Of a DNA stretch of 64,000 bases, positions 1 through 64,000 are shown piece after piece; the stretch's first letter is position 1; each line of letters opens with the position of its first letter. The stretch comes from Sinomicrobium oceani (lineage in GTDB: Bacteria > Bacteroidota > Bacteroidia > Flavobacteriales > Flavobacteriaceae). The notes under the pieces were generated by a model, which worked only from the letters and a program-made list of their open reading frames with translations, was not told the origin of the DNA and made no database searches. Both the position numbers and the translations under genes were made by a program. The stretch covers positions 62,001 through 126,000 of the forward strand of contig NZ_FPJE01000015.1 in NCBI RefSeq assembly GCF_900119185.1, in the 5' to 3' direction.

Positions 1-1
1 T

Positions 2-394
2 GCCGTTATCTCAGGCCCTGCGGACGGTGGTACAAAAGACGCTTTTTCCCTGCTGAACAAGTACGATCAGAAATCACTGATGACTGTCGGACTTTACCAG
101 AATGCCAATGTAAACGGAACGGACATCATTGGAAACGCTATTTCCGCAGTTCCTACCTTGTTATCCAGTACAGCGGTCATGACCCCATACACTACGGTCT
201 ATATCTGGTTGCAATCGCAGGTAAAAAGTAACTCCGTAGTAACCACCGTAACCTCTCCCATGACCGAGTTGAAATTCGGAGGAGGGACCAATCGAATTTC
301 GGTGAAGTACGATTCCCAATCCGGAAAATTTATCAATTCCGGACAGGCTAAATCTTCCAAGGTATCGATCCATTATCTCGAACCGGCCTTATAA
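2..394 (+). CDS. Hypothetical protein, 5'-truncated by window edge
   Basis: The reading frame is open from the left edge (first full codon at base 2) to a TAA at 392-394, so only the last 130 residues are visible. An internal ATG at 80 could be a start, but the frame upstream is equally protein-like, so I treat the gene as truncated. The visible part is rich in Ser, Thr, Val and Asn, with alternating hydrophobic residues typical of beta-sheet proteins, and has no Cys and no membrane segment. I do not recognise the family. It lies upstream of, and in the same direction as, a gene with a phage tail-collar-like C-terminus, separated by a strong hairpin. A structural or secreted beta-rich protein is a guess from composition only. 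Confidence 0.55.
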   Translation, partial: AVISGPADGGTKDAFSLLNKYDQKSLMTVGLYQNANVNGTDIIGNAISAVPTLLSSTAVMTPYTTVYIWLQSQVKSNSVVTTVTSPMTELKFGGGTNRISVKYDSQSGKFINSGQAKSSKVSIHYLEPAL

Positions 395-410
395 CCTATA
401 TTCAATCCCT

Positions 411-438
411 ACGGGCTGTATGTGCACATACAGCCCGT
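411..438 (+). terminator. Perfect 28-bp palindrome, hairpin after the truncated gene
   Basis: Bases 411-424 are the exact reverse complement of 425-438. In RNA this gives a 12-bp GC-rich stem with a TGCA loop. It starts 17 bases after the stop codon at 394 and ends 18 bases before the next ATG. Only a weak T-rich stretch follows, so it may be a partial terminator, an mRNA stabiliser or a processing site that sets different expression levels for the two genes. Confidence 0.5.
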
Positions 439-456
439 TAATTTAAAGCAATCCCC

Positions 457-1497
457 ATGAAGAATACCGATGAACAGAGGGAATCCATATCCCTGAAAAA
501 TTACCTGTATGCCCTTCAGCAACGAAACCTGGTCTACAATCACGATTTCAGATATTTCAGTAACCGGAACATAAACGGAAACGTTACGGATTACGGTATC
601 CCCGATGGCTGGCAATATCAGGACCCCGGACAAAACGGCACTATCGGTTTTGACAATACTACCATGCAATGTGTCATTAAAAAAAGCGGAGGCAACGAAC
701 TCATGGAGTTCAAACAGGCGCTCCATGAATTTCCAAGATGGGAACAGGCGCTTCGCGGCAAAACCGTTTCGGCACAGATAATAATGAGTGCGGGCAAATC
801 GGGCGATGTTACTGTCTCGCTTTCTGACGGTATCAACACCTCTTCGGTAACCAGATCCGGAAATCAGTCCATGACCTTCGATATTCAACTGCAAACCGAT
901 CCGGCCGCTACCGGACTTATCCTTTCTTTAACTACCACAGTGCCCTACATGACGCTTAATATCGACTATGCGACAGCAAATCTGGGACACATTCCGCTCA
1001 GGAACCTTCCGTGTATGGTACAGGGTATCATCGGGGAACGAAAGCAATATATCGCCACGGAAACCCCGCCTGCAGAAGAACTATCACTATGCAACGGTCT
1101 CAAAGAACTCGATGGAAATTACACCAGGCTGAGATCGGTAATCGGAGACAAGTTCGGAATCAACAGTACAAACGGCAACCCCTACCTGATCAATATGGGA
1201 GGATACTTCAGCCGGGCGTGGGACAATGGCTCCGGTATTGATCCGGACGCCGGAGACCGAACAAAAACCGGACAGGGTAATCGTAGCGGAGATCATGTGA
1301 GTTCCTCGGAAAAAGACATATTCCTGAAACACGATCACGGCCTTAAATTTTCTCTTGACAAACAGATCCTCACCGGCGATAAAGGAGCTGCCACCGTCAT
1401 CAATACGACCACGACCTCCAAGACCAACCCACAATCGGAAGGAAAAGAAACCCGGCCGATAAACATCGCCGAACTCTACACTATCAAATGGGCATGA
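457..1497 (+). CDS. Tail-collar-like protein with a beta-sandwich-like N-terminal part
   Basis: This 346-residue protein has no signal peptide. Residues about 18-180 contain NLVYNHDF and IPDGW motifs, reminiscent of jelly-roll carbohydrate-binding modules, and continue as alternating beta-type sequence. The C-terminal third carries a pattern seen in phage tail-fibre and collar proteins: GGYFSRAWDNG, then D.GDR...G......GDHVSSSEKD, then a KHDHG histidine pair, ending ELYTIKWA. Such domains form trimeric receptor-binding tips in phage, tailocins and contractile injection systems, and also occur in secreted bacterial proteins. No tail sheath, tube or baseplate gene is visible, but the upstream context is cut off by the window edge. 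A secreted or particle-borne binding protein is an inference; the collar resemblance is by motif only. Confidence 0.6.
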   Translation: MKNTDEQRESISLKNYLYALQQRNLVYNHDFRYFSNRNINGNVTDYGIPDGWQYQDPGQNGTIGFDNTTMQCVIKKSGGNELMEFKQALHEFPRWEQALRGKTVSAQIIMSAGKSGDVTVSLSDGINTSSVTRSGNQSMTFDIQLQTDPAATGLILSLTTTVPYMTLNIDYATANLGHIPLRNLPCMVQGIIGERKQYIATETPPAEELSLCNGLKELDGNYTRLRSVIGDKFGINSTNGNPYLINMGGYFSRAWDNGSGIDPDAGDRTKTGQGNRSGDHVSSSEKDIFLKHDHGLKFSLDKQILTGDKGAATVINTTTTSKTNPQSEGKETRPINIAELYTIKWA

Positions 1498-1532
1498 AGA
1501 CCGCATAAAAATCACAGCAAAACACCAACATC

Positions 1533-1871
1533 ATGAAAACCCTGACTTTATCTTCTGTAGAGCAGTGTATCACAGCTGCATATCATCAATATCTTACCGG
1601 GAAGCCAGGCACCATAACCTGTACAACCATCGAAGACGGAACTGTCAATATACAATGTGTGATCAGCGGCACCCGGTTTAATTGTGGTTTTGCAGGTTAT
1701 CAAATGAACGGAGACGACACCGACCACCTCAGGACCTGGTGCATTACACATCCCGGAGACGGCTGGAGTTTTGGGTTCAGGGGTATAAGTCCCTCGCATC
1801 CCGACAGCCTGAATATTACGCTTATCGACAAAACTCCCTTAATGTTTAATTTTCATGTATACCTGGGCTGA
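1533..1871 (+). CDS. Hypothetical 112-residue protein, tail-module partner
   Basis: The gene encodes 112 residues starting MKTLTLSSVEQC, 35 bases after the collar-like gene and in the same direction. There is no signal peptide or membrane segment. It has five cysteines (CITAAY, ITCTT, IQCVIS, FNCGF, TWCIT) and a Trp/Gly-rich stretch (HPGDGWSFGFRG). I do not recognise a family. Its position and spacing suggest co-expression with the preceding gene, perhaps as a chaperone, immunity-like partner or second structural component, but the sequence does not support a choice. Confidence 0.5.
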   Translation: MKTLTLSSVEQCITAAYHQYLTGKPGTITCTTIEDGTVNIQCVISGTRFNCGFAGYQMNGDDTDHLRTWCITHPGDGWSFGFRGISPSHPDSLNITLIDKTPLMFNFHVYLG

Positions 1872-1910
1872 ACCGGTATCATCCTAACCTTGCTGCATTT
1901 CATAACCAAA

Positions 1911-1947
1911 GGTCGGTTGAAGGACTCCGAATGTCCTTCAATCGGCT
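1911..1947 (+). terminator. 15-bp hairpin closing the left-edge module
   Basis: Bases 1911-1925 pair with 1933-1947, with two G-U pairs and a 7-base loop. It lies 40 bases after the 112-residue gene. No long T-tract follows, so termination is probable rather than certain. The rest of the 1872-2131 gap holds only the promoter element noted at 2108; a 65-codon open frame there has no supporting features. Confidence 0.45.
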
Positions 1948-2107
1948 ATATAATCAGTACCTTCCCTATTCATGCCTTTTCTCCAAAACCGCATTACTTC
2001 CCCCAGGCACTAGAACCTGTTATACGATCCATGTACCGGATCCCTCAATTAAAACTTATATACACCATCTCACAGGAATTTCCATAGACAAGGAAATACC
2101 CTGAACC

Positions 2108-2115
2108 TATCTTTG
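2108..2115 (+). promoter_or_regulatory. Putative -7 box for the START-domain operon
   Basis: TATCTTTG matches the Bacteroidota -7 consensus TAnnTTTG and lies 16 bases before the ATG at 2132. No convincing TTTG -33 element occurs at 18-21 bases upstream; the nearest is a TTTC around 2079, at longer spacing. This is a single-element match. Confidence 0.45.
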
Positions 2116-2131
2116 TAAAAACAAACACAAC

Positions 2132-2737
2132 ATGAATGTATTAATCATAAATTCCCTGCTTTGTATACTTGCCCTATATAATACAAGCGACATACATCAG
2201 GATGAATGGAAAACAGTTCGTGAGGAGAATGGAGTTAAAATCAGTTACCGGTGGGTAACATCTCCGAAGGGTAAAAAAGCACGGGAAATGAAAGCTGAAT
2301 TTATCCTGAACACTGATATACCAACGGTTATCGCACAATTCCGAAATGCCAGGAACCTGATACAATGGTCGGTCGCCGCAGAGACTTGTGAAATATATCC
2401 CGAAGCCGACAATACCTGGGAAACCTACATCTGTTTCGATTTCCCTTGGCCATTAAGGTCCAGAGATCTCATAACACAAAACGAGTTAAGGGTCTCAGGA
2501 GACACCACAGTGATCCTAATGAACAGTATACCTCAGTCACGTCCGAAGGTTACCGGAAATAAACGTATATCTTCTTATCAAGCCATATGGCGTTTTACAC
2601 CAGTTTCCAAAAAACGGATCAGAGTTGTCCACATGGTGGTCACCTATGACCCTCCTGAATTTCCAAGAGTACTTGCAGACCCGATAATTCAGAACAAATT
2701 TATAACCTCGGTAGAACGATTGCGACAACAAATCTGA
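2132..2737 (+). CDS. START-domain (SRPBCC) lipid-binding protein
   Basis: The 201-residue protein has a hydrophobic N-terminus (MNVLIINSLLCILALY) that is probably a signal peptide, then a START-type domain over most of its length. Supporting motifs are W..V.EENGVKISYR near residue 30, an acidic-aromatic central part (WETYICFDFPWPLRSRDL), and a long C-terminal helix with LADPIIQNKFITSVERLR. START domains bind hydrophobic ligands such as sterols or acyl lipids in a helix-grip cavity. It is the first gene of a compact operon (12 bases to the next gene) with two Rossmann oxidoreductases and a membrane protein, which fits lipid modification or transfer in the envelope. The ligand cannot be told from sequence. 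Confidence 0.8.
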   Translation: MNVLIINSLLCILALYNTSDIHQDEWKTVREENGVKISYRWVTSPKGKKAREMKAEFILNTDIPTVIAQFRNARNLIQWSVAAETCEIYPEADNTWETYICFDFPWPLRSRDLITQNELRVSGDTTVILMNSIPQSRPKVTGNKRISSYQAIWRFTPVSKKRIRVVHMVVTYDPPEFPRVLADPIIQNKFITSVERLRQQI

Positions 2738-2749
2738 AAAAGTTTTTTT

Positions 2750-3190
2750 ATGCCCGCAATTTTGACTATATTAAAAACAAAGATTTTTGCAATAGAAGGT
2801 AGCCCTAAACATATTGCAGGTGGTTTTGCCCTCGGATCTTTCATAGGTATGATGCCCATCCCGGGATTTCAGCTTTTTGTGTCCCTTGGAATAGCATCGC
2901 TCATAGGCCTAAATAAGAAAGCGGCCTGCCTTGCTGTTTTCAATACTAATCTCTTCACCGGAGCTTTCATTTTTACGTTCAATTATTGGCTGGGTGGTAC
3001 TGTACTGGGAATATCATCGGAATTTCACTTTCCGGATACAATCGGGTTAGATTTTATACATATAGTGTTCACCTCTGGAAAAAACGTGCTCTATGCCCTG
3101 CTTGCAGGAGGGTGTATCACAGGGTTATTTTCTGCATGGCTAAGCCATTACCTTGTATTGCTTTGGTTTCGAAAAAAAACTTATAGATAA
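2750..3190 (+). CDS. DUF2062 membrane protein
   Basis: This 146-residue protein carries the DUF2062 signature: SPKHIAGGFALGSFIGMMP at about residues 18-36, followed by a Pro-Gly turn and hydrophobic segments (LFVSLGIASLIGLN, CLAVFNTNLFTGAFIFTFNYWLGG, VLYALLAGGCITGLFSAWL). Three to four membrane helices are likely. The function of the family is not established; members often lie in glycolipid and exopolysaccharide gene neighbourhoods. It is separated from the START gene by 12 bases, and its stop is one base before the next start, so translation is probably coupled. Confidence 0.8.
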   Translation: MPAILTILKTKIFAIEGSPKHIAGGFALGSFIGMMPIPGFQLFVSLGIASLIGLNKKAACLAVFNTNLFTGAFIFTFNYWLGGTVLGISSEFHFPDTIGLDFIHIVFTSGKNVLYALLAGGCITGLFSAWLSHYLVLLWFRKKTYR

Positions 3191-3191
3191 A

Positions 3192-3983
3192 ATGTGCTAT
3201 CAAAATACATATACTGTTATTACAGGAGCGAGTCAGGGACTGGGAAAAGCCCTTGCCTCAGTTTGTGCCCGAAAAGGACAGAACCTCATCCTCATCTCAC
3301 TTCCCGGCGAAAATATTCACCATACCGCCGGGGAACTGATGCAAAAGCATTCGGTGGAAGCAGTCTGCTTTGAAACGGATTTGACACGTGAAGAAAATAT
3401 ATTCAAAACCGTCGATGACATGAAACGGTATAATATCAACACACTCATCAATAATGCAGGAATCGGAGGAACCAAAAAGTTTGCAGACGCAGACCTTGCA
3501 TATATCGATGATATCATACTGCTCAACATGAGGTCGTTGGTATTACTTACCCATAAACTACTCCCCGTACTTCAAAGGCAACGACAGTCATATATCCTTA
3601 ACATATCCAGCCTGGCTGCCTTTTCGCCTATGCCGTATAAAACAGTCTATCCGGCAAGCAAGGCTTTTGTGTACTCATTTTCGCGCGGGTTGCACGCCGA
3701 GCTCAAGAAAAGCAACATCCATGTTTCGGTAGCACACCCCGGTGGCATGCCAACTAACAGAGATACGACTAAAAGGATTAATTCTCATAGCAAATTTATC
3801 CGCTCTTCCATACTTTCTGCCGAAGACACCGCATTGATCTGTATGGAGAAACTCCTTCGTAAGGAAAGCATTATTATTCCAGGGAAAATGAACAGGGTAA
3901 GTTCTATCATCCAGAAATTTATCCCGGTAGATCTCCAGTTAAGAATTTTAAGTCATAAATTACAACGCGAATTACAACATTAA
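3192..3983 (+). CDS. Short-chain dehydrogenase/reductase (SDR)
   Basis: This 263-residue classical SDR has the cofactor motif TGASQGLG at residues 11-18, NNAG at 87-90, a catalytic Ser in NISS (about 139-140) and YPASK with Tyr153 and Lys157. I chose the ATG at 3192, directly after the previous stop, because an upstream in-frame ATG at 3153 lies inside the DUF2062 gene and would add 13 unconserved residues. SDRs of this form reduce or oxidise alcohol/keto groups with NAD(P)H. Membership in the START/DUF2062 operon suggests a lipophilic substrate, but no substrate-specific motif is visible. Confidence 0.85.
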   Translation: MCYQNTYTVITGASQGLGKALASVCARKGQNLILISLPGENIHHTAGELMQKHSVEAVCFETDLTREENIFKTVDDMKRYNINTLINNAGIGGTKKFADADLAYIDDIILLNMRSLVLLTHKLLPVLQRQRQSYILNISSLAAFSPMPYKTVYPASKAFVYSFSRGLHAELKKSNIHVSVAHPGGMPTNRDTTKRINSHSKFIRSSILSAEDTALICMEKLLRKESIIIPGKMNRVSSIIQKFIPVDLQLRILSHKLQRELQH

Positions 3984-3985
3984 AT

Positions 3986-4978
3986 ATGACAGAAACCATA
4001 TTGGTTACGGGAGCAAACGGCTTCCTCGGCAATCATATCGTAAGGATGTTAGGACATCGCAAATACCAGGTAATGGCTTTGGTCCGTCCGGGAAGTGATA
4101 TCACTGCACTCCGGGGTCTGGACTGCACCATACTCTATGGACAACTTCATAACGTCAACGATATAGAGAATGCCGTCCAGAAATCGGATTATGTTATTCA
4201 TTGTGCTTCCTATACCAATCCGAACAGCACCAATACGGATATGTACCTGAAAGTCAATGTCGATTCCACAAAGTTACTGGTCAAAGCCTGTGAAGATCAC
4301 CGTATCCGTCGTTTTGTACTGGTGAGTACGGCAAATTGTTTCACCAATGGTTCCCGGGCAAACCCGGGAAATGAAGACTCCGGCTTTATGCCCTGGCTAC
4401 GCCATTCCGGTTATGCCTACAGCAAGTATCTGGCCCAGCAATACGTACTCGAAAAGCACCGAAAAGAAAAATTTCCTGCTGTTGTCGTCGCCCCTACGTT
4501 CCTGGTAGGCCCCAACGACACCAAACCTTCCAGCGGAGCTCTCCTCCTGTATGCCATGAAAAACAAGATACTCTTCTGTCCGGGCGGAGGAAAGAGTTTT
4601 GTCGATGTCCGTGCTGCCGCATCCGCGACGGTCAATGTGCTCACCCTGGGCGACGAGGGCAGCTGCTACCTCCTGTCCGGAGCCAATATGGATTATAAAA
4701 CCTATTTCCGGAAAGTGGAAACCTTTACCGGGCAACGTAAATACCTCATACCGTTGCCGAAAATTCTCGGAACCATATTTCGCCTGCTCTCAGGCATCAT
4801 ACCCGCAAAGCGATTAAGACTTCTCAATGCTCACCTACGTATGCTGGCTCTGGATAATTATTTCAGCAATGAAAAAGCAAAGAAAATTCTGCAAATGTCC
4901 GATACCAATATCGATGAGGCCCTGAAAGACGGTGTTCACTGGTTTACTGTACACGGTTATGATAAAAATAAGACCTGA
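3986..4978 (+). CDS. NAD(P)-dependent epimerase/dehydratase, extended SDR
   Basis: The 330-residue protein has TGANGFLG at residues 8-15 and the catalytic pair Tyr143/Lys147 in SGYAYSKYLAQ, the hallmarks of extended SDRs. Its closest style is the dihydroflavonol reductase / 3-beta-hydroxysteroid dehydrogenase / hopanoid-associated HpnA group (VAPTFLVGPND, then a C-terminal substrate-binding half). It begins two bases after the preceding SDR stop, so the two oxidoreductases are made together and may act in sequence. The START protein upstream makes a polycyclic or long-chain lipid substrate plausible, but that is inference. Confidence 0.82.
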   Translation: MTETILVTGANGFLGNHIVRMLGHRKYQVMALVRPGSDITALRGLDCTILYGQLHNVNDIENAVQKSDYVIHCASYTNPNSTNTDMYLKVNVDSTKLLVKACEDHRIRRFVLVSTANCFTNGSRANPGNEDSGFMPWLRHSGYAYSKYLAQQYVLEKHRKEKFPAVVVAPTFLVGPNDTKPSSGALLLYAMKNKILFCPGGGKSFVDVRAAASATVNVLTLGDEGSCYLLSGANMDYKTYFRKVETFTGQRKYLIPLPKILGTIFRLLSGIIPAKRLRLLNAHLRMLALDNYFSNEKAKKILQMSDTNIDEALKDGVHWFTVHGYDKNKT

Positions 4979-4997
4979 GCTCGGACAATAAAGGTTA

Positions 4998-6071
4998 TTG
5001 AAAACCAAAGATATTCATTTGAAAAACAAAAAATTAAAGATATTCCTTTCCCGACTATTACTTATCTACGGGCTGCACCTCATCATCAAATGGGGAGATG
5101 AAACATTTCATCATTTTTTCGATTTTACACTCCGTGGTATATACTTTTCGACTTTTGTAATCATCCTATGGATGACCTGCATCTATCTGTTGGATTATCT
5201 GAAAAAAAAATGGTTTGTTTCCCGGAAACAACCGTATACCTACTTGGGATTTTGTATTGCCTATGGTTATATTTTTGCTTTAATCACCAATATTGTTTAC
5301 CGGTATGTAGACACTAATTATTTCGAAACCGACTGGGGAGATATCGGATATTTCAATCCGATGCTTATCCTGGGCATCTTAGTATTGTTTATTTCGGCAC
5401 TAAGCTTTAATGAATACTTTCAGGCGGAACTCTCCGCAAAGGAAAGTCAGATACTCACCGAAAAACTAAAAAAAGAAAATGCCATTGCACATTACAAATT
5501 ACTGCAAACACAGATAGAACCACACTTCCTTTTTAATAGCCTAAGTGTGTTATCTTCTCTGGTGCATCAGGATGCCGGACTCTCCTCTGACTTCATTATA
5601 AGACTATCACGTCTACTGCGTTTTTCCATGACCTGGAACGAACAAATGTTTGTTCCGTTAAAGGAAGAAGTCGATTTTATGCTTGATTATTTTTTTCTGA
5701 TGCAGACACGGTTCGGAAATAGTAGTATTACACTCCGGAACAACATCTGTATCCCATCGACAAAAGATTTTTTTTTACCTCCAGGAACCCTACAGACACT
5801 CATGGAAAATGTTATAAAACACAATAGCCACAGTTTGGAAATCCCACTTACAGTATATCTATACAATGACGAAAAATTTATTTATTTTGGCAATAATATA
5901 GTTTATAAATCCAAAAAGATCAATTCCACTGGAATAGGTTTAAAAAATCTATCCCAACGGTTTACATTACTGTGTGGAAAAGGAATAACGTATAATATAC
6001 AGAAAAATAATTTTGTTGTTCGTCTCCCTGTCATCACCAAAAACATTCTACATGCGCATATTAATTATTGA
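4998..6071 (+). CDS. LytS/YehU-type sensor histidine kinase, TTG start
   Basis: The 357-residue protein has four predicted membrane helices at about residues 15-30, 48-66, 83-102 and 121-136, a coiled linker, then the His_kinase (PF06580) domain with phospho-acceptor His176 in QIEPHFLFNSL. An N-box (MENVIKHN) and a G-box (TGIGLKNL) form the ATP site. The start must be TTG at 4998 or TTG at 5019: an in-frame TAA lies at 4989-4991 and no ATG occurs before residue 59. It follows the epimerase by 19 bases and overlaps the response-regulator gene by 20 bases. It probably senses an envelope or lipid signal linked to the operon. Confidence 0.85.
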   Translation: MKTKDIHLKNKKLKIFLSRLLLIYGLHLIIKWGDETFHHFFDFTLRGIYFSTFVIILWMTCIYLLDYLKKKWFVSRKQPYTYLGFCIAYGYIFALITNIVYRYVDTNYFETDWGDIGYFNPMLILGILVLFISALSFNEYFQAELSAKESQILTEKLKKENAIAHYKLLQTQIEPHFLFNSLSVLSSLVHQDAGLSSDFIIRLSRLLRFSMTWNEQMFVPLKEEVDFMLDYFFLMQTRFGNSSITLRNNICIPSTKDFFLPPGTLQTLMENVIKHNSHSLEIPLTVYLYNDEKFIYFGNNIVYKSKKINSTGIGLKNLSQRFTLLCGKGITYNIQKNNFVVRLPVITKNILHAHINY

Positions 6072-6798
6072 AGACGAGCACCATACGGCAAACCGGCTTC
6101 GGGAGCTGTTATCCTCATACCATCATCCCGTTCATATCGCCGGGATGACGGGATCAATACGGGACACTCTTAAATGGTATGCCCAAAACCCCATGCCAGA
6201 TCTGGTTTTTCAGGATGTCGAGCTCTCCGACGGTAATTGTTTTGCGATCTTCGAGGCCATTGAAATATCAGCTCCTATCGTATTCACAACAGCATATAGC
6301 GAATATGCCTTGAGGTCTTTTGAAGTAAACAATCTCGATTATATTGTGAAACCTTATGAAAAAAAAGATGTTTTCAGGGCTCTCGACAAACTAAAAAAAG
6401 TTAAGGATAGCCTCCGGAACCCAGGTAATGAAATACTCAGAGAGGTACTAAAACCCGAATATAAAGGCCGTCTGCTCGTAAAACTGGGAGATTTCTACCA
6501 ATCGATCTCTATTACCAGTATTGCATGTTTCCAATCAGAAGACGGTCTTACCATAGCCCGTACTTTTTCAGGAGACAAACATTTCGTTGAGCTGTCTGTA
6601 AACAGCCTTTCGCAGGAACTGGACCCACGTGATTTTTTTCAGATCAACCGAAAATTCATCATTAGTATTTCAGCTATATCTTCTATCAGACAATGGTTTG
6701 GAAACCGTCTAAAAGTCACTTTGAAAACCCCGGTAGAAGAGGATATTATTGTGAGCAGGGAACGCGTTCGTCATTTCAAGGCTTGGCTTAATCACTGA
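6052..6798 (+). CDS. LytTR-family response regulator
   Basis: This 248-residue response regulator starts at the ATG within the end of the kinase gene (MRILIIEDEHHTANRLREL); an upstream ATG at 6013 would only add kinase-overlapping sequence. The receiver domain (1-120) has acidic residues in IIEDE, phospho-acceptor Asp55 in FQDVEL, and Lys100 in IVKPY. A LytTR DNA-binding domain (about 145-245) follows, with FFQINRKFIISISAI, the typical recognition region. Together with the kinase it forms a complete LytS/LytR-type pair that most likely controls its own operon or envelope genes. It is the last gene of the 2132-6798 unit. Confidence 0.9.
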   Translation: MRILIIEDEHHTANRLRELLSSYHHPVHIAGMTGSIRDTLKWYAQNPMPDLVFQDVELSDGNCFAIFEAIEISAPIVFTTAYSEYALRSFEVNNLDYIVKPYEKKDVFRALDKLKKVKDSLRNPGNEILREVLKPEYKGRLLVKLGDFYQSISITSIACFQSEDGLTIARTFSGDKHFVELSVNSLSQELDPRDFFQINRKFIISISAISSIRQWFGNRLKVTLKTPVEEDIIVSRERVRHFKAWLNH

Positions 6799-7269
6799 CT
6801 GGGCATATTTTCGGGATCCAGACTTTATAGCCTTGCAATACGCACCACGGGAAATCTGCAGAATTCAACACACCTAATCCCTCCTAAGACGTGATTTGTC
6901 TCCGTAAAGCGATATTTTCAGTGTCTGGTAATCTCAGCCTGTTTTTTCCCTCCAATATCAATCAACCATACTGTTTCTCCTGCCCTTTTAGGACTCGTTA
7001 CTGCCTGTTACAATATACATTCGGATTTACATACCAACTCCGTTTTTATGGTACTTCCTTTTAAATTACATTTATAATGTGGCGAAAGAATCACAGAAAG
7101 GACGCAGATAAACCCTCTTTTAATTAAAGAAACTACAGAATACCTTATTACAAAAAAAAATAAAGCCAACCGATACTCTGCGTCAGAAAAAAAGACAAAA
7201 AAAAAGACAATCCCGGTAAAATATTTTACCGCCTATTCCGACTATATAGATATAACGCATCTGCATTGC
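6799..7269. other. Intergenic region with an 18-bp palindrome
   Basis: These 471 bases are AT-rich, with no supported gene, tRNA or canonical TAnnTTTG promoter. The one clear structure is a perfect palindrome at 7214-7231 (CGGTAAAATATTTTACCG), 38 bases before the ECF sigma start. It could be a dimeric repressor site or an mRNA hairpin controlling that gene. A homopurine-like stretch with poly-A runs lies at about 7150-7210. Confidence 0.45.
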
Positions 7270-7833
7270 ATGGATCAACAGCAAAAAAATAATCTTATTC
7301 AACGGGTAACGATTTCCGAAGAGGGCAAGTTGATCCACTTTTTAAAGCAATGGATACCCAACAGGGAAGATGCCCGTGATATCGTACAGGATGTATTTTA
7401 CAATCTCGTACTCGGTTTTGAAGAAATACGGGATCTGGACAAAATCTCGTCCTGGATGTACAGCACAGCGCGATTTAAGGCCATCGATTTCATACGCAAG
7501 AAAAAACCGACGCCGGAATCCCAGCTCACCAGACCTTCGGAAACGGATGAAAATGAAACCGGTATTTTCGAATGGCTGCAGGAACATGTTCCCGCACATC
7601 AGGAAACGGAAATGTGGCAGGAGGAGGTATACAGAGTACTGGAACACACCCTGGAAAGCCTTCCTGAAGAACAACGGGAAGCCTTTGCACTTCATGAACT
7701 GGAAGGTATGTCTATCAATGAGATCGCAGAGAAACAACAGGTTTCCGTCAACACGGTACTCTCTCGAAAAAGATATGCGGTTGCCCGCCTCAAAAAAGAG
7801 TTACAGGTTTTATATAACGAATTGAATGATTAA
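7270..7833 (+). CDS. ECF-type RNA polymerase sigma factor
   Basis: The 187-residue protein has sigma region 2 (NREDARDIVQDVFYNLV, then WMYSTARFKAIDFIRKKK) and region 4 with a helix-turn-helix (LPEEQREAFALHELEGMS, INEIAEKQQVSVNTVLSRKRYA). There is no region 3, as expected for ECF sigma factors. No FecR-type or zinc-binding anti-sigma gene follows; instead a small membrane protein and a 77-residue protein sit downstream in the same direction. These may form its regulatory unit. Confidence 0.88.
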   Translation: MDQQQKNNLIQRVTISEEGKLIHFLKQWIPNREDARDIVQDVFYNLVLGFEEIRDLDKISSWMYSTARFKAIDFIRKKKPTPESQLTRPSETDENETGIFEWLQEHVPAHQETEMWQEEVYRVLEHTLESLPEEQREAFALHELEGMSINEIAEKQQVSVNTVLSRKRYAVARLKKELQVLYNELND

Positions 7834-7899
7834 CCCCTAAACCCATATAAACAAGGATATCCGGGGAATCCCGATGTAAAAAACAATAAAAACAAACTG

Positions 7900-8208
7900 A
7901 TGAAAATACTAAAGATCATAGGAATGGTAGTTGTAAAACTGGCCTGCGTTGGACTATACGTATTTGTGGTCATGCAACTCTGGAATTGGTTGATGCCTTA
8001 TGTTTTCGGTATCACGGAACTGACCTTCTGGCAAACCCTGGGCGTACTGTTATTGTGTAAGCTCCTATTTCTGGGTAACGGCTGGAATTACCGAAGAGGC
8101 CGATACGGTCGTCCTTCCCGCCAGCGTGAACGCCGGTGGAAATCGGATTTCAGGAAAAAGTGGGAAGAAAGAATGTGTAACCCCCAAAAGCCCGAAGATG
8201 AACAATAA
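7900..8208 (+). CDS. Small ECF-associated membrane protein
   Basis: The 102-residue protein has two hydrophobic helices (about 5-30 and 42-60) joined by LMPYVFGITELTFWQTLG, then a strongly basic C-terminus with many Arg and Trp. The pattern W..L.P..FG...ITFWQ.LG...L..LLF resembles a small membrane protein family often encoded next to ECF sigma genes. It could hold the sigma factor at the membrane, but it lacks a zinc-binding anti-sigma motif, so this role is inferred. The gene overlaps the next one by 11 bases. Confidence 0.65.
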   Translation: MKILKIIGMVVVKLACVGLYVFVVMQLWNWLMPYVFGITELTFWQTLGVLLLCKLLFLGNGWNYRRGRYGRPSRQRERRWKSDFRKKWEERMCNPQKPEDEQ

Positions 8209-8431
8209 TGGCACTCCCTTCGAAGTACTGGTATTTGCTACCGGTATAACCACCACTAAAGAAGCCAATACGCTACTGGAACTATTACTGCTTCACAAGG
8301 GTGTAAAACAGGCTAATTTTGACCTCGAAGATATAGACAATATTCTCAGGGTGGTATCCTGCGGAATTACGGAGGAGGAAGTAGAACAGTTACTTTCTGT
8401 GCACCACATGCAATGCAGGGCCCTGGTTTAA
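8198..8431 (+). CDS. 77-residue protein, possible heavy-metal-associated fold
   Basis: I chose the ATG at 8198, which overlaps the preceding gene by 11 bases; an upstream in-frame ATG at 8126 lies deep within it. The 77 residues (MNNNGTPFEVLVFATGI...) have a beta-alpha-beta-beta-alpha-like pattern similar in size to HMA-type domains: an N-terminal strand, a helix (EANTLLELLLLH), VKQANFDLEDIDNILRVV and a second helix. The CxxC metal site is absent. The operon position suggests function with the sigma factor and the membrane protein. The fold is a guess from pattern and length. Confidence 0.6.
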   Translation: MNNNGTPFEVLVFATGITTTKEANTLLELLLLHKGVKQANFDLEDIDNILRVVSCGITEEEVEQLLSVHHMQCRALV

Positions 8432-8454
8432 CGTACATATATACCGAAAACAAA

Positions 8455-8496
8455 ATTCCGGATATCGGCCTGAAAAAACAGGAAAATATCCGGAAT
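8455..8496. terminator. Bidirectional terminator between convergent genes
   Basis: An 11-bp perfect stem (8455-8465 with 8486-8496) encloses a smaller nested stem (CCTG 8469-8472 with CAGG 8479-8482 around six A). It lies between the 77-residue gene (plus) and folD (minus), which end towards each other, so it can serve both transcripts. Confidence 0.6.
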
Positions 8497-8515
8497 CGGT
8501 AGTATATATACGAAT

Positions 8516-9409
8516 TTATTTTTCTTCCTTACGTATAATATGTCTTTCTCTGGCCAGGAGGGTATTTTTCAGCAACATGGCTATAGTCATTGGTCCCACA
8601 CCACCCGGAACAGGAGTTATATAGCTTACTTTTTTGCTTACATTTTCAAAATCCACATCTCCGACGATACGATATCCCCTCGTTGCGGTCTCATCAGGGA
8701 CACGGGTAATTCCCACATCGATAATCACGGCATCATCCTTAACCATTTCTGCCTTCAGGTAATTGGGCTGCCCAAGTGCAGTGATAATAATATCGGCCTG
8801 TGATGTAATCTGCGTAATGTTTCTGGTATGACTATGTGTAAGGGTTACGGTAGAGTTCCCCGGAAACCCTTTTCTTCCCATCAGGATACTCATAGGTCTT
8901 CCCACGATATGGCTTCTTCCGATCACTACGGTATGTTTCCCCTTGGTCTCTACATTATAACGCTCGAGCAATTCCAGTATCCCGAAAGGAGTAGCAGGAA
9001 TAAATGTAGTCATGTCCAGAGCCATCTTACCGAAATTTACGGGGTGAAAACCATCGACATCCTTGTCCGGATCTATAGCCATCAGTACTTTCTGAGTATC
9101 AATCTGCTTGGGCAGAGGCAACTGCACGATAAAACCGTCTATGTCATCATCTTCATTGAGTTCCTTTATCTTTTTGAGAAGCTCCACCTCGCTGATCGTA
9201 CTGGGCAATTTAACGAGTGTCGATTCGAACCCGATCCTTTCGCATGCCTTCACCTTACTTCCCACATACGTCAGGCTGGCCCCGTCATTTCCGACCAGCA
9301 CAGCTGCCAGATGTGGTACCTTCTCTCCTTTTTTCTTCATTTCGGCTACTTCCGCAGCGATCTCATCTTTAATTTGATTGGAAATTTTCTTCCCGTCGAG
9401 TAATTCCAT
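8516..9409 (-). CDS. folD: Methylenetetrahydrofolate dehydrogenase/cyclohydrolase
   Basis: This 297-residue enzyme interconverts 5,10-methylene-, methenyl- and 10-formyl-tetrahydrofolate in the cytosol, feeding purine and formyl-methionine synthesis. Family motifs are clear: YVGSKVKACERIGF near residue 48 with the catalytic Lys, GFIVQLPLP around 92-100, DPDKDVDGFHP, the nucleotide-binding GRSHIVGRPMSILM and the C-terminal PVPGGVGPMTIAML. Length is normal. It is transcribed after ffh on the minus strand with a 96-base gap that holds a hairpin. Confidence 0.97.
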   Translation of the reverse strand: MELLDGKKISNQIKDEIAAEVAEMKKKGEKVPHLAAVLVGNDGASLTYVGSKVKACERIGFESTLVKLPSTISEVELLKKIKELNEDDDIDGFIVQLPLPKQIDTQKVLMAIDPDKDVDGFHPVNFGKMALDMTTFIPATPFGILELLERYNVETKGKHTVVIGRSHIVGRPMSILMGRKGFPGNSTVTLTHSHTRNITQITSQADIIITALGQPNYLKAEMVKDDAVIIDVGITRVPDETATRGYRIVGDVDFENVSKKVSYITPVPGGVGPMTIAMLLKNTLLARERHIIRKEEK

Positions 9410-9441
9410 ATTACGGTTTGTGGTTTATTGTTTTTGACACC

Positions 9442-9471
9442 GGGGATATCCCCTTCGCTTCGGGTATCCCC
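9442..9471 (-). other. Hairpin in the ffh-folD gap
   Basis: GGGGATA at 9442-9448 pairs with TATCCCC at 9465-9471, with further GC-rich pairing possible inside. There is no T-run on the minus strand after it, so it is not a clean ffh terminator; it may act as a leader hairpin for folD or limit read-through. A CAAACATA at 9492-9499 (TATGTTTG on the minus strand) is a possible -7 element for folD, without a matching -33. Confidence 0.35.
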
Positions 9472-9505
9472 AAAGGAGAATTATCATTTTTCAAACATAA
9501 ATTCC

Positions 9506-10843
9506 TTATCGCATTCCCTTCATTCCTCCCATCATCTGCATCATTTTCCTTCCGCTGCCGCCCTGCATCATCTTCATCATTTTGCTCATCTGGTTAAACT
9601 GCTTAAGTAACTGATTGATCTCCTGTACCGAGGTTCCGGAACCTTTTGCGATCCTCTTTTTGCGGGAAGCGTTTAATACGGAGGGCGTAGAACGTTCTTC
9701 CGGGGTCATGGAGTGAATAATGGCTTCGATGTGTTTAAAGGCATCATCATCGATATCCACATCTTTAAGGGCTTTTCCGGCACCGGGGATCATTCCGAGG
9801 AGATCCTTCATGCTCCCCATTTTTTTGATCTGTTGTATCTGGGATAGAAAATCATCAAAACCAAACTGATTTTTTGCGATCTTCTTCTGTAATTTCCGGG
9901 CTTCTTCTTCGTCGTATTGTTCCTGAGCACGTTCTACAAGAGATACCACATCCCCCATTCCAAGGATACGATCAGCCATACGCGAAGGGTGAAATACGTC
10001 TATGGCATCCATTTTCTCGCCGGTACCGATAAACTTGATCGGCTTGTTCACTACGGACTTAATAGAAATCGCGGCACCACCACGGGTATCTCCGTCGAGT
10101 TTGGTAAGTACCACCCCGTCGAAATCGAGTCTGTCATTAAATGCTTTGGCTGTATTTACCGCATCCTGTCCGGTCATCGCATCCACTACAAACAGGGTTT
10201 CTTCCGGCTTGATGGCTTTATGGATCTCGGATATTTCGTTCATCATTTCCTCGTCCACAGCGAGACGACCTGCCGTATCGACGATAACCACATGATGACC
10301 GTTAGCTTTGGCATGTGCTATACCTGCCTGTGCAATAGCCACAGGATTGGTATTTCCACGATCCGAAAATACTTCTACCCCGATCTGCTCTCCTACGACA
10401 TGCAACTGGTCTACAGCAGCGGGGCGATAGACGTCACAGGCTACCAGGAGCGGTTTTTTAGTCTTTTTATTTTTAAGAAAATTAGCCAGTTTTCCGGAAA
10501 AGGTAGTCTTACCGGACCCCTGAAGTCCGGACATCAGAATGACGGAAGGATTACCGGAAAGGTTAACACCTTCGGCATCTCCCCCCATGAGCTCCGTAAG
10601 CTCGTCTTTCACGAGTTTTACCATCAGCTGCCCGGGTTGTAACGTAGTCAGTACGTTTTGTCCGAGGGCCTTTTCCTTGACATTATTGGTAAAATCTTTA
10701 GCTATCTTGAAATTTACGTCGGCATCGAGCAGTGCTCTCCGTACCTCTTTCAGGGTCTCCGCTACATTGATCTCCGTAATCTGCCCGTGTCCTTTAAGGA
10801 CGTGAAGGGCTTTATCCAGCTTTTCACTTAAATTATCAAACAT
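9506..10843 (-). CDS. ffh: Signal recognition particle GTPase Ffh
   Basis: This 445-residue protein binds signal sequences of nascent membrane and exported proteins and delivers ribosomes to FtsY/SecYEG. It has the N domain, then the G domain with GLQGSGKTT, DVYRPAAVDQL, DTAGRL and TKLDGDTRGG, and a C-terminal M domain rich in Met (FNQMSKMMKMMQ, KMMQMMGGMKGMR). Length is typical. No 4.5S RNA gene was recognised nearby. Confidence 0.97.
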   Translation of the reverse strand: MFDNLSEKLDKALHVLKGHGQITEINVAETLKEVRRALLDADVNFKIAKDFTNNVKEKALGQNVLTTLQPGQLMVKLVKDELTELMGGDAEGVNLSGNPSVILMSGLQGSGKTTFSGKLANFLKNKKTKKPLLVACDVYRPAAVDQLHVVGEQIGVEVFSDRGNTNPVAIAQAGIAHAKANGHHVVIVDTAGRLAVDEEMMNEISEIHKAIKPEETLFVVDAMTGQDAVNTAKAFNDRLDFDGVVLTKLDGDTRGGAAISIKSVVNKPIKFIGTGEKMDAIDVFHPSRMADRILGMGDVVSLVERAQEQYDEEEARKLQKKIAKNQFGFDDFLSQIQQIKKMGSMKDLLGMIPGAGKALKDVDIDDDAFKHIEAIIHSMTPEERSTPSVLNASRKKRIAKGSGTSVQEINQLLKQFNQMSKMMKMMQGGSGRKMMQMMGGMKGMR

Positions 10844-10894
10844 AATTACCTGCTTCTTTTTTTACAAGAGTGCCGTTTCTTTTCGCGGCAGGTG

Positions 10895-10902
10895 CAAATT
10901 TA
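10895..10902 (-). promoter_or_regulatory. Putative -7 box for ffh
   Basis: CAAATTTA on the plus strand reads TAAATTTG on the minus strand, a match to TAnnTTTG, 51 bases before the ffh start. No TTTG -33 element is present at the usual distance. Confidence 0.4.
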
Positions 10903-11255
10903 AGAATTTGAACCGAAGACAGACAGGCTGAAGCGCTAATTTTAAACATTTTCCATCTGCGACATCGGAAGAATCCGGAAAGATCAGGGTTTCTTTAACA
11001 GAAACTTTTGTTTTCGAATTTCCGGCTATATATTTTTTCACAAAAAACAACAGAAGGGCAAGGCGTATTACCACAATATCATTCCACGACCTGATCAGTA
11101 AAAAACCGTTCCGCAGAATATCCGCCCCAAAGAAGGTGTAATACTATATTGTACAGAAGAAAGCATTAAACAGCATTACCGGATACCTTAATAACGGGAG
11201 AAACAGCAAATTACCGGTTTACCCCCAAGATATTCATAGATCTTTATAAAAAGAG

Positions 11256-11277
11256 AAAGAGGCCTTGCGGCCTCTTT
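11256..11277 (-). terminator. Intrinsic terminator downstream of the repeat lipoprotein
   Basis: A 9-bp stem (AAAGAGGCC 11256-11264 with GGCCTCTTT 11269-11277) has a 4-base loop and T-rich flanks on both sides. It lies downstream of the minus-strand lipoprotein gene that ends at 11453. The rest of the 10844-11452 gap holds only the ffh -7 element and short unsupported open frames; I see no RNA gene there. Confidence 0.55.
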
Positions 11278-11452
11278 TCTGGCTGTCAGGCACCCCTACC
11301 CAACAGCTCAATCCAAACAACCTAAATTTGACAGTTGATCATTTTAAGTATAAAAAATAGACAGATTGTTAACCAAAACATCAACTGTATCTTATATCTT
11401 TTCCGTGTTCGTCTTTATATTTTTCTTTATTATTTCCCTTTTCGGTACAAAT

Positions 11453-12121
11453 TCAGCTACCGAGACTGCAAATAGCTCTCCCGTTCTTGACGGCAGCAAT
11501 CAATTCGCTGTTTGTACTCACTTCTATTTCTTCACCCGTCGCATACATAACGATTACGGGATAGTGAATGCTGGTCCGCAGGTTTCCTATCTGGTTTATA
11601 AATTCATAAAAGTCCTGATCGGCATTTATCGTCACGCTTCCGTTGGATTGATTATTAGCATTGTACGTAAACATCTCCACGGGATAACGAAACTGCACAC
11701 AGTTTATCCGGCTATCCGGACTATCGGTACACATGGCCTTAAGCATGTCGAACTCTTCAGCTGAACGCACAGTATTCTCAGTATACTCCCGGGATACGAC
11801 CGTAAAGGGAACCTGTAATGTCAACGGTGTTTCCAGATTCTCTGCAATACGACGGACAAAATCCTTATCCGCTTCGTTATTAATCATCCTTACCGCCCCG
11901 TTAAGGGTAATTGCTACGGGTAATTTTACGGTTCCGCAACTGTACATGTCAAGAAAATCATCTGATGTACCGTCATTCGCCGTTGCACGCTGAATCCACA
12001 ATGCCATTTCCGAACCGGAGGTTATCACCAGATCCGGATCTTCACCGACTATTTCATTTATTTCGTTCTGACAGGAAAATAATAAAATGAACGTTATCCA
12101 TACCACCGGGAACTTCTTCAT
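11453..12121 (-). CDS. Lipoprotein with an internal duplicated module
   Basis: I chose the internal start (MKKFPVVWITFILLFSCQN), which gives 222 residues and a lipobox with Cys17; an upstream start at 12190 would add 23 residues before the signal peptide. The mature part resembles a flavobacterial lipoprotein family with a repeated pattern: a Cys, LPVAITLNG, a DKDF helix, PFTVVSREYTENTV, then an EEF helix and a Cys. The pattern recurs as C..FRYPVEMFTYN, a QDFYEF helix, YPVIVMYATGEEIEV and a SEL helix with a final Cys. Function is unknown; surface anchoring is likely. It is divergent from the ECF/FecR operon at 12438. Confidence 0.65.
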   Translation of the reverse strand: MKKFPVVWITFILLFSCQNEINEIVGEDPDLVITSGSEMALWIQRATANDGTSDDFLDMYSCGTVKLPVAITLNGAVRMINNEADKDFVRRIAENLETPLTLQVPFTVVSREYTENTVRSAEEFDMLKAMCTDSPDSRINCVQFRYPVEMFTYNANNQSNGSVTINADQDFYEFINQIGNLRTSIHYPVIVMYATGEEIEVSTNSELIAAVKNGRAICSLGS

Positions 12122-12382
12122 ATTCTCACCCGCTTTTCCCGCGTACTTCAACATTAAAACAGTTGTATCACCAAATACCCTACCCCTCATTTGTATTTTT
12201 TTATTTTTTTCTAAAAAAAATCATATTTACCGATACCGAAAGAAAATCTTTTTAAGGCTATCACCTTCGTTCACTGCAAGGTAAACAGAACACCTCCTTC
12301 CGGCAAGAGTATCACAAAGGAATAAAATAAATATTTCTTTATGCGCATAACGTGATTTTTTCCGGTCTTAATTTCTGTCTCG

Positions 12383-12414
12383 CTTTACTTCTATTCGCAA
12401 AATAGATATCTTTG
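12383..12414 (+). promoter_or_regulatory. Putative promoter of the ECF/FecR/receptor operon
   Basis: TATCTTTG at 12407-12414 matches the -7 consensus TAnnTTTG. TTTA at 12383-12386 is a near match to the -33 TTTG with 20-base spacing. The sigma gene starts 23 bases downstream. Confidence 0.55.
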
Positions 12415-12437
12415 CCGCTACACCAGATGTAAGTCCT

Positions 12438-12950
12438 ATGCTACGACAAAACGATCCGGTATGCTCGGAGAAAACATATATCTCGCTGTACAACACCTAT
12501 GCCAAAAAACTGAACAACTTTGTCTATTATAAGTGCGGAGACAGTAAAGAAGCAGAGGATATTGTTCAGGAATCATTCGTGAGGTTATGGAAAAACTGCG
12601 ATAACGTGCCCCTGGAAAAAGCCAGATCTTTTTTATTTACAGTAGCTAACAACTTGTTTTTAAACATTGTTGCACACAGAAAGGTGGTTCTTCATTATGC
12701 CCGGGAAAAACCTGTTGGCATCGATGAGGAAAGTCCACAATTTGTGCTGGAGGAAAAGGAGTATATGGACAAACTTCAAACTGCCATATCCAACCTGAGT
12801 GAAGCACAACGGACCGCTTTTCTGATGAACAGGATAGACGGCCTGAAATATACCGAAATAGCAGAGGCTCTCGGCATCTCGGTAAAGGCTGTTGAAAAAA
12901 GAATACACAAAGCCCTGGTTAGTCTGAGAAAAGAAATAGAAGGCTTTTAG
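12438..12950 (+). CDS. ECF sigma factor (FecI-like)
   Basis: The 170-residue protein has region 2 (YNTYAKKLNNFVYYKCG, EAEDIVQESFVRLWKN, ARSFLFTVANNLFLN) and region 4 (LSEAQRTAFLMNRIDGLKY, TEIAEALGISVKAVEKRIHKAL), as in the Bacteroidota sigma-70 family 1 that pairs with FecR. The FecR gene follows 89 bases downstream, and a TonB receptor overlaps FecR. The trio has the layout of cell-surface signalling, where ligand at the outer membrane leads to release of the sigma factor. The likely target is the receptor gene itself. Confidence 0.9.
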   Translation: MLRQNDPVCSEKTYISLYNTYAKKLNNFVYYKCGDSKEAEDIVQESFVRLWKNCDNVPLEKARSFLFTVANNLFLNIVAHRKVVLHYAREKPVGIDEESPQFVLEEKEYMDKLQTAISNLSEAQRTAFLMNRIDGLKYTEIAEALGISVKAVEKRIHKALVSLRKEIEGF

Positions 12951-13039
12951 CCCGATCAACGAGCTGTTATACATACAAATAAAACACCATAGAGGTAGGG
13001 TTTTACCTCTGTAAACTGTTTTATAACTAAATTACGGAA

Positions 13040-13957
13040 ATGAATAACGATACCCTGTTAGCAAAATGGCTTAATGGTGATATCTCCGAAGAAGAACTCA
13101 AAGCCCTGAAAGCATCGGGAGAACTGGAGTCTTACGAGAAGATTATCACATATACCGCCATGTTAAAAGCCCCGGCTTTTGACAAGGAGGCCGTTTTGCA
13201 CGAAATACAACAGGTGAGAAAAGAACAGGAGTCGTCCCGTGTCCGGAAAATCCGTACCCGGATACCTTATGCCCGGGTCGCTGCCGTATTGTGTATCGCA
13301 CTCGTTTCCTATGTTTTTCTTTCCGGAAGAGATACCGTTATTTCCACTTCCAATGCCCAAACAACAGATCTGGTCCTTCCAGACGATTCACACGTTACTC
13401 TGAATGCAGGCTCCGAACTGATATATAACAAAAAACAGTGGGCACGTAAAAGAGAAGTTCATTTGAAGGGCGAAGGTTTTTTCCGAGTCAGTGAAGGAGC
13501 TTCTTTTGAAGTCAAAACCGATCAGGGAGTGATTTCCGTATTGGGAACTGCTTTTAATGTCAATGACAGGAACGATTATTTCGAGGTGAGTTGTTACCGG
13601 GGTGCTGTCAGGGTTATACACGGTAAAGACAGCCTCATACTCCAACCTGGTGAAAGTTTCCGGGCAATACAAGGGATAAAAACCAAAAAAAACAATACTG
13701 CCGGGGAAGTGCCTACATGGATGCGCGATGAAACGTCCTTCCGCAGTGTGCCGTATTCCGTAGTTTTAAAAGAGTTCGAGAGGCAATACAACGTTGACAT
13801 CACCGCCCCCGAAGCTACCGATCTTTACTTTACCGGAAGTTTTAGCAATAAGGATATAGAAACCGCCTTAAAAAGTATTACCTTGCCATTCCGTCTAAAG
13901 TACAGATTCACGGATGGCAAAAAGGAAAAGGTTACGATATACACCGATAAACACTAA
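13040..13957 (+). CDS. FecR-family anti-sigma factor
   Basis: The 305-residue protein has a short cytoplasmic part (1-75; LLAKWLNGDISEEELKAL), one membrane helix at about 77-94 (YARVAAVLCIALVSYVFL), and a periplasmic FecR domain (about 105-200; LPDDSHVTLNAGSELIYNK, then GEGFFRVSEG and VLGTAFNVN). A C-terminal DUF4974 domain (about 230-305; VPYSVVLKEFERQYNVDI) completes it. It should hold the upstream ECF sigma factor inactive until the receptor signals. Its last 44 bases overlap the predicted receptor start, or end 4 bases before an alternative GTG start. Confidence 0.9.
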   Translation: MNNDTLLAKWLNGDISEEELKALKASGELESYEKIITYTAMLKAPAFDKEAVLHEIQQVRKEQESSRVRKIRTRIPYARVAAVLCIALVSYVFLSGRDTVISTSNAQTTDLVLPDDSHVTLNAGSELIYNKKQWARKREVHLKGEGFFRVSEGASFEVKTDQGVISVLGTAFNVNDRNDYFEVSCYRGAVRVIHGKDSLILQPGESFRAIQGIKTKKNNTAGEVPTWMRDETSFRSVPYSVVLKEFERQYNVDITAPEATDLYFTGSFSNKDIETALKSITLPFRLKYRFTDGKKEKVTIYTDKH

Positions 13958-16481
13958 ACTGGTGAGGGTCTTGCTACCCTTATGTTTTGTCTGTATCCCC
14001 CGCATCATTTCCGCACAACATCAAAAAGCGCTCTCCACGGTTTTACCTGTTCTTGAAAATCATTTTCAGGTCAAGTTCTCTTATGCCGATGAGGATATAG
14101 CCCCCTATATAATCGACAAACCCGATCTCAGGAAACCACTCCTGAGGATATTGGCTGAAATCGAAGAACAAACAGCTCTGAATTTCAGAAAGCTCAACCA
14201 GAGATATTATGTTATAAGTCCGGATATCAAAGGCGTATGTATATCAATAAGAGATGCCCTCAGTAAGGAACCGGTCGTAGGAGCTACCGTAGAGATCAAA
14301 GGAACAAACCGTTTTACGGTTACGGATACACTCGGCTTTTTTCGTTTTGACGAAGTACCCGAAAATACAAAACTCCTGATCAGATCCATGGGCTATAAGT
14401 CCACCGAGGTTAACGCCGTATTCCCCGAAAATCCCCCTTGCAATACCCTGCTGCTACAGCCGGAATACGAAGAACTGGAAGAGGTGGTCGTAAAGCAATA
14501 TCTCACCACGGGTCTCGACAAGAAAATGGACGGAAGCATCGAAATAAGTACCGAACGTTTCGGTATTCTTCCCGGACTGGTCGAGCCGGATATATTACAG
14601 ACCATACAGGCACTTCCCGGGGTAGAAAGTGTAAATGAGACTGTTTCAAATATCAATATACGGGGAGGGTCTCACGATCAGAACCTCATCCTCTGGGACG
14701 GTATCAAAATGTACCAATCCGGCCATTTTTTCGGATTGATCTCGGCGTTTAATCCCTATCTCACCCGGAATGTATCGGTCATAAAAAACGGGGCCAGTGC
14801 GTTTTACGGCGACGGTGTAAGTGGCACTATAGATATGCATTCCTCCGATGAAATTGACAGTAGCTTTGGCGGCGGAGCAGGGTTTAACCTTATCGCCGCA
14901 GATGCATTTGCCCGGATACCCTTAACTAAAAAACTGGCCGTACACCTTTCGGCCCGACGCTCTGTTACCGACCTGGTTTCAACCCCCACCTACAATTCCT
15001 ATTTTGACCGGGTTTTCCAGCATTCCAAAATTACCGATATCGAAAACCAGGAAGTTGCCGAAGACATCGACAGAAAAGAAAACTTTTATTTTTATGATGC
15101 CAGCATAAAAGTACTTTATAATCCGCATGAGAAACACAAAATAAGGGCTAATGCACTGTTCTTTAAAAACAGTCTGCTCTATGATGAGAGCAGTTCGTCC
15201 GCTTCGGAGTCCAAAAAAAGTACGCTGGACCAGCAAAACCTCGCTTTCGGTGCCAGCCTGGAAAGCGAATGGTCGTCCCGGCTCACTTCATACGTCAATA
15301 CGTATTACACCAAATACAACCTGGACGCAGCCAATTACACACTCTTTACCGACCAGCGGCTGCTACTCAACAATGAGGTACTCGAAACCGGTGTACGAAT
15401 GCATTTCAATTACAGGTTAACCAACACCGTTCATTTAAGGGGTGGCTACCAGTTTTATGAGGTAGGGATCAGCAATACGGACGATATCAACGTGCCCCGG
15501 TATCGTGTTAAAGAAAAAGACGTCATTCAAAATCACGCGTTTTTCTCGGAATTCACCTATCAGTCGGCCGAAAAAAAAACATACATAAGAGCGGGATTAC
15601 GCGGAAATTACATCAAAAAATTTGAGAAATATATTTACGAGCCCCGCCTGAACATCCGTCAGAAACTCAGTCGCAGACTTGCCGTAGAGCTTCAGGGCGA
15701 AATGCGCAGCCAGGTCACCAACCAGGTGATCGACCTGCAACGGGATTTTCTGGGAGTAGAGAAAAGACGCTGGATACTTTCTAATGACGATGATCTTCCG
15801 GTGACCAGGAGTAAACAGGTATCGGCAGGTATCAATTATAACAGAAGCAGTTTCTACACCGGGTTAGAAGCTTTTTACAAAACCGTAGACGGAATTACGA
15901 CATCCGGACAGGAGTTCCAGAACGAAGGTCAATATCTGCGTACTTCCGGGAACTATACCTCCAAAGGCATAGAGTTTCTCATCAATAAAAAAACACCACA
16001 TTACAGTACCTGGCTTAGCTATACCTACGCGATCAATACTTATAATTTTGATGCCCTCACCCCTTCTTCTTTTCCTAATAATCTCGACATTCGTCACGCG
16101 GTGTCCTTTGCAGGAACCTATATCCTGCATAACTGGAAAATCGCAATGGGAATCAACTGGCGGTCGGGAAGACCTTACACCACCCCACAGCAGGGCAATG
16201 AGGTTACGGAAAGACAAACCGGAAACACGATAAATTACAACAGTTCCAACAGTGACCGGCTTCCGCAGTTTTTACGTGCAGACCTGTCTTCGACCTATAA
16301 TTTTGCCCTGGGTAAAAAAGTAAATGCCGATCTCGGAATAGCCATACTCAACATCATCAATAAAAAGAATACCCTCGACATCTATTACAGACTCGAAAAC
16401 GATCAGAGTACGGATATCCAAAAAGTTGAAAACCGCTCTTTGGGTATTACGCCGAATGTGACCTTCCGGATATTTTTTTAA
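13914..16481 (+). CDS. TonB-dependent receptor with STN-like signalling domain
   Basis: The receptor is up to 855 residues. After the signal peptide (VLLPLCFVCIPRIISAQ) comes an STN-like domain (about 40-105), a carboxypeptidase-D-like regulatory domain (about 110-190; GATVEIKGTNRFTVTDTLG), the plug (about 220-340; LPGVESVNETVSNINIRGG, LILWDGIKMY) and a 22-strand-type barrel ending in Phe. The STN-like domain fits signalling through the upstream FecR. The start is uncertain: ATG at 13914 overlaps FecR by 44 bases, while GTG at 13962 would give a compact signal peptide right after the FecR stop. No SusD partner is adjacent, so it is not a standard SusC. The ligand is unknown; its convergence with a heme operon makes iron-related uptake possible. 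Confidence 0.85.
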   Translation: MAKRKRLRYTPINTKLVRVLLPLCFVCIPRIISAQHQKALSTVLPVLENHFQVKFSYADEDIAPYIIDKPDLRKPLLRILAEIEEQTALNFRKLNQRYYVISPDIKGVCISIRDALSKEPVVGATVEIKGTNRFTVTDTLGFFRFDEVPENTKLLIRSMGYKSTEVNAVFPENPPCNTLLLQPEYEELEEVVVKQYLTTGLDKKMDGSIEISTERFGILPGLVEPDILQTIQALPGVESVNETVSNINIRGGSHDQNLILWDGIKMYQSGHFFGLISAFNPYLTRNVSVIKNGASAFYGDGVSGTIDMHSSDEIDSSFGGGAGFNLIAADAFARIPLTKKLAVHLSARRSVTDLVSTPTYNSYFDRVFQHSKITDIENQEVAEDIDRKENFYFYDASIKVLYNPHEKHKIRANALFFKNSLLYDESSSSASESKKSTLDQQNLAFGASLESEWSSRLTSYVNTYYTKYNLDAANYTLFTDQRLLLNNEVLETGVRMHFNYRLTNTVHLRGGYQFYEVGISNTDDINVPRYRVKEKDVIQNHAFFSEFTYQSAEKKTYIRAGLRGNYIKKFEKYIYEPRLNIRQKLSRRLAVELQGEMRSQVTNQVIDLQRDFLGVEKRRWILSNDDDLPVTRSKQVSAGINYNRSSFYTGLEAFYKTVDGITTSGQEFQNEGQYLRTSGNYTSKGIEFLINKKTPHYSTWLSYTYAINTYNFDALTPSSFPNNLDIRHAVSFAGTYILHNWKIAMGINWRSGRPYTTPQQGNEVTERQTGNTINYNSSNSDRLPQFLRADLSSTYNFALGKKVNADLGIAILNIINKKNTLDIYYRLENDQSTDIQKVENRSLGITPNVTFRIFF

Positions 16482-16486
16482 TACAA

Positions 16487-16514
16487 AACCCCGGCAACGA
16501 CAATTACCGGGGTT
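16487..16514. terminator. Bidirectional terminator between receptor and hmuY
   Basis: An 8-bp GC-rich stem, AACCCCGG at 16487-16494 with CCGGGGTT at 16507-16514, has a 12-base loop. It begins 6 bases after the receptor stop and lies downstream of the minus-strand hmuY gene. Confidence 0.55.
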
Positions 16515-16570
16515 CATGCAACTAAAAATAAAAAACTTAAAAACTAACTAACTTCAAAATAATAATGGTT

Positions 16571-17782
16571 CTATTCGTCGAGCAATTCATATTTAAACTG
16601 CGGATATCCTCTTGCTCCCGAGGCATTCAAAAATGCGGTAAATTGTAATTTATAGTAATTTCCGGAAGCATCTTTAACAACAAAATACCTGTCATCCTTT
16701 ACCTGGGCCGACCCTCCGAAACTTGCTGTTTGCCTCCAGTCACTGCCTATAATCGCCCTGTCATCATATACGAATTCGGATTCCCTGATATCGGCTTTGG
16801 TAAATGCCTCAAAAGAAGGTTCACCTGTTTCTACGCTTTCACCGTCCGTCGTTTCTTTGGTGATAACGGTATAGAGCCCTACATTTCCAAGGGTATTATG
16901 TAATGCGTAATCCGAGTAGGCTGCCCCTGCTACCAATCCTCCCATATTGCCGTAATAAGAATAAACACTGGTAAAATTAATATCCCAGTCCGCTTTGGCA
17001 GGCTCTACACTTACTTCACTACCCTCTACCAGACTAAAAGCTTTGAGATTATAACTGTCATCTTTGGATATGACCACTTCTTCGTGATCGTTAGCATCCA
17101 GTGCAGCATATTGCAGTATATAATCCTCTCCGTCCGCTAATATCCTTACCTTATAAAATCCGCGGTGTTCCCCGGTCGTCAGTATATCTCCTGCGTCCGG
17201 TGTCTCTGTCGGGATAGTGCTTCCTGCGGATATGATGTACACATTGTTGTCCGAAGCTGTTGTAGAAATTTCAGCGATAGCCGTACCTCCCGGTTCTCCT
17301 TCTTTGGTGTCGGTAAATGAAATTCCGTTATCCAGATCTCCATACATATAATAACTCAACGGAAGTCCTGCAATCAGTTCCCCGACACCGCTTACGCTAA
17401 CCTCCGTCAACTGGAACTGTGCATTCAGGCCTTTGAGAGGTATTGAACTCTCAAAAACGGTGCTGCTGTTCACAGCATCGATATCCGTAAAGCCGGGAAG
17501 TTCCGCAGCAGTCGCCAGAATAGCGCTGTTAAGAAAAACTCTGTGCTGTGAACCGCAGTAAAACCCGAGCTCCCAGGTATCTCTTTTCACTACGGTAGTA
17601 TTGGAAGTACTCAGGTCTATATATACCTGGTTGGGCTGATTGGGGCCACCGGATTCCACATCGACAGTAGCAGATTCTACTGCCGGGATTTCCGGTCCCC
17701 CACCCGTACCGTCATCATCACTGCTACACCCGGTTACAAGCAGGCCTGTCATAAAAATAAGAGAAATAAAAATTCGTTTCAT
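16571..17782 (-). CDS. hmuY: HmuY-family heme-binding lipoprotein
   Basis: The 403-residue protein has a lipoprotein signal (MKRIFISLIFMTGLLVTGC, Cys19) and an acidic linker. The HmuY pattern includes YIDLSTSNTTVVKRDTWEL, GFYCGSQHRVFLNSA and the C-terminal YFVVKDASGNYYKLQF and GYPQFKYELL. HmuY captures heme at the cell surface and passes it to the receptor HmuR. At about 400 residues it is nearly twice the classic Porphyromonas protein; a second similar pattern (KADWDINFTSVYSYYG) suggests a longer or two-part version. It starts 7 bases after hmuR ends, so the two are co-transcribed. The ligand residues cannot be assigned without a structure. Confidence 0.8.
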   Translation of the reverse strand: MKRIFISLIFMTGLLVTGCSSDDDGTGGGPEIPAVESATVDVESGGPNQPNQVYIDLSTSNTTVVKRDTWELGFYCGSQHRVFLNSAILATAAELPGFTDIDAVNSSTVFESSIPLKGLNAQFQLTEVSVSGVGELIAGLPLSYYMYGDLDNGISFTDTKEGEPGGTAIAEISTTASDNNVYIISAGSTIPTETPDAGDILTTGEHRGFYKVRILADGEDYILQYAALDANDHEEVVISKDDSYNLKAFSLVEGSEVSVEPAKADWDINFTSVYSYYGNMGGLVAGAAYSDYALHNTLGNVGLYTVITKETTDGESVETGEPSFEAFTKADIRESEFVYDDRAIIGSDWRQTASFGGSAQVKDDRYFVVKDASGNYYKLQFTAFLNASGARGYPQFKYELLDE

Positions 17783-17789
17783 ATTGAGG

Positions 17790-19946
17790 TTAGATTTTAA
17801 AATTATACAAAAGTTTAAGGTAAAAAGACCGGCCGTACCCCAGCAATATGTTTCCCGGAGGGGCCCCGTGTGCAGACCCTGCTATGGCCGTAGTGTTTAC
17901 ACTGACCACATCGAGAAGGTTCCGGGCTCCTGCCGTAAGCTCGAGTTGCCTATCAAAAAAGGATCGCCGGACACTGGCATCCAGCCAGGTAAAAGCATCC
18001 TGTTCGCCCTTTACGTATACGGGATCACCGGCATCCGTCGCCTGCTGGACATATTGCGGTTGCTTGCCATTGTATTTGAGTTGAGCAAAAAAGGTGGTAT
18101 GTATCGACGGAATAGTATATCCTACAGAAGCATTTGCCGTATAGGTAAACAAGTAATCATCCCGCATATCGGTTTCTCCGGATGCCTGCTGGGAAATCCC
18201 GGTGTAGCCCAATCCTAATGTAGCACTCCAGCGGTTATAATACAATGTATTTTCCAGAGACGCACCGAGGATCCTGTGCCGATCGAGATTCATATAACGG
18301 AAGCTTCCGGAGGAATTGTCTCCATTCACCAGGGTGAGGTTTATTTTATCCCTGATATCATAATAAAACCCTTTGAAAGCATTGATAAGCCTGACATCCT
18401 TAAGTTCGGATTCTTTTTCCAAAGCCAGCAATGCCGATATACCGTCTTCGGGTTTCAGGTCCGGGTTTCCCTGGATGTTGTGATTCGCATCTACGAAATA
18501 GTAAAATAACTGCTCGAAGGTCGGGGTTTTGTAGGCCGATCCTAAAACACTACGCAATGTCAGGTCTTTTTTAAATTCATACGCAGCGGTTACACTCCAT
18601 ATCCAATGATTATCGTACATCGAATTATTATTGAGACGTACTCCAGGATACAGGGAAAAACGCGCTGCAGGAGTGATGTGCAACGATGTAAATACATCGT
18701 AATTCTCCAACCTGTTCTCTACGATGTCGGATGAATATCCGCTTGCGGAGGCATCATAACCTCTTTGGTTGGTCAACTCATAGCCCATGGTAAGATCAAA
18801 AAAACCGGAACCCGAAAATATACGACTTAATGTTCCTTTCGAAAACAGAAGATTACTGGATTGGTCTTTAATATCAGTGATCACTTCCTGTTCCCGTCGC
18901 TCGCCTACATCGTACACATAATTCCTGTTATCCCTTTCCTGTTTCTGAAAAGAAAGCGACAGCATATAATTCATGTGATACAGATTTCCATCGGCGTACA
19001 ACTGGTGCATAAACCGGGAACTACTGTATTGACGGTCATTGGCCGTAATGCGATAATTGCTGTTCTCTACCCTGGCATTAATAGCATGATTATATACATC
19101 GAGGACTTCATCGAAATACCCGAATTTATAGTACAGGCTCATCCCCGGAGCCGTATAATACACCCCACCGGTGAGGTTCAACTGTTCTTTCGGATACCAC
19201 TCATGTCCCCGTAGTCCGTCATTGACTACACTGCTGCCCTGAACTTTAAAATAGTCCTTCCCCCGGTAGTTATTAAAGAAACCCTGAAAATCATTACGGT
19301 TAAATCCGGCTGATACATATAACCTGTCCGTTAGATTATGTCCTATGTTCAACGACTGAATATGTCTGCCTTGCTCAGACCAGTCATACTCTCCGCCTAC
19401 GGTTTCTTCCTGTAGAGCAGCCCGTATCTTCCACTTTCCTTCTGTCCCTTTCCTCGTTACGATGTTAATTACCCCTGCCACGGCATTATCTCCGTACAAC
19501 ACTCCCATGGCCCCCTCCACAACTTCAATACGCTCCACATCGTCCAGATTGATCTGGGTGACATCTATATTATTGCCATAACCGTTATCGCTCACCAGGG
19601 GGATATTGTCTATCAGGATCTTCACATAATCGCCGTCCAGGCCAAACATACGTATGGTAGATCGTCCGGACTGTGGATCCGGAACTACGTTGATATTCAG
19701 GGAGTAGTGTAAAACATCGGCCAGGGTATTACCGGCAATATTATCAATAGTCTGCCGGTCTATACGACTCACCGGAAACAGTTTTGCCGGGACATTCCCT
19801 CTCCTGAACTGATCGGTTACCACAACTTCCTGAAGCTCATTCACTTTAACAGAAGTGGTATCGGCACCGGATTGCCCCATGACACATATCGGCAGGAGTA
19901 TTGCTGTAAAAAAGTATGTAATATGTTGAGGTAAACGTATAATCAT
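17790..19946 (-). CDS. hmuR: HmuR-like TonB-dependent heme receptor
   Basis: The 718-residue receptor has a signal peptide (ITYFFTAILLPICVMGQ) and a TonB box (LQEVVVTDQF, about 38-47). A plug follows (about 60-170) with VERIEVVEGAMGVLYGDNAV and AGVINIVTRKG, then a beta barrel with the NPDLKPEDG loop motif, ending in an aromatic strand (YLKLLYNFKI). It lacks the N-terminal carboxypeptidase-like and STN domains of SusC or FecA types, as expected for HmuR. The pairing with HmuY directly downstream and a DoxX-like gene upstream supports heme import. The ligand is inferred from the HmuY neighbour. Confidence 0.82.
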   Translation of the reverse strand: MIIRLPQHITYFFTAILLPICVMGQSGADTTSVKVNELQEVVVTDQFRRGNVPAKLFPVSRIDRQTIDNIAGNTLADVLHYSLNINVVPDPQSGRSTIRMFGLDGDYVKILIDNIPLVSDNGYGNNIDVTQINLDDVERIEVVEGAMGVLYGDNAVAGVINIVTRKGTEGKWKIRAALQEETVGGEYDWSEQGRHIQSLNIGHNLTDRLYVSAGFNRNDFQGFFNNYRGKDYFKVQGSSVVNDGLRGHEWYPKEQLNLTGGVYYTAPGMSLYYKFGYFDEVLDVYNHAINARVENSNYRITANDRQYSSSRFMHQLYADGNLYHMNYMLSLSFQKQERDNRNYVYDVGERREQEVITDIKDQSSNLLFSKGTLSRIFSGSGFFDLTMGYELTNQRGYDASASGYSSDIVENRLENYDVFTSLHITPAARFSLYPGVRLNNNSMYDNHWIWSVTAAYEFKKDLTLRSVLGSAYKTPTFEQLFYYFVDANHNIQGNPDLKPEDGISALLALEKESELKDVRLINAFKGFYYDIRDKINLTLVNGDNSSGSFRYMNLDRHRILGASLENTLYYNRWSATLGLGYTGISQQASGETDMRDDYLFTYTANASVGYTIPSIHTTFFAQLKYNGKQPQYVQQATDAGDPVYVKGEQDAFTWLDASVRRSFFDRQLELTAGARNLLDVVSVNTTAIAGSAHGAPPGNILLGYGRSFYLKLLYNFKI

Positions 19947-19980
19947 TATCGTATAAAACTGGCATTTATCTTCTCTGTCC

Positions 19981-20427
19981 CTACCATACCTTATCCAAAA
20001 CCACAGATTTCCAACGGGGATAGGACACCAGCAATAACCAAATATTTATGAGGAGTAATCCGCCGGTCTGTATCAATTCCCTGATGTGTTCCGGTTCCAG
20101 AAAAAGGTGAAAGAAAAATATATTTAACGTAACAGGTAAAGCAATTATAGCACCGAGAATCCCAAAAACCTGACTGAGCAACAATACGCCCGCAAGTAGT
20201 TCGACAGTACCGAGAAAGGGCCAGAAATAACCCGTTTGTTTCATCCCGAAAATATAATTTCGGATTTTCAAAACCGGTATATTGTCTCCCAGTTCCTCTC
20301 CTCTTTGTACCTGTTCGATCATCTGTGTCGGCTCCGGAACAGGTTTGGTAAATTTTGCAATCCCACCGTATGTCAGCATTCCACCGAGAATCAAACGAAA
20401 TATGATATGTGTGACTTTAAGGAACAT
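19981..20427 (-). CDS. DoxX-family membrane protein
   Basis: The 148-residue protein has four predicted helices: FRLILGGMLTYGGIAKF, FWPFLGTVELLAGVLLL, FGILGAIIALPVTLNIFFF and GGLLLINIWLLLV. The first helix and ELLAGVLLL are typical of DoxX/DoxD proteins, whose roles include quinol-linked redox functions. It is the first gene of the doxX-hmuR-hmuY operon, 34 bases before hmuR. A contribution to heme reduction or membrane passage is an inference from position only. Confidence 0.8.
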   Translation of the reverse strand: MFLKVTHIIFRLILGGMLTYGGIAKFTKPVPEPTQMIEQVQRGEELGDNIPVLKIRNYIFGMKQTGYFWPFLGTVELLAGVLLLSQVFGILGAIIALPVTLNIFFFHLFLEPEHIRELIQTGGLLLINIWLLLVSYPRWKSVVLDKVW

Positions 20428-20451
20428 CTTTATTTTTATTAAGAATAAATA

Positions 20452-20474
20452 TCAATAATATTGAAGCAAATATA
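20452..20474 (-). promoter_or_regulatory. Putative promoter and operator of the heme operon
   Basis: CAAATATA at 20467-20474 reads TATATTTG on the minus strand, a -7 match, 39 bases before the DoxX start. Directly downstream in that direction is a 13-bp palindrome, TCAATA-A-TATTGA (20452-20464), placed over the expected start of transcription. That is a good position for a repressor, for example an iron-responsive one, but it is not a clear Fur-box match. Confidence 0.4.
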
Positions 20475-20507
20475 TAATTTATTTTTATTCAATCTAAATT
20501 AATTTAT

Positions 20508-20515
20508 TAAATTTG
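20508..20515 (+). promoter_or_regulatory. Putative -7 box for the DUF6607 gene
   Basis: TAAATTTG matches TAnnTTTG and lies 55 bases before the chosen ATG at 20571. No exact TTTG -33 is seen; a T-rich stretch occupies that position. Confidence 0.4.
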
Positions 20516-20570
20516 TCCCGGTTCTTTGCGGGATAATACGGGAACCTCATACTCATTAAAATCATCAATT

Positions 20571-21485
20571 ATGAATAAAAACTCCTTTTGGCTACACCTC
20601 CTATTTATACTCGGATTTACGATATCCGGGCTTGCACAAGACACTAAAGAGAAAGATGTCGAAGCTATAAAAGCCATGTGCGGCTGTTATGAGGTAGCTT
20701 TTAATTTTGCCGAGACTTTTGCACCGGATAAGAATTATAAATTCCACGATCGTTACAGGTCCGGCGCTCTGGAATGGGTAACTCCCGTGGAAGAAAGTAA
20801 TGACAAAATCGTTCTGCAACATCTGCTTATCATCAACGACACAATGATTATCAAACACTGGAGACAGGACTGGCTTTATGAAAACACAGGGTTATATACC
20901 TACTATAAAGACAACCAGTGGAATTACGGGGAGCTTCCGCAGGACGAGGTCCGGGGACAATGGACACAAAAGGTTTACCAGGTCGATGACAGTCCGCGCT
21001 ATGAAGGCACGGCCACGTGGATACATACAGACGGTAAGCATTACTGGGAAAACACCACAGATGCTCCGCTACCCCGCCGGGAACACACCAAAAGGAATGA
21101 TTATAATGTAACCCGGAGGACCAACAGGCAGGAAATTACTTCTTATGGCTGGTTGCACGAACAGGACAATGACAAGATTGTCCGTAACGATCAGGTAGAA
21201 GACAAGGTTCTCGCCCAGGAAAAAGGAATGAATTATTATAGAAAAACGGAGGATGCCCGATGTGACCCTGCCCGAAAATGGTGGAAAGAAAACCAGGAGT
21301 ACTGGGCCAGAGTGCGCGGGGAATGGGATGCCATATTTGCCCGAAAAACCACGTTGAAGCTGCTGCCCAAAGCCAATGACAAAAGACTCTATGAGGTACT
21401 GTTCGACATGGACACCAGTGCTTCATCTGAAGATATCAAAGATGCAATAGTGCCCTTTATTGCCCCCGATAATCATCGGGATTAG
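20571..21485 (+). CDS. DUF6607-family secreted protein
   Basis: I start at the ATG giving MNKNSFWLHLLFILGFTISGLAQ, a clear signal peptide, rather than 15 codons upstream. The mature part of this 304-residue protein has an AMCGCYEV motif near the N-terminus, then FHDRYRSGALEWV, QHLLIINDTMIIKHWRQDW and LYENTGLYTYYKDNQWNYG. The last strings fit DUF6607, a periplasmic family of unknown function. It is divergent from the heme operon with a short shared control region, so co-regulation and a role in heme or metal handling are plausible. Confidence 0.75.
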   Translation: MNKNSFWLHLLFILGFTISGLAQDTKEKDVEAIKAMCGCYEVAFNFAETFAPDKNYKFHDRYRSGALEWVTPVEESNDKIVLQHLLIINDTMIIKHWRQDWLYENTGLYTYYKDNQWNYGELPQDEVRGQWTQKVYQVDDSPRYEGTATWIHTDGKHYWENTTDAPLPRREHTKRNDYNVTRRTNRQEITSYGWLHEQDNDKIVRNDQVEDKVLAQEKGMNYYRKTEDARCDPARKWWKENQEYWARVRGEWDAIFARKTTLKLLPKANDKRLYEVLFDMDTSASSEDIKDAIVPFIAPDNHRD

Positions 21486-21510
21486 TTTTCATCTATGGTT
21501 AACTGTGGAG

Positions 21511-21543
21511 CCGCCTTGTCCCAAGCAAGGCGGTTCTTTTTTT
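21511..21543 (+). terminator. Intrinsic terminator of the DUF6607 gene
   Basis: CCGCCTTG (21511-21518) pairs with CAAGGCGG (21526-21533) around a 7-base loop, followed by TTC and a run of T. It lies 26 bases after the stop codon and before the convergent argS stop. Confidence 0.7.
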
Positions 21544-21561
21544 GATCTCCGGGAAAAAATT

Positions 21562-23343
21562 CTACATGCGCTCAGGAACATTAATTCCCAGTAACCGAAG
21601 CCCTGATGCAATAACTTCTCCTACCTTTCCTGCCAATTGCACCCGGAATGCCCTGCTGGTCTCTTCTTCAGCTCCCAGAATGGAAACGTTCTGGTAGAAA
21701 GAATTGAATTCTTTGACGAGATCATAGGTATAATTGGCAATAACTGCAGGGCTGTAACCCTCCGCAGCACTGCTTATAACGGCCGGAAAGGCTTCCAGTT
21801 GTTTCAGCAATTCCTTTTCCTTCTCGTGGAGCACGATATTTTTGATGTCGCTATGGTGCGCAGTTTCATCCGCTTTTCGCAATATAGATTGTATACGGGC
21901 ATACGTGTACTGGATGAAAGGCCCGGTATTTCCGGCAAAATCAACGGACTCTTCAGGGTTGAACAGTATCCGCTTTTTAGGATCCACTTTAAGGATATAA
22001 TATTTCAGGGCACCTAAACCTATAATGCGATAAAGCTCTTCTTTCTCTTCTTCCGAATAACCATCGAGCTTCCCGAGCTCTTCGGATATCTCTGCAGCGG
22101 TCCTGGTCATTTCCACAATGAGATCGTCGGCATCGACTACCGTCCCTTCACGGCTCTTCATCTTTCCACTGGGCAGGTCCACCATACCATAACTGAGGTG
22201 GTACAGGCTTTTCGCCCATTCATAACCGAGCTTTTGCAGGATAAGGAACAACACCTTAAAGTGATAATCCTGTTCATTACCTACCGTATATACCATCCCA
22301 CCGATATCAGGATGATCTTTAACCCGCTGAATTGCAGTACCTATATCCTGAGTCATATACACCGCCGTTCCGTCCGCACGAAGCACAATTTTCTCATCCA
22401 GTCCCTCATCTGTGAGGTCTATCCATACACTGCCGTCTTCCTTACGGTAAAAAATACCGCGTTGCAGCCCGTCTTCCACCACATCTTTTCCCAACAGGTA
22501 GGTATCACTCTCATAATAATAGGAATCGAAATCGACACCGAGATTTTTGTAGGTAATATCAAAACCGTCGTACACCCATTGGTTCATCGTTTTCCAGAGG
22601 CTCACTACTTCTTCATCGCCGGCTTCCCACTTGCGGAGCATCTCCTGTGCCTGTAACAAGAGCGGTGCCTGCCTGGCAGCTTCCTCCCTGTTCATTCCTC
22701 CGGCAACGAGCTCTTCGATCTCTTTTTTATATTCTTTATCGAAAATAACATAGTAATTCCCTACCAGCTTATCTCCTTTTAACCCGGTAGATTCCGGGGT
22801 TTCTCCATTCCCGAATTTCTGCCAGGCCAGCATGGACTTACAGATATGTATTCCCCTGTCATTGATAATCTGGGTTTTGTATACTTTTTTTCCGGCAGCT
22901 TTCAGAATTTCCGCAACCGAATATCCGAGAAGGTTATTCCGGATATGCCCCAGGTGCAACGGCTTATTGGTATTGGGCGAAGAATATTCGACCAGGACGG
23001 CTTTCCCCTCCGGATCGGGAGTGACATACCCGTATTGCTCCTGCTTGCGGATACTTCCAAAAAAATCCAGGTAATAATCATCACAGATCACGAGGTTCAG
23101 AAATCCTTTCACCACATTAAACCTGTCTATTTCGGCCACATGCGTCTCCAGATAGCTTCCTATCTGCTCCCCTATGGCCTGCGGATTGCCTTTTAACAGG
23201 CGCAGCATGGGAAATACCACTACGGTGATATCTCCTTCAAAATCTTTACGGGTAGGTTGTAATTCTACCGTTTCGAGATCGGCATCAAATATTTTTTTAA
23301 CGGCTTCCCTGACCCGGGCTGTAATATGATCTTGTATATCCAT
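21562..23343 (-). CDS. argS: Arginyl-tRNA synthetase
   Basis: This 593-residue class I synthetase charges tRNA-Arg with arginine and ATP. An N-terminal tRNA-binding domain (1-100) precedes the catalytic core with SSPNTNKPLHLGHIRNNLLG at about 120-140, where HLGH is the HIGH motif. A KMSKS-like GKMKSREGTVVDADDLI and a C-terminal DALR anticodon-binding domain (FAGNTGPFIQYTYAR onward) complete it. Length is normal. It appears monocistronic and converges with the DUF6607 gene. Confidence 0.97.
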   Translation of the reverse strand: MDIQDHITARVREAVKKIFDADLETVELQPTRKDFEGDITVVVFPMLRLLKGNPQAIGEQIGSYLETHVAEIDRFNVVKGFLNLVICDDYYLDFFGSIRKQEQYGYVTPDPEGKAVLVEYSSPNTNKPLHLGHIRNNLLGYSVAEILKAAGKKVYKTQIINDRGIHICKSMLAWQKFGNGETPESTGLKGDKLVGNYYVIFDKEYKKEIEELVAGGMNREEAARQAPLLLQAQEMLRKWEAGDEEVVSLWKTMNQWVYDGFDITYKNLGVDFDSYYYESDTYLLGKDVVEDGLQRGIFYRKEDGSVWIDLTDEGLDEKIVLRADGTAVYMTQDIGTAIQRVKDHPDIGGMVYTVGNEQDYHFKVLFLILQKLGYEWAKSLYHLSYGMVDLPSGKMKSREGTVVDADDLIVEMTRTAAEISEELGKLDGYSEEEKEELYRIIGLGALKYYILKVDPKKRILFNPEESVDFAGNTGPFIQYTYARIQSILRKADETAHHSDIKNIVLHEKEKELLKQLEAFPAVISSAAEGYSPAVIANYTYDLVKEFNSFYQNVSILGAEEETSRAFRVQLAGKVGEVIASGLRLLGINVPERM

Positions 23344-23371
23344 CTGCGTATTTTTTTCCTGTACAGGCCCG

Positions 23372-23379
23372 CAAAGATA
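23372..23379 (-). promoter_or_regulatory. Putative -7 box for argS
   Basis: CAAAGATA on the plus strand reads TATCTTTG on the minus strand, a TAnnTTTG match 28 bases before the argS start. The -33 element is weak. Confidence 0.45.
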
Positions 23380-23549
23380 AAAAGACTTTAGGTTTTAGGT
23401 GCCAGATTTCGCATATTTGCTTCCGTCGGACCGTCTTCGGGATCAAAAAAAGGGCCTACATCCCTTCCCCACCCTTTCACGGTTGTTACTTCTGATGGCA
23501 AGCTACCTGTCAAAGTATTCGAAAAAAGCGTATCTTTAAAGAAAAATTC

Positions 23550-23978
23550 ATGCTCCTCTGCGCCTCCCGTAACGAGATCGGGAACAAGAAAAAAATTGAA
23601 AAGATCGTAGGAAAGCCCTGCACCATTGCGGACAGGGTAAAAATCGGAGGTGTGCATTCCCCTGAGATGGATATCATATCGTCTTCCGTCAAACTTCACA
23701 ATCTCATTATTCTCAACAAATCGCACAGTACGTCGTGTACCCTGGAACTGAGGCCCGGCGGAATCATTTTACGTTTCTTTGCCGCGATGAACAAGTATAT
23801 GTTTCTTATTCCCTATTACAAACTTTCGATACACAAGATAAACACAAGTATATACGCTATTCACAAAGATGACTACCATGTGAATATCGATGTGAGAAAT
23901 GAAGCGGGCAGAGATTTTATAAAGAAAATACTCAAATCCAAATCGGACAGTTACCCTACTTTTATCGACGATCTCTGA
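23550..23978 (+). CDS. Conserved-looking small hypothetical protein
   Basis: This encodes up to 142 residues from the ATG at 23550; an internal ATG at 23667 would give 103 residues and may be the true start. The C-terminal 90 residues look like real protein: VKLHNLIILNKSHSTSCTLE, LRPGGIILRFFAAMNKYMFL, IPYYKLSIHK, then YHVNIDVRNEAGRDFIKKIL. This resembles small uncharacterised flavobacterial proteins with a beta-rich, pleckstrin-like pattern. There is no signal peptide or membrane helix. Its 3' end overlaps the convergent glycosidase gene by 17 bases. A TATCTTTA near 23530 could be a weak -7 element for the longer start. Confidence 0.55.
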   Translation: MLLCASRNEIGNKKKIEKIVGKPCTIADRVKIGGVHSPEMDIISSSVKLHNLIILNKSHSTSCTLELRPGGIILRFFAAMNKYMFLIPYYKLSIHKINTSIYAIHKDDYHVNIDVRNEAGRDFIKKILKSKSDSYPTFIDDL

Positions 23979-25095
23979 TGCGTTTGGTTCCGGTTTCTTC
24001 ACCCCGAACTCTCCGTATAGCTCCGAACAATGTCTTAAAACAGGTTACCTGGTCGTCCGGCTTATCCTCATTCTCTTTTTCGCTATAATACGCATCCAGG
24101 AAGTTTTCTGTCCCTGTCCATACGGTATGGACCAAACCGCGAAAACGATCCCGCATCTCCGGGGTTGCATTTTTTCTGTTTGTCAGCAACTGGTCCAATT
24201 GTGCTACCGCTACATCCTCTTTACGCCACGGGCAGGTGACCACATTAAACCCTTTTACGGCAAAGTACACTGCGGTAGGGTCTGCTCTTTCATAGTGCCA
24301 GTCACAGATCATCACATCTTTGGGGATCATATCTATGGCCCGGTGTGTGTTGTTCATGCTCGCTTCCCACATCCCTATACCCGTTGTTTTTCCATCGATG
24401 AGCCGGTCTCCCCATATCCAGAGTTCCTTGGCGCTCAAGGAAAGATGATCTCTTATCCGTGCTACTTCTTCTGCATAGAGCACAGCTTTGTCACGTCCGC
24501 CACATCTCGGGCATTTCTCATCGCCGATATAAAACACTTCATCCATTCCGGCATGGAATGCATCCGCTTCGAAAACACCGGTGATTTCATCGATCAGTGC
24601 AAATACGATATCATGAACTTCCGGGTGTAGCGGACAATAACTCTTACAATACAAACCATCGGGATTTGGCCATTCATAGTTTTCCGGTAAGTTGACATGC
24701 GGAGTTTCGTCAAATTCAGGGTATACTTCCAGCAATTTTCCTACGGTACCGGCCCAGGACTGATGTCCGAGAAGGTTGATTTGCGGAATAATGCGTATGC
24801 CGTGTTCCCGACAGGCTTTCACAATCTGCTCTACATCTGTCGCGGATAACGCACTTTCACCGACAAGCTCCGGATGTGAGGTATACCGGTAATTATAATC
24901 GACCCTCAGGATTAAAGTATTTATCCGGTAAAAGGCCAGTTCTTCATTTATAAAATTCACAAAACGACCTACTCCGTCACGTGCAGGAGCTGCTATGGCA
25001 AAGCCCCGCACAGCGACTTCATCGACCGCAGGACTCTGACAAAACACCAGAAAACACACGAAAAACGAACAAGCCAATAAGATTATTTTTTTCAT
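23962..25095 (-). CDS. GH20-like beta-N-acetylhexosaminidase, secreted
   Basis: The 377-residue protein has a signal peptide (MKKIILLACSFFVCFLVFCQ) and a TIM-barrel pattern of glycoside hydrolase family 20. Supporting features are YRINTLILRVDYNYRY, GIRIIPQINLLGHQSW, and HAGMDEVFYIG with the catalytic Asp185-Glu186 pair in the H-x-G-x-D-E context. A CPRCGG Cys pair (195, 198) follows, perhaps a metal or disulfide site. It lacks the extra N-terminal domain of many chitobiases, so it is a minimal catalytic form. GH20 enzymes release N-acetylglucosamine or N-acetylgalactosamine. It is divergent from the ECF/FecR/SusCD locus at 25232 and probably belongs to it; substrate is inferred. Confidence 0.8.
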   Translation of the reverse strand: MKKIILLACSFFVCFLVFCQSPAVDEVAVRGFAIAAPARDGVGRFVNFINEELAFYRINTLILRVDYNYRYTSHPELVGESALSATDVEQIVKACREHGIRIIPQINLLGHQSWAGTVGKLLEVYPEFDETPHVNLPENYEWPNPDGLYCKSYCPLHPEVHDIVFALIDEITGVFEADAFHAGMDEVFYIGDEKCPRCGGRDKAVLYAEEVARIRDHLSLSAKELWIWGDRLIDGKTTGIGMWEASMNNTHRAIDMIPKDVMICDWHYERADPTAVYFAVKGFNVVTCPWRKEDVAVAQLDQLLTNRKNATPEMRDRFRGLVHTVWTGTENFLDAYYSEKENEDKPDDQVTCFKTLFGAIRRVRGEETGTKRIRDRR

Positions 25096-25180
25096 AACGA
25101 TGAGATTTATGTGTTAATTTTCCGGGAATTAATCCCTGAAAATGTATTTCTTCTGACGATATGCAAAACAGCACCACCTG

Positions 25181-25210
25181 TTTGCTACGTAACTAAAATA
25201 ACTATATTTG
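25181..25210 (+). promoter_or_regulatory. Promoter of the ECF gene, close to consensus
   Basis: TTTG at 25181-25184 and TATATTTG at 25203-25210 are separated by 18 bases, fitting the Bacteroidota TTTG-N18-21-TAnnTTTG promoter. The ATG at 25232 is 21 bases downstream, so the leader is short. This suggests basal sigma-70 expression of the ECF gene. Confidence 0.7.
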
Positions 25211-25231
25211 TCATCATGCCAACTTTAAACG

Positions 25232-25801
25232 ATGAAAAAGTCGCCGAAAGATATCTTACACGATTTGCAGCGTGAGAGGAGTGAAGCATCTTTTGATATC
25301 TTTTTTTCTTGCTACCATAATCACGTTTTGCTATGGGCAAACAGCATTGTTAAAGATCCTGATCTGGCCAAAGATATCGTGCAGGATTTTTTTCTGGATT
25401 TCTGGCAGCACAAACGCTATCTCTCCATCACCACAGATCTTTCTGCTTATGTGTATCGCGCTATAAGAAACGCTGCATTGAAGCATCTCGACCGGGCAAA
25501 AAAAATGGTCTCGGACGAATCGCTGAAAGACAATTTCCAGGAGTTCCCTCTGTACAGAGAACTCGACCGAAAGGAAATTATTTATACAGCCATCAACAAC
25601 CTCCCGGAGAAGTGCAGGGAGGTTTTCACCCATTGCTGCATATACGGAAAAACCTACGGAGAGACCGCAGAAGACCTCGGTGTATCGATCAATACGGTGC
25701 GTACACACATGACGCGAGCTTTCCGGTTACTTCGGGAACAACTGCACCCTTCTCTCTTTCTCCTGCTGCTCACCAGGGATATCTGCCTCGAAACCAACTG
25801 A
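25232..25801 (+). CDS. ECF sigma factor of the SusCD/peptidase locus
   Basis: The 189-residue protein has region 2 (FDIFFSCYHNHVLLWANSIV, LAKDIVQDFFLDFWQHK, AYVYRAIRNAALKHLDR) and region 4 (LPEKCREVFTHCCIYGKTY, GETAEDLGVSINTVRTHMTR). It belongs to the Bacteroidota ECF group that pairs with FecR. The FecR gene follows by 130 bases, then SusC with an STN domain, the usual signalling layout. It likely activates susC, susD and the peptidase genes after ligand binding. Confidence 0.9.
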   Translation: MKKSPKDILHDLQRERSEASFDIFFSCYHNHVLLWANSIVKDPDLAKDIVQDFFLDFWQHKRYLSITTDLSAYVYRAIRNAALKHLDRAKKMVSDESLKDNFQEFPLYRELDRKEIIYTAINNLPEKCREVFTHCCIYGKTYGETAEDLGVSINTVRTHMTRAFRLLREQLHPSLFLLLLTRDICLETN

Positions 25802-25931
25802 TTTTTCAGGCAGGGATACGATAAATAACCGGTCTCACTTCGATTCCCGGAGCCTGCTTTTAAAAAAAATTAACGACGATTTCACATCATTCTCTTTTTT
25901 TTGACTCTCTTAGTAAAGAACCAACTGAAAA

Positions 25932-27116
25932 ATGCATACGGATATCGAAAAAATATACCTCAAAGTGATCCAGAACCATCCGCTGACCTTCGAAGAACGA
26001 CGGTTACTGGTGAAAAAACTCCGTGACGATCCGGGATTAAAACCTTTCTTACTGCACCTGAAAGACATCCACCATGAGGCCACCGCCCTGAAAACAAGTG
26101 ACCTGGACGAAAAAAAGGCACTTCTGGCGCTAAAACAACGCATGAAACCCGAACCGAAAAAAGCACTCCGGATCCGGCCATGGATGCGCTATGCGGCCAT
26201 ACTTACCGGGATATTGATCACCGGGTACAGCTGGTATCTCTTTCACCATACCACCGAAAGCAACACCCCTAAAATAACGTTACAACTCGAGGATGGCTCC
26301 GTAAGGGAACTGGACGAGAGTACAGTGAATATCATCACCGGCAATAACGGCAGGGCCATTGTATCTCAGAAAAAAAACACCCTTCACTACGACCATGTAT
26401 CACAGCCGGGGGAAACCTCCGTACTTCACAACGTATTAAATGTACCTAAAGCTAAAACGTTTCAGCTTATCTTATCCGACGGTACTCGTATTCTGCTCAA
26501 TTCCGGAAGCAGGATCAGGTATCCGGAAGCCTTTCACCCCGGTGAAAAAAGAATCGTACAACTTCTGGACGGCGAGGCTTATTTTACTGTCCGGCACGAT
26601 TCCCTAAGTCCATTCATCGTTCGCACAGGAAAAATCGATGTGAAAGTCCTGGGAACAGAATTTAATATTTCGGCCTATACCGAAGACTCCCTCTTACATA
26701 CCGTATTGGTCAGCGGAGGGGTAAAAGTACGTTCGGAGGGAGGAACCGTACGTGAACTCGTACCGAACCAGATAGCCACGTATAACAGGGCGTCGGAACA
26801 GCTCTCGGTGCAACAGGTGACCGTCACAGATCATATCGCCTGGGTAGACGGTAAGATGCGTTTTGTGGACAAACCGTTCGGGGATATCCTGAAAACCATT
26901 GAAAGAAGTTATGATGTGAAGATCATTAACCGGAATAAAAAACTACAGCACGCCCGCTTTTACGGTGATTTCGACATCCACAAGGAAAGTGTAAATGACG
27001 TGCTGAAAGTATTTGCTACCGGCAGGCCTTTTTCGTACGAAAGAAATGGCAATGTTATTACCATTCTGCCCGATGCCGACAAAAAAGAACATGAAACCCT
27101 ATTGCCTATGCCATAA
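25932..27116 (+). CDS. FecR-family anti-sigma factor of the SusCD locus
   Basis: The 394-residue protein has a cytoplasmic sigma-binding part (1-80), one membrane helix (about 87-104; YAAILTGILITGYSWYLF), a periplasmic FecR domain (FQLILSDGTRILLNSGSRIR, GEAYFTVRHDS, VKVLGTEFNIS) and a C-terminal DUF4974 domain (KPFGDILKTIERSYDVKI, RFYGDFDI). It should transmit the signal from the SusC STN domain to the upstream ECF factor. Length and order are normal. Confidence 0.92.
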   Translation: MHTDIEKIYLKVIQNHPLTFEERRLLVKKLRDDPGLKPFLLHLKDIHHEATALKTSDLDEKKALLALKQRMKPEPKKALRIRPWMRYAAILTGILITGYSWYLFHHTTESNTPKITLQLEDGSVRELDESTVNIITGNNGRAIVSQKKNTLHYDHVSQPGETSVLHNVLNVPKAKTFQLILSDGTRILLNSGSRIRYPEAFHPGEKRIVQLLDGEAYFTVRHDSLSPFIVRTGKIDVKVLGTEFNISAYTEDSLLHTVLVSGGVKVRSEGGTVRELVPNQIATYNRASEQLSVQQVTVTDHIAWVDGKMRFVDKPFGDILKTIERSYDVKIINRNKKLQHARFYGDFDIHKESVNDVLKVFATGRPFSYERNGNVITILPDADKKEHETLLPMP

Positions 27117-27168
27117 CCTGTTTACAAACACTTTTTTCGGATAATACGGGAGGTATTACCTGAAAAAA

Positions 27169-27190
27169 GGGAAATGCGCCAACATTTCCC
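27169..27190 (+). other. Hairpin between fecR and susC
   Basis: GGGAAATG (27169-27176) pairs with CATTTCCC (27183-27190) around a 6-base loop, 53 bases after the fecR stop and 57 before the susC start. No T-run follows, so it may be a weak terminator, a processing site or part of the susC leader. The ECF-dependent promoter of susC should lie in this gap, but I cannot identify it. Confidence 0.4.
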
Positions 27191-27246
27191 TCAGCTACTT
27201 ATTAATAATTAAAGTGACTAACCATTGAATAAGTTCTATCAAAATT

Positions 27247-30200
27247 ATGAAAATTAATTACCTGAGAATGAAAATATCATTGCTTTTGCTATTTTTCGTG
27301 GTGCTCCAGATTACGGCTTCCTCCGCCCCTGCACAGAAAAAGCTGGTATTTGACCTGCAGAACGTAACACTAAATGAGGTTTTGGAGGAAATAAAAAAAC
27401 AAACCGACTACAAATTCTTTTTTGAACGGGAAGTTATAGATCTCTCCGAGAGGATCTCCTTAAAAGCCGAAAGGGAGACTGTAGAAATTATACTCGAACG
27501 GTTATTCCGGGGAAGTCCGGTGACTTTTACAATTATCGACAGGCAAATTGTACTGACCAAAAAAATCGCGTTTGCCCCGCAACCTGTTTACCATGCGGAA
27601 ATGCCCGTACAGCGGGTTATTACGGGAACTATCACAGACAGCAGCGGAATTCCCCTGATGGGAGTTACCATTCTGGTAGAAGGTACCCGTACAGGCACTA
27701 CTACCGATGAAAATGGTAAATATGCCATCGCAGCAGCCGGGGGAGACACCTTACTGTTTTCCTACATCGGGTTTGCCTCTCAATCCGTAAAGATAACGGC
27801 TGTAGATACTACGGTAAATATCGCTCTTACGGAAGAGGTGAACTCACTCGAAGAAGTGGAAGTCTCCGTAGCCTTCGGCAAACAAAAGCGAATCAGTGTC
27901 GTTGGGGCGCAGACCTCTGTAAATGTCGAGGAGCTCCAACAACCGGTATCCAACATCAGTACCGTACTGGCAGGTCGTGTTGCCGGATTAACTGGAGTAC
28001 AACGCTCGGGATTACCCGGATATGACGGTGCGGATATCTGGATCCGGGGGATATCTACCTTTACCTCGGCCGGGAACGGCCCTCTCATCCTGGTAGATGG
28101 CGTGGAACGGTCCATGAACAATATAGACCCCAGGGACATCGCTTCCTTTACCATCCTCAAAGATGCCTCTGCAACAGCGGTATACGGGGTTCGCGGAGCA
28201 AACGGTGTAGTACTCATCGAAACCAAACGCGGGAAAATAGGAAAACCTTCTATTCAGGCCGATTATAACGAAGGCATATCTTTCTTCACCAAAGTACCCG
28301 AACTGGCCGACGGCATTACCTATATGAAACTGGCCAATGAGGCCAATACGACCCGTGGGCTCGCTCCCAGGTATTCCCAGGAAACCATAGACCGCACTGC
28401 CTCGGGTGAAGATCCGTTATTATACCCGAATGTCGACTGGATGGACCAGGTGTTTAAAGATTTCGGAAGAAACAGGCAGGTTAACGTCAATGTCAACGGA
28501 GGTGCCGAGAACGCCCAGTACTACGTATCGCTAAGTTATTACGACGAATCCGGATTATTTACTACCGATGGCATGGAAAACGACGATGCCCGAACACGAT
28601 TTAAGCGGTATAATGTGACTTCAAACCTCACGGTAGATATCACCCCGACAACCAAAGTAAACCTCGGGGTCCAGGGATACATCTCGGAAGGCGGATACCC
28701 CGGAATTCTCGGAGGTGAAGATGATTCCGCAAGAGATGTCGTCAACGAGATATTCAATGCCGCAATGCAGGTACCTCCCGTAGAGTACCCCGTCATGTAT
28801 CCCGGAGATTTTGTTCCGGGGATCAGTCCCAACGGAGATCTCAAAAACCCATATGCCCTGGTTACCAGAAGCGGCTACCGTACAGACACGCGAAACCAGA
28901 TCTATTCTAACCTCAACATTACACAGGAACTGGATTTCTTTACAGAAGGCTTATCCTTTAACGGTATGTTCGCCTTTGATGCCTATAATGCTCACAACAT
29001 TTTGCGCTCCAAGCGGGAAAGTACGTATTACGTGGATATTGCCAACCCCTATAACGATGACGGCAGCCCGAACCTCCAGGAAACTTATCCGGGACAGAAC
29101 CACCTCGGATATCGCAGACAAAATGGTGGTAACCGGAGGTTCTATATTCAGGCTTCCTTAGATTATAACCGGACATTCGGAGCCCATACCCTCGGAGGCC
29201 TGCTGCTGTTTAACCGTACGGACTATGTCAATGCCTTTGCCGGCGACCTCACCGAATCTATCCCTTTCCGTAACCAGGGATTTGCCGCCAGGGTAACTTA
29301 TGCTTATGAAAGTAAATATTTTCTGGAACTGAACGGAGGATACAACGGTTCCGAAAATTTTGCCCCGGACCGGCGTTACGGCTTCTTTCCTTCCGTAGCC
29401 GTGGGTTGGGTCGTTTCTAATGAGAAATTCTTCGAACCGATAAGCGAAACGATCAACTTCCTAAAGATCCGGTATTCCGATGGTAAAGTGGGAGGTGCCT
29501 CAGGAGCCGGACGCTTTGCGTACCTCAGTAAGGTAGAAGAAGACAATGACTACGGTTTTGATTTCGGTGAAAATGTAAATTTCCGTAACGGGATCAGGGA
29601 AACCTACCAGGGAGTAGATGTTACCTGGGCAGAGTCCAGAAAGCAGGACCTGGGACTGGAGCTCAATGCGTTTAACAGCAAATTTAAAATGACCGTAGAC
29701 TTTTTTAAGGAACACACCACAGGCGCATTCCTGCAAAGGCAGGACATTCCCAACTATATCGGGCTGGTCTCCGATCCGTTCGGTAACATCGGGGAAACCG
29801 AAAATAAAGGAGTCGATGGTACGGTCGAATACTATACCGCGATCCGGGACTTCAACCTTTCATTCCGGGGAACATTTTCATACAACGAAAACAAGATCAT
29901 ACAAAACGGTCAGCCGGAACAGCCTCATACATGGCTCAACAGGCAAGGCAATCCTATCCTCGGCATTTACGGCCTGGTCGCCGAACGGTTATTCACTCTC
30001 GAAGATGATAAAGACGGGGACGGTTATATTACTACCGAAGATGGTTTTCCTTCTCAATACGGGCAGATACAGCCCGGCGATGTCAAATACAAAGATCTGA
30101 ACGGTGACGGACAGATCGACGCCTACGACAGGCAGCTTATCGGTGACGGGGATGTACCCAGGCTCACCATAGGGTTCGGGCTTGGCGGAGACTACAAAGG

Positions 30201-30654
30201 TTTTGACGCCAGCGTATTTTTCCAGGGTCAGTTCCATGCTTCACGCGTCATCTCGGGGAACAGCATCATACCTTTTAACGGCGATGGTGGAAGAGGTAAC
30301 CTGTACGATATCGCTGTCAACCGCTGGACGCCCGACAACGATGATCCGTATGCCATGTATCCGAGGTTGTCTTTCGGAGCCTCTGGTATAGGACAAAACA
30401 ACAATACCCAGGAGAGTACCTGGTGGCTTCGCAAAATAGATTTTCTCCGTTTAAAATCTGCCGAGATAGGCTATACGCTCCCCAAAACCCTGACCAACAA
30501 ATGGCATATCGGAACCACCCGGTTCTACCTCAGGGGTACCAACCTGCTGACTTTTACCAAGTTTAAACTCTGGGACCCGGAATTAAATACCTCCAACGGG
30601 GGTGCATACCCCAACATTTCCGTATGCTCTCTGGGTGTTAACCTTCAATTTTAA
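27247..30654 (+). CDS. SusC/RagA-family TonB-linked outer membrane receptor with STN domain
   Basis: The 1135-residue receptor starts with a signal peptide (ISLLLLFFVVLQITASSAPAQ), then an STN domain (about 33-110; LVFDLQNVTLNEVLEEIKKQ), a carboxypeptidase-D-like domain (about 125-205; ITGTITDSSGIPLMGVTILV) and a TonB box (SLEEVEVSV). A plug follows with IDPRDIASFTILKDASATAV and YGVRGANGVVLIETKRG, then a long barrel. SusC proteins import oligosaccharides or peptides with a SusD lid. The STN domain links it to the upstream FecR/ECF pair. It is followed by susD after 6 bases. Its cargo may be a glycopeptide, given the two peptidases and a GH20 enzyme nearby. Confidence 0.93.
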   Translation: MKINYLRMKISLLLLFFVVLQITASSAPAQKKLVFDLQNVTLNEVLEEIKKQTDYKFFFEREVIDLSERISLKAERETVEIILERLFRGSPVTFTIIDRQIVLTKKIAFAPQPVYHAEMPVQRVITGTITDSSGIPLMGVTILVEGTRTGTTTDENGKYAIAAAGGDTLLFSYIGFASQSVKITAVDTTVNIALTEEVNSLEEVEVSVAFGKQKRISVVGAQTSVNVEELQQPVSNISTVLAGRVAGLTGVQRSGLPGYDGADIWIRGISTFTSAGNGPLILVDGVERSMNNIDPRDIASFTILKDASATAVYGVRGANGVVLIETKRGKIGKPSIQADYNEGISFFTKVPELADGITYMKLANEANTTRGLAPRYSQETIDRTASGEDPLLYPNVDWMDQVFKDFGRNRQVNVNVNGGAENAQYYVSLSYYDESGLFTTDGMENDDARTRFKRYNVTSNLTVDITPTTKVNLGVQGYISEGGYPGILGGEDDSARDVVNEIFNAAMQVPPVEYPVMYPGDFVPGISPNGDLKNPYALVTRSGYRTDTRNQIYSNLNITQELDFFTEGLSFNGMFAFDAYNAHNILRSKRESTYYVDIANPYNDDGSPNLQETYPGQNHLGYRRQNGGNRRFYIQASLDYNRTFGAHTLGGLLLFNRTDYVNAFAGDLTESIPFRNQGFAARVTYAYESKYFLELNGGYNGSENFAPDRRYGFFPSVAVGWVVSNEKFFEPISETINFLKIRYSDGKVGGASGAGRFAYLSKVEEDNDYGFDFGENVNFRNGIRETYQGVDVTWAESRKQDLGLELNAFNSKFKMTVDFFKEHTTGAFLQRQDIPNYIGLVSDPFGNIGETENKGVDGTVEYYTAIRDFNLSFRGTFSYNENKIIQNGQPEQPHTWLNRQGNPILGIYGLVAERLFTLEDDKDGDGYITTEDGFPSQYGQIQPGDVKYKDLNGDGQIDAYDRQLIGDGDVPRLTIGFGLGGDYKGFDASVFFQGQFHASRVISGNSIIPFNGDGGRGNLYDIAVNRWTPDNDDPYAMYPRLSFGASGIGQNNNTQESTWWLRKIDFLRLKSAEIGYTLPKTLTNKWHIGTTRFYLRGTNLLTFTKFKLWDPELNTSNGGAYPNISVCSLGVNLQF

Positions 30655-30660
30655 CCGATT

Positions 30661-32484
30661 ATGAAAACAATGTATTTCACATATAACAAGATGAAAAAAC
30701 TGATCGTTTCCATAGCGATCGGAGGCGCGGTGCTTTCATGCAATGACGACTTTCTGGATCAGGTCCCCGATGACCGACTGACTTTCGAAGAGACCTTTTC
30801 CAGCAGGAATACGACAGAAGAATACCTCGCTGCAATATACAGAAGACTTCCCAATGAGTACGCACAACGTTATACCACAACCCAGAACTCAGGTCCGTGG
30901 ACCGGGGCTTCGGACGAAGGAGAATACGTATGGTCATTCCCCCTGTCCAATTATATGAATATAGGTGACTGGAATCCGACAACCGGGAATATCAGCACCT
31001 TGTGGAGCAATTTTTATCGCGGCATACGGGAATGTTCTACCTTTATAGAGAATATAGAAAACTGCAGGGATTGTACGGAGGCAAATATCAAACAATATAC
31101 CGGGGAAGTCCATGTGCTCCGGGGTTTTTTCTACTACGCCCTATTACGCTCCTGGGGTCCCGTAATTTTGCTCGGTGATGCCTCGACCAATGCAGACTCC
31201 GATGTTTCGATGTTCAAACGAAATACCATAGATGAAGTGGTAAACTATATAGTCAGCGAGCTGGATACCGGCGCAGAGGCATTGGAAGGGATCAACTTCA
31301 AAGGCGGAAATGCAGGAAGGATGAGCCGGCCTTTTGCAATGGCTATTAAGGAAAAAGCCTTGTTGTTTGCGGCCAGCCCTATTTTTAACGGCAATACCGA
31401 TTATGCGGAATTAACGGATGAAGAAGGTAATTTCCTGATCCCACAGTCTCCGGACATCAACAAATGGAAAACAGCAGCAGATGCCGCCAAAGCTTTTATC
31501 GACGAATTTGTGCCCGGCACCTTTTCGCTATACAAGGAATATAACGACGATGGTTCTGTCAATGGCTATCTCTCCTGCAGAAATGTGATGTTACGGGACT
31601 GGAATCCGGAAATGATCTACGAACGGCCGCGGGGAACTTTTTACCTCAATTACGATTGTACCCCGTACCATGCCGGGGCAGACAGCAGGGTTAAAGGGGC
31701 TGGCGGATTAGGGCTAACCCAGGAGTTTGTCGATGCCTTCTTCACGGAAAACGGACGACCTATCGATGATCCCGAATCCGGGTACCAGGCTTCGGGGTTT
31801 ACCGATTTTCAAACTCCTTACGACGATCAGAGCCGGACGATCTTCGCGGCCTGGGCAAACAGAGAACCCCGGTTCTATGTCAATGTTACCTTCAATAATT
31901 CGCTCTGGCTGAACAGGGACCATGGTGATGTCATCACCACAACCTGGTATTCCGGGAATTCCGGGAAGGGCTCGGGCGGAGGTAACGATTATACACCGAC
32001 GGGATATATTGCAAGGAAAAATATTGCTCCCGACGGATCGACCAGCAGGGCCATTCCTATGATACGGCTTGCGGAGATCTACCTCGATTATGCAGAAGCC
32101 CTGAACGAATACGAGCCCGGAAACCCGGATATCCTGAAATATGTCAATCTGATCAGAGAACGTGCCGGTATTCCCCTCTACGGTTCTTCCGGACTACCAC
32201 AGCCCGCAGGGCAGGATGCCATGCGAGAGGCCATACACCGGGAACGCCGGGTGGAACTCGCCCTGGAGAGCGTAAGATACTTTGACCTTATCCGTTGGAA
32301 ACAGGCAGAAAATGCCCTGCATGGCCCTGTACACAGTATGGATATCAACGCTACTGACGAAGCGGATTTTTATCGTGTCATTACTTTCGAAACACGAGTA
32401 TTCACAAAAAAACATTATCTCTTTCCTGTTCCGCAGGGAGAAATTGACGCTAATCCGGCTCTTCAGCAAAACACAGGATGGTAA
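30661..32484 (+). CDS. SusD/RagB-family substrate-binding lipoprotein
   Basis: The 607-residue protein has a lipoprotein signal (KKLIVSIAIGGAVLSC, Cys27 from the first ATG; an ATG 10 codons later is an alternative start). A SusD fold follows, shown by FLDQVPDDRLTFEETFSS, EYLAAIYRRLPN, the helical region with EVHVLRGFFYYALLRSWGPV, and the C-terminal IRLAEIYLDYAEALNEY and RRVELALESVRYFDLIRWKQ. SusD proteins form the surface lid on SusC and bind the nutrient. Length is within the large range for the family. The binding residues are too variable to read the ligand. Confidence 0.93.
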   Translation: MKTMYFTYNKMKKLIVSIAIGGAVLSCNDDFLDQVPDDRLTFEETFSSRNTTEEYLAAIYRRLPNEYAQRYTTTQNSGPWTGASDEGEYVWSFPLSNYMNIGDWNPTTGNISTLWSNFYRGIRECSTFIENIENCRDCTEANIKQYTGEVHVLRGFFYYALLRSWGPVILLGDASTNADSDVSMFKRNTIDEVVNYIVSELDTGAEALEGINFKGGNAGRMSRPFAMAIKEKALLFAASPIFNGNTDYAELTDEEGNFLIPQSPDINKWKTAADAAKAFIDEFVPGTFSLYKEYNDDGSVNGYLSCRNVMLRDWNPEMIYERPRGTFYLNYDCTPYHAGADSRVKGAGGLGLTQEFVDAFFTENGRPIDDPESGYQASGFTDFQTPYDDQSRTIFAAWANREPRFYVNVTFNNSLWLNRDHGDVITTTWYSGNSGKGSGGGNDYTPTGYIARKNIAPDGSTSRAIPMIRLAEIYLDYAEALNEYEPGNPDILKYVNLIRERAGIPLYGSSGLPQPAGQDAMREAIHRERRVELALESVRYFDLIRWKQAENALHGPVHSMDINATDEADFYRVITFETRVFTKKHYLFPVPQGEIDANPALQQNTGW

Positions 32485-32518
32485 CATTGTATTGAACCCG
32501 ATTCTTTTCTATATAGCG

Positions 32519-32550
32519 AACCCGGCAGGGCATCTTTTGCACTCCGGGTT
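32519..32550 (+). other. Hairpin between susD and the first peptidase gene
   Basis: AACCCGG (32519-32525) pairs with CCGGGTT (32544-32550); the 18-base loop can form a small nested stem. No T-run follows. It may lower expression of the downstream peptidase genes relative to susCD. Confidence 0.4.
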
Positions 32551-32570
32551 CCATTTTAAACCCTTGACAA

Positions 32571-33245
32571 ATGATAATGAAAAAAATTCTTGCTTATAGC
32601 CTGCTATCTTTACTGGCCCTACAACTGGGCGCTCAGCAATCCGAAACTTTTAAAAAGAAGGGGAAGACCCTGGTATTCATCAATGAGGACCCTGAACTGA
32701 ATCCGAAGGTCCAGGCCGGACTGGTCCGTACTTTTTTTAAAGTTTATCCCAAACTGGTTAAAACCTTCAACCGAAACGCTGTAAAAGACGTGGAAGTCCG
32801 GATCGATACGGCATATACCGGGGTGGCATATGCCCACAACGGAAAAATAACGATCAGTTCGGAATGGCTCCGGAAAAAACCCGGAGATCTCGATGTAATC
32901 ACTCACGAAACAATGCACCTCGTACAGGCCTATCCTTCCGGAAGCGGTCCCGGCTGGATTACCGAGGGCATTGCAGATTATGTCCGTTATATATACGGCG
33001 TCGATAACAAGGGTGCCGGCTGGTCTCTACCGGAGTATAAAGAAGGGCAGCATTATACGGACAGTTACCGGATAACGGCCCGCTTTTTCTTTTGGCTTTC
33101 CCTGAATTACAAAAAAGGAATGCTATCAAAACTCGATAAAAACATGCGTAATGCTACATATAACGATGCTTTCTGGCAGAAGGAGACCGGGTACGACCTC
33201 GAGACTTTATGGCAACAGTACACGGAAAATCCGGATATCAGTTAA
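32571..33245 (+). CDS. Basic secretory protein family zinc metallopeptidase
   Basis: The 224-residue protein has a signal peptide (MKKILAYSLLSLLALQLGAQ, from the third residue; ATG codons at 32571 and 32577 both possible). The domain resembles the basic secretory protein family (PF04450): DLDVITHETMHLVQAYP with zinc ligands His112 and His116 and Glu113, followed by GPGWITEGIADYVRYIYG, a conserved downstream signature. The family includes plant defence-related and bacterial secreted proteins; peptidase activity is inferred from the HExxH motif. It lies 86 bases after susD in the same direction, so it is likely a locus member. Confidence 0.82.
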   Translation: MIMKKILAYSLLSLLALQLGAQQSETFKKKGKTLVFINEDPELNPKVQAGLVRTFFKVYPKLVKTFNRNAVKDVEVRIDTAYTGVAYAHNGKITISSEWLRKKPGDLDVITHETMHLVQAYPSGSGPGWITEGIADYVRYIYGVDNKGAGWSLPEYKEGQHYTDSYRITARFFFWLSLNYKKGMLSKLDKNMRNATYNDAFWQKETGYDLETLWQQYTENPDIS

Positions 33246-33290
33246 CCCCAACAACCTAACCTATTTATTAATCTTTAAATATTCCAAATC

Positions 33291-34241
33291 ATGAAAACTA
33301 TGAATTTTTCCAAACTCGCACTTGCAGCGGGCCTGGTCGGGCTCTGTCTGTTTCAGACCTCTTGTTCTTCAGAGGTCAAAGAAGACATTGCCCTGAACAG
33401 TGAGACACTTACTGCAGCAGTCAACTATCCCGATCCTCCGTTAACCTGGCAGGAACATTGGTTTGAGCACAATCAGCTCGTTCAAAGAGTATTTTTTGAC
33501 GACCACCTGGCCTTGTATTTCGACGACGATGTAGACACTGCTGTCACCTGGCCGAACACTTTTCTTTCGGACGTGTGGGAATACGTAAAAAGCAATTACG
33601 GCAGCTTCGGGGACGACCCGAGATTGTTTACCATACTGCACACCGGAAAATATTCGGGAGGCCATCCTTCTACCTACTTCGATTCGAGTCACGATTACAG
33701 AAATGTCATCGACTGCGGGCCTTACACCTGGACCGATGAGACACCTACCGGGGGCATCAATATGCTGGTTCATGAAGTGGGCCATATCGTGGAGATCGCA
33801 TCAAAAGGTGTAAAAAGTTCTCCGGCCTGGGACATCTGGAAAGACAGCAAATGGGCAGAGATATTTATCTATGACGTTTATAAAAATCTCGGCAAAGACG
33901 ATTTTGCACAGGAAGTCTATGATGACCTGATGAATAAATATGATAATTTCCCCAGGCAAAACACCCAATGGTTCAAGGACTGGTTCTATCCTATATATTC
34001 TCAATACGGTGAAGGTGCTGTTCTGAACAATTTCTTCGAACTCCTTGCGGCGCACTTTCCTAAAAATGCTTCGGGGACGGAATATTCCCGTAGAATGAAC
34101 TGGGGAGAATTTGTTCATTTCTGGAGCGGTGCCGCAGGAACAGACCTGAAGCCTCTTGCTCAGAACGCATTCGGGTGGTCTACAGAATGGGAAAATCAAT
34201 GGGTACAGGCCAAGAGCACATTTAACCAGATTACATATTAA
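33291..34241 (+). CDS. Putative zinc metallopeptidase lipoprotein
   Basis: The 316-residue protein has a lipoprotein signal (LAAGLVGLCLFQTSC, Cys25), so it is likely anchored at the cell surface. NMLVHEVGHIVEIAS holds His161, Glu162 and His165 of an HExxH zinc site. Other features are Trp- and Asp-rich: LTWQEHWFEHNQLVQRVFFD, an acidic FDDDVD segment and MNWGEFVHFWSGAAG. I cannot place it in a named peptidase family with confidence. It follows the basic-secretory-type peptidase by 45 bases and ends at a strong terminator, making it the last gene of the locus. The third zinc ligand is not clear. Confidence 0.7.
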   Translation: MKTMNFSKLALAAGLVGLCLFQTSCSSEVKEDIALNSETLTAAVNYPDPPLTWQEHWFEHNQLVQRVFFDDHLALYFDDDVDTAVTWPNTFLSDVWEYVKSNYGSFGDDPRLFTILHTGKYSGGHPSTYFDSSHDYRNVIDCGPYTWTDETPTGGINMLVHEVGHIVEIASKGVKSSPAWDIWKDSKWAEIFIYDVYKNLGKDDFAQEVYDDLMNKYDNFPRQNTQWFKDWFYPIYSQYGEGAVLNNFFELLAAHFPKNASGTEYSRRMNWGEFVHFWSGAAGTDLKPLAQNAFGWSTEWENQWVQAKSTFNQITY

Positions 34242-34268
34242 ATAAAACTGCTGTATATACAGTACGGA

Positions 34269-34303
34269 AAAGCCCGGAAATGCAATTTACATTTCCGGGC
34301 TTT
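34269..34303. terminator. Strong bidirectional terminator
   Basis: A 14-bp perfect stem (34269-34282 with 34290-34303) with a 7-base loop begins with AAA and ends with TTT. It sits between the convergent peptidase gene (plus) and cysH (minus). Confidence 0.8.
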
Positions 34304-34333
34304 CAAATATATAAGATTAACTATTATGGCCTG

Positions 34334-34966
34334 TTAAGCATTTTTGGAAGTCGAAACATGTAGTCCGCATTCCCGGTTCTCCAATACTTTGGTCGGATCG
34401 TAATATTTGAATTCATTTTCCAATCCGTGTTCTTCGAGGTAACCGTCCAGTTTTTCGTCAGACCAGTAAAAGAATGGGGATACTTTCAGTACGCCATCGC
34501 TGCCGAGTGTTACAATATCCAGAGAATCGCGGAAAGCGGTTTGTCCCTTTCTCAGATTCGTAAACCATACATCCGGTTTATGAGCCTCCATGGCTCTGCG
34601 GAACGGTTCCAGTTTTACCTGCTCGGTAAATTTCTGGTGTAGAGGAGAATCAACTCCCGGTATTCCCATAACCGCATCCCGGTGTGCCGCAGTCTGCCGG
34701 GGCACATAAAGGTCTATTTTCAATTGTAGCTTTTCAATAAGCCGCTCCGCATGCTTATACGTCTGGAGAGTGTTATACCCGGTATCGCACCATATCACCG
34801 GAATATCGTTTTTTACTGCTGTAGTTGCATGCAGGATAGCTGCTTCATAGGGCCTGAAATTGGTCGTCACTACGGGGCGATTGGCCGTTTCCAGCGCCCA
34901 GGCTACGATCTCTCCGGGCGATTTGTCTTGCAGATATTCGTTTATCGTATTCAGATCCATGATCAT
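34334..34966 (-). CDS. cysH: Phosphoadenylyl-sulfate reductase
   Basis: The 210-residue protein fits assimilatory PAPS reductase, which reduces activated sulfate to sulfite with thioredoxin. Key features are VIWCDTGYNTLQTY at about 57-70, VWFTNLRKGQTAFR at 133-146, and the C-terminal catalytic Cys200 in RECGLHVS. The paired cysteines that carry the 4Fe-4S cluster of APS reductases are absent, so the PAPS form is favoured. The usual P-loop-like sequence is replaced by TTNFRPYEAAILH. It overlaps the DUF2061 gene by 4 bases. The sulfate-activation genes cysD and cysN are not adjacent. Confidence 0.9.
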   Translation of the reverse strand: MIMDLNTINEYLQDKSPGEIVAWALETANRPVVTTNFRPYEAAILHATTAVKNDIPVIWCDTGYNTLQTYKHAERLIEKLQLKIDLYVPRQTAAHRDAVMGIPGVDSPLHQKFTEQVKLEPFRRAMEAHKPDVWFTNLRKGQTAFRDSLDIVTLGSDGVLKVSPFFYWSDEKLDGYLEEHGLENEFKYYDPTKVLENRECGLHVSTSKNA

Positions 34967-35202
34967 TTATTTTTTGTGATTCGCAACCAGGCTCTTTCAT
35001 GCAGGTAGTAGAGTACCATCTTCGAAACCACTTCTATACTCCCTATCCCTACAGCTATCCTGATGTTACCGGTAAGTATATAAGAGATGATCATGGTATC
35101 TATGGTACCTACCAAACGCCATGAAACAGCCTTTAAAACAGACACCCTGCGACTGTTTGATGCCGGTTTTAATTTTTGTGTTTTGAGCAAATCGAGTATC
35201 AT
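34963..35202 (-). CDS. DUF2061 membrane protein
   Basis: The 79-residue protein carries the DUF2061 pattern: LKAVSWRLVGTIDTMIISYI at about residues 23-42, then a second helix (IRIAVGIGSIEVVSKMVLYY) and LHERAW. Two membrane helices are predicted. The family has no known function; members are repeatedly seen next to sulfate-assimilation genes, as here with cysH, with which it overlaps by 4 bases. Confidence 0.85.
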   Translation of the reverse strand: MILDLLKTQKLKPASNSRRVSVLKAVSWRLVGTIDTMIISYILTGNIRIAVGIGSIEVVSKMVLYYLHERAWLRITKNK

Positions 35203-35267
35203 AATAATGGTAATAGGCTACAAATATACCATTAATCTATCGATTTAGTAGATTTTAAAGTGATTTT

Positions 35268-35684
35268 TTAGCCTTCCGCAGAAAGATCGGCCAGTGTTTT
35301 TTTCTCTAACACACTGAGCATACTGTCTCTAAGCTCCACCATAACCCTGTTTAGCGAGCATGCTTCTTCTGTTTTACAGTCACTACATTTCTCGTAAAAA
35401 TGCAGGCTCACACACGGCAGCGGTGCTATGGGGCCTTCCAGTATCCGCATCAGCGCGGCAATTGTAATCTGCTCCGGATCTTTCAGCAGGTAGTATCCTC
35501 CGCCCTTCCCTTTTTTAGAACCGAGAAAACCGGAATTCTTTAATTGCAACAATATAATCTCCAGAAATTTCTTGGAAATATTTTCACTTTCGGCAATTTC
35601 GGATATCAATACCGGTTTATTATCTTCTTTTCTGGTCATATACACCAGTGCTTTCAGCCCGTATTTGGTTTTTTTTGATAACAT
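35268..35684 (-). CDS. Rrf2-family transcriptional regulator
   Basis: The 138-residue protein has the Rrf2 winged helix (LSKKTKYGLKALVYMTR, then PVLISEIAESENISKKFLEI and SGFLGSKKGKGGGYYLL). Four cysteines at 91, 100, 103 and 109 (PCVSLHFYEKC, SDC, EAC) could hold an Fe-S cluster, as in IscR, or sense cysteine status, as in CymR. It heads the Rrf2-DUF2061-cysH unit, so it probably controls sulfate assimilation. A TACC/GGTA dyad at 35712-35733, upstream of its start, may be an operator. Confidence 0.88.
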   Translation of the reverse strand: MLSKKTKYGLKALVYMTRKEDNKPVLISEIAESENISKKFLEIILLQLKNSGFLGSKKGKGGGYYLLKDPEQITIAALMRILEGPIAPLPCVSLHFYEKCSDCKTEEACSLNRVMVELRDSMLSVLEKKTLADLSAEG

Positions 35685-35754
35685 AGTTTGAAAAACTGCC
35701 CTTAAAAGTTCTACCTCTTATCTACTATAGGTAAGCCCTGCTCTAATATAACGA

Positions 35755-36708
35755 TTATTTTTGTGACGGGTCTTTTTCCAGGAATATCTCCGCCATCATA
35801 CATCTGGCACTTCCTCCGCCGCAAGCTTCTATGACATCCAGCGAAACAGAGAGAATTTCACAATACTTCGTTATGGCCATAATCTGTCCGTCTGTCAGAC
35901 AAGAATATGCGGCAGCACTCATAACCAGGAATTTCTTTCCGTCTTTTCCTGCAACCTGCAACATATTACCTGCAAAACTATTTACCTGTGCTTCCGTAAT
36001 ACGTATGATCTCTTTTTCGTCTTCCTTTAAATGCCTTACCAGATTTTTAGCTTCTTTCTTGTCATCGACTGCATCGAGACATACCACGGCAAAATCTTCG
36101 GCTATACACATCATCACATTAGTATGATAGATGACCTTTCGTTCTCCTTCCACCGTCTGATATGCTGTAAAAATTACCGGAGTATATTCGAAATTCTCAC
36201 AGAACTCGATAAACAGCTCTTCATCCGCTCGGGGAGAAAGTGCACAGTACGCTTTGCGGTTTACCCTGTCCAGAACCATACTTCCGGTGCCTTCCAGAAA
36301 CACGCCGTCTTCTTCCGCCTCTGTATAATCGACAATAGTCTCTATACGGAATCCTTGCTCTTCGACCATATCCAGGACTTCTTCGCGTCGTTCCAGTCTC
36401 CGGTTTTCGGCAAACATCGGATATAAAGCTACCGTAGCATCGGTATGAAAAGATATCCAGTTGTTGGGAAATACAGCATCGGGGGTATCCGGTTCTTTGC
36501 TATCCTCCACAACGATGACGGAAATTCCCGCATCTCTGAGCTTCTCCACAAAGGCATCAAACTCTTTCAATGCCCTGGCCTGAACAGTTTCCGGTAAAAG
36601 ACCGTCCAGTACTTTCTGGTAATAATTGTTTACTGCGGTCTGTTCGTTCATCCGAAAATTTACCGGACGGATCATCAAAACCGTATCGGTTATCTGCTTG
36701 TTTATCAT
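35755..36708 (-). CDS. Citrulline-utilisation-type hydrolase (CtlX-like, amidinotransferase fold)
   Basis: I start at the ATG giving MINKQITDTVLMIRPVNF, which shares one base with the preceding stop (TAATG); an upstream ATG at 36738 would overlap further. The 317 residues show an amidinotransferase/deiminase fold: MIRPVNFRMN at the N-terminus, PDAVFPNNWISFH with its Asp, VFLEGTGSMVLDR, and catalytic Cys303 in ACGGGSARCMMAEIF. CtlX-type proteins were linked to citrulline/arginine-type metabolism. Tight coupling with a DDAH-like enzyme suggests successive steps on guanidino or ureido compounds. Confidence 0.82.
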   Translation of the reverse strand: MINKQITDTVLMIRPVNFRMNEQTAVNNYYQKVLDGLLPETVQARALKEFDAFVEKLRDAGISVIVVEDSKEPDTPDAVFPNNWISFHTDATVALYPMFAENRRLERREEVLDMVEEQGFRIETIVDYTEAEEDGVFLEGTGSMVLDRVNRKAYCALSPRADEELFIEFCENFEYTPVIFTAYQTVEGERKVIYHTNVMMCIAEDFAVVCLDAVDDKKEAKNLVRHLKEDEKEIIRITEAQVNSFAGNMLQVAGKDGKKFLVMSAAAYSCLTDGQIMAITKYCEILSVSLDVIEACGGGSARCMMAEIFLEKDPSQK

Positions 36709-37622
36709 TATTCGCGTATTAATGGCATGGTTGAACATCGGAAAAGCCCTTCCTGTTTGGCGATCTCGGCATAAGCGACTTCCTCTACGGTAAAACCGTT
36801 TTCCCTGAGCCAGTGATTAAGCCTGGTAAAATTACGCTCGGAAACTACGACATCGGCAGCTATGGAAAAGACATTCGAAAACATATAATACATTTCGTCT
36901 CGTGTGATGTGAAAGAGATTCTCCTTTCCGAACAACCCGACGAGATCATTGTAATCTTCTTCGTTTCGAAATCCGCCTTTGTAAATAATCCCTTTATCTC
37001 TCCCGACGGGCTGAAAACAGCAGTCGAGATGCAGGGCATTATCTCTTGCTTCCGTACGGGACTTGACCAGATCAAATGCCTTCACTTCTTTATTCGGAAA
37101 CAAATCGCGAAGAAAATGAACGCCATGCATATTGGTCCGTGCCGTAATCTGCTCCGGGTAATCATCGCCTTTATAGGTTCCGACAAAAATATGATCGTTC
37201 CACAGCATGACATCCCCTCCTTCTATGTGTACTTCTTCAGGCGGTGTGATTATTTTATCCGGAGCGATTTTTTCCATCACATAGCCAATGGCATTCAATT
37301 CCTTCTCACGGTCTGGAAGAATGTTTGATTTTATGAAGAGATCATCGACCACAAATGCAATATCTCTTGCAAATATCTGGTTGTAATCCGCAATAACTTC
37401 GGGGCGAAAAACCTCTACCTCATATTTTTTCAATACGCCTGCAAATGCTTCCATTTCCGTTACCATATCCTGCTCTTTCGGATAGGTCCCCGCCAGGATG
37501 TGCTCAAGAGATTTAGGATCGTAAGTTTCCTCCGGTTTCGGCACCGGGCCATTATTTCTGGCGGTACCGAGCACCAGAGCTCTTAACCTGGAAGTTTCGT
37601 CTTTAACGTTAAGATGCAACAT
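36708..37622 (-). CDS. DDAH/arginine-deiminase-like amidinohydrolase
   Basis: The 304-residue protein has the guanidine-modifying fold: IFARDIAFVVDDLFI at about 88-102, EEVHIEGGDVMLWNDHIFVG at 133-152, ALHLDCCFQPVG and catalytic Cys296 in FRCSTMPLIRE at the C-terminus. This fits dimethylarginine dimethylaminohydrolase or a related arginine deiminase; exact substrate cannot be read. It is upstream of, and overlaps by one base with, the CtlX-like gene. A terminator for gltA and a -7-like box lie just upstream. Confidence 0.82.
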   Translation of the reverse strand: MLHLNVKDETSRLRALVLGTARNNGPVPKPEETYDPKSLEHILAGTYPKEQDMVTEMEAFAGVLKKYEVEVFRPEVIADYNQIFARDIAFVVDDLFIKSNILPDREKELNAIGYVMEKIAPDKIITPPEEVHIEGGDVMLWNDHIFVGTYKGDDYPEQITARTNMHGVHFLRDLFPNKEVKAFDLVKSRTEARDNALHLDCCFQPVGRDKGIIYKGGFRNEEDYNDLVGLFGKENLFHITRDEMYYMFSNVFSIAADVVVSERNFTRLNHWLRENGFTVEEVAYAEIAKQEGLFRCSTMPLIRE

Positions 37623-37640
37623 AAAGATTATGATTTGTTA

Positions 37641-37648
37641 CAAATATA
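37641..37648 (-). promoter_or_regulatory. Putative -7 box of the amidinohydrolase pair
   Basis: CAAATATA reads TATATTTG on the minus strand, a TAnnTTTG match 18 bases before the start at 37622. The nearest TTTG (37664-37667) gives only 15-base spacing, shorter than usual. It directly follows the gltA terminator T-run. Confidence 0.4.
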
Positions 37649-37649
37649 A

Positions 37650-37683
37650 AAAGTAGAGACACACAAAAGTGCACCTCTACTTT
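37650..37683 (-). terminator. Intrinsic terminator of gltA
   Basis: AAAGTAGAG (37650-37658) pairs with CTCTACTTT (37675-37683); on the minus strand a T-run follows. It lies 25 bases after the gltA stop. Confidence 0.7.
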
Positions 37684-37708
37684 ATTTTTTGTTTTGGGAA
37701 TATGGTTA

Positions 37709-38992
37709 TTACCGCTTGCTTATATCAACAAAAGCACGTTGATTTTCCCCGATATATACCTGTCTCGGTCTTCCGATAGGTTCGTTTCTCAAACGCATTT
37801 CCCTCCATTGCGCTATCCATCCGGGTAGTCTTCCCATGGCGAACATTACCGTGAACATTTCGGTAGGTATGTTAAGAGCTCTGTAGATAATTCCGGAATA
37901 GAAGTCTACGTTAGGGTACAACTTCCGGTCTACGAAATACTGATCTTCCAGTGCTTCCTTTTCCAATCCTTTGGCAATATCGAGAACGGGATCAACGATT
38001 CCGAGGTTTCCGAGAACATCATCGGCTGCTTTTTTGATAATTCGTGCACGGGGATCGAAGTTTTTGTACACCCTGTGACCAAATCCCATCAAGCGGAACG
38101 GATCATTTTTATCTTTGGCTTTTGCCATATATTTTTTGGTATCTCCTCCATCGGCTTTAATACCTTCCAGCATTTCAATCACTGCCTGGTTAGCTCCACC
38201 GTGAAGTGGTCCCCACAAGGCCGAGATCCCTGCAGAAATGGAAGCAAACAATCCGGCATGAGAAGAACCTACGATACGCACGGTAGATGTAGAACAATTC
38301 TGTTCGTGATCGGCGTGCAATATGAGCAGCTTATCCAGTGCATTGATAGTAATATCATTTTTCTTGTATTCCTTGTTAGGTCTTTTGAACATCATTTTGG
38401 CGATGTTTTCCACATACCCCAGGGTATCATCCCCGTAATCCAGAGGAAGCCCCTCTTTCTTGCGCAATGTCCATGCTACCAGAACAGGGAATTTAGCCAT
38501 TAGTTTTACAATGGCTTTATACATATCCTCCTCTGAAGATACATTTACCGAAGAAGGGTTAAATGCGATAAGAGCACTGGTTAAAGACGCCAGAACTCCC
38601 ATGGGGTGAGCAGACTTCGGAAAGCTGTCGAGAATTTTTTTCATCTCCTCGTCAACCACAGCCTGGTCTCTTATATCGTCATGGAATTTATCCAGTTGAC
38701 TTTGTGTGGGCAACTCGCCAAAAATCAAAAGATATGCAACCTCAAGGAAATCGGCTTTTTCGGCCAGTTCTTCGATGGTATAACCGCGATAGCGAAGAAT
38801 CCCCTTTTCCCCGTCCAAATAGGTAATAGCACTTTCACAAGACCCGGTATTCTTGTATCCGGGATCGAGCGTGATGATCCCGCTGTTTGCCCGGAGTGTC
38901 TTGATATCTATGGCTATTTCATCTTCAGTCCCTATGGTTACTGGAAACTCATATTTCTCACCGTTATACTCTAAGGTAGCAGTTTTTGACAT
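37709..38992 (-). CDS. gltA: Citrate synthase
   Basis: The start is the ATG giving MSKTATLEYNGEKYEFPV (427 residues); a longer frame to 39088 adds 32 unlikely residues. The enzyme condenses acetyl-CoA and oxaloacetate at the entry of the TCA cycle. Motifs include GSSHAGLFASISAGISALWG with the first catalytic His, PLHGGANQAVIEML, MGFGHRVYKNFDPRA with the second, and the C-terminal MFAMGRLPGWIAQW. The N-terminal beta domain is that of the large type II, Gram-negative form. It appears monocistronic. Confidence 0.96.
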   Translation of the reverse strand: MSKTATLEYNGEKYEFPVTIGTEDEIAIDIKTLRANSGIITLDPGYKNTGSCESAITYLDGEKGILRYRGYTIEELAEKADFLEVAYLLIFGELPTQSQLDKFHDDIRDQAVVDEEMKKILDSFPKSAHPMGVLASLTSALIAFNPSSVNVSSEEDMYKAIVKLMAKFPVLVAWTLRKKEGLPLDYGDDTLGYVENIAKMMFKRPNKEYKKNDITINALDKLLILHADHEQNCSTSTVRIVGSSHAGLFASISAGISALWGPLHGGANQAVIEMLEGIKADGGDTKKYMAKAKDKNDPFRLMGFGHRVYKNFDPRARIIKKAADDVLGNLGIVDPVLDIAKGLEKEALEDQYFVDRKLYPNVDFYSGIIYRALNIPTEMFTVMFAMGRLPGWIAQWREMRLRNEPIGRPRQVYIGENQRAFVDISKR

Positions 38993-39286
38993 AATAATTC
39001 TATAGATTTTAGATTTACTTATTCCCTCATTTCCGTTCTTCGGCAGATCTCTGAAAAACAGAAGCGAACGAGAGTTGCGAAAATACAAAATAATGTGTTA
39101 ATATAAGGTTAATTACCACTATTTTTGCTTGTTGAGACGCCTGAAAAGCGGTTATCTGACAAAGATCTTTCTACAGGTTAATATTATCAATCCTCAGAAT
39201 TACATCGACAAATATAAACCCCTTCGCTCTTCGAGACCACAGCAATTAGACTTTCCATATCCGACCGAGAAAACCCCCGAAAAAGA

Positions 39287-39316
39287 AAAGCTCCGGAAGG
39301 TGAACTCCGGAGCTTT
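39287..39316 (-). terminator. Intrinsic terminator of eno
   Basis: An 11-bp stem, AAAGCTCCGGA at 39287-39297 with TCCGGAGCTTT at 39306-39316, has an 8-base loop and is followed on the minus strand by a T-rich run. It starts 26 bases after the eno stop. The 39089-39286 stretch upstream of gltA holds no supported gene or clear promoter. Confidence 0.75.
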
Positions 39317-39342
39317 GTATTAACTTGCGAAAAAGGAATGCC

Positions 39343-40644
<1,302 letters not shown>

Positions 40645-40694
40645 TTATATTCTTTTTCTTTTTCGTTATAATTGGCTTGTCAACTACGATCAGT

Positions 40695-41813
40695 TCAACT
40701 ATTTACCGCATTCTTCCCTGAGATCATTTCCACAAACTGGTCAAACAGATACGATGCATCGTGTGGTCCCGGGCTCGCCTCGGGATGGTATTGTACGGAA
40801 AAACAGTTTTTGTTCTTAATACGGATACCTGCAACAGTATCGTCATTGAGATGTACATGGGTGATTTCCACACCTGCGTGATTTTCGACTTCTTCCCTGT
40901 TTACGGCAAATCCGTGATTCTGTGATGTGATCTCTCCTTTTCCGGAAAGCAGGTTCTTCACAGGATGATTGATTCCGCGGTGTCCGTTATGCATTTTATA
41001 CGTAGAAATCCCCTGAGACAATGCAATAACCTGATGTCCGAGACAAATACCAAAAAGCGGCAGATCTTCTGCTATAATCTTTTTAGCTACATCTATAGCA
41101 CTCTCCAGGGGTTCCGGGTCACCAGGCCCGTTGGAAAGGAAATATCCGTCCGGGTTCCATGCTTTCAGTTCTTCGAAAGTAGCATCATAGGGGAACACTT
41201 TGATATAGGCATCCCTTTTGGCAAGATTCCGAAGAATATTTTTTTTGATACCGAGATCCAGTGCCGCAACCTTATAGGTAGCATCAGGATTTCCGAAGAA
41301 ATAGGGCTCTTTGGCCGATACTCTGGAAGACAATTCCAATCCTTTCATGTCCGGAACTTCTGCAAGTTTTGCTTTCAATTCCTCTATACGATCGACCTCC
41401 GTAGAAATTACGGCATTCATAGCTCCGTTATCACGTATATAACTTACCAGCGCTCTGGTATCGACATCGGAAATAGCGAAAAGGTTATTTTCATCGAGAA
41501 AATCCTTTAACGACCCATCGGCATCGACACGGGAGTAATTATAGCTGAAGTTTTTACAAACAAGCCCCGCTATTTTCACCGAATCCGATTCTACTTCATC
41601 GGCATTTACACCATAATTACCGATGTGCGCGTTGGTTGTTACCATGATCTGGCCGAAGTAGGAAGGATCCGTAAAGATCTCCTGGTACCCCGTCATACCG
41701 GTATTAAAACACACTTCTCCGAAAGCAGTTCCTTCTTTACCTACTGCTTTTCCATAAAAAATGGTCCCATCCGCGAGGATAATGACCGCTTTCTTTCTCG
41801 ATTGATACTTCAT
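40695..41813 (-). CDS. carA: Carbamoyl-phosphate synthase small subunit
   Basis: This 372-residue glutamine amidotransferase subunit supplies ammonia to CarB for carbamoyl phosphate, used for pyrimidines and arginine. The N-terminal domain has FGEVCFNTGMTGYQEIFTDP; the class I amidotransferase domain has FLSNGPGDPEPLE, the nucleophile in FGICLGHQVIALS and the His-Glu pair in QYHPEASPGPHD. No carB is adjacent. Length is normal. It lies between the ribosomal cluster terminator and eno. Confidence 0.97.
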   Translation of the reverse strand: MKYQSRKKAVIILADGTIFYGKAVGKEGTAFGEVCFNTGMTGYQEIFTDPSYFGQIMVTTNAHIGNYGVNADEVESDSVKIAGLVCKNFSYNYSRVDADGSLKDFLDENNLFAISDVDTRALVSYIRDNGAMNAVISTEVDRIEELKAKLAEVPDMKGLELSSRVSAKEPYFFGNPDATYKVAALDLGIKKNILRNLAKRDAYIKVFPYDATFEELKAWNPDGYFLSNGPGDPEPLESAIDVAKKIIAEDLPLFGICLGHQVIALSQGISTYKMHNGHRGINHPVKNLLSGKGEITSQNHGFAVNREEVENHAGVEITHVHLNDDTVAGIRIKNKNCFSVQYHPEASPGPHDASYLFDQFVEMISGKNAVNS

Positions 41814-41959
41814 GTAAGGATAAGTATTTTAAATAAATTCTCTGAAGTCCTTTTTGATATAAGACCCTTTGATATTACCACCCATACAGGGTAACAGTAA
41901 GATCGTGTCATTCCGGACATTCCGAAGAATTTTAAAAAGTTTTACAAAATAACATAAAA

Positions 41960-41989
41960 AAAAGGATAAACTAAAATGTTTATCCTTTT
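41960..41989 (-). terminator. Terminator of the ribosomal protein cluster
   Basis: An 11-bp stem (41960-41970 with 41979-41989) has an 8-base loop and is followed on the minus strand by a run of eight T. It lies 27 bases after the rplQ stop and ends the long minus-strand cluster. No promoter for carA was recognised in the 41814-41959 stretch. Confidence 0.85.
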
Positions 41990-42016
41990 GATATGTAATG
42001 ATTTCGTTATCATTTG

Positions 42017-42562
42017 TTATTCCTCCGATGCAGGTTTCTTATCTTCTCCTTCGGCAGATTTTTCAGCTTTCGTTTCCTTTTTGGGAGCTTCTGCTTTTTT
42101 CTCTTCTTTTACGGGAGCTTCAGCAACCGCATCGTCCTGAGCCTTCTTGCTACGACCTCTTCGGGTAGTCTTTTTCTTGCTACCTTTTCCTGTATCGTAA
42201 GTTTCGTTGTAATCAACGAGCTCGATAAGCGCCATATCCGCGTTATCCCCGAGACGGTTACCTAATTTGATAATCCGCGTATATCCTCCCGGACGATCTG
42301 CAACTTTTACCGCAACATCCCTGAAAAGTTCGCTGACAGCTTCCTTACTTCTAAGTCTGCTGAAAACTATTCTTCGGTTGTGTGTAGTATCTTCTTTTGA
42401 TTTTGTTACCAGAGGCTCGATGAACTGCTTCAACGCTTTTGCCTTGGCTACGGTAGTGTTGATACGCTTGTGTTCTATTAAAGAGCACGCCATATTCGCC
42501 AACATAGCCTTTCGGTGTGCTGATTTCCTCCCTAAATGGTTTATTTTCTTTCCGTGTCTCAT
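42017..42562 (-). CDS. rplQ: 50S ribosomal protein L17 with C-terminal tail
   Basis: The first about 118 residues are standard L17 ([59 protein letters not shown]). From about residue 122 there is a 60-residue low-complexity tail rich in Lys, Ala and Glu, probably disordered, which makes the protein 181 residues against about 120 to 127 in many bacteria. Longer L17 is common in Bacteroidota. It is the last gene of the cluster, after rpoA. Confidence 0.97.
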
Positions 42563-42632
42563 CTTAATTCCCTATTGTTCTTTTCCGGAAATGTACTCCC
42601 TGTGAAGGGAATACATTCGAAAAAGGAAAAGA

Positions 42633-43625
42633 TTAATCTTTATCTAATTTATATTTTGACAAATCCATTCCGAAGCTCAGCCCTTTCACGCTTACCAGTT
42701 CTTCCAGTTCAGTCAGGGACTTTTTACCGAAGTTTCGGAATTTCATTAAATCGTTTTTATTAAAGGATACGAGGTCACCCAGTGTATCCACCTCGGCAGC
42801 TTTCAGACAGTTCAATGCACGTACGGACAAATCCATATCCACCAGTTTGGTCTTCAGTAATTGTCTCATGTGCAGAGACTCTTCATCATAAGTTTCCGTC
42901 TGTGCGATCTCATCGGCTTCGAGCGTTATCCGCTCATCGGAGAACAACATGAAGTGGTGTATGAGTATCTTGGCCGCCTCAGTAAGGGCATCTTTAGGAT
43001 GAATGGAACCATCGGTGATAATTTCAAAAACCAGCTTTTCATAATCCGTCTTCTGTTCTACACGATAGTTCTCAATGCTGTATTTTACGTTCTTTATCGG
43101 AGTAAAGATAGAGTCTGTAAAAATAGTCCCAATAGGCGCGTTTGGCTTCTTGTTTTCTTCAGCAGGAACATATCCTCTTCCTTTCTCTATGGTAAGTTCC
43201 AGGTTGATATTCACACTGGATTCCATATTACAGATAACCAGATCCGGGTTCAATACCTGAAAACCGGAAATGAATTTCTGGAAGTCACCTGCTGTCAATT
43301 GCTCCTTACCGGTCACTGAAACCGAAACAGTTTCGTTATCCACATCCTCGATCTGCCTTTTAAAGCGGATCTGTTTGAGGTTCAGGATAATTTCTGTGAC
43401 GTCTTCCACCACACCGGATATTGTAGAGAATTCGTGCTCCACGCCTTCTATTTTTACCGATGTAATAGCAAAACCGTCCAAAGAAGCCAGCAAGACTCTT
43501 CGCAATGCGTTACCAACGGTCAATCCGTATCCGGGTTCCAAAGGGCGAAATTCAAATTTCCCTTCGAAATCGGAGGAATCGATCATTATAACTTTATCGG
43601 GCTTTTGAAAATTAAATATTGCCAT
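42633..43625 (-). CDS. rpoA: RNA polymerase alpha subunit
   Basis: The 330-residue protein has the N-terminal dimerisation domain ([40 protein letters not shown]), a linker, and the C-terminal domain (about 255-318; [39 protein letters not shown]) that contacts upstream promoter DNA and activators. It assembles the beta and beta-prime subunits. Its position between rpsD and rplQ is the standard bacterial alpha-operon order. Confidence 0.98.
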
Positions 43626-43646
43626 AATACGACAGCTGTCTGATTA

Positions 43647-44252
43647 TTATTTAGAGTATAACTCGACGATTAATTGTTCTTTGATGTTTTCCGGGATCTG
43701 AATTCGCTCCGGAACAGCAACAAAAGAACCTTCTTTTTTCTCGGAATTCCAAGTAATCCATTCGTAAACACTGGAACTGTTTGCCAAAGAATTCTCGATC
43801 ACTTCAAGTGATTTTGACTTTTCGCGAACTCCAACAACATCGCCGGGTTTTAAAGTATAAGAAGGAATGTTTACGATTTCCCCGTTTACGGTAATATGAC
43901 GGTGCGAAACTAATTGTCTTGCACCTCTTCGGGAAGGTGATACGCCCATTCTGTACACTACGTTATCCAGACGGGACTCACATAATTGTAATAATACCTC
44001 ACCGGTAACTCCTTTGCTTCGGTTGGCTTTTTCGAACAGGTTTCTGAATTGCTTTTCCAGGATACCATAGGTGTACTTAGCCTTTTGCTTCTCCATCAAC
44101 TGGATAGCATACTCCGATTTCTTTCCTCGTCTACGGTTGTTACCGTGTTGTCCGGGAGGGTAATTTTTCTTTTCAAAAGATTTGTCATCTCCAAAGATCG
44201 GCTCTCCGAATTTTCTTGCGATCTTGGTTTTTGGACCAGTATATCTTGCCAT
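43647..44252 (-). CDS. rpsD: 30S ribosomal protein S4
   Basis: The 201-residue protein starts [20 protein letters not shown] and carries the S4 RNA-binding domain (about 93-155; [40 protein letters not shown]). The N-terminal zinc-knuckle cysteines found in some S4 proteins are absent (zinc-free form). S4 is an early 16S rRNA-binding assembly protein and often a translational repressor of the alpha operon. Confidence 0.98.
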
Positions 44253-44341
44253 TTCTTAATTTTTTTGAGGATGATTATGAATTAAGGCTTATCCTTCGAT
44301 AATCGTTAACTATCCCCAGTTGTATAAACGCGTTAATTAAC

Positions 44342-44734
44342 TTAAACTCTTCTTCTTTTGGGAGGACGACATCCGTTGTGTGGCAACGGTGTAACATCGA
44401 TGATCTCCGTAACTTCTATACCTGCATTGTGGATAGTACGTATAGCAGATTCTCTTCCGTTACCCGGTCCTTTAACATAGACCTTAACTTTTCGGAGACC
44501 AGCTTCCTGAGCTATCTTCGCAGCATCTTCTGCAGCTACCTGGGCAGCGTAAGGAGTATTTTTCTTAGATCCTTTGAAACCCATTTTCCCGGCAGATGAC
44601 CAGGATACCACATCTCCTTTTTTATTCGTAAGGGAAATGATGATATTGTTGAATGATGCAGAAATATGCGCTTCACCTACAGATTCTACAACGACCTTGC
44701 GTTTCTTAGAAGTTTTTGTATTTGACTTTGCCAT
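44342..44734 (-). CDS. rpsK: 30S ribosomal protein S11
   Basis: The 130 residues show S11 motifs: [58 protein letters not shown] and the C-terminal [18 protein letters not shown]. It lines the mRNA exit region of the 30S platform. There is an 89-base gap to rpsD and a 13-base gap after rpsM. Confidence 0.98.
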
Positions 44735-44747
44735 ATTACCCTACCTA

Positions 44748-45122
44748 TTATTTAGTTGCTTTCTTCTTGTTAGCAACAGTTTTTCGTTTACCTTTTCTTG
44801 TCCTGGAATTATTTTTGGTCCTTTGCCCTCTAAGTGGTAAACCAATTCTGTGACGGATACCTCTGTAGCATCCTATATCCATCAATCGCTTGATGTTAAG
44901 CTGTACTTCAGAACGCAATTCCCCCTCGATCTTGAAAGCTCCAACAGCTTCACGAATACGGTTGATTTCGTCATCGGTCCAATCAGACACCTTGGTATTT
45001 TCATCTACTTCAGCCTGCGCCAGTATCTCTTTGGCTCTGCTTTTTCCAATACCAAAAATATAGGTTAATGAGATAACCCCTCTTTTATGTTTTGGTACAT
45101 CTACTCCTGCGATTCTTGCCAT
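44748..45122 (-). CDS. rpsM: 30S ribosomal protein S13
   Basis: The 124-residue protein begins [20 protein letters not shown] and has the helix-two-turn-helix [18 protein letters not shown] and the conserved [19 protein letters not shown]. The C-terminal tail is strongly basic. S13 contacts the P-site tRNA and 23S rRNA at the subunit bridge. It starts 2 bases downstream of the rpmJ stop. Confidence 0.98.
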
Positions 45123-45124
45123 AA

Positions 45125-45241
45125 TTACCCTTGTCTTTGTTTAAATCTAGGATTCTTTTTATTAATTACGTACAATCTCCCCTTACGACGCACAATAATG
45201 CACTCGGGACTTCTCTTTTTTAATGATGCTCTTACTTTCAT
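45125..45241 (-). CDS. rpmJ: 50S ribosomal protein L36
   Basis: A 38-residue frame reads [20 protein letters not shown], then [18 protein letters not shown], and ends 2 bases before rpsM. It matches L36 in length and ends. Of the four zinc ligands of the classical form (three Cys and a His), only one Cys remains (SPEC), so this is the zinc-free paralogue type. Confidence 0.96.
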
Positions 45242-45296
45242 GATAATTCAATGTTCGAGTTCGGGATTGCAAAGATAGCTATCTATTCCGAACCAT

Positions 45297-45512
45297 TTAG
45301 TATCTATACGTGATTCTTGCTTTAGTAAGGTCATAGGGACTCATTTCCAGCTTTACCTTATCTCCAGGCAACAGTTTTATATAATGCATACGCATTTTTC
45401 CGGATATATGAGCAGTAACCACATGACCGTTTTCCAATTCTACACGAAACATTGCATTAGACAATGCTTCGATAATTGTTCCGTCTTGCTCTATTGCTGA
45501 TTGTTTAGCCAT
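45297..45512 (-). CDS. infA: Translation initiation factor IF-1
   Basis: The 71-residue protein is a single S1/OB-fold domain: [60 protein letters not shown] and ITYRY. IF-1 binds the A site of the 30S subunit during initiation. It sits between secY (91-base gap) and rpmJ (55-base gap), a common order. A weak hairpin in the secY-infA gap has no clear role. Confidence 0.98.
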
Positions 45513-45603
45513 TTAAATACTTCTCAGTTTTGTAACCTGCCTGTACGGGCAGATAAGGTTTATAGATTTATGAGTACCACATGCGGCTCATAATTCGCCT
45601 TCC

Positions 45604-46947
45604 TTATGCCACTACTTTTCTGTTCTTACCTGTTTTCATCAGTCCGTCATAGTGCCTGTTCAGCAGGTACGAATTTACTTGCTGCATGGTATCAATGGCA
45701 ACTCCGACCATAATGAGCAGCGACGTCCCTCCGTAGAAAAGCGCCCATCCCTGCTGCATACCAACGATTTTAACCACAAACGCAGGCAAAATAGCAATAA
45801 TTGCCAGGAATATAGATCCGGGAAAAGTGATCAGCGACATGATTTTGTCGAGATAATCACCGGTTTCCTTACCGGGTTTAACCCCCGGAATAAACCCTCC
45901 GCTTCGTTTAAGATCGTCAGCCATTTTGTTGGTAGGAACCGTAATGGCGGTGTAAAAATACGTAAAAACTATGATCAGCAATGCAAAGACCAGGTTATAC
46001 CAGAATCCGAAAATATCCATAAAGGCAGTTTTCACGGATTGCGCAGCCTCAGAATTAGACAATCCTGCAAGCGCTCCCGGAACAAACATAATGGCCTGTG
46101 CAAAAATTATGGGCATTACTCCCGAAGCATTAAGCTTAAGGGGAATATACTGTCTTGATCCGAATACATTCTTTTCATAACCGCCTGAAGCTGTTCTTCT
46201 GGCATACTGAACCGGGATCTGCCGTGTGGCCATAACCAGCATAATACTTGCAAGGATAACCACAAACCAGATAACAAGCTCAATAAGAATCAGCATCAGA
46301 CCTCCGTTGTTCTCAGATACTCTCGATGCAAATTCCTGAGCGAAAGACTGAGGTAACCGGGCTATAATCCCCACCATGATGAGCAGTGAAATACCATTAC
46401 CGATACCTTTATCCGTAATTTTTTCACCGAGCCACATCGCAAAAATTGTTCCGGTTACCAGAATAATAACCGACGGGATGATAAAATCGAGTCCTTTTCC
46501 TAAAAGAAAAGCACTGTCCGGTACACCCAGAGCTCCGAGTCCGTACAGATAGGCCGGTGCCTGAACCACACATATTGCTATGGTAAGCCATCGTGTGATC
46601 TGGTTAATGGTCTTTCTACCGCTCTCTCCCTCTTTTTGCAGTTTCTGCAGGTAAGGTATTGCTATCCCCATAAGCTGCACCACAATAGATGCAGAAATAT
46701 AAGGCATAATACCCAAAGCGAAAATGGAAGCGTTGGCAAAAGCCCCTCCCGTAAAAGCATTAAGAATCCCCAATAAACCGGTATCTGTTTTGGTGGACAG
46801 TTCCGCTAGTTGTACCGAATCAACACCAGGAAGCACGATCTGTGTACCGAAACGATACACCAGCAGTAACCCGAGGGTTACTACTATTCGGCTCTTCAGC
46901 TCTTCTATCTTCCAAATGTTGCTAAGTGTCTCTAAAAATTTCTTCAT
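45604..46947 (-). CDS. secY: Protein translocase subunit SecY
   Basis: The 447-residue protein is the channel subunit of the Sec translocon with ten predicted membrane helices. Motifs include RFGTQIVLPGVDSVQLAEL near the N-terminus, FALGIMPYISASIVVQLM, PYLQKLQKEGESGRKTINQ, ISLLIMVGIIARLPQ, FTYFYTAITVPTNKMADDLK and GVAIDTMQQVNSYLLNRHYD. It lies directly after rplO, as in the spc operon of most bacteria. Confidence 0.98.
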   Translation of the reverse strand: MKKFLETLSNIWKIEELKSRIVVTLGLLLVYRFGTQIVLPGVDSVQLAELSTKTDTGLLGILNAFTGGAFANASIFALGIMPYISASIVVQLMGIAIPYLQKLQKEGESGRKTINQITRWLTIAICVVQAPAYLYGLGALGVPDSAFLLGKGLDFIIPSVIILVTGTIFAMWLGEKITDKGIGNGISLLIMVGIIARLPQSFAQEFASRVSENNGGLMLILIELVIWFVVILASIMLVMATRQIPVQYARRTASGGYEKNVFGSRQYIPLKLNASGVMPIIFAQAIMFVPGALAGLSNSEAAQSVKTAFMDIFGFWYNLVFALLIIVFTYFYTAITVPTNKMADDLKRSGGFIPGVKPGKETGDYLDKIMSLITFPGSIFLAIIAILPAFVVKIVGMQQGWALFYGGTSLLIMVGVAIDTMQQVNSYLLNRHYDGLMKTGKNRKVVA

Positions 46948-46960
46948 GGTCGGTTTTTTC

Positions 46961-47413
46961 TTATAAAGTTACCGCTTCTCCACCTGCCTTTTCAACGGCA
47001 GCTTTAGCGCTGGCAGTAAATTTATGAACAGATATTTTCAGCTTTGCCTTCAGTTCTCCACCACCCAGTATTTTTACCAGGTCGGATCTTTTAACTACTC
47101 GGTTAGTCACTAAGATATCCATATCCACGGTATCGGTGATAACACCTTTATCTACCATGTCCTGTAAAGTACCAAGGTTGATCCCAACATACTCTTTTCG
47201 GTTAATGTTTTTAAAACCGAATTTAGGAACACGTCTTTGAAGGGGCATTTGTCCACCTTCAAAACCGATCTTTTTAGAGTATCCGGAACGAGACTTAGCT
47301 CCTTTATGACCTCTTGCAGCGGTACCTCCTTTTCCGGAACCTTCTCCACGGCCAACTCTCTTTCCGTCCTTATGTACTGAACCTTCTGCAGGTTGTAAGT
47401 TACTTAAGTTCAT
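46961..47413 (-). CDS. rplO: 50S ribosomal protein L15
   Basis: The 150 residues start MNLSNLQPAEGSVHKDGKRV, continue with the Gly-rich RNA-binding part GRGEGSGKGGTAARGHKGAK and KIGFEGGQMPLQRRVPKFGF, and end in the L15/L18e-type domain. It helps late assembly of the 50S subunit. The gap to secY is 13 bases. Confidence 0.98.
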   Translation of the reverse strand: MNLSNLQPAEGSVHKDGKRVGRGEGSGKGGTAARGHKGAKSRSGYSKKIGFEGGQMPLQRRVPKFGFKNINRKEYVGINLGTLQDMVDKGVITDTVDMDILVTNRVVKRSDLVKILGGGELKAKLKISVHKFTASAKAAVEKAGGEAVTL

Positions 47414-47427
47414 ACCTATATTGTTAA

Positions 47428-47607
47428 TTAAGCCTCTTCTACAGAAACTAAGTGTTTAACTTTATTTACCATACCAAGGATATTTGGTGTAGCATCGTGT
47501 TCTACAACCTGTCCTATTTTCTTCAGACCAAGAGCTTCCAACGTTCTCTTTTGATCCTGAGGACGTTTAATATTACTCTTTACTTGTGTAACTTTGATCT
47601 TTCCCAT
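47428..47607 (-). CDS. rpmD: 50S ribosomal protein L30
   Basis: A 59-residue frame reads MGKIKVTQVKSNIKRPQDQK, RTLEALGLKKIGQVVEHDAT, then PNILGMVNKVKHLVSVEEA. This is standard L30 length and sequence, between rpsE and rplO with 12- and 14-base gaps. Confidence 0.97.
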   Translation of the reverse strand: MGKIKVTQVKSNIKRPQDQKRTLEALGLKKIGQVVEHDATPNILGMVNKVKHLVSVEEA

Positions 47608-47619
47608 TTCTATCCTTGT

Positions 47620-48144
47620 TTATCCTTTAAAAACTTTCTCCAGAGAAATTCCACGCTGCGCAGCAATGGTTCCGGCCCCTCTCAGTTGCAACAGTGCATC
47701 GAAAGTAGCTTTTACCACATTGTGCGGGTTAGAAGATCCCTGAGACTTAGACAATACATCATGTACTCCTACCGCTTCGAGTACGGAACGAACCGCACCA
47801 CCTGCGATAACCCCGGTACCGTGAGAAGCAGGCTGGATATACACCCTTGCTCCACCGTATTTACCTTTCTGCTCATGTGGCAACGTTCCCTTGTTCAGGG
47901 GGATACGAACCAGGTTCTTTTTAGCATCTTCTACAGCTTTGGAAATAGCATCGGCAACTTCCTTGGATTTTCCAAGGCCGTGACCAACAACTCCGTTCTC
48001 ATCACCGACTACCACGATAGCAGAAAAACCAAATGCTCTACCACCTTTAGTAACCTTAGTAACTCTCTGTACGCCAACCAGACGGTCCTTCAGTTCCAGC
48101 CCGCCGGGTTTTACCAATTCTGCGTTTTTGTATTTCTGATACAT
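47620..48144 (-). CDS. rpsE: 30S ribosomal protein S5
   Basis: The 174 residues contain the double-stranded RNA-binding fold ([40 protein letters not shown]) and the C-terminal domain ([20 protein letters not shown]). S5 acts in translational accuracy and mRNA unwinding. It lies 6 bases after rplR. Confidence 0.98.
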
Positions 48145-48150
48145 AATTTC

Positions 48151-48507
48151 TTAGAATTTAAGTCCTGCTTCCCTTGCTCCTTCTGCTAATGATTTCACCC
48201 TTCCGTGATAAAGATAACCACCTCTGTCAAAAGAAACAGTTTCTATTCCGGATTTCAATGCTTTCTCGGCAATAGCCTTACCTACCAAAGCAGATATTTC
48301 TATTTTAGTGCCTTTAGAGTCCGCAATGTCCTTATCTCTGGAAGATGCCGATGCCAGGGTTACTCCCTCAACATCATCCACCAGTTGTGCATAAATCTCT
48401 TTATTGCTTCTGAAAACAGCCAGTCTCGGCTTTACAGCAGTTCCGCTGATCACCTTTCTGATTCTGTTTTTTATACGTTGTCTTCTTTCGGTCTTTGATA
48501 ATGCCAT
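48151..48507 (-). CDS. rplR: 50S ribosomal protein L18
   Basis: The 118 residues start [20 protein letters not shown] and contain [20 protein letters not shown] and the C-terminal [21 protein letters not shown]18 binds 5S rRNA in the central protuberance. The gap to rplF is 11 bases. Confidence 0.98.
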
Positions 48508-48518
48508 AATACTAATTA

Positions 48519-49061
48519 TTAAGCTGATTTACCTGCTTTTCTTCTCAATTGCTCTCCGACAAACTTGATACCTTTTCCTTTGTAAGGCTCTGGCTTACGG
48601 AAAGAACGGATCTTGGCAGCAACCTGGCCTACCAACTGTTTATCGTACGATGTCAGTTTAATAATAGGATTTTTCCCTTTCTCAGAAATGGTTTCCACCT
48701 TTACTTCAGGTGCAAGCTCCAAAACGATGTTATGAGAAAAACCAAGAGCAAGATCAAGTTTCTGACCCTGATTGCTGGCTCTGTAACCTACACCAACCAG
48801 TTCCAGCTCTTTGGTAAACCCTTCAGAAACCCCAACAACCATATTATAGATCAAAGCACGGTACAGTCCGTGTTTTGCTCTTTGTTCTTTGCTTTCATCG
48901 GTAGTTTCCAATATAATCTGTCCATCCTCTTGCTTTACAGCAATGTCTTTAACTTCTTGAGTTAATTCGCCTAATTTACCTTTAACGGTTACGTTGTTCC
49001 CTTCTACGGTAACGGTAACCCCGTCAGGTACATTTACTGGACTTTTTCCTATTCTTGACAT
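48519..49061 (-). CDS. rplF: 50S ribosomal protein L6
   Basis: The 180 residues start [20 protein letters not shown] and contain two L6 domains; the C-terminal one has [20 protein letters not shown] and [21 protein letters not shown]6 lies near the elongation-factor binding site. Length is normal. Confidence 0.98.
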
Positions 49062-49079
49062 TTTCTTTGTCTTTATTTG

Positions 49080-49478
49080 TTAGTAAACGTAACACAACAC
49101 TTCACCACCCACATTCTCCTGTTTAGCCTGCTTACTGGTCATTACTCCGTGAGAAGTAGAGACAATAGCTACTCCCAGACCATTCAGAACTCTGGGCAGA
49201 TCGGCAGAACCAACATACTTACGCAACCCGGGTTTACTCACACGTTGTATCTTTTTGATAATGGGCTCCTTGGTAGCTTTATCATATTTCAAAGCTATCT
49301 TTATTTTACCCTGCACGGCATTATCCTCGAATTTATAACTCAGGATATATCCCTGATCAAACAAGATCTTGGTTATTTCTTTTTTCAAATTAGAAGCGGG
49401 AATCTCCACTACACGGTGACCAGCACTGTTGGCATTCCTGATTCTTGTCAAATAATCTGCTATAGGATCTGTATACAT
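49080..49478 (-). CDS. rpsH: 30S ribosomal protein S8
   Basis: The 132 residues start MYTDPIADYLTRIRNANSAG and end with RVLNGLGVAIVSTSHGVMTS and a short tail. S8 is a primary 16S rRNA-binding protein and, in several bacteria, the translational repressor of the spc operon. A 60-base gap separates it from rpsN. Confidence 0.98.
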   Translation of the reverse strand: MYTDPIADYLTRIRNANSAGHRVVEIPASNLKKEITKILFDQGYILSYKFEDNAVQGKIKIALKYDKATKEPIIKKIQRVSKPGLRKYVGSADLPRVLNGLGVAIVSTSHGVMTSKQAKQENVGGEVLCYVY

Positions 49479-49538
49479 CTGTATTTATTTGCGGTTGCAG
49501 TTTTCGGATCTACTCCGAACTTACCACCAGTTAAAAAT

Positions 49539-49808
49539 TTACCAACTTGCTTTTTTAACACCGGGGATCAATCCCTGGTTAGCCATTTCACGGAAAGTTA
49601 CCCGTGAAATACCGAAAACTCGCATATACCCTTTTGGTCTACCTGTAAGTTTGCAACGGTTGTGTAACCTTACGGGTGAAGCATTTTTAGGTAATTTCTG
49701 AAGTGCTTCGAAATCACCGGCTTCCTTAAGAGCCTTACGTTTCTCAGCATACTTATCTACCAGTTTCTGCCTCTTCACCTCACGGGCTTTCATGGATTCT
49801 TTTGCCAT
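49539..49808 (-). CDS. rpsN: 30S ribosomal protein S14, long zinc-free form
   Basis: The 89-residue protein starts [20 protein letters not shown] and has [20 protein letters not shown] and [20 protein letters not shown]. It lacks the CxxC pairs of the short S14, so it is the zinc-independent long type. It begins 2 bases downstream of rplE. Confidence 0.97.
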
Positions 49809-49810
49809 AC

Positions 49811-50362
49811 TTAATTCTTTTTAAATGGTAATCCCAATTCGGTTAACAATGATTTCGCTTCTTTATCGGTCTCCGCAGAAGTAACAAAGGTAATATCCAT
49901 ACCGGATATTTTATTCACTTTGTCTATATCGATCTCCGGGAAGATAATTTGCTCTGTCACTCCCAGGTTGTAATTTCCTCTACCGTCAAAACCATTGGCC
50001 TTGATACCGTTAAAGTCCCTTACCCTTGGCAAAGCACTTGTCACCAATCTATCAAGGAATTCGTACATTCTTTCTCCCCGTAAAGTCACTTTTGCCCCGA
50101 TAGGCATTCCTTTACGAAGTTTAAAAGATGCAACGTCCTTTTTTGACATGGTTGACACTGCTTTTTGCCCGGTAATCCTGGTAAGCTCATCCACAGCATG
50201 GTCAATGAGTTTTTTATCGGCAACAGCAGCTCCGACACCACGGCTAACTACAATCTTTTTTAATTTAGGTACCTGCATTACGTTCTGATACCCGAACTCT
50301 TCTGTAAGAGCAGAAACTATTCTGTCCTTATACTCTTGTTTCAATCTCGGAATGTAAGCCAT
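49811..50362 (-). CDS. rplE: 50S ribosomal protein L5
   Basis: The 183 residues contain [59 protein letters not shown] and [21 protein letters not shown]5 binds 5S rRNA and contacts the P-site tRNA. It begins 2 bases after rplX. Confidence 0.98.
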
Positions 50363-50364
50363 AA

Positions 50365-50679
50365 CTAAATTACTTCATTAGATTTCTTGGAAACTCTCAC
50401 TTTCTTTCCATCCTTAACTTCATACCCTACTCGTGTTACTTCTTTCGATTTAGGATCGAGCAGCGACAGGTTAGAGATATGAATAGGAGCTTCTTTTTCA
50501 ACGATTCCTCCCTGAGGGTTGTTAGCACTGGGCTTTTGATGTTTCTTCACCGTATTAACTCCCTCAACGATCGCTTTATTCTTTTCACGATCTACCTTCA
50601 GAACCTTACCTTCAGAACCTTTATGATCTCCGGCAATAACCCTTACAGTATCTCCTGATTTTATTTTTAGCTTTGTCAT
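50365..50679 (-). CDS. rplX: 50S ribosomal protein L24
   Basis: The 104 residues show the KOW motif ([38 protein letters not shown]) and end with [21 protein letters not shown]24 is an assembly initiator of the 50S subunit. Confidence 0.98.
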
Positions 50680-50693
50680 TTTGCTATCTTGTA

Positions 50694-51062
50694 TTACAGC
50701 ACCTCAGGTGCTAATGATACGATCTTCATAAACTGCTTATCGCGAAGCTCTCTTGCTACAGGACCGAAAACACGTGTACCACGCATTTCACCGGCAGCAT
50801 TCAGCAACACACAAGCATTGTCATCGAAACGAATGTAAGAACCGTCAGGTCTACGCACCTCTTTCTTGGTACGAACAACTACTGCAGTAGATACTTGTCC
50901 TTTCTTAACGTTTCCGTTAGGAGTAGCCTCTTTTACAGTAACTACTATCTTATCACCTACAGAAGCATATCTTCTTTTTGTACCTCCGAGAACACGGATA
51001 GTCAGAACCTCTTTGGCTCCGGTATTATCCGCTACTTTTAATCTAGATTCCTGTTGTACCAT
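50694..51062 (-). CDS. rplN: 50S ribosomal protein L14
   Basis: The 122 residues include [40 protein letters not shown] and [21 protein letters not shown]14 takes part in subunit bridges with 16S rRNA. The adjacent rpsQ stop is 2 bases before its start. Confidence 0.98.
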
Positions 51063-51064
51063 AA

Positions 51065-51325
51065 TTACTTCGCTCTTTCAATGATTTCAACTAATCTCCA
51101 ACACTTGGTTCTGCTCAACGGACGAGTCTCCATTATCTTCACAGTATCACCGATGTTGCAATCGTTCTTTTCGTCGTGCGCAACATATTTCTTAGTTTTC
51201 AACACGAACTTTCCGTACATAGGGTGTTTTACCCGTTTCACTTCGGAAACGACAATGGATTTCTCCATTTTATTACTGGTTACAACACCTATTCTCTCTT
51301 TTCTTAATTTTCTTTTTTCTTCCAT
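51065..51325 (-). CDS. rpsQ: 30S ribosomal protein S17
   Basis: The 86 residues carry the S17 OB fold: [60 protein letters not shown] and KCWRLVEII. It is a primary 16S rRNA-binding protein. Length is normal. Confidence 0.98.
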
Positions 51326-51342
51326 CTTAAAGCAGCATAGAA

Positions 51343-51534
51343 TTATTGTAATTCTCTTTTAGTAAGCTCAGTGGCTAATTTCCCAACCGTTCTTCTTGCC
51401 TTTCTAAGCTGAAGCGGATTTTCCAGTGGCGTAATAGCATGGGCCATTTTTAAGTCTGCATAATTCTTTTTGAATTCACCGAGCTTTTCCTGTAGCTCAG
51501 CAACAGATAATTCTTTAATTTCTGACTGTTTCAT
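51343..51534 (-). CDS. rpmC: 50S ribosomal protein L29
   Basis: The 63 residues form the two-helix L29: [40 protein letters not shown] and [20 protein letters not shown]. It lies near the polypeptide exit tunnel. Confidence 0.97.
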
Positions 51535-51547
51535 AATTCCTCAAGTA

Positions 51548-51967
51548 TTAAGCTGAATAATCCCTCGCCACAATGAATTTTGTTTTCACCGGAAGCTTCT
51601 GTGCTGCAAGACGCAATGCTTCTTTCGCAACGTCCAGCGGTACTCCACCGACTTCAAACATAATTCTGCCTGGTTTAACAACTGCAGCCCAGTATTCCAC
51701 TGCACCTTTACCTTTACCCATACGTACCTCAAGAGGCTTCTTGGTGATCGGTTTATCCGGGAAAATCTTAATCCACAACTGCCCTTCCCTTTTCATATAA
51801 CGGGTAGCCGCAATACGCGCAGCTTCTATCTGACGCGCTGTAATGAATGAAGAATCCATAGATTTTATACCGAACATTCCGTTTGAAAGCTCATGTCCTC
51901 TTTGGGAGTTCCCTTTCATACGTCCCTTCTGCTGCTTGCGATATTTGGTTCTTTTTGGCTGTAACAT
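51548..51967 (-). CDS. rplP: 50S ribosomal protein L16
   Basis: The 139 residues start [20 protein letters not shown] and contain [40 protein letters not shown] and [21 protein letters not shown]16 shapes the A site and peptidyl transferase centre region. The gap to rpsC is 19 bases. Confidence 0.98.
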
Positions 51968-51986
51968 TTTTCTTTACTTTAAAAAA

Positions 51987-52700
51987 TTACTTTCTGCGAC
52001 GAGCTTTTTTCGCACCGCCTTTACCGCCTCCTTGTTGCTTTTTGGACATTCCAACAAGCGGAGACAACTCCCTCTTTCCGTAAACCTCGCCTTTCATGAT
52101 CCACACCTTCACACCCAGCCTACCATAAGTAGTATGAGCTTCAACAAGTGCATAATCGATATCAGCTCTGAAGGTAGACAAAGGAATCCTTCCTTCTTTG
52201 TAAGATTCAGAACGCGCCATTTCCGCCCCGTTCAAACGTCCGGAAATTTGCACCTTAACACCTTCTGCATTCATCCTGATTGCAGCTGCAATAGCCATTT
52301 TTATAGCTCGTCTGTAGCTGATTCTGCTCTCTATCTGACGTGCAATACTTGCAGCAACGAGATTAGCGTCCAGTTCCGGCCTTTTAATCTCGAAAATGTT
52401 AATCTGAACCTCTTTGTCCGTAATTTTCTTAAGCTCTTCTTTCAGCCTGTCTACCTCCTGTCCGCCTTTCCCGATAATAATTCCGGGACGGGCAGTGGTG
52501 ATAGTAACGGTTACAAGCTTCAGGGTACGCTCAATAATTACTCTTGAAACACTAGCTTTTGACAAACGAGCATGAACATATTTTCTGATCTTATCGTCTT
52601 CGGCAATTTTATCGCCGTAGTCCTTACCGCCATACCAGTTAGACTCCCATCCTCTGATAATACCAAGGCGATTTCCGATTGGATTTGTTTTTTGTCCCAT
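51987..52700 (-). CDS. rpsC: 30S ribosomal protein S3
   Basis: The 237 residues start [20 protein letters not shown] and contain the KH domain ([20 protein letters not shown]) and the C-terminal domain ([40 protein letters not shown]). A Lys/Gly/Ala-rich tail ends it. S3 lies at the mRNA entry channel. Confidence 0.98.
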
Positions 52701-52707
52701 TTATCTC

Positions 52708-53115
52708 CTAGCTTTGTGTGTTATTATTAGCTCCAAGCACCAATGTTACGTGATTGGAACGTTTTCTTATCCTGTGCGCACGACCTTGCGGTGCAGGACG
52801 AAGCCTTTTCAGCATACTTCCTCCGTCCACACGGATCTCCTTAACAAACAGGTCTGCATCTTCAATGCTTGCATCCTCGTTTTTGGCCTGCCAGTTGGCT
52901 ATAGCAGACAACAACAGTTTTTCCAAACGACGGGATGCCTCCTTTTGACTAAATTTCAAAATAGCAAGCGCTTTTTCTACTTTTTGTCCCCTTACCAGAT
53001 CCGCAACAAGACGCATCTTTCTGGGGGAAGTAGGGCAGTTATTCAACTTTGCAAATGCTAATTCTTTCTTAGCTGCTTTGATTTGCTCTGCTCTTTCTCT
53101 TTTGCGAACTCCCAT
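52708..53115 (-). CDS. rplV: 50S ribosomal protein L22
   Basis: The 135 residues include [40 protein letters not shown] and the tunnel-loop region [20 protein letters not shown]. The loop reaches into the exit tunnel; changes there are associated with macrolide resistance in other bacteria, and nothing unusual is seen. About 22 residues at the N-terminus are Lys/Arg/Glu-rich. Confidence 0.98.
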
Positions 53116-53124
53116 AGCTTCCTA

Positions 53125-53403
53125 TTATTTTTTTCCTTTATTTTTCGCACCGGCGTGACCTCGGAAAGATCGTGTCGGTGAAAATTCTCCTAATTTATGT
53201 CCCACCATGTTTTCTGTAACATATACAGGAACAAACTGACGACCATTATGAACAGCTATAGTCTGACCAACAAAATCCGGTGTTATCATAGAAGCTCTGG
53301 ACCAGGTTTTTATAACCGTCTTCTTCCCAGACTCTACATTTTGTTGTACTTTTTTCTCGAGACTATAGTGAACGTAAGGTCCTTTCTTTAACGAACGTGC
53401 CAT
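53125..53403 (-). CDS. rpsS: 30S ribosomal protein S19
   Basis: The 92 residues start [20 protein letters not shown] and contain [20 protein letters not shown] and the C-terminal [21 protein letters not shown]19 forms a head-domain pair with S13. Confidence 0.98.
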
Positions 53404-53415
53404 CTGTAATTTCTT

Positions 53416-54240
53416 TTATTTCTTTCTACGTTCTACAATATACCTATTACTCGCCTTGGTTCTGGAACGGGTTTTAAATCCTTTTGCAGGAATTCCGTTT
53501 CTAGACCTCGGATGTCCTCCTGAAGCCCTACCTTCACCACCACCCATCGGGTGATCTATCGGGTTCATAGCCACAGGTCTTGTTCTCGGTCTTCTACCAA
53601 GCCATCTGCTTCTACCCGCTTTACCGGATACGATGAGCTGATGATCTGAGTTAGACACTACTCCAACAGTTGCAAAACAAGCACCGAGGATCATCCTGGT
53701 TTCACCAGAAGGAAGTTTTACCGTAGCGTACTTCCCTTCTCTCGCCATCAACTGAGCAAAGGCACCGGCACTACGAGCCATTACAGCTCCCTGCCCCGGT
53801 CGTAGCTCTATACAAGAAATCACTGTACCCAATGGAAGATCAGACAAAGGCATTGCATTACCGATCTCAGGCGCACTACCAGGACCGGAAACAACTGTCT
53901 GACCAACTTTCAAACCGTTTTGAGCTATCACATAACGTTTCTCACCGTCGCTGTACTTCAACAAGGCAATAAACGCCGTTCTGTTCGGATCGTACTGAAT
54001 AGACTCCACTGTAGCTTCTACACCAACCTTCTCTCTCTTAAAGTCTATAACACGATACTTCCTTTTATGACCACCACCTCTGTAGCGGATAGTCATCTTT
54101 CCTTGACTGTTTCTTCCCCCTGACTTTTTTAACGGAGCGAGCAAACTCTTCTCCGGCTTATCAGTAGTAATCGCGTCAAATCCGTTTACTACTCTAAAAC
54201 GCTGTCCCGGGGTTACCGGTTTTAATTTTCTAACTGACAT
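53416..54240 (-). CDS. rplB: 50S ribosomal protein L2
   Basis: The 274 residues contain [20 protein letters not shown], the central [20 protein letters not shown] and the conserved C-terminal [20 protein letters not shown] with its functionally important His near the peptidyl transferase centre. Length is normal. Confidence 0.98.
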
Positions 54241-54252
54241 TTTTGTCTTTCC

Positions 54253-54543
54253 TTATATATTACTATAAAAATCAATAGTATCTCCTTCCGCCACCTGAAC
54301 AATAGCTTTCTTATAAGCATTGGTCTTACCGTATTGCATACCGGTTTTAGTGTAGCGTACACTTCTCTTAGGACCGTAATTCATTGTTCGGACTTTCTCT
54401 ACAGAAACTCCGTAAGCAGCTTCTATAGCATCCTTGATCTCCAGCTTATTAGCCTGGCCGTTTACAATGAAACCATAGCGATTATTCACCTCGCTGTCAG
54501 CGGTCACTTTTTCCGTAATTATAGGCTTAATTAACACACTCAT
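54253..54543 (-). CDS. rplW: 50S ribosomal protein L23
   Basis: The 96 residues start MSVLIKPIITEKVTADSEVN and contain RYGFIVNGQANKLEIKDAIE and VEKVRTMNYGPKRSVRYTKT. L23 docks trigger factor and SRP at the tunnel exit. Confidence 0.98.
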   Translation of the reverse strand: MSVLIKPIITEKVTADSEVNNRYGFIVNGQANKLEIKDAIEAAYGVSVEKVRTMNYGPKRSVRYTKTGMQYGKTNAYKKAIVQVAEGDTIDFYSNI

Positions 54544-54550
54544 GGTCCAT

Positions 54551-55180
54551 TTATTTACTCAAATTCGACTCAATTCCTTCTAAAGCACCCTCAAGAAGCA
54601 CTACACTGTTTGCGTTGATCACTTTATAAGTGTTTAATTCAGAAGCACTTATAACCTCAGACGCTTTTAAATTGCGTGACGACAAATATACATTTTTATT
54701 TGGCTCACCCAATACAAACAGTGTTTTTTTATTCTCTAACCCTAAGGCTTTCAGCACAGAAGTAAAATCTTTGGTCTTTGGAGCATCAAAATTGAAACCT
54801 TCCAAAACCACGATCGCCCCTTCTTTTGCTTTTATACTTAAAGCTGATTTCCGAGCCAGGCGTTTTACTCCTTTGTTAAGCTTCTGGGTGTAATCTTTAG
54901 GTCTCGGACCAAAAATTCGTCCACCCCCTACAAAAACAGGAGACTTGATACTTCCGGCACGTGCCGTTCCGGTACCCTTCTGCTTTTTGATCTTCCTGGT
55001 ACTACCAGCGATCTCTCCTCTTTCTTTAGCCTTATGAGTACCCTGACGCTTATTGGCCAGGTAACGCTTTACATCGAGATAAACAGCATGATTGTTTGGC
55101 TCTATTCCATAAACAGCATCAGAAAGACTAACCTTTCTACCTGTTTCTTTTCCGTTTATATCTAATACTGCTACTTCCAT
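54551..55180 (-). CDS. rplD: 50S ribosomal protein L4
   Basis: The 209 residues contain [40 protein letters not shown] and [20 protein letters not shown], the extended loop that reaches the exit tunnel. In E. coli L4 also represses the S10 operon; whether it does here is unknown. It shares one base with the rplC stop. Confidence 0.98.
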
Positions 55181-55797
55181 TACTTCTGAACTATTACGTA
55201 AGCGTTTTTATGCCCGGGGACACAACCTTTGATAACGATAAGGTTTTTTTCCGGAACAACTTTCAACACTCGCAGGTTTTCAACTGTTACTCTTTCAGCT
55301 CCCATTCTTCCAGCCATGCGCATTCCTTTGAATACACGGGCAGGATAAGATGCCGCACCAATAGATCCGGGCGCTCTGAGACGGTTATGCTGACCGTGAG
55401 TAGCCTGACCCACACCGCCAAATCCGTGTCTCTTAACAACACCCTGGAAACCTTTACCTTTAGACGTTCCTGTCACATCTACAAACTCTCCTTCACTGAA
55501 GTGCTCTACTGTGATCGTGTCACCTAATTTAAAATCTCCTTCAAAGCCCTGGAACTCGACGATCTGTTTTTTAGGAGAAACACCTGCTTTTTTAAAATGA
55601 CCTAATTCGGCCTTATTAGCACGTTTTTCTGCCTTGTCATCGAAACCAAGCTGAAGAGCCTCATACCCGTCAACCTCTTTGGTTCTGACTTGGGTAACTA
55701 CGCAAGGACCTGCCTCAATAACGGTACAAGGAATGTTTTTTCCGTTCTCGTCAAAAATGCTGGTCATGCCAATCTTTTTACCAATTAACCCAGACAT
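55180..55797 (-). CDS. rplC: 50S ribosomal protein L3
   Basis: I use the ATG giving [20 protein letters not shown], as L3 normally begins; a frame to 55845 would add 16 residues without similarity. The 205 residues have [20 protein letters not shown] and [20 protein letters not shown], standard L3 motifs near the peptidyl transferase centre. It is the first gene after the terminator-like hairpin that separates it from rpsJ, so a promoter is expected in the 55798-55890 stretch, although I see no consensus match. Confidence 0.96.
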
Positions 55798-55894
55798 ACT
55801 GATTTTTGTGATTTTAGATTTAAACCCCGGTCCACGAAACTGCATGGAACAAGATCCAAACCCGTTGTTATTAATTAAACTATTGTTTCAAAAA

Positions 55895-55928
55895 ATTCAG
55901 GGTTAAAAAACATATTTCAACCCTGAAT
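55895..55928 (-). terminator. Intrinsic terminator between rpsJ and rplC
   Basis: A perfect 10-bp stem (55895-55904 with 55919-55928) with a 14-base loop is followed on the minus strand by a run of six T. It lies 79 bases after the rpsJ stop and 97 bases before rplC. It is either a full terminator that separates the str unit from the S10 unit, or a control point with partial read-through. Confidence 0.7.
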
Positions 55929-56007
55929 ATATTTTCTATCTCCGTTTTTCCCTTGCGAAACGCTCAGGACATGTCTCCGGAAAAACACGCTTCCGGACTG
56001 GAAATCA

Positions 56008-56313
56008 TCACACCTTGATCTCCACTTCAACTCCACTCGGCAATTCGAGTTTCATCAAAGCATCGATAGTCTTGGAAGATGAGCTGTAGATATCGAGTAA
56101 CCTTTTGTAAGAACTCAACTGAAACTGCTCTCTCGATTTTTTGTTAACGTGAGGTGAACGCAAAACCGTAAACAATTTCTTATGGGTTGGCAACGGAATA
56201 GGACCAGTTACCACAGCTCCGGTAGTCTTTACCGTTTTAACGATCTTCTCAGCAGACTTATCAACCAGGTTATGATCGTATGATTTTAATTTTATTCTTA
56301 TTTTCTGACTCAT
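56008..56313 (-). CDS. rpsJ: 30S ribosomal protein S10
   Basis: The 101 residues start [20 protein letters not shown] and contain [20 protein letters not shown], the conserved loop, and [20 protein letters not shown]. In other bacteria S10 also works with NusB in antitermination. Here it follows fusA after 11 bases rather than directly heading rplC. Confidence 0.98.
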
Positions 56314-56324
56314 TTCCGTAAAAT

Positions 56325-58451
56325 TTAAGCTTCAACTCCTTTTGCCTTCTTAATAACCTCTTCAGCTATATTCGCAGGAGTTTCCGCATAATGAGAAAAT
56401 TCCATAGTAGAAGTTGCTCTACCCGAAGACAGGGTACGAAGCGAGGTTACATAACCAAACATTTCCGAAAGCGGCACCAAAGCTTTGATAACTTTAGCTC
56501 CGGCTCTGTCATCCATGTTATTCACCTGTCCGCGACGACGGTTAAGGTCACCCACGATATCACCCATATTCTCTTCAGGAGTAAGGACCTCCAGCTTCAT
56601 AATAGGCTCCATCAAAACAGCTTTCGCAGCTCTTGCAGCAACTTTATAACCCATTTTCGCAGCCAACTCAAAAGAAAGCGAATCGGAATCCACAGGGTGG
56701 AAAGACCCATCCTTCAGAACAATCTTCATCGCATCCATTTCAAATCCGGCCAAAGGACCATTTTTCATAGCTTCCCTGAAGCCCTTCTCTACAGAAGGCA
56801 CATATTCTTTAGGGATGTTACCACCTTTAATGATGTTAACAAACTCAAGACCGGTTTTTCCTTCTTCGGCAGGCTCCATAGTAAACACGATATCCGCAAA
56901 TTTACCACGTCCACCGGTTTGTTTCTTATAAACCTCCCTGTGATCTGCAGAAGCCGTGATAGCCTCTTTGTATTCCACCTGGGGCTGACCCTGACTAACC
57001 TCCACTTTAAACTCACGTCTCAAACGATCCACGATAATATCCAAGTGAAGCTCTCCCATTCCGGATATAATAGTCTGACCGGAAGCCTCATCGGTTTTCA
57101 CCTGGAAGGTAGGATCTTCTTCCGCCAGTTTGGAAAGCGCCATACCCAGCTTATCTACGTCTGCCTTGGTTTTTGGCTCTACCGCAATACCGATAACCGG
57201 ATCAGGGAAGTTCATACTTTCCAACACTATAGGATGCTTCTCATCACACAACGTATCTCCGGTCTTAATTTCCTTAAAACCTACAGCCGCTCCAATATCA
57301 CCGGCAGAAATAGACTCTATCGCGTTTTGCTTGTTAGAGTGCATCTGATAAATACGGGAAATACGCTCCTTCTTACCGGAACGCGTATTCAAAATATAAG
57401 AACCAGCATCCAGTTTCCCCGAATACGCTCTAAAGAACGCCAGACGGCCCACAAAAGGATCTGTCGCGATTTTAAATGCCAAGGCAGCAAAAGGCGCAGT
57501 CACTTCCGGTTTTCGAGAAATTTCTTCACCGGTATCCGGGTTGGTACCCACAATAGCATCTTTGTCTACCGGAGAAGGCAAATACCTGCAAACAGCATCC
57601 AGCAGAAACTGAACACCCTTGTTCTTAAAGGAAGAACCACACACCATAGGTATGATACTCATATCCATAACAGCAGCACGAAGCGCAGCATGAATTTCAT
57701 CTTCGGTAATAGAATTCTCATCCTCGAAAAACTTCTCCATCAAACTCTCATCGTACTCGGCAACAGCTTCGATCAACATCGCCCTGTACTCGTCCACTTC
57801 CTCTTTCATATCTTCCGGTATAGCCACCACATCAAAGGTAGAACCGAAATTATCCTCATGCCATACAACAGCCCTGTTCTTAACAAGATCGACTATGCCC
57901 TTAAAATCAGCTTCCTCACCGATAGGAAGTACGATCGGCACTGCATTAGACCCTAACATCTCCTTTACCTGTTTACAAACATTGAGGAAGTTAGACCCCT
58001 GACGATCCATTTTATTAACAAATCCCATTCTCGGGACCTTATAGTTATCAGCAAGTCTCCAGTTAGTTTCAGACTGCGGCTCAACACCGTCTACTGCACT
58101 AAATAAAAAAACCAATCCATCAAGAACCCTTAATGATCGGTTTACCTCCACCGTAAAGTCAACGTGACCGGGAGTATCTATAATATTAAAGTGATACGGC
58201 TTGGTATCAGGTGTAGGCTGCGCATTTTCCATAGGAAAATTCCAGGTACAGGTTGTAGCTGCCGAAGTAATGGTAATACCACGTTCCTGTTCCTGCTCCA
58301 TCCAGTCCATAGTAGCCGCCCCGTCGTGCACTTCTCCTACTTTATGACTCACACCGGTATAGAACAAGATACGCTCTGTAGTCGTTGTCTTTCCCGCATC
58401 AATATGCGCGGCAATACCGATGTTTCTAGTATATTTTAAATCTCTTGCCAT
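56325..58451 (-). CDS. fusA: Elongation factor G
   Basis: The 708-residue GTPase drives translocation of mRNA and tRNAs. Its G domain has [20 protein letters not shown], the [14 protein letters not shown] switch region, [20 protein letters not shown] and [10 protein letters not shown]. Domains II-V follow, with [20 protein letters not shown]. Length is normal. No tuf gene follows; rpsJ comes next. Confidence 0.98.
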
Positions 58452-58472
58452 TTTTTATTATGTTCTTAGCGA

Positions 58473-58949
58473 TTAAAATCTAAAGTGAGAGAATGCCTTG
58501 TTAGCTTCAGCCATCTTATGCGTATCAACCCTTTTCTTAACAGCCGCACCTTCTTCTTTTGCCGCAGCAAGAATTTCTCCTGCAAGTTTCTGCGCCATAG
58601 ACTTTTCATTTCGCTTACGAGAGAACCCGATAAGCCATTTCATAGCCATAGACACCTTCCTGTCAGGCCTTATCTGCATAGGGATCTGAAAAGTAGCACC
58701 CCCAACACGACGACTCCTCACTTCAACGTGTGGCATCACATTAGACAATGCATCCTTCCAAAGCTCCAAAGCAGATTTATCTTCGTTTTGCTTCTTTTCG
58801 TCTACGATATCAATCGCATCGTAAAATATCTTAAACGCTACAGACTTCTTACCATCCCACATCAGGTTATTCACGAAGCGGGTCACCAATTGATCGTTAA
58901 ATCTTGGATCCGGTAAAAGAGGCCTCTTTTTCGCCTTTCTTTTTCTCAT
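58473..58949 (-). CDS. rpsG: 30S ribosomal protein S7
   Basis: The 158 residues start [20 protein letters not shown] and contain [20 protein letters not shown] and [21 protein letters not shown]7 initiates assembly of the 30S head and, in E. coli, represses the str operon. The gap to rpsL is 97 bases. Confidence 0.98.
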
Positions 58950-59046
58950 TTCTTTTCTTTAAATTGTATTCGACCTTTTTTATTAATCAAAGACGGAACG
59001 CGTCTTCTACACAGCAAGGTTCATCACCTTACTCTCCGCAAAACAC

Positions 59047-59427
59047 CTATTTCTTATCCTTAGGTCGCTTTGCACCGTATTTAGACCTTCTTTGCGTCCT
59101 TCCCTGCACACCTGCAGTATCAAGCGCCCCGCGGACAATATGATACCTCACACCAGGCAGGTCTTTTACCCTTCCGCCTCTTACCAATACTATCGAGTGC
59201 TCCTGGAGGTTATGTCCTTCTCCCGGGATATAAGCGTTCACCTCATTACCGTTAGTCAAACGTACACGAGCAACTTTACGCATCGCTGAGTTTGGCTTCT
59301 TAGGCGTAGTAGTGTAAACACGCGTACAAACCCCTCTTCTTTGAGGACACGAATCCAAAGCAACCGATTTACTCTTCTTGGTAATTCTGGCTCTTCCTTT
59401 TCGTACTAATTGTGAAATTGTTGGCAT
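59047..59427 (-). CDS. rpsL: 30S ribosomal protein S12
   Basis: The 126 residues start [20 protein letters not shown] and contain [20 protein letters not shown] (Lys43-Lys44 by this numbering) and [20 protein letters not shown] (Lys88). The lysines that change in streptomycin-resistant mutants of other bacteria are the normal, sensitive type. It is the first gene of the minus-strand ribosomal cluster. Confidence 0.98.
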
Positions 59428-59481
59428 AATTTACTTTACGATAAATGTTTAAATTAAATAAAGCCTCTTTTTAGAGGGTGG

Positions 59482-59512
59482 CAAAGGTAGAAATATTTTC
59501 CAACTATTCAAA
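59482..59512 (-). promoter_or_regulatory. Consensus promoter of the str ribosomal unit
   Basis: On the minus strand TTTG (59509-59512) and TACCTTTG (59482-59489) are separated by exactly 19 bases, an exact fit to the Bacteroidota TTTG-N19-TAnnTTTG promoter. It lies 54 bases before the rpsL start, the expected place for a strong housekeeping promoter. Confidence 0.8.
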
Positions 59513-59961
59513 TCATAAACGATTAATTTTCTTCAAAATAGCCCTATTTCCTATTTTCACCCCCTACACCCAACCCTCTGACCGCTCAATACTTACAAAA
59601 AAACCAAATAACCCAACATTCAGTCCGACTCATTTAAAACCTCAGAAAAGCATACGCAAACCACACATTACAACCCGCAGACATTGTTACAAAACCAAGC
59701 TTCACCTCTGCATTTCCCGCAAACCCTCACAATCCCGTCTTTTTTTGCATAAAATTCACACCAAACCACTACTTTTCCTGTTAAAATCAGAAAAATTAAC
59801 GTTACAACCGAAAACCTTTATTTTTACAAATACGATATAAAAATAACTTTTTTAACATAAAACCTTAAAAAAATATTATCTTAAAATAATATTAACGCAT
59901 CTTTTTATGTTAAAATATAATACTAAGACACACATAACTCCTAAGATATTTCTGTTAATAA
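59513..59961. other. AT-rich gap between ribosomal and SusC promoters
   Basis: This stretch lies between two divergent promoters. It is strongly AT-rich, especially 59800-59950, with many A- and T-runs. A 120-codon open frame across it has Lys/Thr/Pro-rich, protein-unlike composition and overlaps the rpsL promoter, so I do not call it a gene. No repeats or RNA genes were recognised. Confidence 0.5.
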
Positions 59962-59993
59962 ATTGTTACCGTTAGGTTTTTTGCACATATTTG
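59962..59993 (+). promoter_or_regulatory. Putative promoter of the second SusC/SusD pair
   Basis: ATTG (59962-59965) and CATATTTG (59986-59993) are separated by 20 bases, each one base off the TTTG / TAnnTTTG consensus. The chosen ATG is 29 bases downstream at 60023. Confidence 0.5.
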
Positions 59994-60022
59994 GAGCACT
60001 AATTCAAAATAATTTTCAAAAC

Positions 60023-63000
60023 ATGAGAACAAAACTTAGCGGAATCTTAACGCTTTTTCTGGCGTTAATGGTGCAAATCGGTTTTGCACAGGAAAAGACG
60101 ATTTCCGGTACGGTTACAGACACCGGCGGTATGCCACTGCCAGGTGCCAACGTCGTCATTAAAGGTACCAGCACGGGTACTCAAACAGATTTCGACGGTA
60201 ACTTTACCATAAACGCAAGTGAAGGACAAACCCTTCAAATCTCTTATATCGGTATGAAAACTTCCGAAGTAAGAGTTGGATCATCTTCGAACATCGCTGT
60301 CCAGCTCGAAGAAGATGCGCAAAGCCTGGATGAAGTCGTTGTTACTGCACTCGGGATTAAGAGAGAGAAAAAATCTCTCGGATACGCTTCTCAGGAAGTA
60401 AGTGGAGAGAAGCTGGCTCAGGTTCCGGTTGCAAACATGAGTGATGCCTTAAGTGGTACTGTTGCAGGACTGAACATAACACAATCAGGAACTATGGGTG
60501 GTTCTACCAATATAGTCCTGCGAGGTGTGAGTTCATTAGTAGGCAATAACCAGGCGCTGATTGTTATTGACGGAACTCCCATAAACAACGAAACTTTTAA
60601 CCAAAACGGAATTGGTGATGGCGGTGGAGGTTATGATTATGGTAATGGTCTTTCCGACGTTAATCCAAATGATATCGCAGATGTCAACGTATTAAAAGGC
60701 GCTGCTGCAACTGCATTATATGGTTCAAGAGGTATGAATGGTGTTATCATGATTACCACGAAAAAAGGTAGGGCTAATGAAAAAATCGGGGTTCAGTTTA
60801 ATAGTGCTATTACCGTAGGGACAGTTAATAAAAAAACTCTACCTAAATACCAAAATCAATATGGAGGAGGTTATGGGGGATATTCTTTCTATGATGTAAC
60901 TGAAAATGGACCAGATATCAATGGTGATGGTATTTTTGATGACAACATTGTTTATACTTATGATGATGCCTCTTTCGGTTCCAGATTTGACCCCAACAAA
61001 CTGGTCTACAACTGGGATTCGCAGTACCCGCAACTGCCCGGTTATCTTCAACCAACTCCTTTTGTCGCTGGAGCCTCAACACCCAATGACATTTGGGGTA
61101 CTGCTACTACTTACATGAATTCAGTTTCTTTTAGTGGAGGTGACGATAAGGGAACATTCAGAATGGCATATACCAACTTCCTGCAAGAAGGTGCGCTCCG
61201 AAATAGTGATATCACAAGGAACACTATTGACTTTTCAGCAACTTATAATCTTACAGAGAAGCTAAGTGCATTCGGAAACATAACTTATACAAATACTAAG
61301 GGACAAGGACGTGTTTATACCGGATATGAAGGCAGGAATCCTATGCAGGGATTCAGACAGTGGTGGAACATGTCTGTGGATATGCAAAAACAAAAAGAAG
61401 CTTATTTGGCTACTGGACAAAACATGACATGGAACCTTACAGATTGGGAGTCCCGAAAGGTTGGGTACGCCGATAACCATTATTTTGATCGTGACAATAA
61501 TTACCAATCGGATAGAAAGAATCGTTTCTTCGGTAATTTCGGATTGAATTATGAGATCAATGACTGGATGAGTTTAATGGGGAGATTTACCTTTGATACG
61601 TTTAGTGAGTTGAGAGAAGAAAGAGTGGCAGCAGGCTCATCCTCCGGCATTGGTAGAACTAGCCATGGGGGTGCCGGAGAATATTATTTTATGAACCATA
61701 CCGTAAGCGAATACAATTACGACATGATTCTTAATATAGATAAAGATCTCAACGAGGATTTAAATCTGAATGCTAATGTCGGTTGGAACTTAAGAGTGAA
61801 CAAGAGATACGGGAATAGTGCCCAAACCAATGGTGGACTTAAAGTTCCTGGTCTATATTCCATTACAAATACCGCCAATCCTTTAACAGAGGAGGATATG
61901 CTGGATCTCAACATAAACAAAAAAGTAGACGGCTTTTTTGGACAGTTTAATTTGGGATGGCGTGATATGGTTTATTTAGGTGGATCTGTTAGAACTGATA
62001 GGTCGTCTGCACTTCCGGTTAAAAACAACAGATATTGGTATCCTTCCGGGTCGGTGAGTTTTGTGTTTTCTGAACTTTTAGACTCCAGAGAAACTATTAA
62101 TTTTGGTAAATTCAGATTTAACTACGCCCGTGTAGGTAATGATACAGATCCTTACCAACTTATGAACACATATGCCTTTGATCCGAGTTTTAACGGCGCA
62201 TATAGCGCGTCTGCTCCTGCTACCTCAAACAATCCTAATTTGAAATCAGAGACTATGGAAGAGTTCGAGGCAGGACTCGAAATGAATTTCTTTGCTAGCA
62301 GATTAAGCTTTGATCTTTCGGTATATCAGCGTAAAACTTTTGATCTTATTACTAATACTGCAGTTTCAGGCTCTAGCGGATTCACAGGTATTTGGGTGAA
62401 CTCAGGAGATATCGAGAACAAAGGTATTGAAGCCAGAGTTACAGTAGTTCCGGTACAGTCTCAAGATTTCCGATGGGAAATGACGGCTAACTGGGCTAAA
62501 AATGAGAATAAAGTGACAAGAATATTCGGTGATAACGAATTCCTTCTGTTAGGCTCGATGTGGAATACAACTGTTGGAGCTCAAATTGGGGAATCTACCG
62601 GGACCATAAGAGGCTATGATTTCGTTTACGATGACGCTACCGGGCAAAAAGTTGTTGGAACAGACGGAAAATACCTAGTGGACACCTCTGATTCGCAAGC
62701 AGTAATAGGAGATGCTAATCCAGACTGGATTGCAGGTTTGAACAACTCCTTTACTTACAAAAATTTGAATTTAAGCTTTTTGATTGATATTAAGCATGGC
62801 GGAGATGTCTATTCACAGGACATGGCCTTTGGTTTAGCCACAGGTTTATATCCGGAAACTGCAGGTCTTAACGAATTGGGGAATCCCAAAAGAGACCCTG
62901 TTTCTGCAGGTGGTGGAGTTCTTCTTCCCGGAGTTAAAGAAGATGGGACTACAAATGACATAAGAGCAGATTATTCTACTTATTATAATCCTGATGGTTA

Positions 63001-63298
63001 TTATGGAGGTTCAGGCGGTATAGGTGCTCCAGAAAAAATGCATGTATATGATGCCTCCTATGTTAAGTTAAGGAATATATCTCTGTCGTATAATATGCCC
63101 AAAGATTTCTTTGGAGAAAAGTCACCAATTGACAATATGACTCTTTCCCTTATAGGGAGAAACCTATGGATTATACATAAGAATTTGCCGTATGCTGATC
63201 CGGAATCAGGAATGTCTGCTGGAAATATAATGGGATTCCAGAATGGATCACATCCGAGCTTTAAAGAAATAGGAGCTAGTCTGAAAATAGAATTCTAA
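60023..63298 (+). CDS. SusC/RagA-family TonB-linked receptor
   Basis: The start at 60023 gives a clear signal peptide (MRTKLSGILTLFLALMVQIG, FAQ); a frame from 59963 would add 20 residues. The 1091-residue protein has a carboxypeptidase-D-like domain (about 26-100; TISGTVTDTGGMPLPGANVV), a TonB box (SLDEVVVTALG), a plug (NPNDIADVNVLKGAAATALY, GSRGMNGVIMITTKKG) and a long barrel. Unlike the SusC at 27247 it has no STN domain and no ECF/FecR pair, so it is controlled differently. Its sequence appears more AT-rich than the SusC at 27247. It is followed after 14 bases by a SusD gene. Confidence 0.94.
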   Translation: MRTKLSGILTLFLALMVQIGFAQEKTISGTVTDTGGMPLPGANVVIKGTSTGTQTDFDGNFTINASEGQTLQISYIGMKTSEVRVGSSSNIAVQLEEDAQSLDEVVVTALGIKREKKSLGYASQEVSGEKLAQVPVANMSDALSGTVAGLNITQSGTMGGSTNIVLRGVSSLVGNNQALIVIDGTPINNETFNQNGIGDGGGGYDYGNGLSDVNPNDIADVNVLKGAAATALYGSRGMNGVIMITTKKGRANEKIGVQFNSAITVGTVNKKTLPKYQNQYGGGYGGYSFYDVTENGPDINGDGIFDDNIVYTYDDASFGSRFDPNKLVYNWDSQYPQLPGYLQPTPFVAGASTPNDIWGTATTYMNSVSFSGGDDKGTFRMAYTNFLQEGALRNSDITRNTIDFSATYNLTEKLSAFGNITYTNTKGQGRVYTGYEGRNPMQGFRQWWNMSVDMQKQKEAYLATGQNMTWNLTDWESRKVGYADNHYFDRDNNYQSDRKNRFFGNFGLNYEINDWMSLMGRFTFDTFSELREERVAAGSSSGIGRTSHGGAGEYYFMNHTVSEYNYDMILNIDKDLNEDLNLNANVGWNLRVNKRYGNSAQTNGGLKVPGLYSITNTANPLTEEDMLDLNINKKVDGFFGQFNLGWRDMVYLGGSVRTDRSSALPVKNNRYWYPSGSVSFVFSELLDSRETINFGKFRFNYARVGNDTDPYQLMNTYAFDPSFNGAYSASAPATSNNPNLKSETMEEFEAGLEMNFFASRLSFDLSVYQRKTFDLITNTAVSGSSGFTGIWVNSGDIENKGIEARVTVVPVQSQDFRWEMTANWAKNENKVTRIFGDNEFLLLGSMWNTTVGAQIGESTGTIRGYDFVYDDATGQKVVGTDGKYLVDTSDSQAVIGDANPDWIAGLNNSFTYKNLNLSFLIDIKHGGDVYSQDMAFGLATGLYPETAGLNELGNPKRDPVSAGGGVLLPGVKEDGTTNDIRADYSTYYNPDGYYGGSGGIGAPEKMHVYDASYVKLRNISLSYNMPKDFFGEKSPIDNMTLSLIGRNLWIIHKNLPYADPESGMSAGNIMGFQNGSHPSFKEIGASLKIEF

Positions 63299-63312
63299 AA
63301 AAGAGAAAGACA

Positions 63313-64000
63313 ATGAAAAAAATAATATTCATATTAACGTCAGCTTTGGTGATCTCTGCTTGTTCGGATGATGATTACGCCAGGCTGAATGAAGATCCAA
63401 AAAATCCAATATCCGTCCCTGGTAGCTTTCTTTTTACCAGTGGTGTCAAATCGTTGTTTGATCAGATGGGATCTACAAGTGTAAATAATAATATCTTTAG
63501 GCTGGTCGCTCAACAGTGGACGGAAACCCAGTATGTGACAGAGACTAATTATGACATTAAGAACAGATCTATACCTTCTGCTCATTGGAATAATATTTAT
63601 ACTGCATTATATGATTTGCAGCAGGCCAGAATATCTGTCCAGGAAGATCCCGACCTGCTAGATGGTGTAAAAGCAAATCAGTCCTCTATTATTACTATAG
63701 TAGAGGTTTACGCCTGGCAACAAATGGTAGATACTTTTGGAGATATACCTTACACAGAAGCTCTTCAAGGAACAGAAAACACTGTTGCCGCCTATGATGA
63801 TGCAGCTACTATTTACGAGGATTTACTGACACGCATCACCGAGGCGTATAATAATTTCAGTACCGGGTCCGAAGGTTTAGATAGCGATTTTATCTATGAT
63901 GGAGATATCAGTCAATGGCAAAAACTGGCAGCATCGATTAAATTTAAACTCGCTATGCGGCTTTCAGATGTAAATCCATCACTATCCCAACAACATGCAA
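63313..64000 (+). CDS. SusD/RagB-family lipoprotein, truncated by window edge
   Basis: The frame starts MKKIIFILTSALVISAC with lipobox Cys17, then SDDDYARLNEDPKNPISVPG and SFLFTSGVKSLFDQMGST, a pattern of the SusD-like group often seen with SusC of this kind. Helical stretches include NIYTALYDLQQARISVQEDP, VEVYAWQQMVDTFGDIPYTE and QWQKLAASIKFKLAMRLSDV. About 229 residues are visible; the gene continues beyond base 64000. It forms a surface pair with the SusC directly upstream. Confidence 0.9.
   Translation, partial: MKKIIFILTSALVISACSDDDYARLNEDPKNPISVPGSFLFTSGVKSLFDQMGSTSVNNNIFRLVAQQWTETQYVTETNYDIKNRSIPSAHWNNIYTALYDLQQARISVQEDPDLLDGVKANQSSIITIVEVYAWQQMVDTFGDIPYTEALQGTENTVAAYDDAATIYEDLLTRITEAYNNFSTGSEGLDSDFIYDGDISQWQKLAASIKFKLAMRLSDVNPSLSQQHA

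Follow-up and report, generated by a model that had tools for sequence, protein, structure and literature searches.

The locus described here, in a 64,000-nucleotide stretch of Sinomicrobium oceani DNA (contig NZ_FPJE01000015.1, positions 62,001 to 126,000; the window), may be a SusCD operon under ECF/FecR control that takes up fragments of mannosylated glycoproteins, derived from high-mannose N-glycoproteins or from mannoproteins of fungal or algal walls, with the mannosidases encoded elsewhere. We put the chance that this tentative reading is correct at slightly below even. It draws on the gene content, on conserved zinc-site residues, on the recurrence of the last gene of the operon (PEP2) with BSP and alpha-mannosidase genes, and on a SusCD locus with GH92 genes elsewhere in the S. 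oceani genome. The features are as follows.

23962..25095, minus strand: GH20 beta-N-acetylhexosaminidase-like enzyme (PF00728, 8.7e-13; PDB 8bal, 1.7e-102)
25096..25231, no strand: 136-bp region separating the divergent GH20 and ECF genes (from ORF coordinates)
25232..25801, plus strand: ECF sigma factor, Bacteroidetes type (TIGR02985, 131 bits, cut-off 126)
25932..27116, plus strand: FecR-type anti-sigma factor (PF04773, PF16344)
27247..30654, plus strand: SusC TonB-dependent importer (TIGR04056, 993.5 bits; TIGR04057)
30661..32484, plus strand: SusD surface lipoprotein (PF07980, 4.3e-61; PF14322)
32571..33245, plus strand: BSP-type HExxH peptidase (PF04450, 80 bits, curated cut-off 23.8; motif HETMH)
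33291..34241, plus strand: PEP2, HEVGH lipoprotein, unclassified protein with a predicted gluzincin fold (motif and predicted fold)
34269..34303, no strand: hairpin between PEP2 and cysH, 17-nt arms and 1-nt loop (repeat listing), a possible terminator

The seven ORFs were confirmed in the ORF list of the window and six of them matched Pfam or NCBIfam models well above chance, PEP2 being the exception. These coordinates and family matches bear out the gene order given in the preliminary description of this DNA, in which GH20 is divergent from an ECF-FecR-SusC-SusD-BSP-PEP2 series. A SusC/RagA-type receptor adjoins a SusD/RagB-type lipoprotein (TIGR04056, TIGR04057, PF07980, PF14322), as in SusC/SusD uptake systems, and the ECF factor, FecR and an STN signalling domain at the SusC N-terminus (PF07660, residues 55-106) are those of an ECF/anti-sigma-controlled one. 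The divergent and separable GH20 is the sole carbohydrate-active enzyme of the locus; Pfam and NCBIfam revealed no alpha-mannosidase or mannanase among the seven genes, and the locus is not in itself a mannan or mannoprotein PUL. The G+C content of the block is 47% compared with 44% and 42% in the flanks, which by itself proves nothing, and no long repeat pair bounding the block was seen among the repeats listed, which took in 20 of the 28 direct-repeat families.

From these features we infer a substrate, catalytic activities, locations and an order of steps. Binding of substrate by SusC/D would be relayed to the ECF factor by way of the SusC STN domain and FecR. PEP2, as a surface lipoprotein, would cut the protein part, the resulting glycopeptides would be imported by SusD and SusC, the BSP would trim the peptide, probably in the periplasm, and mannose would be removed by GH92 enzymes encoded elsewhere, e.g. 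in the C30 locus described below.

The BSP is a member of PF04450 with its HETMH motif at residues 112-116, and H112, E113, H116 and E132 were invariant in all 14 aligned rows. Its predicted structure (pLDDT 90) has a gluzincin fold. By our reading it has a signal peptide and no lipobox, so it is probably periplasmic or secreted. With the basic secretory protein family of plants and bacteria (PF04450) it shares HExxH and the following glutamate, and it differs from that family by its place inside a SusCD operon. Only two BSP genes are present in the S. oceani genome. When PDB was searched by sequence, the BSP profile gave nothing up to E 1 and the ORF736 profile gave one partial match (E 0.0023). 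M60 chains were absent among the 50 structure matches listed for the BSP, an absence that excludes nothing. No paper uniting PF04450 with SusD, and among the papers listed no description of the BSP-PEP2 pair, were found in a literature search that covered few subscription journals.

The PEP2 family is without a model in the copies of Pfam and NCBIfam that were searched: a single Pfam match, to DUF3567, fell below the cut-off (E 0.05), and NCBIfam gave nothing up to E 10. NCBIfam holds a family named substrate import-associated zinc metallohydrolase lipoprotein, and this too was unmatched within that limit. A sequence search of PDB gave one match for PEP2 that is not credible (E 1.1) and nothing up to E 1 for a 33-row PEP2 profile. 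The AF2 model (mean pLDDT 88) has an M1/M30/M60-like gluzincin fold, with structure matches to M30, M1 and M60 chains. The HEVGH motif occupies residues 161-165, and in the 33-row alignment H161, E162, H165 and E190 were kept in 24/24 HExxH-bearing rows, with E190 gone from six of the nine rows lacking HExxH. E190 is presumed to be the third zinc ligand. The zinc ligands and general base would then be conserved as in an active metallopeptidase, a term used here for PEP2 on the strength of motif and predicted fold.

Assignment of PEP2 to M60 was rejected, as the fold would allow it but the sequence gives no sign of it: PF13402 was unmatched in the 33 members up to E 10, and the PEP2 profile found nothing significant in three M60 proteins from the S. 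oceani genome and a relative. The M60 O-glycopeptidases (AM0627, PDB 7yx8; 4fca is an M60 relative by sequence) do share with PEP2 a gluzincin fold, HExxH and a downstream E, and they gave the longest alignments (238-245 residues) among the 50 structure matches listed, but their Z scores (12.4-12.9 for 7yx8, 5ev7 and 4fca) were tied within error with those of M1 and M30 structures. Assignment as a divergent BSP was also rejected, the hhalign probability of only 40% over 82 columns around the motif being insufficient.

M30 lugdulysin and M1 aminopeptidases were the top Foldseek matches of both PEP2 and the BSP, with 8-17% identity among the matches listed and a different size and domain make-up. 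The resemblance of the two predicted folds to M1 aminopeptidases (best Z 13.6 for PEP2 and 14.4 for the BSP) and an operon free of glycosidases apart from the separable GH20 would suit an importer of peptides or proteins with no glycan requirement, in which both peptidases cut any protein. RagAB of Porphyromonas gingivalis is a SusCD-type peptide importer, and the likeness would lie in SusCD-type import of protein-derived material. The window system differs from RagAB in its two linked metallopeptidase-fold proteins and in the glycan enzymes beside its relatives. Recurrence of these relatives near glycan enzymes in several phyla is not expected of a general peptide system, and we consider such an importer distinctly unlikely.

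The window PEP2, which retains HExxH and E190, falls in a catalytic clade of six rows (support 100/97), and the sister clade of 12 rows (support 100/100) has lost the zinc site. This loss counts against the mannoprotein reading, the activity of the window PEP2 being predicted from sequence and model. F5/8C domains were found in four scanned sister-clade rows (L018, L030, where the match is below the curated cut-off, L032 and L092) and also in L019, another copy of the L070 gene, and the zinc-less clade resembles surface glycan-binding proteins. The zinc-site and zinc-less kinds are encoded side by side in three loci (L030, L032 and L033). One could suppose that the locus serves a plain glycan, the PEP2-fold proteins being mainly surface glycan-binding proteins and the peptidases accessory. 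PEP2 directly follows SusD or the BSP, the usual position of a surface glycan-binding protein, and in genome G143 it lies in a glycosidase-rich PUL without a BSP. We regard this alternative as unlikely, since the window PEP2 belongs to the catalytic clade and has no F5/8C domain detectable by Pfam, and the motif of the adjoining BSP is intact. A broader proposal, possible but doubtful, is that PEP2 is the first member of a so far unrecognised family of secreted gluzincins that act as glycopeptidases on mannosylated (wall) proteins with the BSP as partner, and that the zinc-less F5/8C sister clade turned into a SusD-associated glycan-binding protein, enzyme and binder sharing one fold.

A 3-row PEP2 profile matched in 3 of the 395 genomes of the phylum sample, and in the family sample PEP2 was found in 5/199 genomes, although in two of these the match was weak and spanned about 45 residues of the protein; both counts include S. 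oceani. Among 44 named PEP2 loci a BSP gene was near PEP2 in 12, and where a named locus had a SusD of 45% identity or more (12 cases), a BSP was also present in 8. The SusC-SusD-BSP-PEP2 order recurs and glycan enzymes are found nearby, which supports the earlier suggestion of a SusCD importer linked with proteolysis and, probably, with a glycoprotein substrate; GH20 as a required part is not supported. Culturable relatives with this operon belong to Zunongwangia, Arenibacter and Leeuwenhoekiella. Orthologous SusD proteins were present in four other sampled family genomes, where a PEP2 homologue was found in three (HExxH lost in each) and a BSP in two; the most divergent of the four SusD loci (40-45% identity) had neither. 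Orthologous loci without the peptidases, which the preliminary description had taken as evidence against its proposal, therefore do occur in part, and the HExxH-less PEP2 of the nearest SusCD relatives in this sample also speaks against the mannoprotein reading.

Alpha-mannosidases (GH92, GH125, GH38 and GH47) adjoin PEP2 in Bacteroidota, Ignavibacteriota and Kryptoniota. GH92 was present in 6/44 loci, one case being an 84-aa edge fragment (L030), and the G143 locus L018, outside the 44, has two GH92 genes. Scans of chosen neighbours rather than all gave GH125 in Salegentibacter L029, GH38 in Ignavibacteriota L061 and two GH47 in Kryptoniota L068. In these three loci, from three phyla, BSP, PEP2 and alpha-mannosidases occur together, the BSP relative in L068 being divergent (26% identity). 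GH76 was seen in one of the six genomes with PEP2 loci that were examined and was not found in the L029 genome, which counts against the mannoprotein reading. Also against it, GH92 was not seen in the fetched flanks of 38/44 loci (10/44 loci being under 20.7 kb), and the window operon has no mannosidase of its own. L018 also holds GH31, GH3 and GH127, and L059 an alpha-fucosidase, so substrates may vary among PEP2 loci.

Seven GH92 genes are present in the S. oceani genome. The C30 locus has the order LacI-GMC-SusC-SusD-GH92-GH92, and its GH92 proteins show 77% and, over 513 aa, 76% identity to the GH92s in the run of L029 genes that also includes BSP and PEP2; the two GMC proteins are 79% identical. 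According to PMC9213526, an alpha-mannan-inducible PUL of another Salegentibacter comprises GH92, GH43, GH125, GH2 and GH76, of which L029 has GH92, GH125 and GH43 in common; neither 'peptidase' nor 'protease' occurs in the main text of that paper. In PMC6298971, GH92-rich PULs are proposed to target mannose-rich N-glycoproteins, and a sulfatase-rich PUL type is noted with co-located peptidases. Among known systems of marine Flavobacteriia, the alpha-mannan PUL of Salegentibacter sp. Hel_I_6 (PMC9213526) and the mannose PULs from the North Sea (PMC6298971) have SusCD in common with the window operon, and the L029 run of a Salegentibacter joins BSP and PEP2 relatives with GH92, GH125 and GH43. 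In contrast, the window operon has no mannosidase, and its SusC (31%) and SusD (22%) are only distantly related to those of L029. Fungi and algae supply organic carbon and nitrogen in the form of mannose-rich glycoproteins. GH92-rich loci are suspected of targeting such glycoproteins (PMC6298971), with a defined proteolytic partner missing so far. The BSP-PEP2 pair, which lies near alpha-mannosidases in three phyla and of which one partner lies near chitinase-like enzymes in a fourth setting, supplies concrete candidates and makes glycopeptide versus glycan uptake by such loci directly testable.

That fourth setting is Chitinophagaceae, where a GH18 chitinase-like gene lies directly upstream of PEP2 in 11 of 24 loci. 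These GH18 proteins are secreted, and chitinases are the best PDB matches of their catalytic domains (Pfam scans covered 6 of the 11). Fungal walls would suit such enzymes, and so would chitin, a point against the mannoprotein reading. The emphasis on mucin and GlcNAc in the preliminary description thereby stays possible, but it is weakened by the companions of PEP2 within SusCD loci and in the two further phyla, which are mainly alpha-mannosidases. In the system proposed there, GH20 and the peptidases would act jointly on a GlcNAc- or GalNAc-bearing glycoprotein, mucin or chitin-protein, with glycopeptide import; its divergent GH20-ECF arrangement over 136 bp is in its favour. However, a mucin-type role would be better suited to two separate M60 genes that S. 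oceani carries close to SusD paralogues, and a search of the 44 PEP2 loci at a threshold as loose as E 0.05 found no relative of the window GH20.

The GH20 protein itself has the catalytic-type G-M-D-E at residues 183-186, in keeping with its PF00728 match, and appears to carry a signal peptide but to lack a clear lipobox. No paper was found for PDB entries 8BAL and 9FYM in a search that covered few subscription journals. Among six Sinomicrobium genomes, PEP2 homologues were present in three; the window GH20 also occurred in three, a set that overlaps the first without matching it. Synteny at the GH20 site was compared in G199 and G202 (G094, G200 and G201 were left out), and both of these GH20-bearing congeners are without the susCD block there. 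In G199, GH20 and a PEP2 homologue are about 2 Mb apart and no ECF remnant was found at the GH20 site. In G202, a 62-codon ECF remnant lies next to GH20 and part of the 136-bp intergenic region is conserved. At least the ECF gene thus once stood beside GH20 in G202 and was lost there, which makes the GH20-ECF adjacency older than the S. oceani genome, a further point for the joint system. Insertion of the block next to GH20 in S. oceani was accordingly dropped in favour of a loss, of ECF at the least, in G202. A requirement for GH20 was rejected by its distribution in the genus, by synteny and by its absence from the 44 loci, and we judge the joint system quite improbable. Judged from these comparisons, GH20 is a long-standing neighbour of the operon rather than part of its core and is kept where the operon is absent, and it may help with GlcNAc though it is not required.

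All seven genes lie where the preliminary description placed them, as judged from open reading frame coordinates, and family models confirmed 6/7. The HEVGH motif of the putative lipoprotein peptidase PEP2 (33291-34241) corresponds to residues 161-165, and no credible match to PEP2 was obtained among Pfam and NCBIfam models (33 members searched up to E 10) or in sequence searches of the PDB. PEP2 begins with what looks like a lipoprotein signal, in which acidic residues come after QTSC, and the PF04450 peptidase encoded just upstream (BSP) appears to have a signal peptide but no lipobox. SusC contains an STN domain (Pfam), as would be expected if ECF and FecR control the locus. The region 25232-34241 has a G+C content of 47% as compared with 44% and 42% in the flanks.

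A GH20 enzyme and two metallopeptidases had been proposed to act with SusC/SusD in a single glycopeptide uptake locus. When 44 PEP2 loci obtained from a scan of named genomes were compared (BLASTP 1e-10), the peptidase pairing recurred, with BSP in 12/44 loci (a divergent BSP in L068 fell under the threshold and is outside the 12), and the GH20 pairing did not, with GH20 relatives in 0/44 loci and again none at E 0.05. A SusC relative was present in 14/44, SusD with an identity of 45% or more in 12/44 and GH92 in 6/44, one of these being an edge fragment; since 10/44 loci were shorter than 20.7 kb, further genes may lie beyond. BSP was found in 8/12 loci with SusD at least 45% identical and was lacking in L031, L059, L060 and L062, of which L060 stops just past PEP2. 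In the family sample, orthologous SusD (E up to 1e-120) occurred in 5/397 genomes, own included. Among the other four, three (G143, G144 and G786) encode PEP2 homologues that lack HExxH, and two of those (G144 and G786) additionally carry BSP; G094, with SusD at 40-45%, has neither.

Two congeners have the gene order cysH-GH20-ORF141-argS with a GH20 71-72% identical and no susCD block at that site. In G202 a remnant between cysH and GH20 (L021:9590-9802) matches window 25195-25405 at 73% DNA identity and includes 62 ECF codons with 63% identity (E 6e-25, the best of 100 shuffles reaching 20 bits). A common ancestor therefore had the ECF gene at this site; G202 has since lost it but kept GH20, and it is likely that the ancestor had the whole susCD block there as well. 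Among six genomes of the genus, PEP2 homologues were present in G000 (own genome), G199 and G200, and the window-type GH20 in G000, G199 and G202. The PEP2 homologues of G199 and G200 lack HExxH and belong to a FecR-SusC-SusD-PEP2-ORF736 locus. In three further genomes of the family (L022-L024), GH20 relatives are flanked by different genes.

Most interesting, in our view, are the PEP2 proteins as a family and the sister clade of pseudoenzymes. From the 44 loci and two added from a phylum search (L027 and L028), 52 PEP2 domains of at least 200 residues were extracted (shorter matches, e.g. L072, were left out); HExxH was present in 42/52 and absent in 10/52. The tree had 56 rows, 55 of them different (the 52 domains, the window and three sequences added by hand), and 12/13 HExxH-less rows formed one clade (support 100/100), the thirteenth being L064. 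The window PEP2 groups with two Salegentibacter sequences and one each from Arenibacter, Zunongwangia and a Planctomycetota-labelled contig, making up a catalytic clade of six rows (support 100/97, with long branches near the split). Of the 12 sister-clade rows, four were scanned (L018, L030, L032 and L092) and F5/8C domains were found in each (L030 under the curated cut-off), likewise in L019, which is a further copy of the L070 gene, and in two catalytic-clade members (L033 above and L032 below the cut-off). Type IX secretion tails in 4/4 Chitinophagaceae members scanned (L034, L036, L038 and L041) support an extracellular site of PEP2 action. The SusC-SusD-BSP-PEP2 set on L032, a Planctomycetota MAG contig, is near that of the Flavobacteriaceae genome L033, and the PEP2 gene of L058, a Desmonostoc contig, groups among Bacteroidota sequences; these placements may reflect misbinning, contamination or transfer.

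In the AlphaFold2 model of PEP2 (33 aligned sequences) the pLDDT averaged 88, and from residue 51 onward it was about 90 or higher. Foldseek placed M30 lugdulysin on top (7bb8, E 1.7e-4), closely followed by M1 chains and 4fca, an M60 relative by sequence (6e-60 vs M60 of a related genome). In VIA-align 2 comparisons the best M1 chains reached Z 13.6 (rmsd 3.1-3.8 over 212-221 residues), followed by 4fca with 12.9 (rmsd 4.0 over 238 residues), lugdulysin with 12.7-12.8 and the M60 O-glycopeptidase AM0627 with 12.4 (7yx8; rmsd 4.7 over 245 residues). Because these scores are nearly tied, the label that can safely be given to the predicted structure is gluzincin fold. The BSP model (pLDDT 90) had structure matches of the same class. 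E190 is kept in 24/24 HExxH rows of the PEP2 alignment and also lost in 6/9 rows without HExxH, a pattern that fits a role as third zinc ligand.

Several PEP2 loci carry GH92 genes.

Gene content of PEP2 loci with GH92
L018 (relative G143): two GH92, GH31, GH3, GH127
L029 (Salegentibacter): three GH92 (one cut at the locus end), GH125, GH43, ROK, GMC, BSP, PEP2
L031 and L071: GH92
L061 (Ignavibacteriota): in order, BSP-GH38-GH92-GH92-PEP2
L068 (Kryptoniota): GH47, BSP relative, GH92, PEP2, GH47, GH92, kumamolisin/subtilase-type peptidase

The own genome has seven GH92 genes, two of them in a LacI-GMC-SusC-SusD-GH92-GH92 locus on contig C30. These GH92s are 77% and 76% identical, and the GMC 79%, to those of the L029 run; thus one Salegentibacter run corresponds to two separate loci in the own genome. 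In S. salinarum, SusC (89%) and SusD (88%) of the L029 type adjoin GH76 matches and a GH92 relative. GH76 was found in 1/6 genomes of the mannose-linked kind, which counts against a pure alpha-mannan reading. An alpha-mannan-inducible PUL is described in Salegentibacter Hel_I_6 (PMC9213526), and neither 'peptidase' nor 'protease' occurs in the main text of that paper. PMC6298971 suggests that GH92-rich PULs target N-glycoproteins and that another type, rich in sulfatases and with peptidase genes at the same locus, targets a glycoprotein; for the latter type, diatom glucuronomannan is favoured in PMC9723552.

Chitinophagaceae supply 24/44 PEP2 loci (by record titles and tree labels). In 11/24 the gene directly upstream of PEP2, on the same strand, encodes a homologue of a protein with a GH18 domain (L038, L040-L044, L046, L049, L051, L054 and L057). 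Pfam searches of 6/11 upstream proteins found GH18 and type IX tails in 6/6 and CBM6 in three; GH5 was also present in those of L038 and L041. The EndoS endo-beta-N-acetylglucosaminidase barrel model also matches the GH18 proteins, weakly, and the best catalytic-domain PDB matches were chitinases (two proteins searched). Chitinophagaceae PEP2 thus often adjoins chitinase-like rather than mannose enzymes, and some other loci, e.g. L034, contain by eye only unrelated-looking genes. Fungal walls (chitin, glucan, mannoprotein) would unite the two settings.

The window SusCD locus probably serves a mannosylated or wall glycoprotein. Alongside the directly observed gene content, motif conservation, zinc-ligand co-loss, genomic association and split loci, we propose that PEP2 would cleave at the cell surface, SusCD would import the glycopeptides, BSP would trim the peptide and GH92 from C30 would remove mannose, with induction running through STN-FecR-ECF. 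The novelty of the locus is that the proteolytic half stands alone, within a known kind of SusCD locus.

A conserved protein of 735-741 aa, possibly an undescribed enzyme, adjoins PEP2 homologues at L018:2459-4669, L031:4453-6678, L092:12522-14732 and L093:12449-14656; Pfam matched neither of the two copies scanned, and the PDB gave no useful match. A protein of 833-834 aa is encoded near the sister-clade gene in L066, L067, L069 and L071, and the L066 protein, the one scanned, matched DUF4964, DUF5127 and the GtaA hairpin ('glutaminase A'-like). A second BSP gene of the own genome (408 aa, L025:10080-11306) lies on the 19.7-kb contig C54, where no relative of the window SusC or SusD was found. 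Two true M60 peptidase genes in the own genome (C22:70328-71113, L106, and C22:86458-87243, L104) lie near SusD paralogues and possibly mark O-glycoprotein loci.
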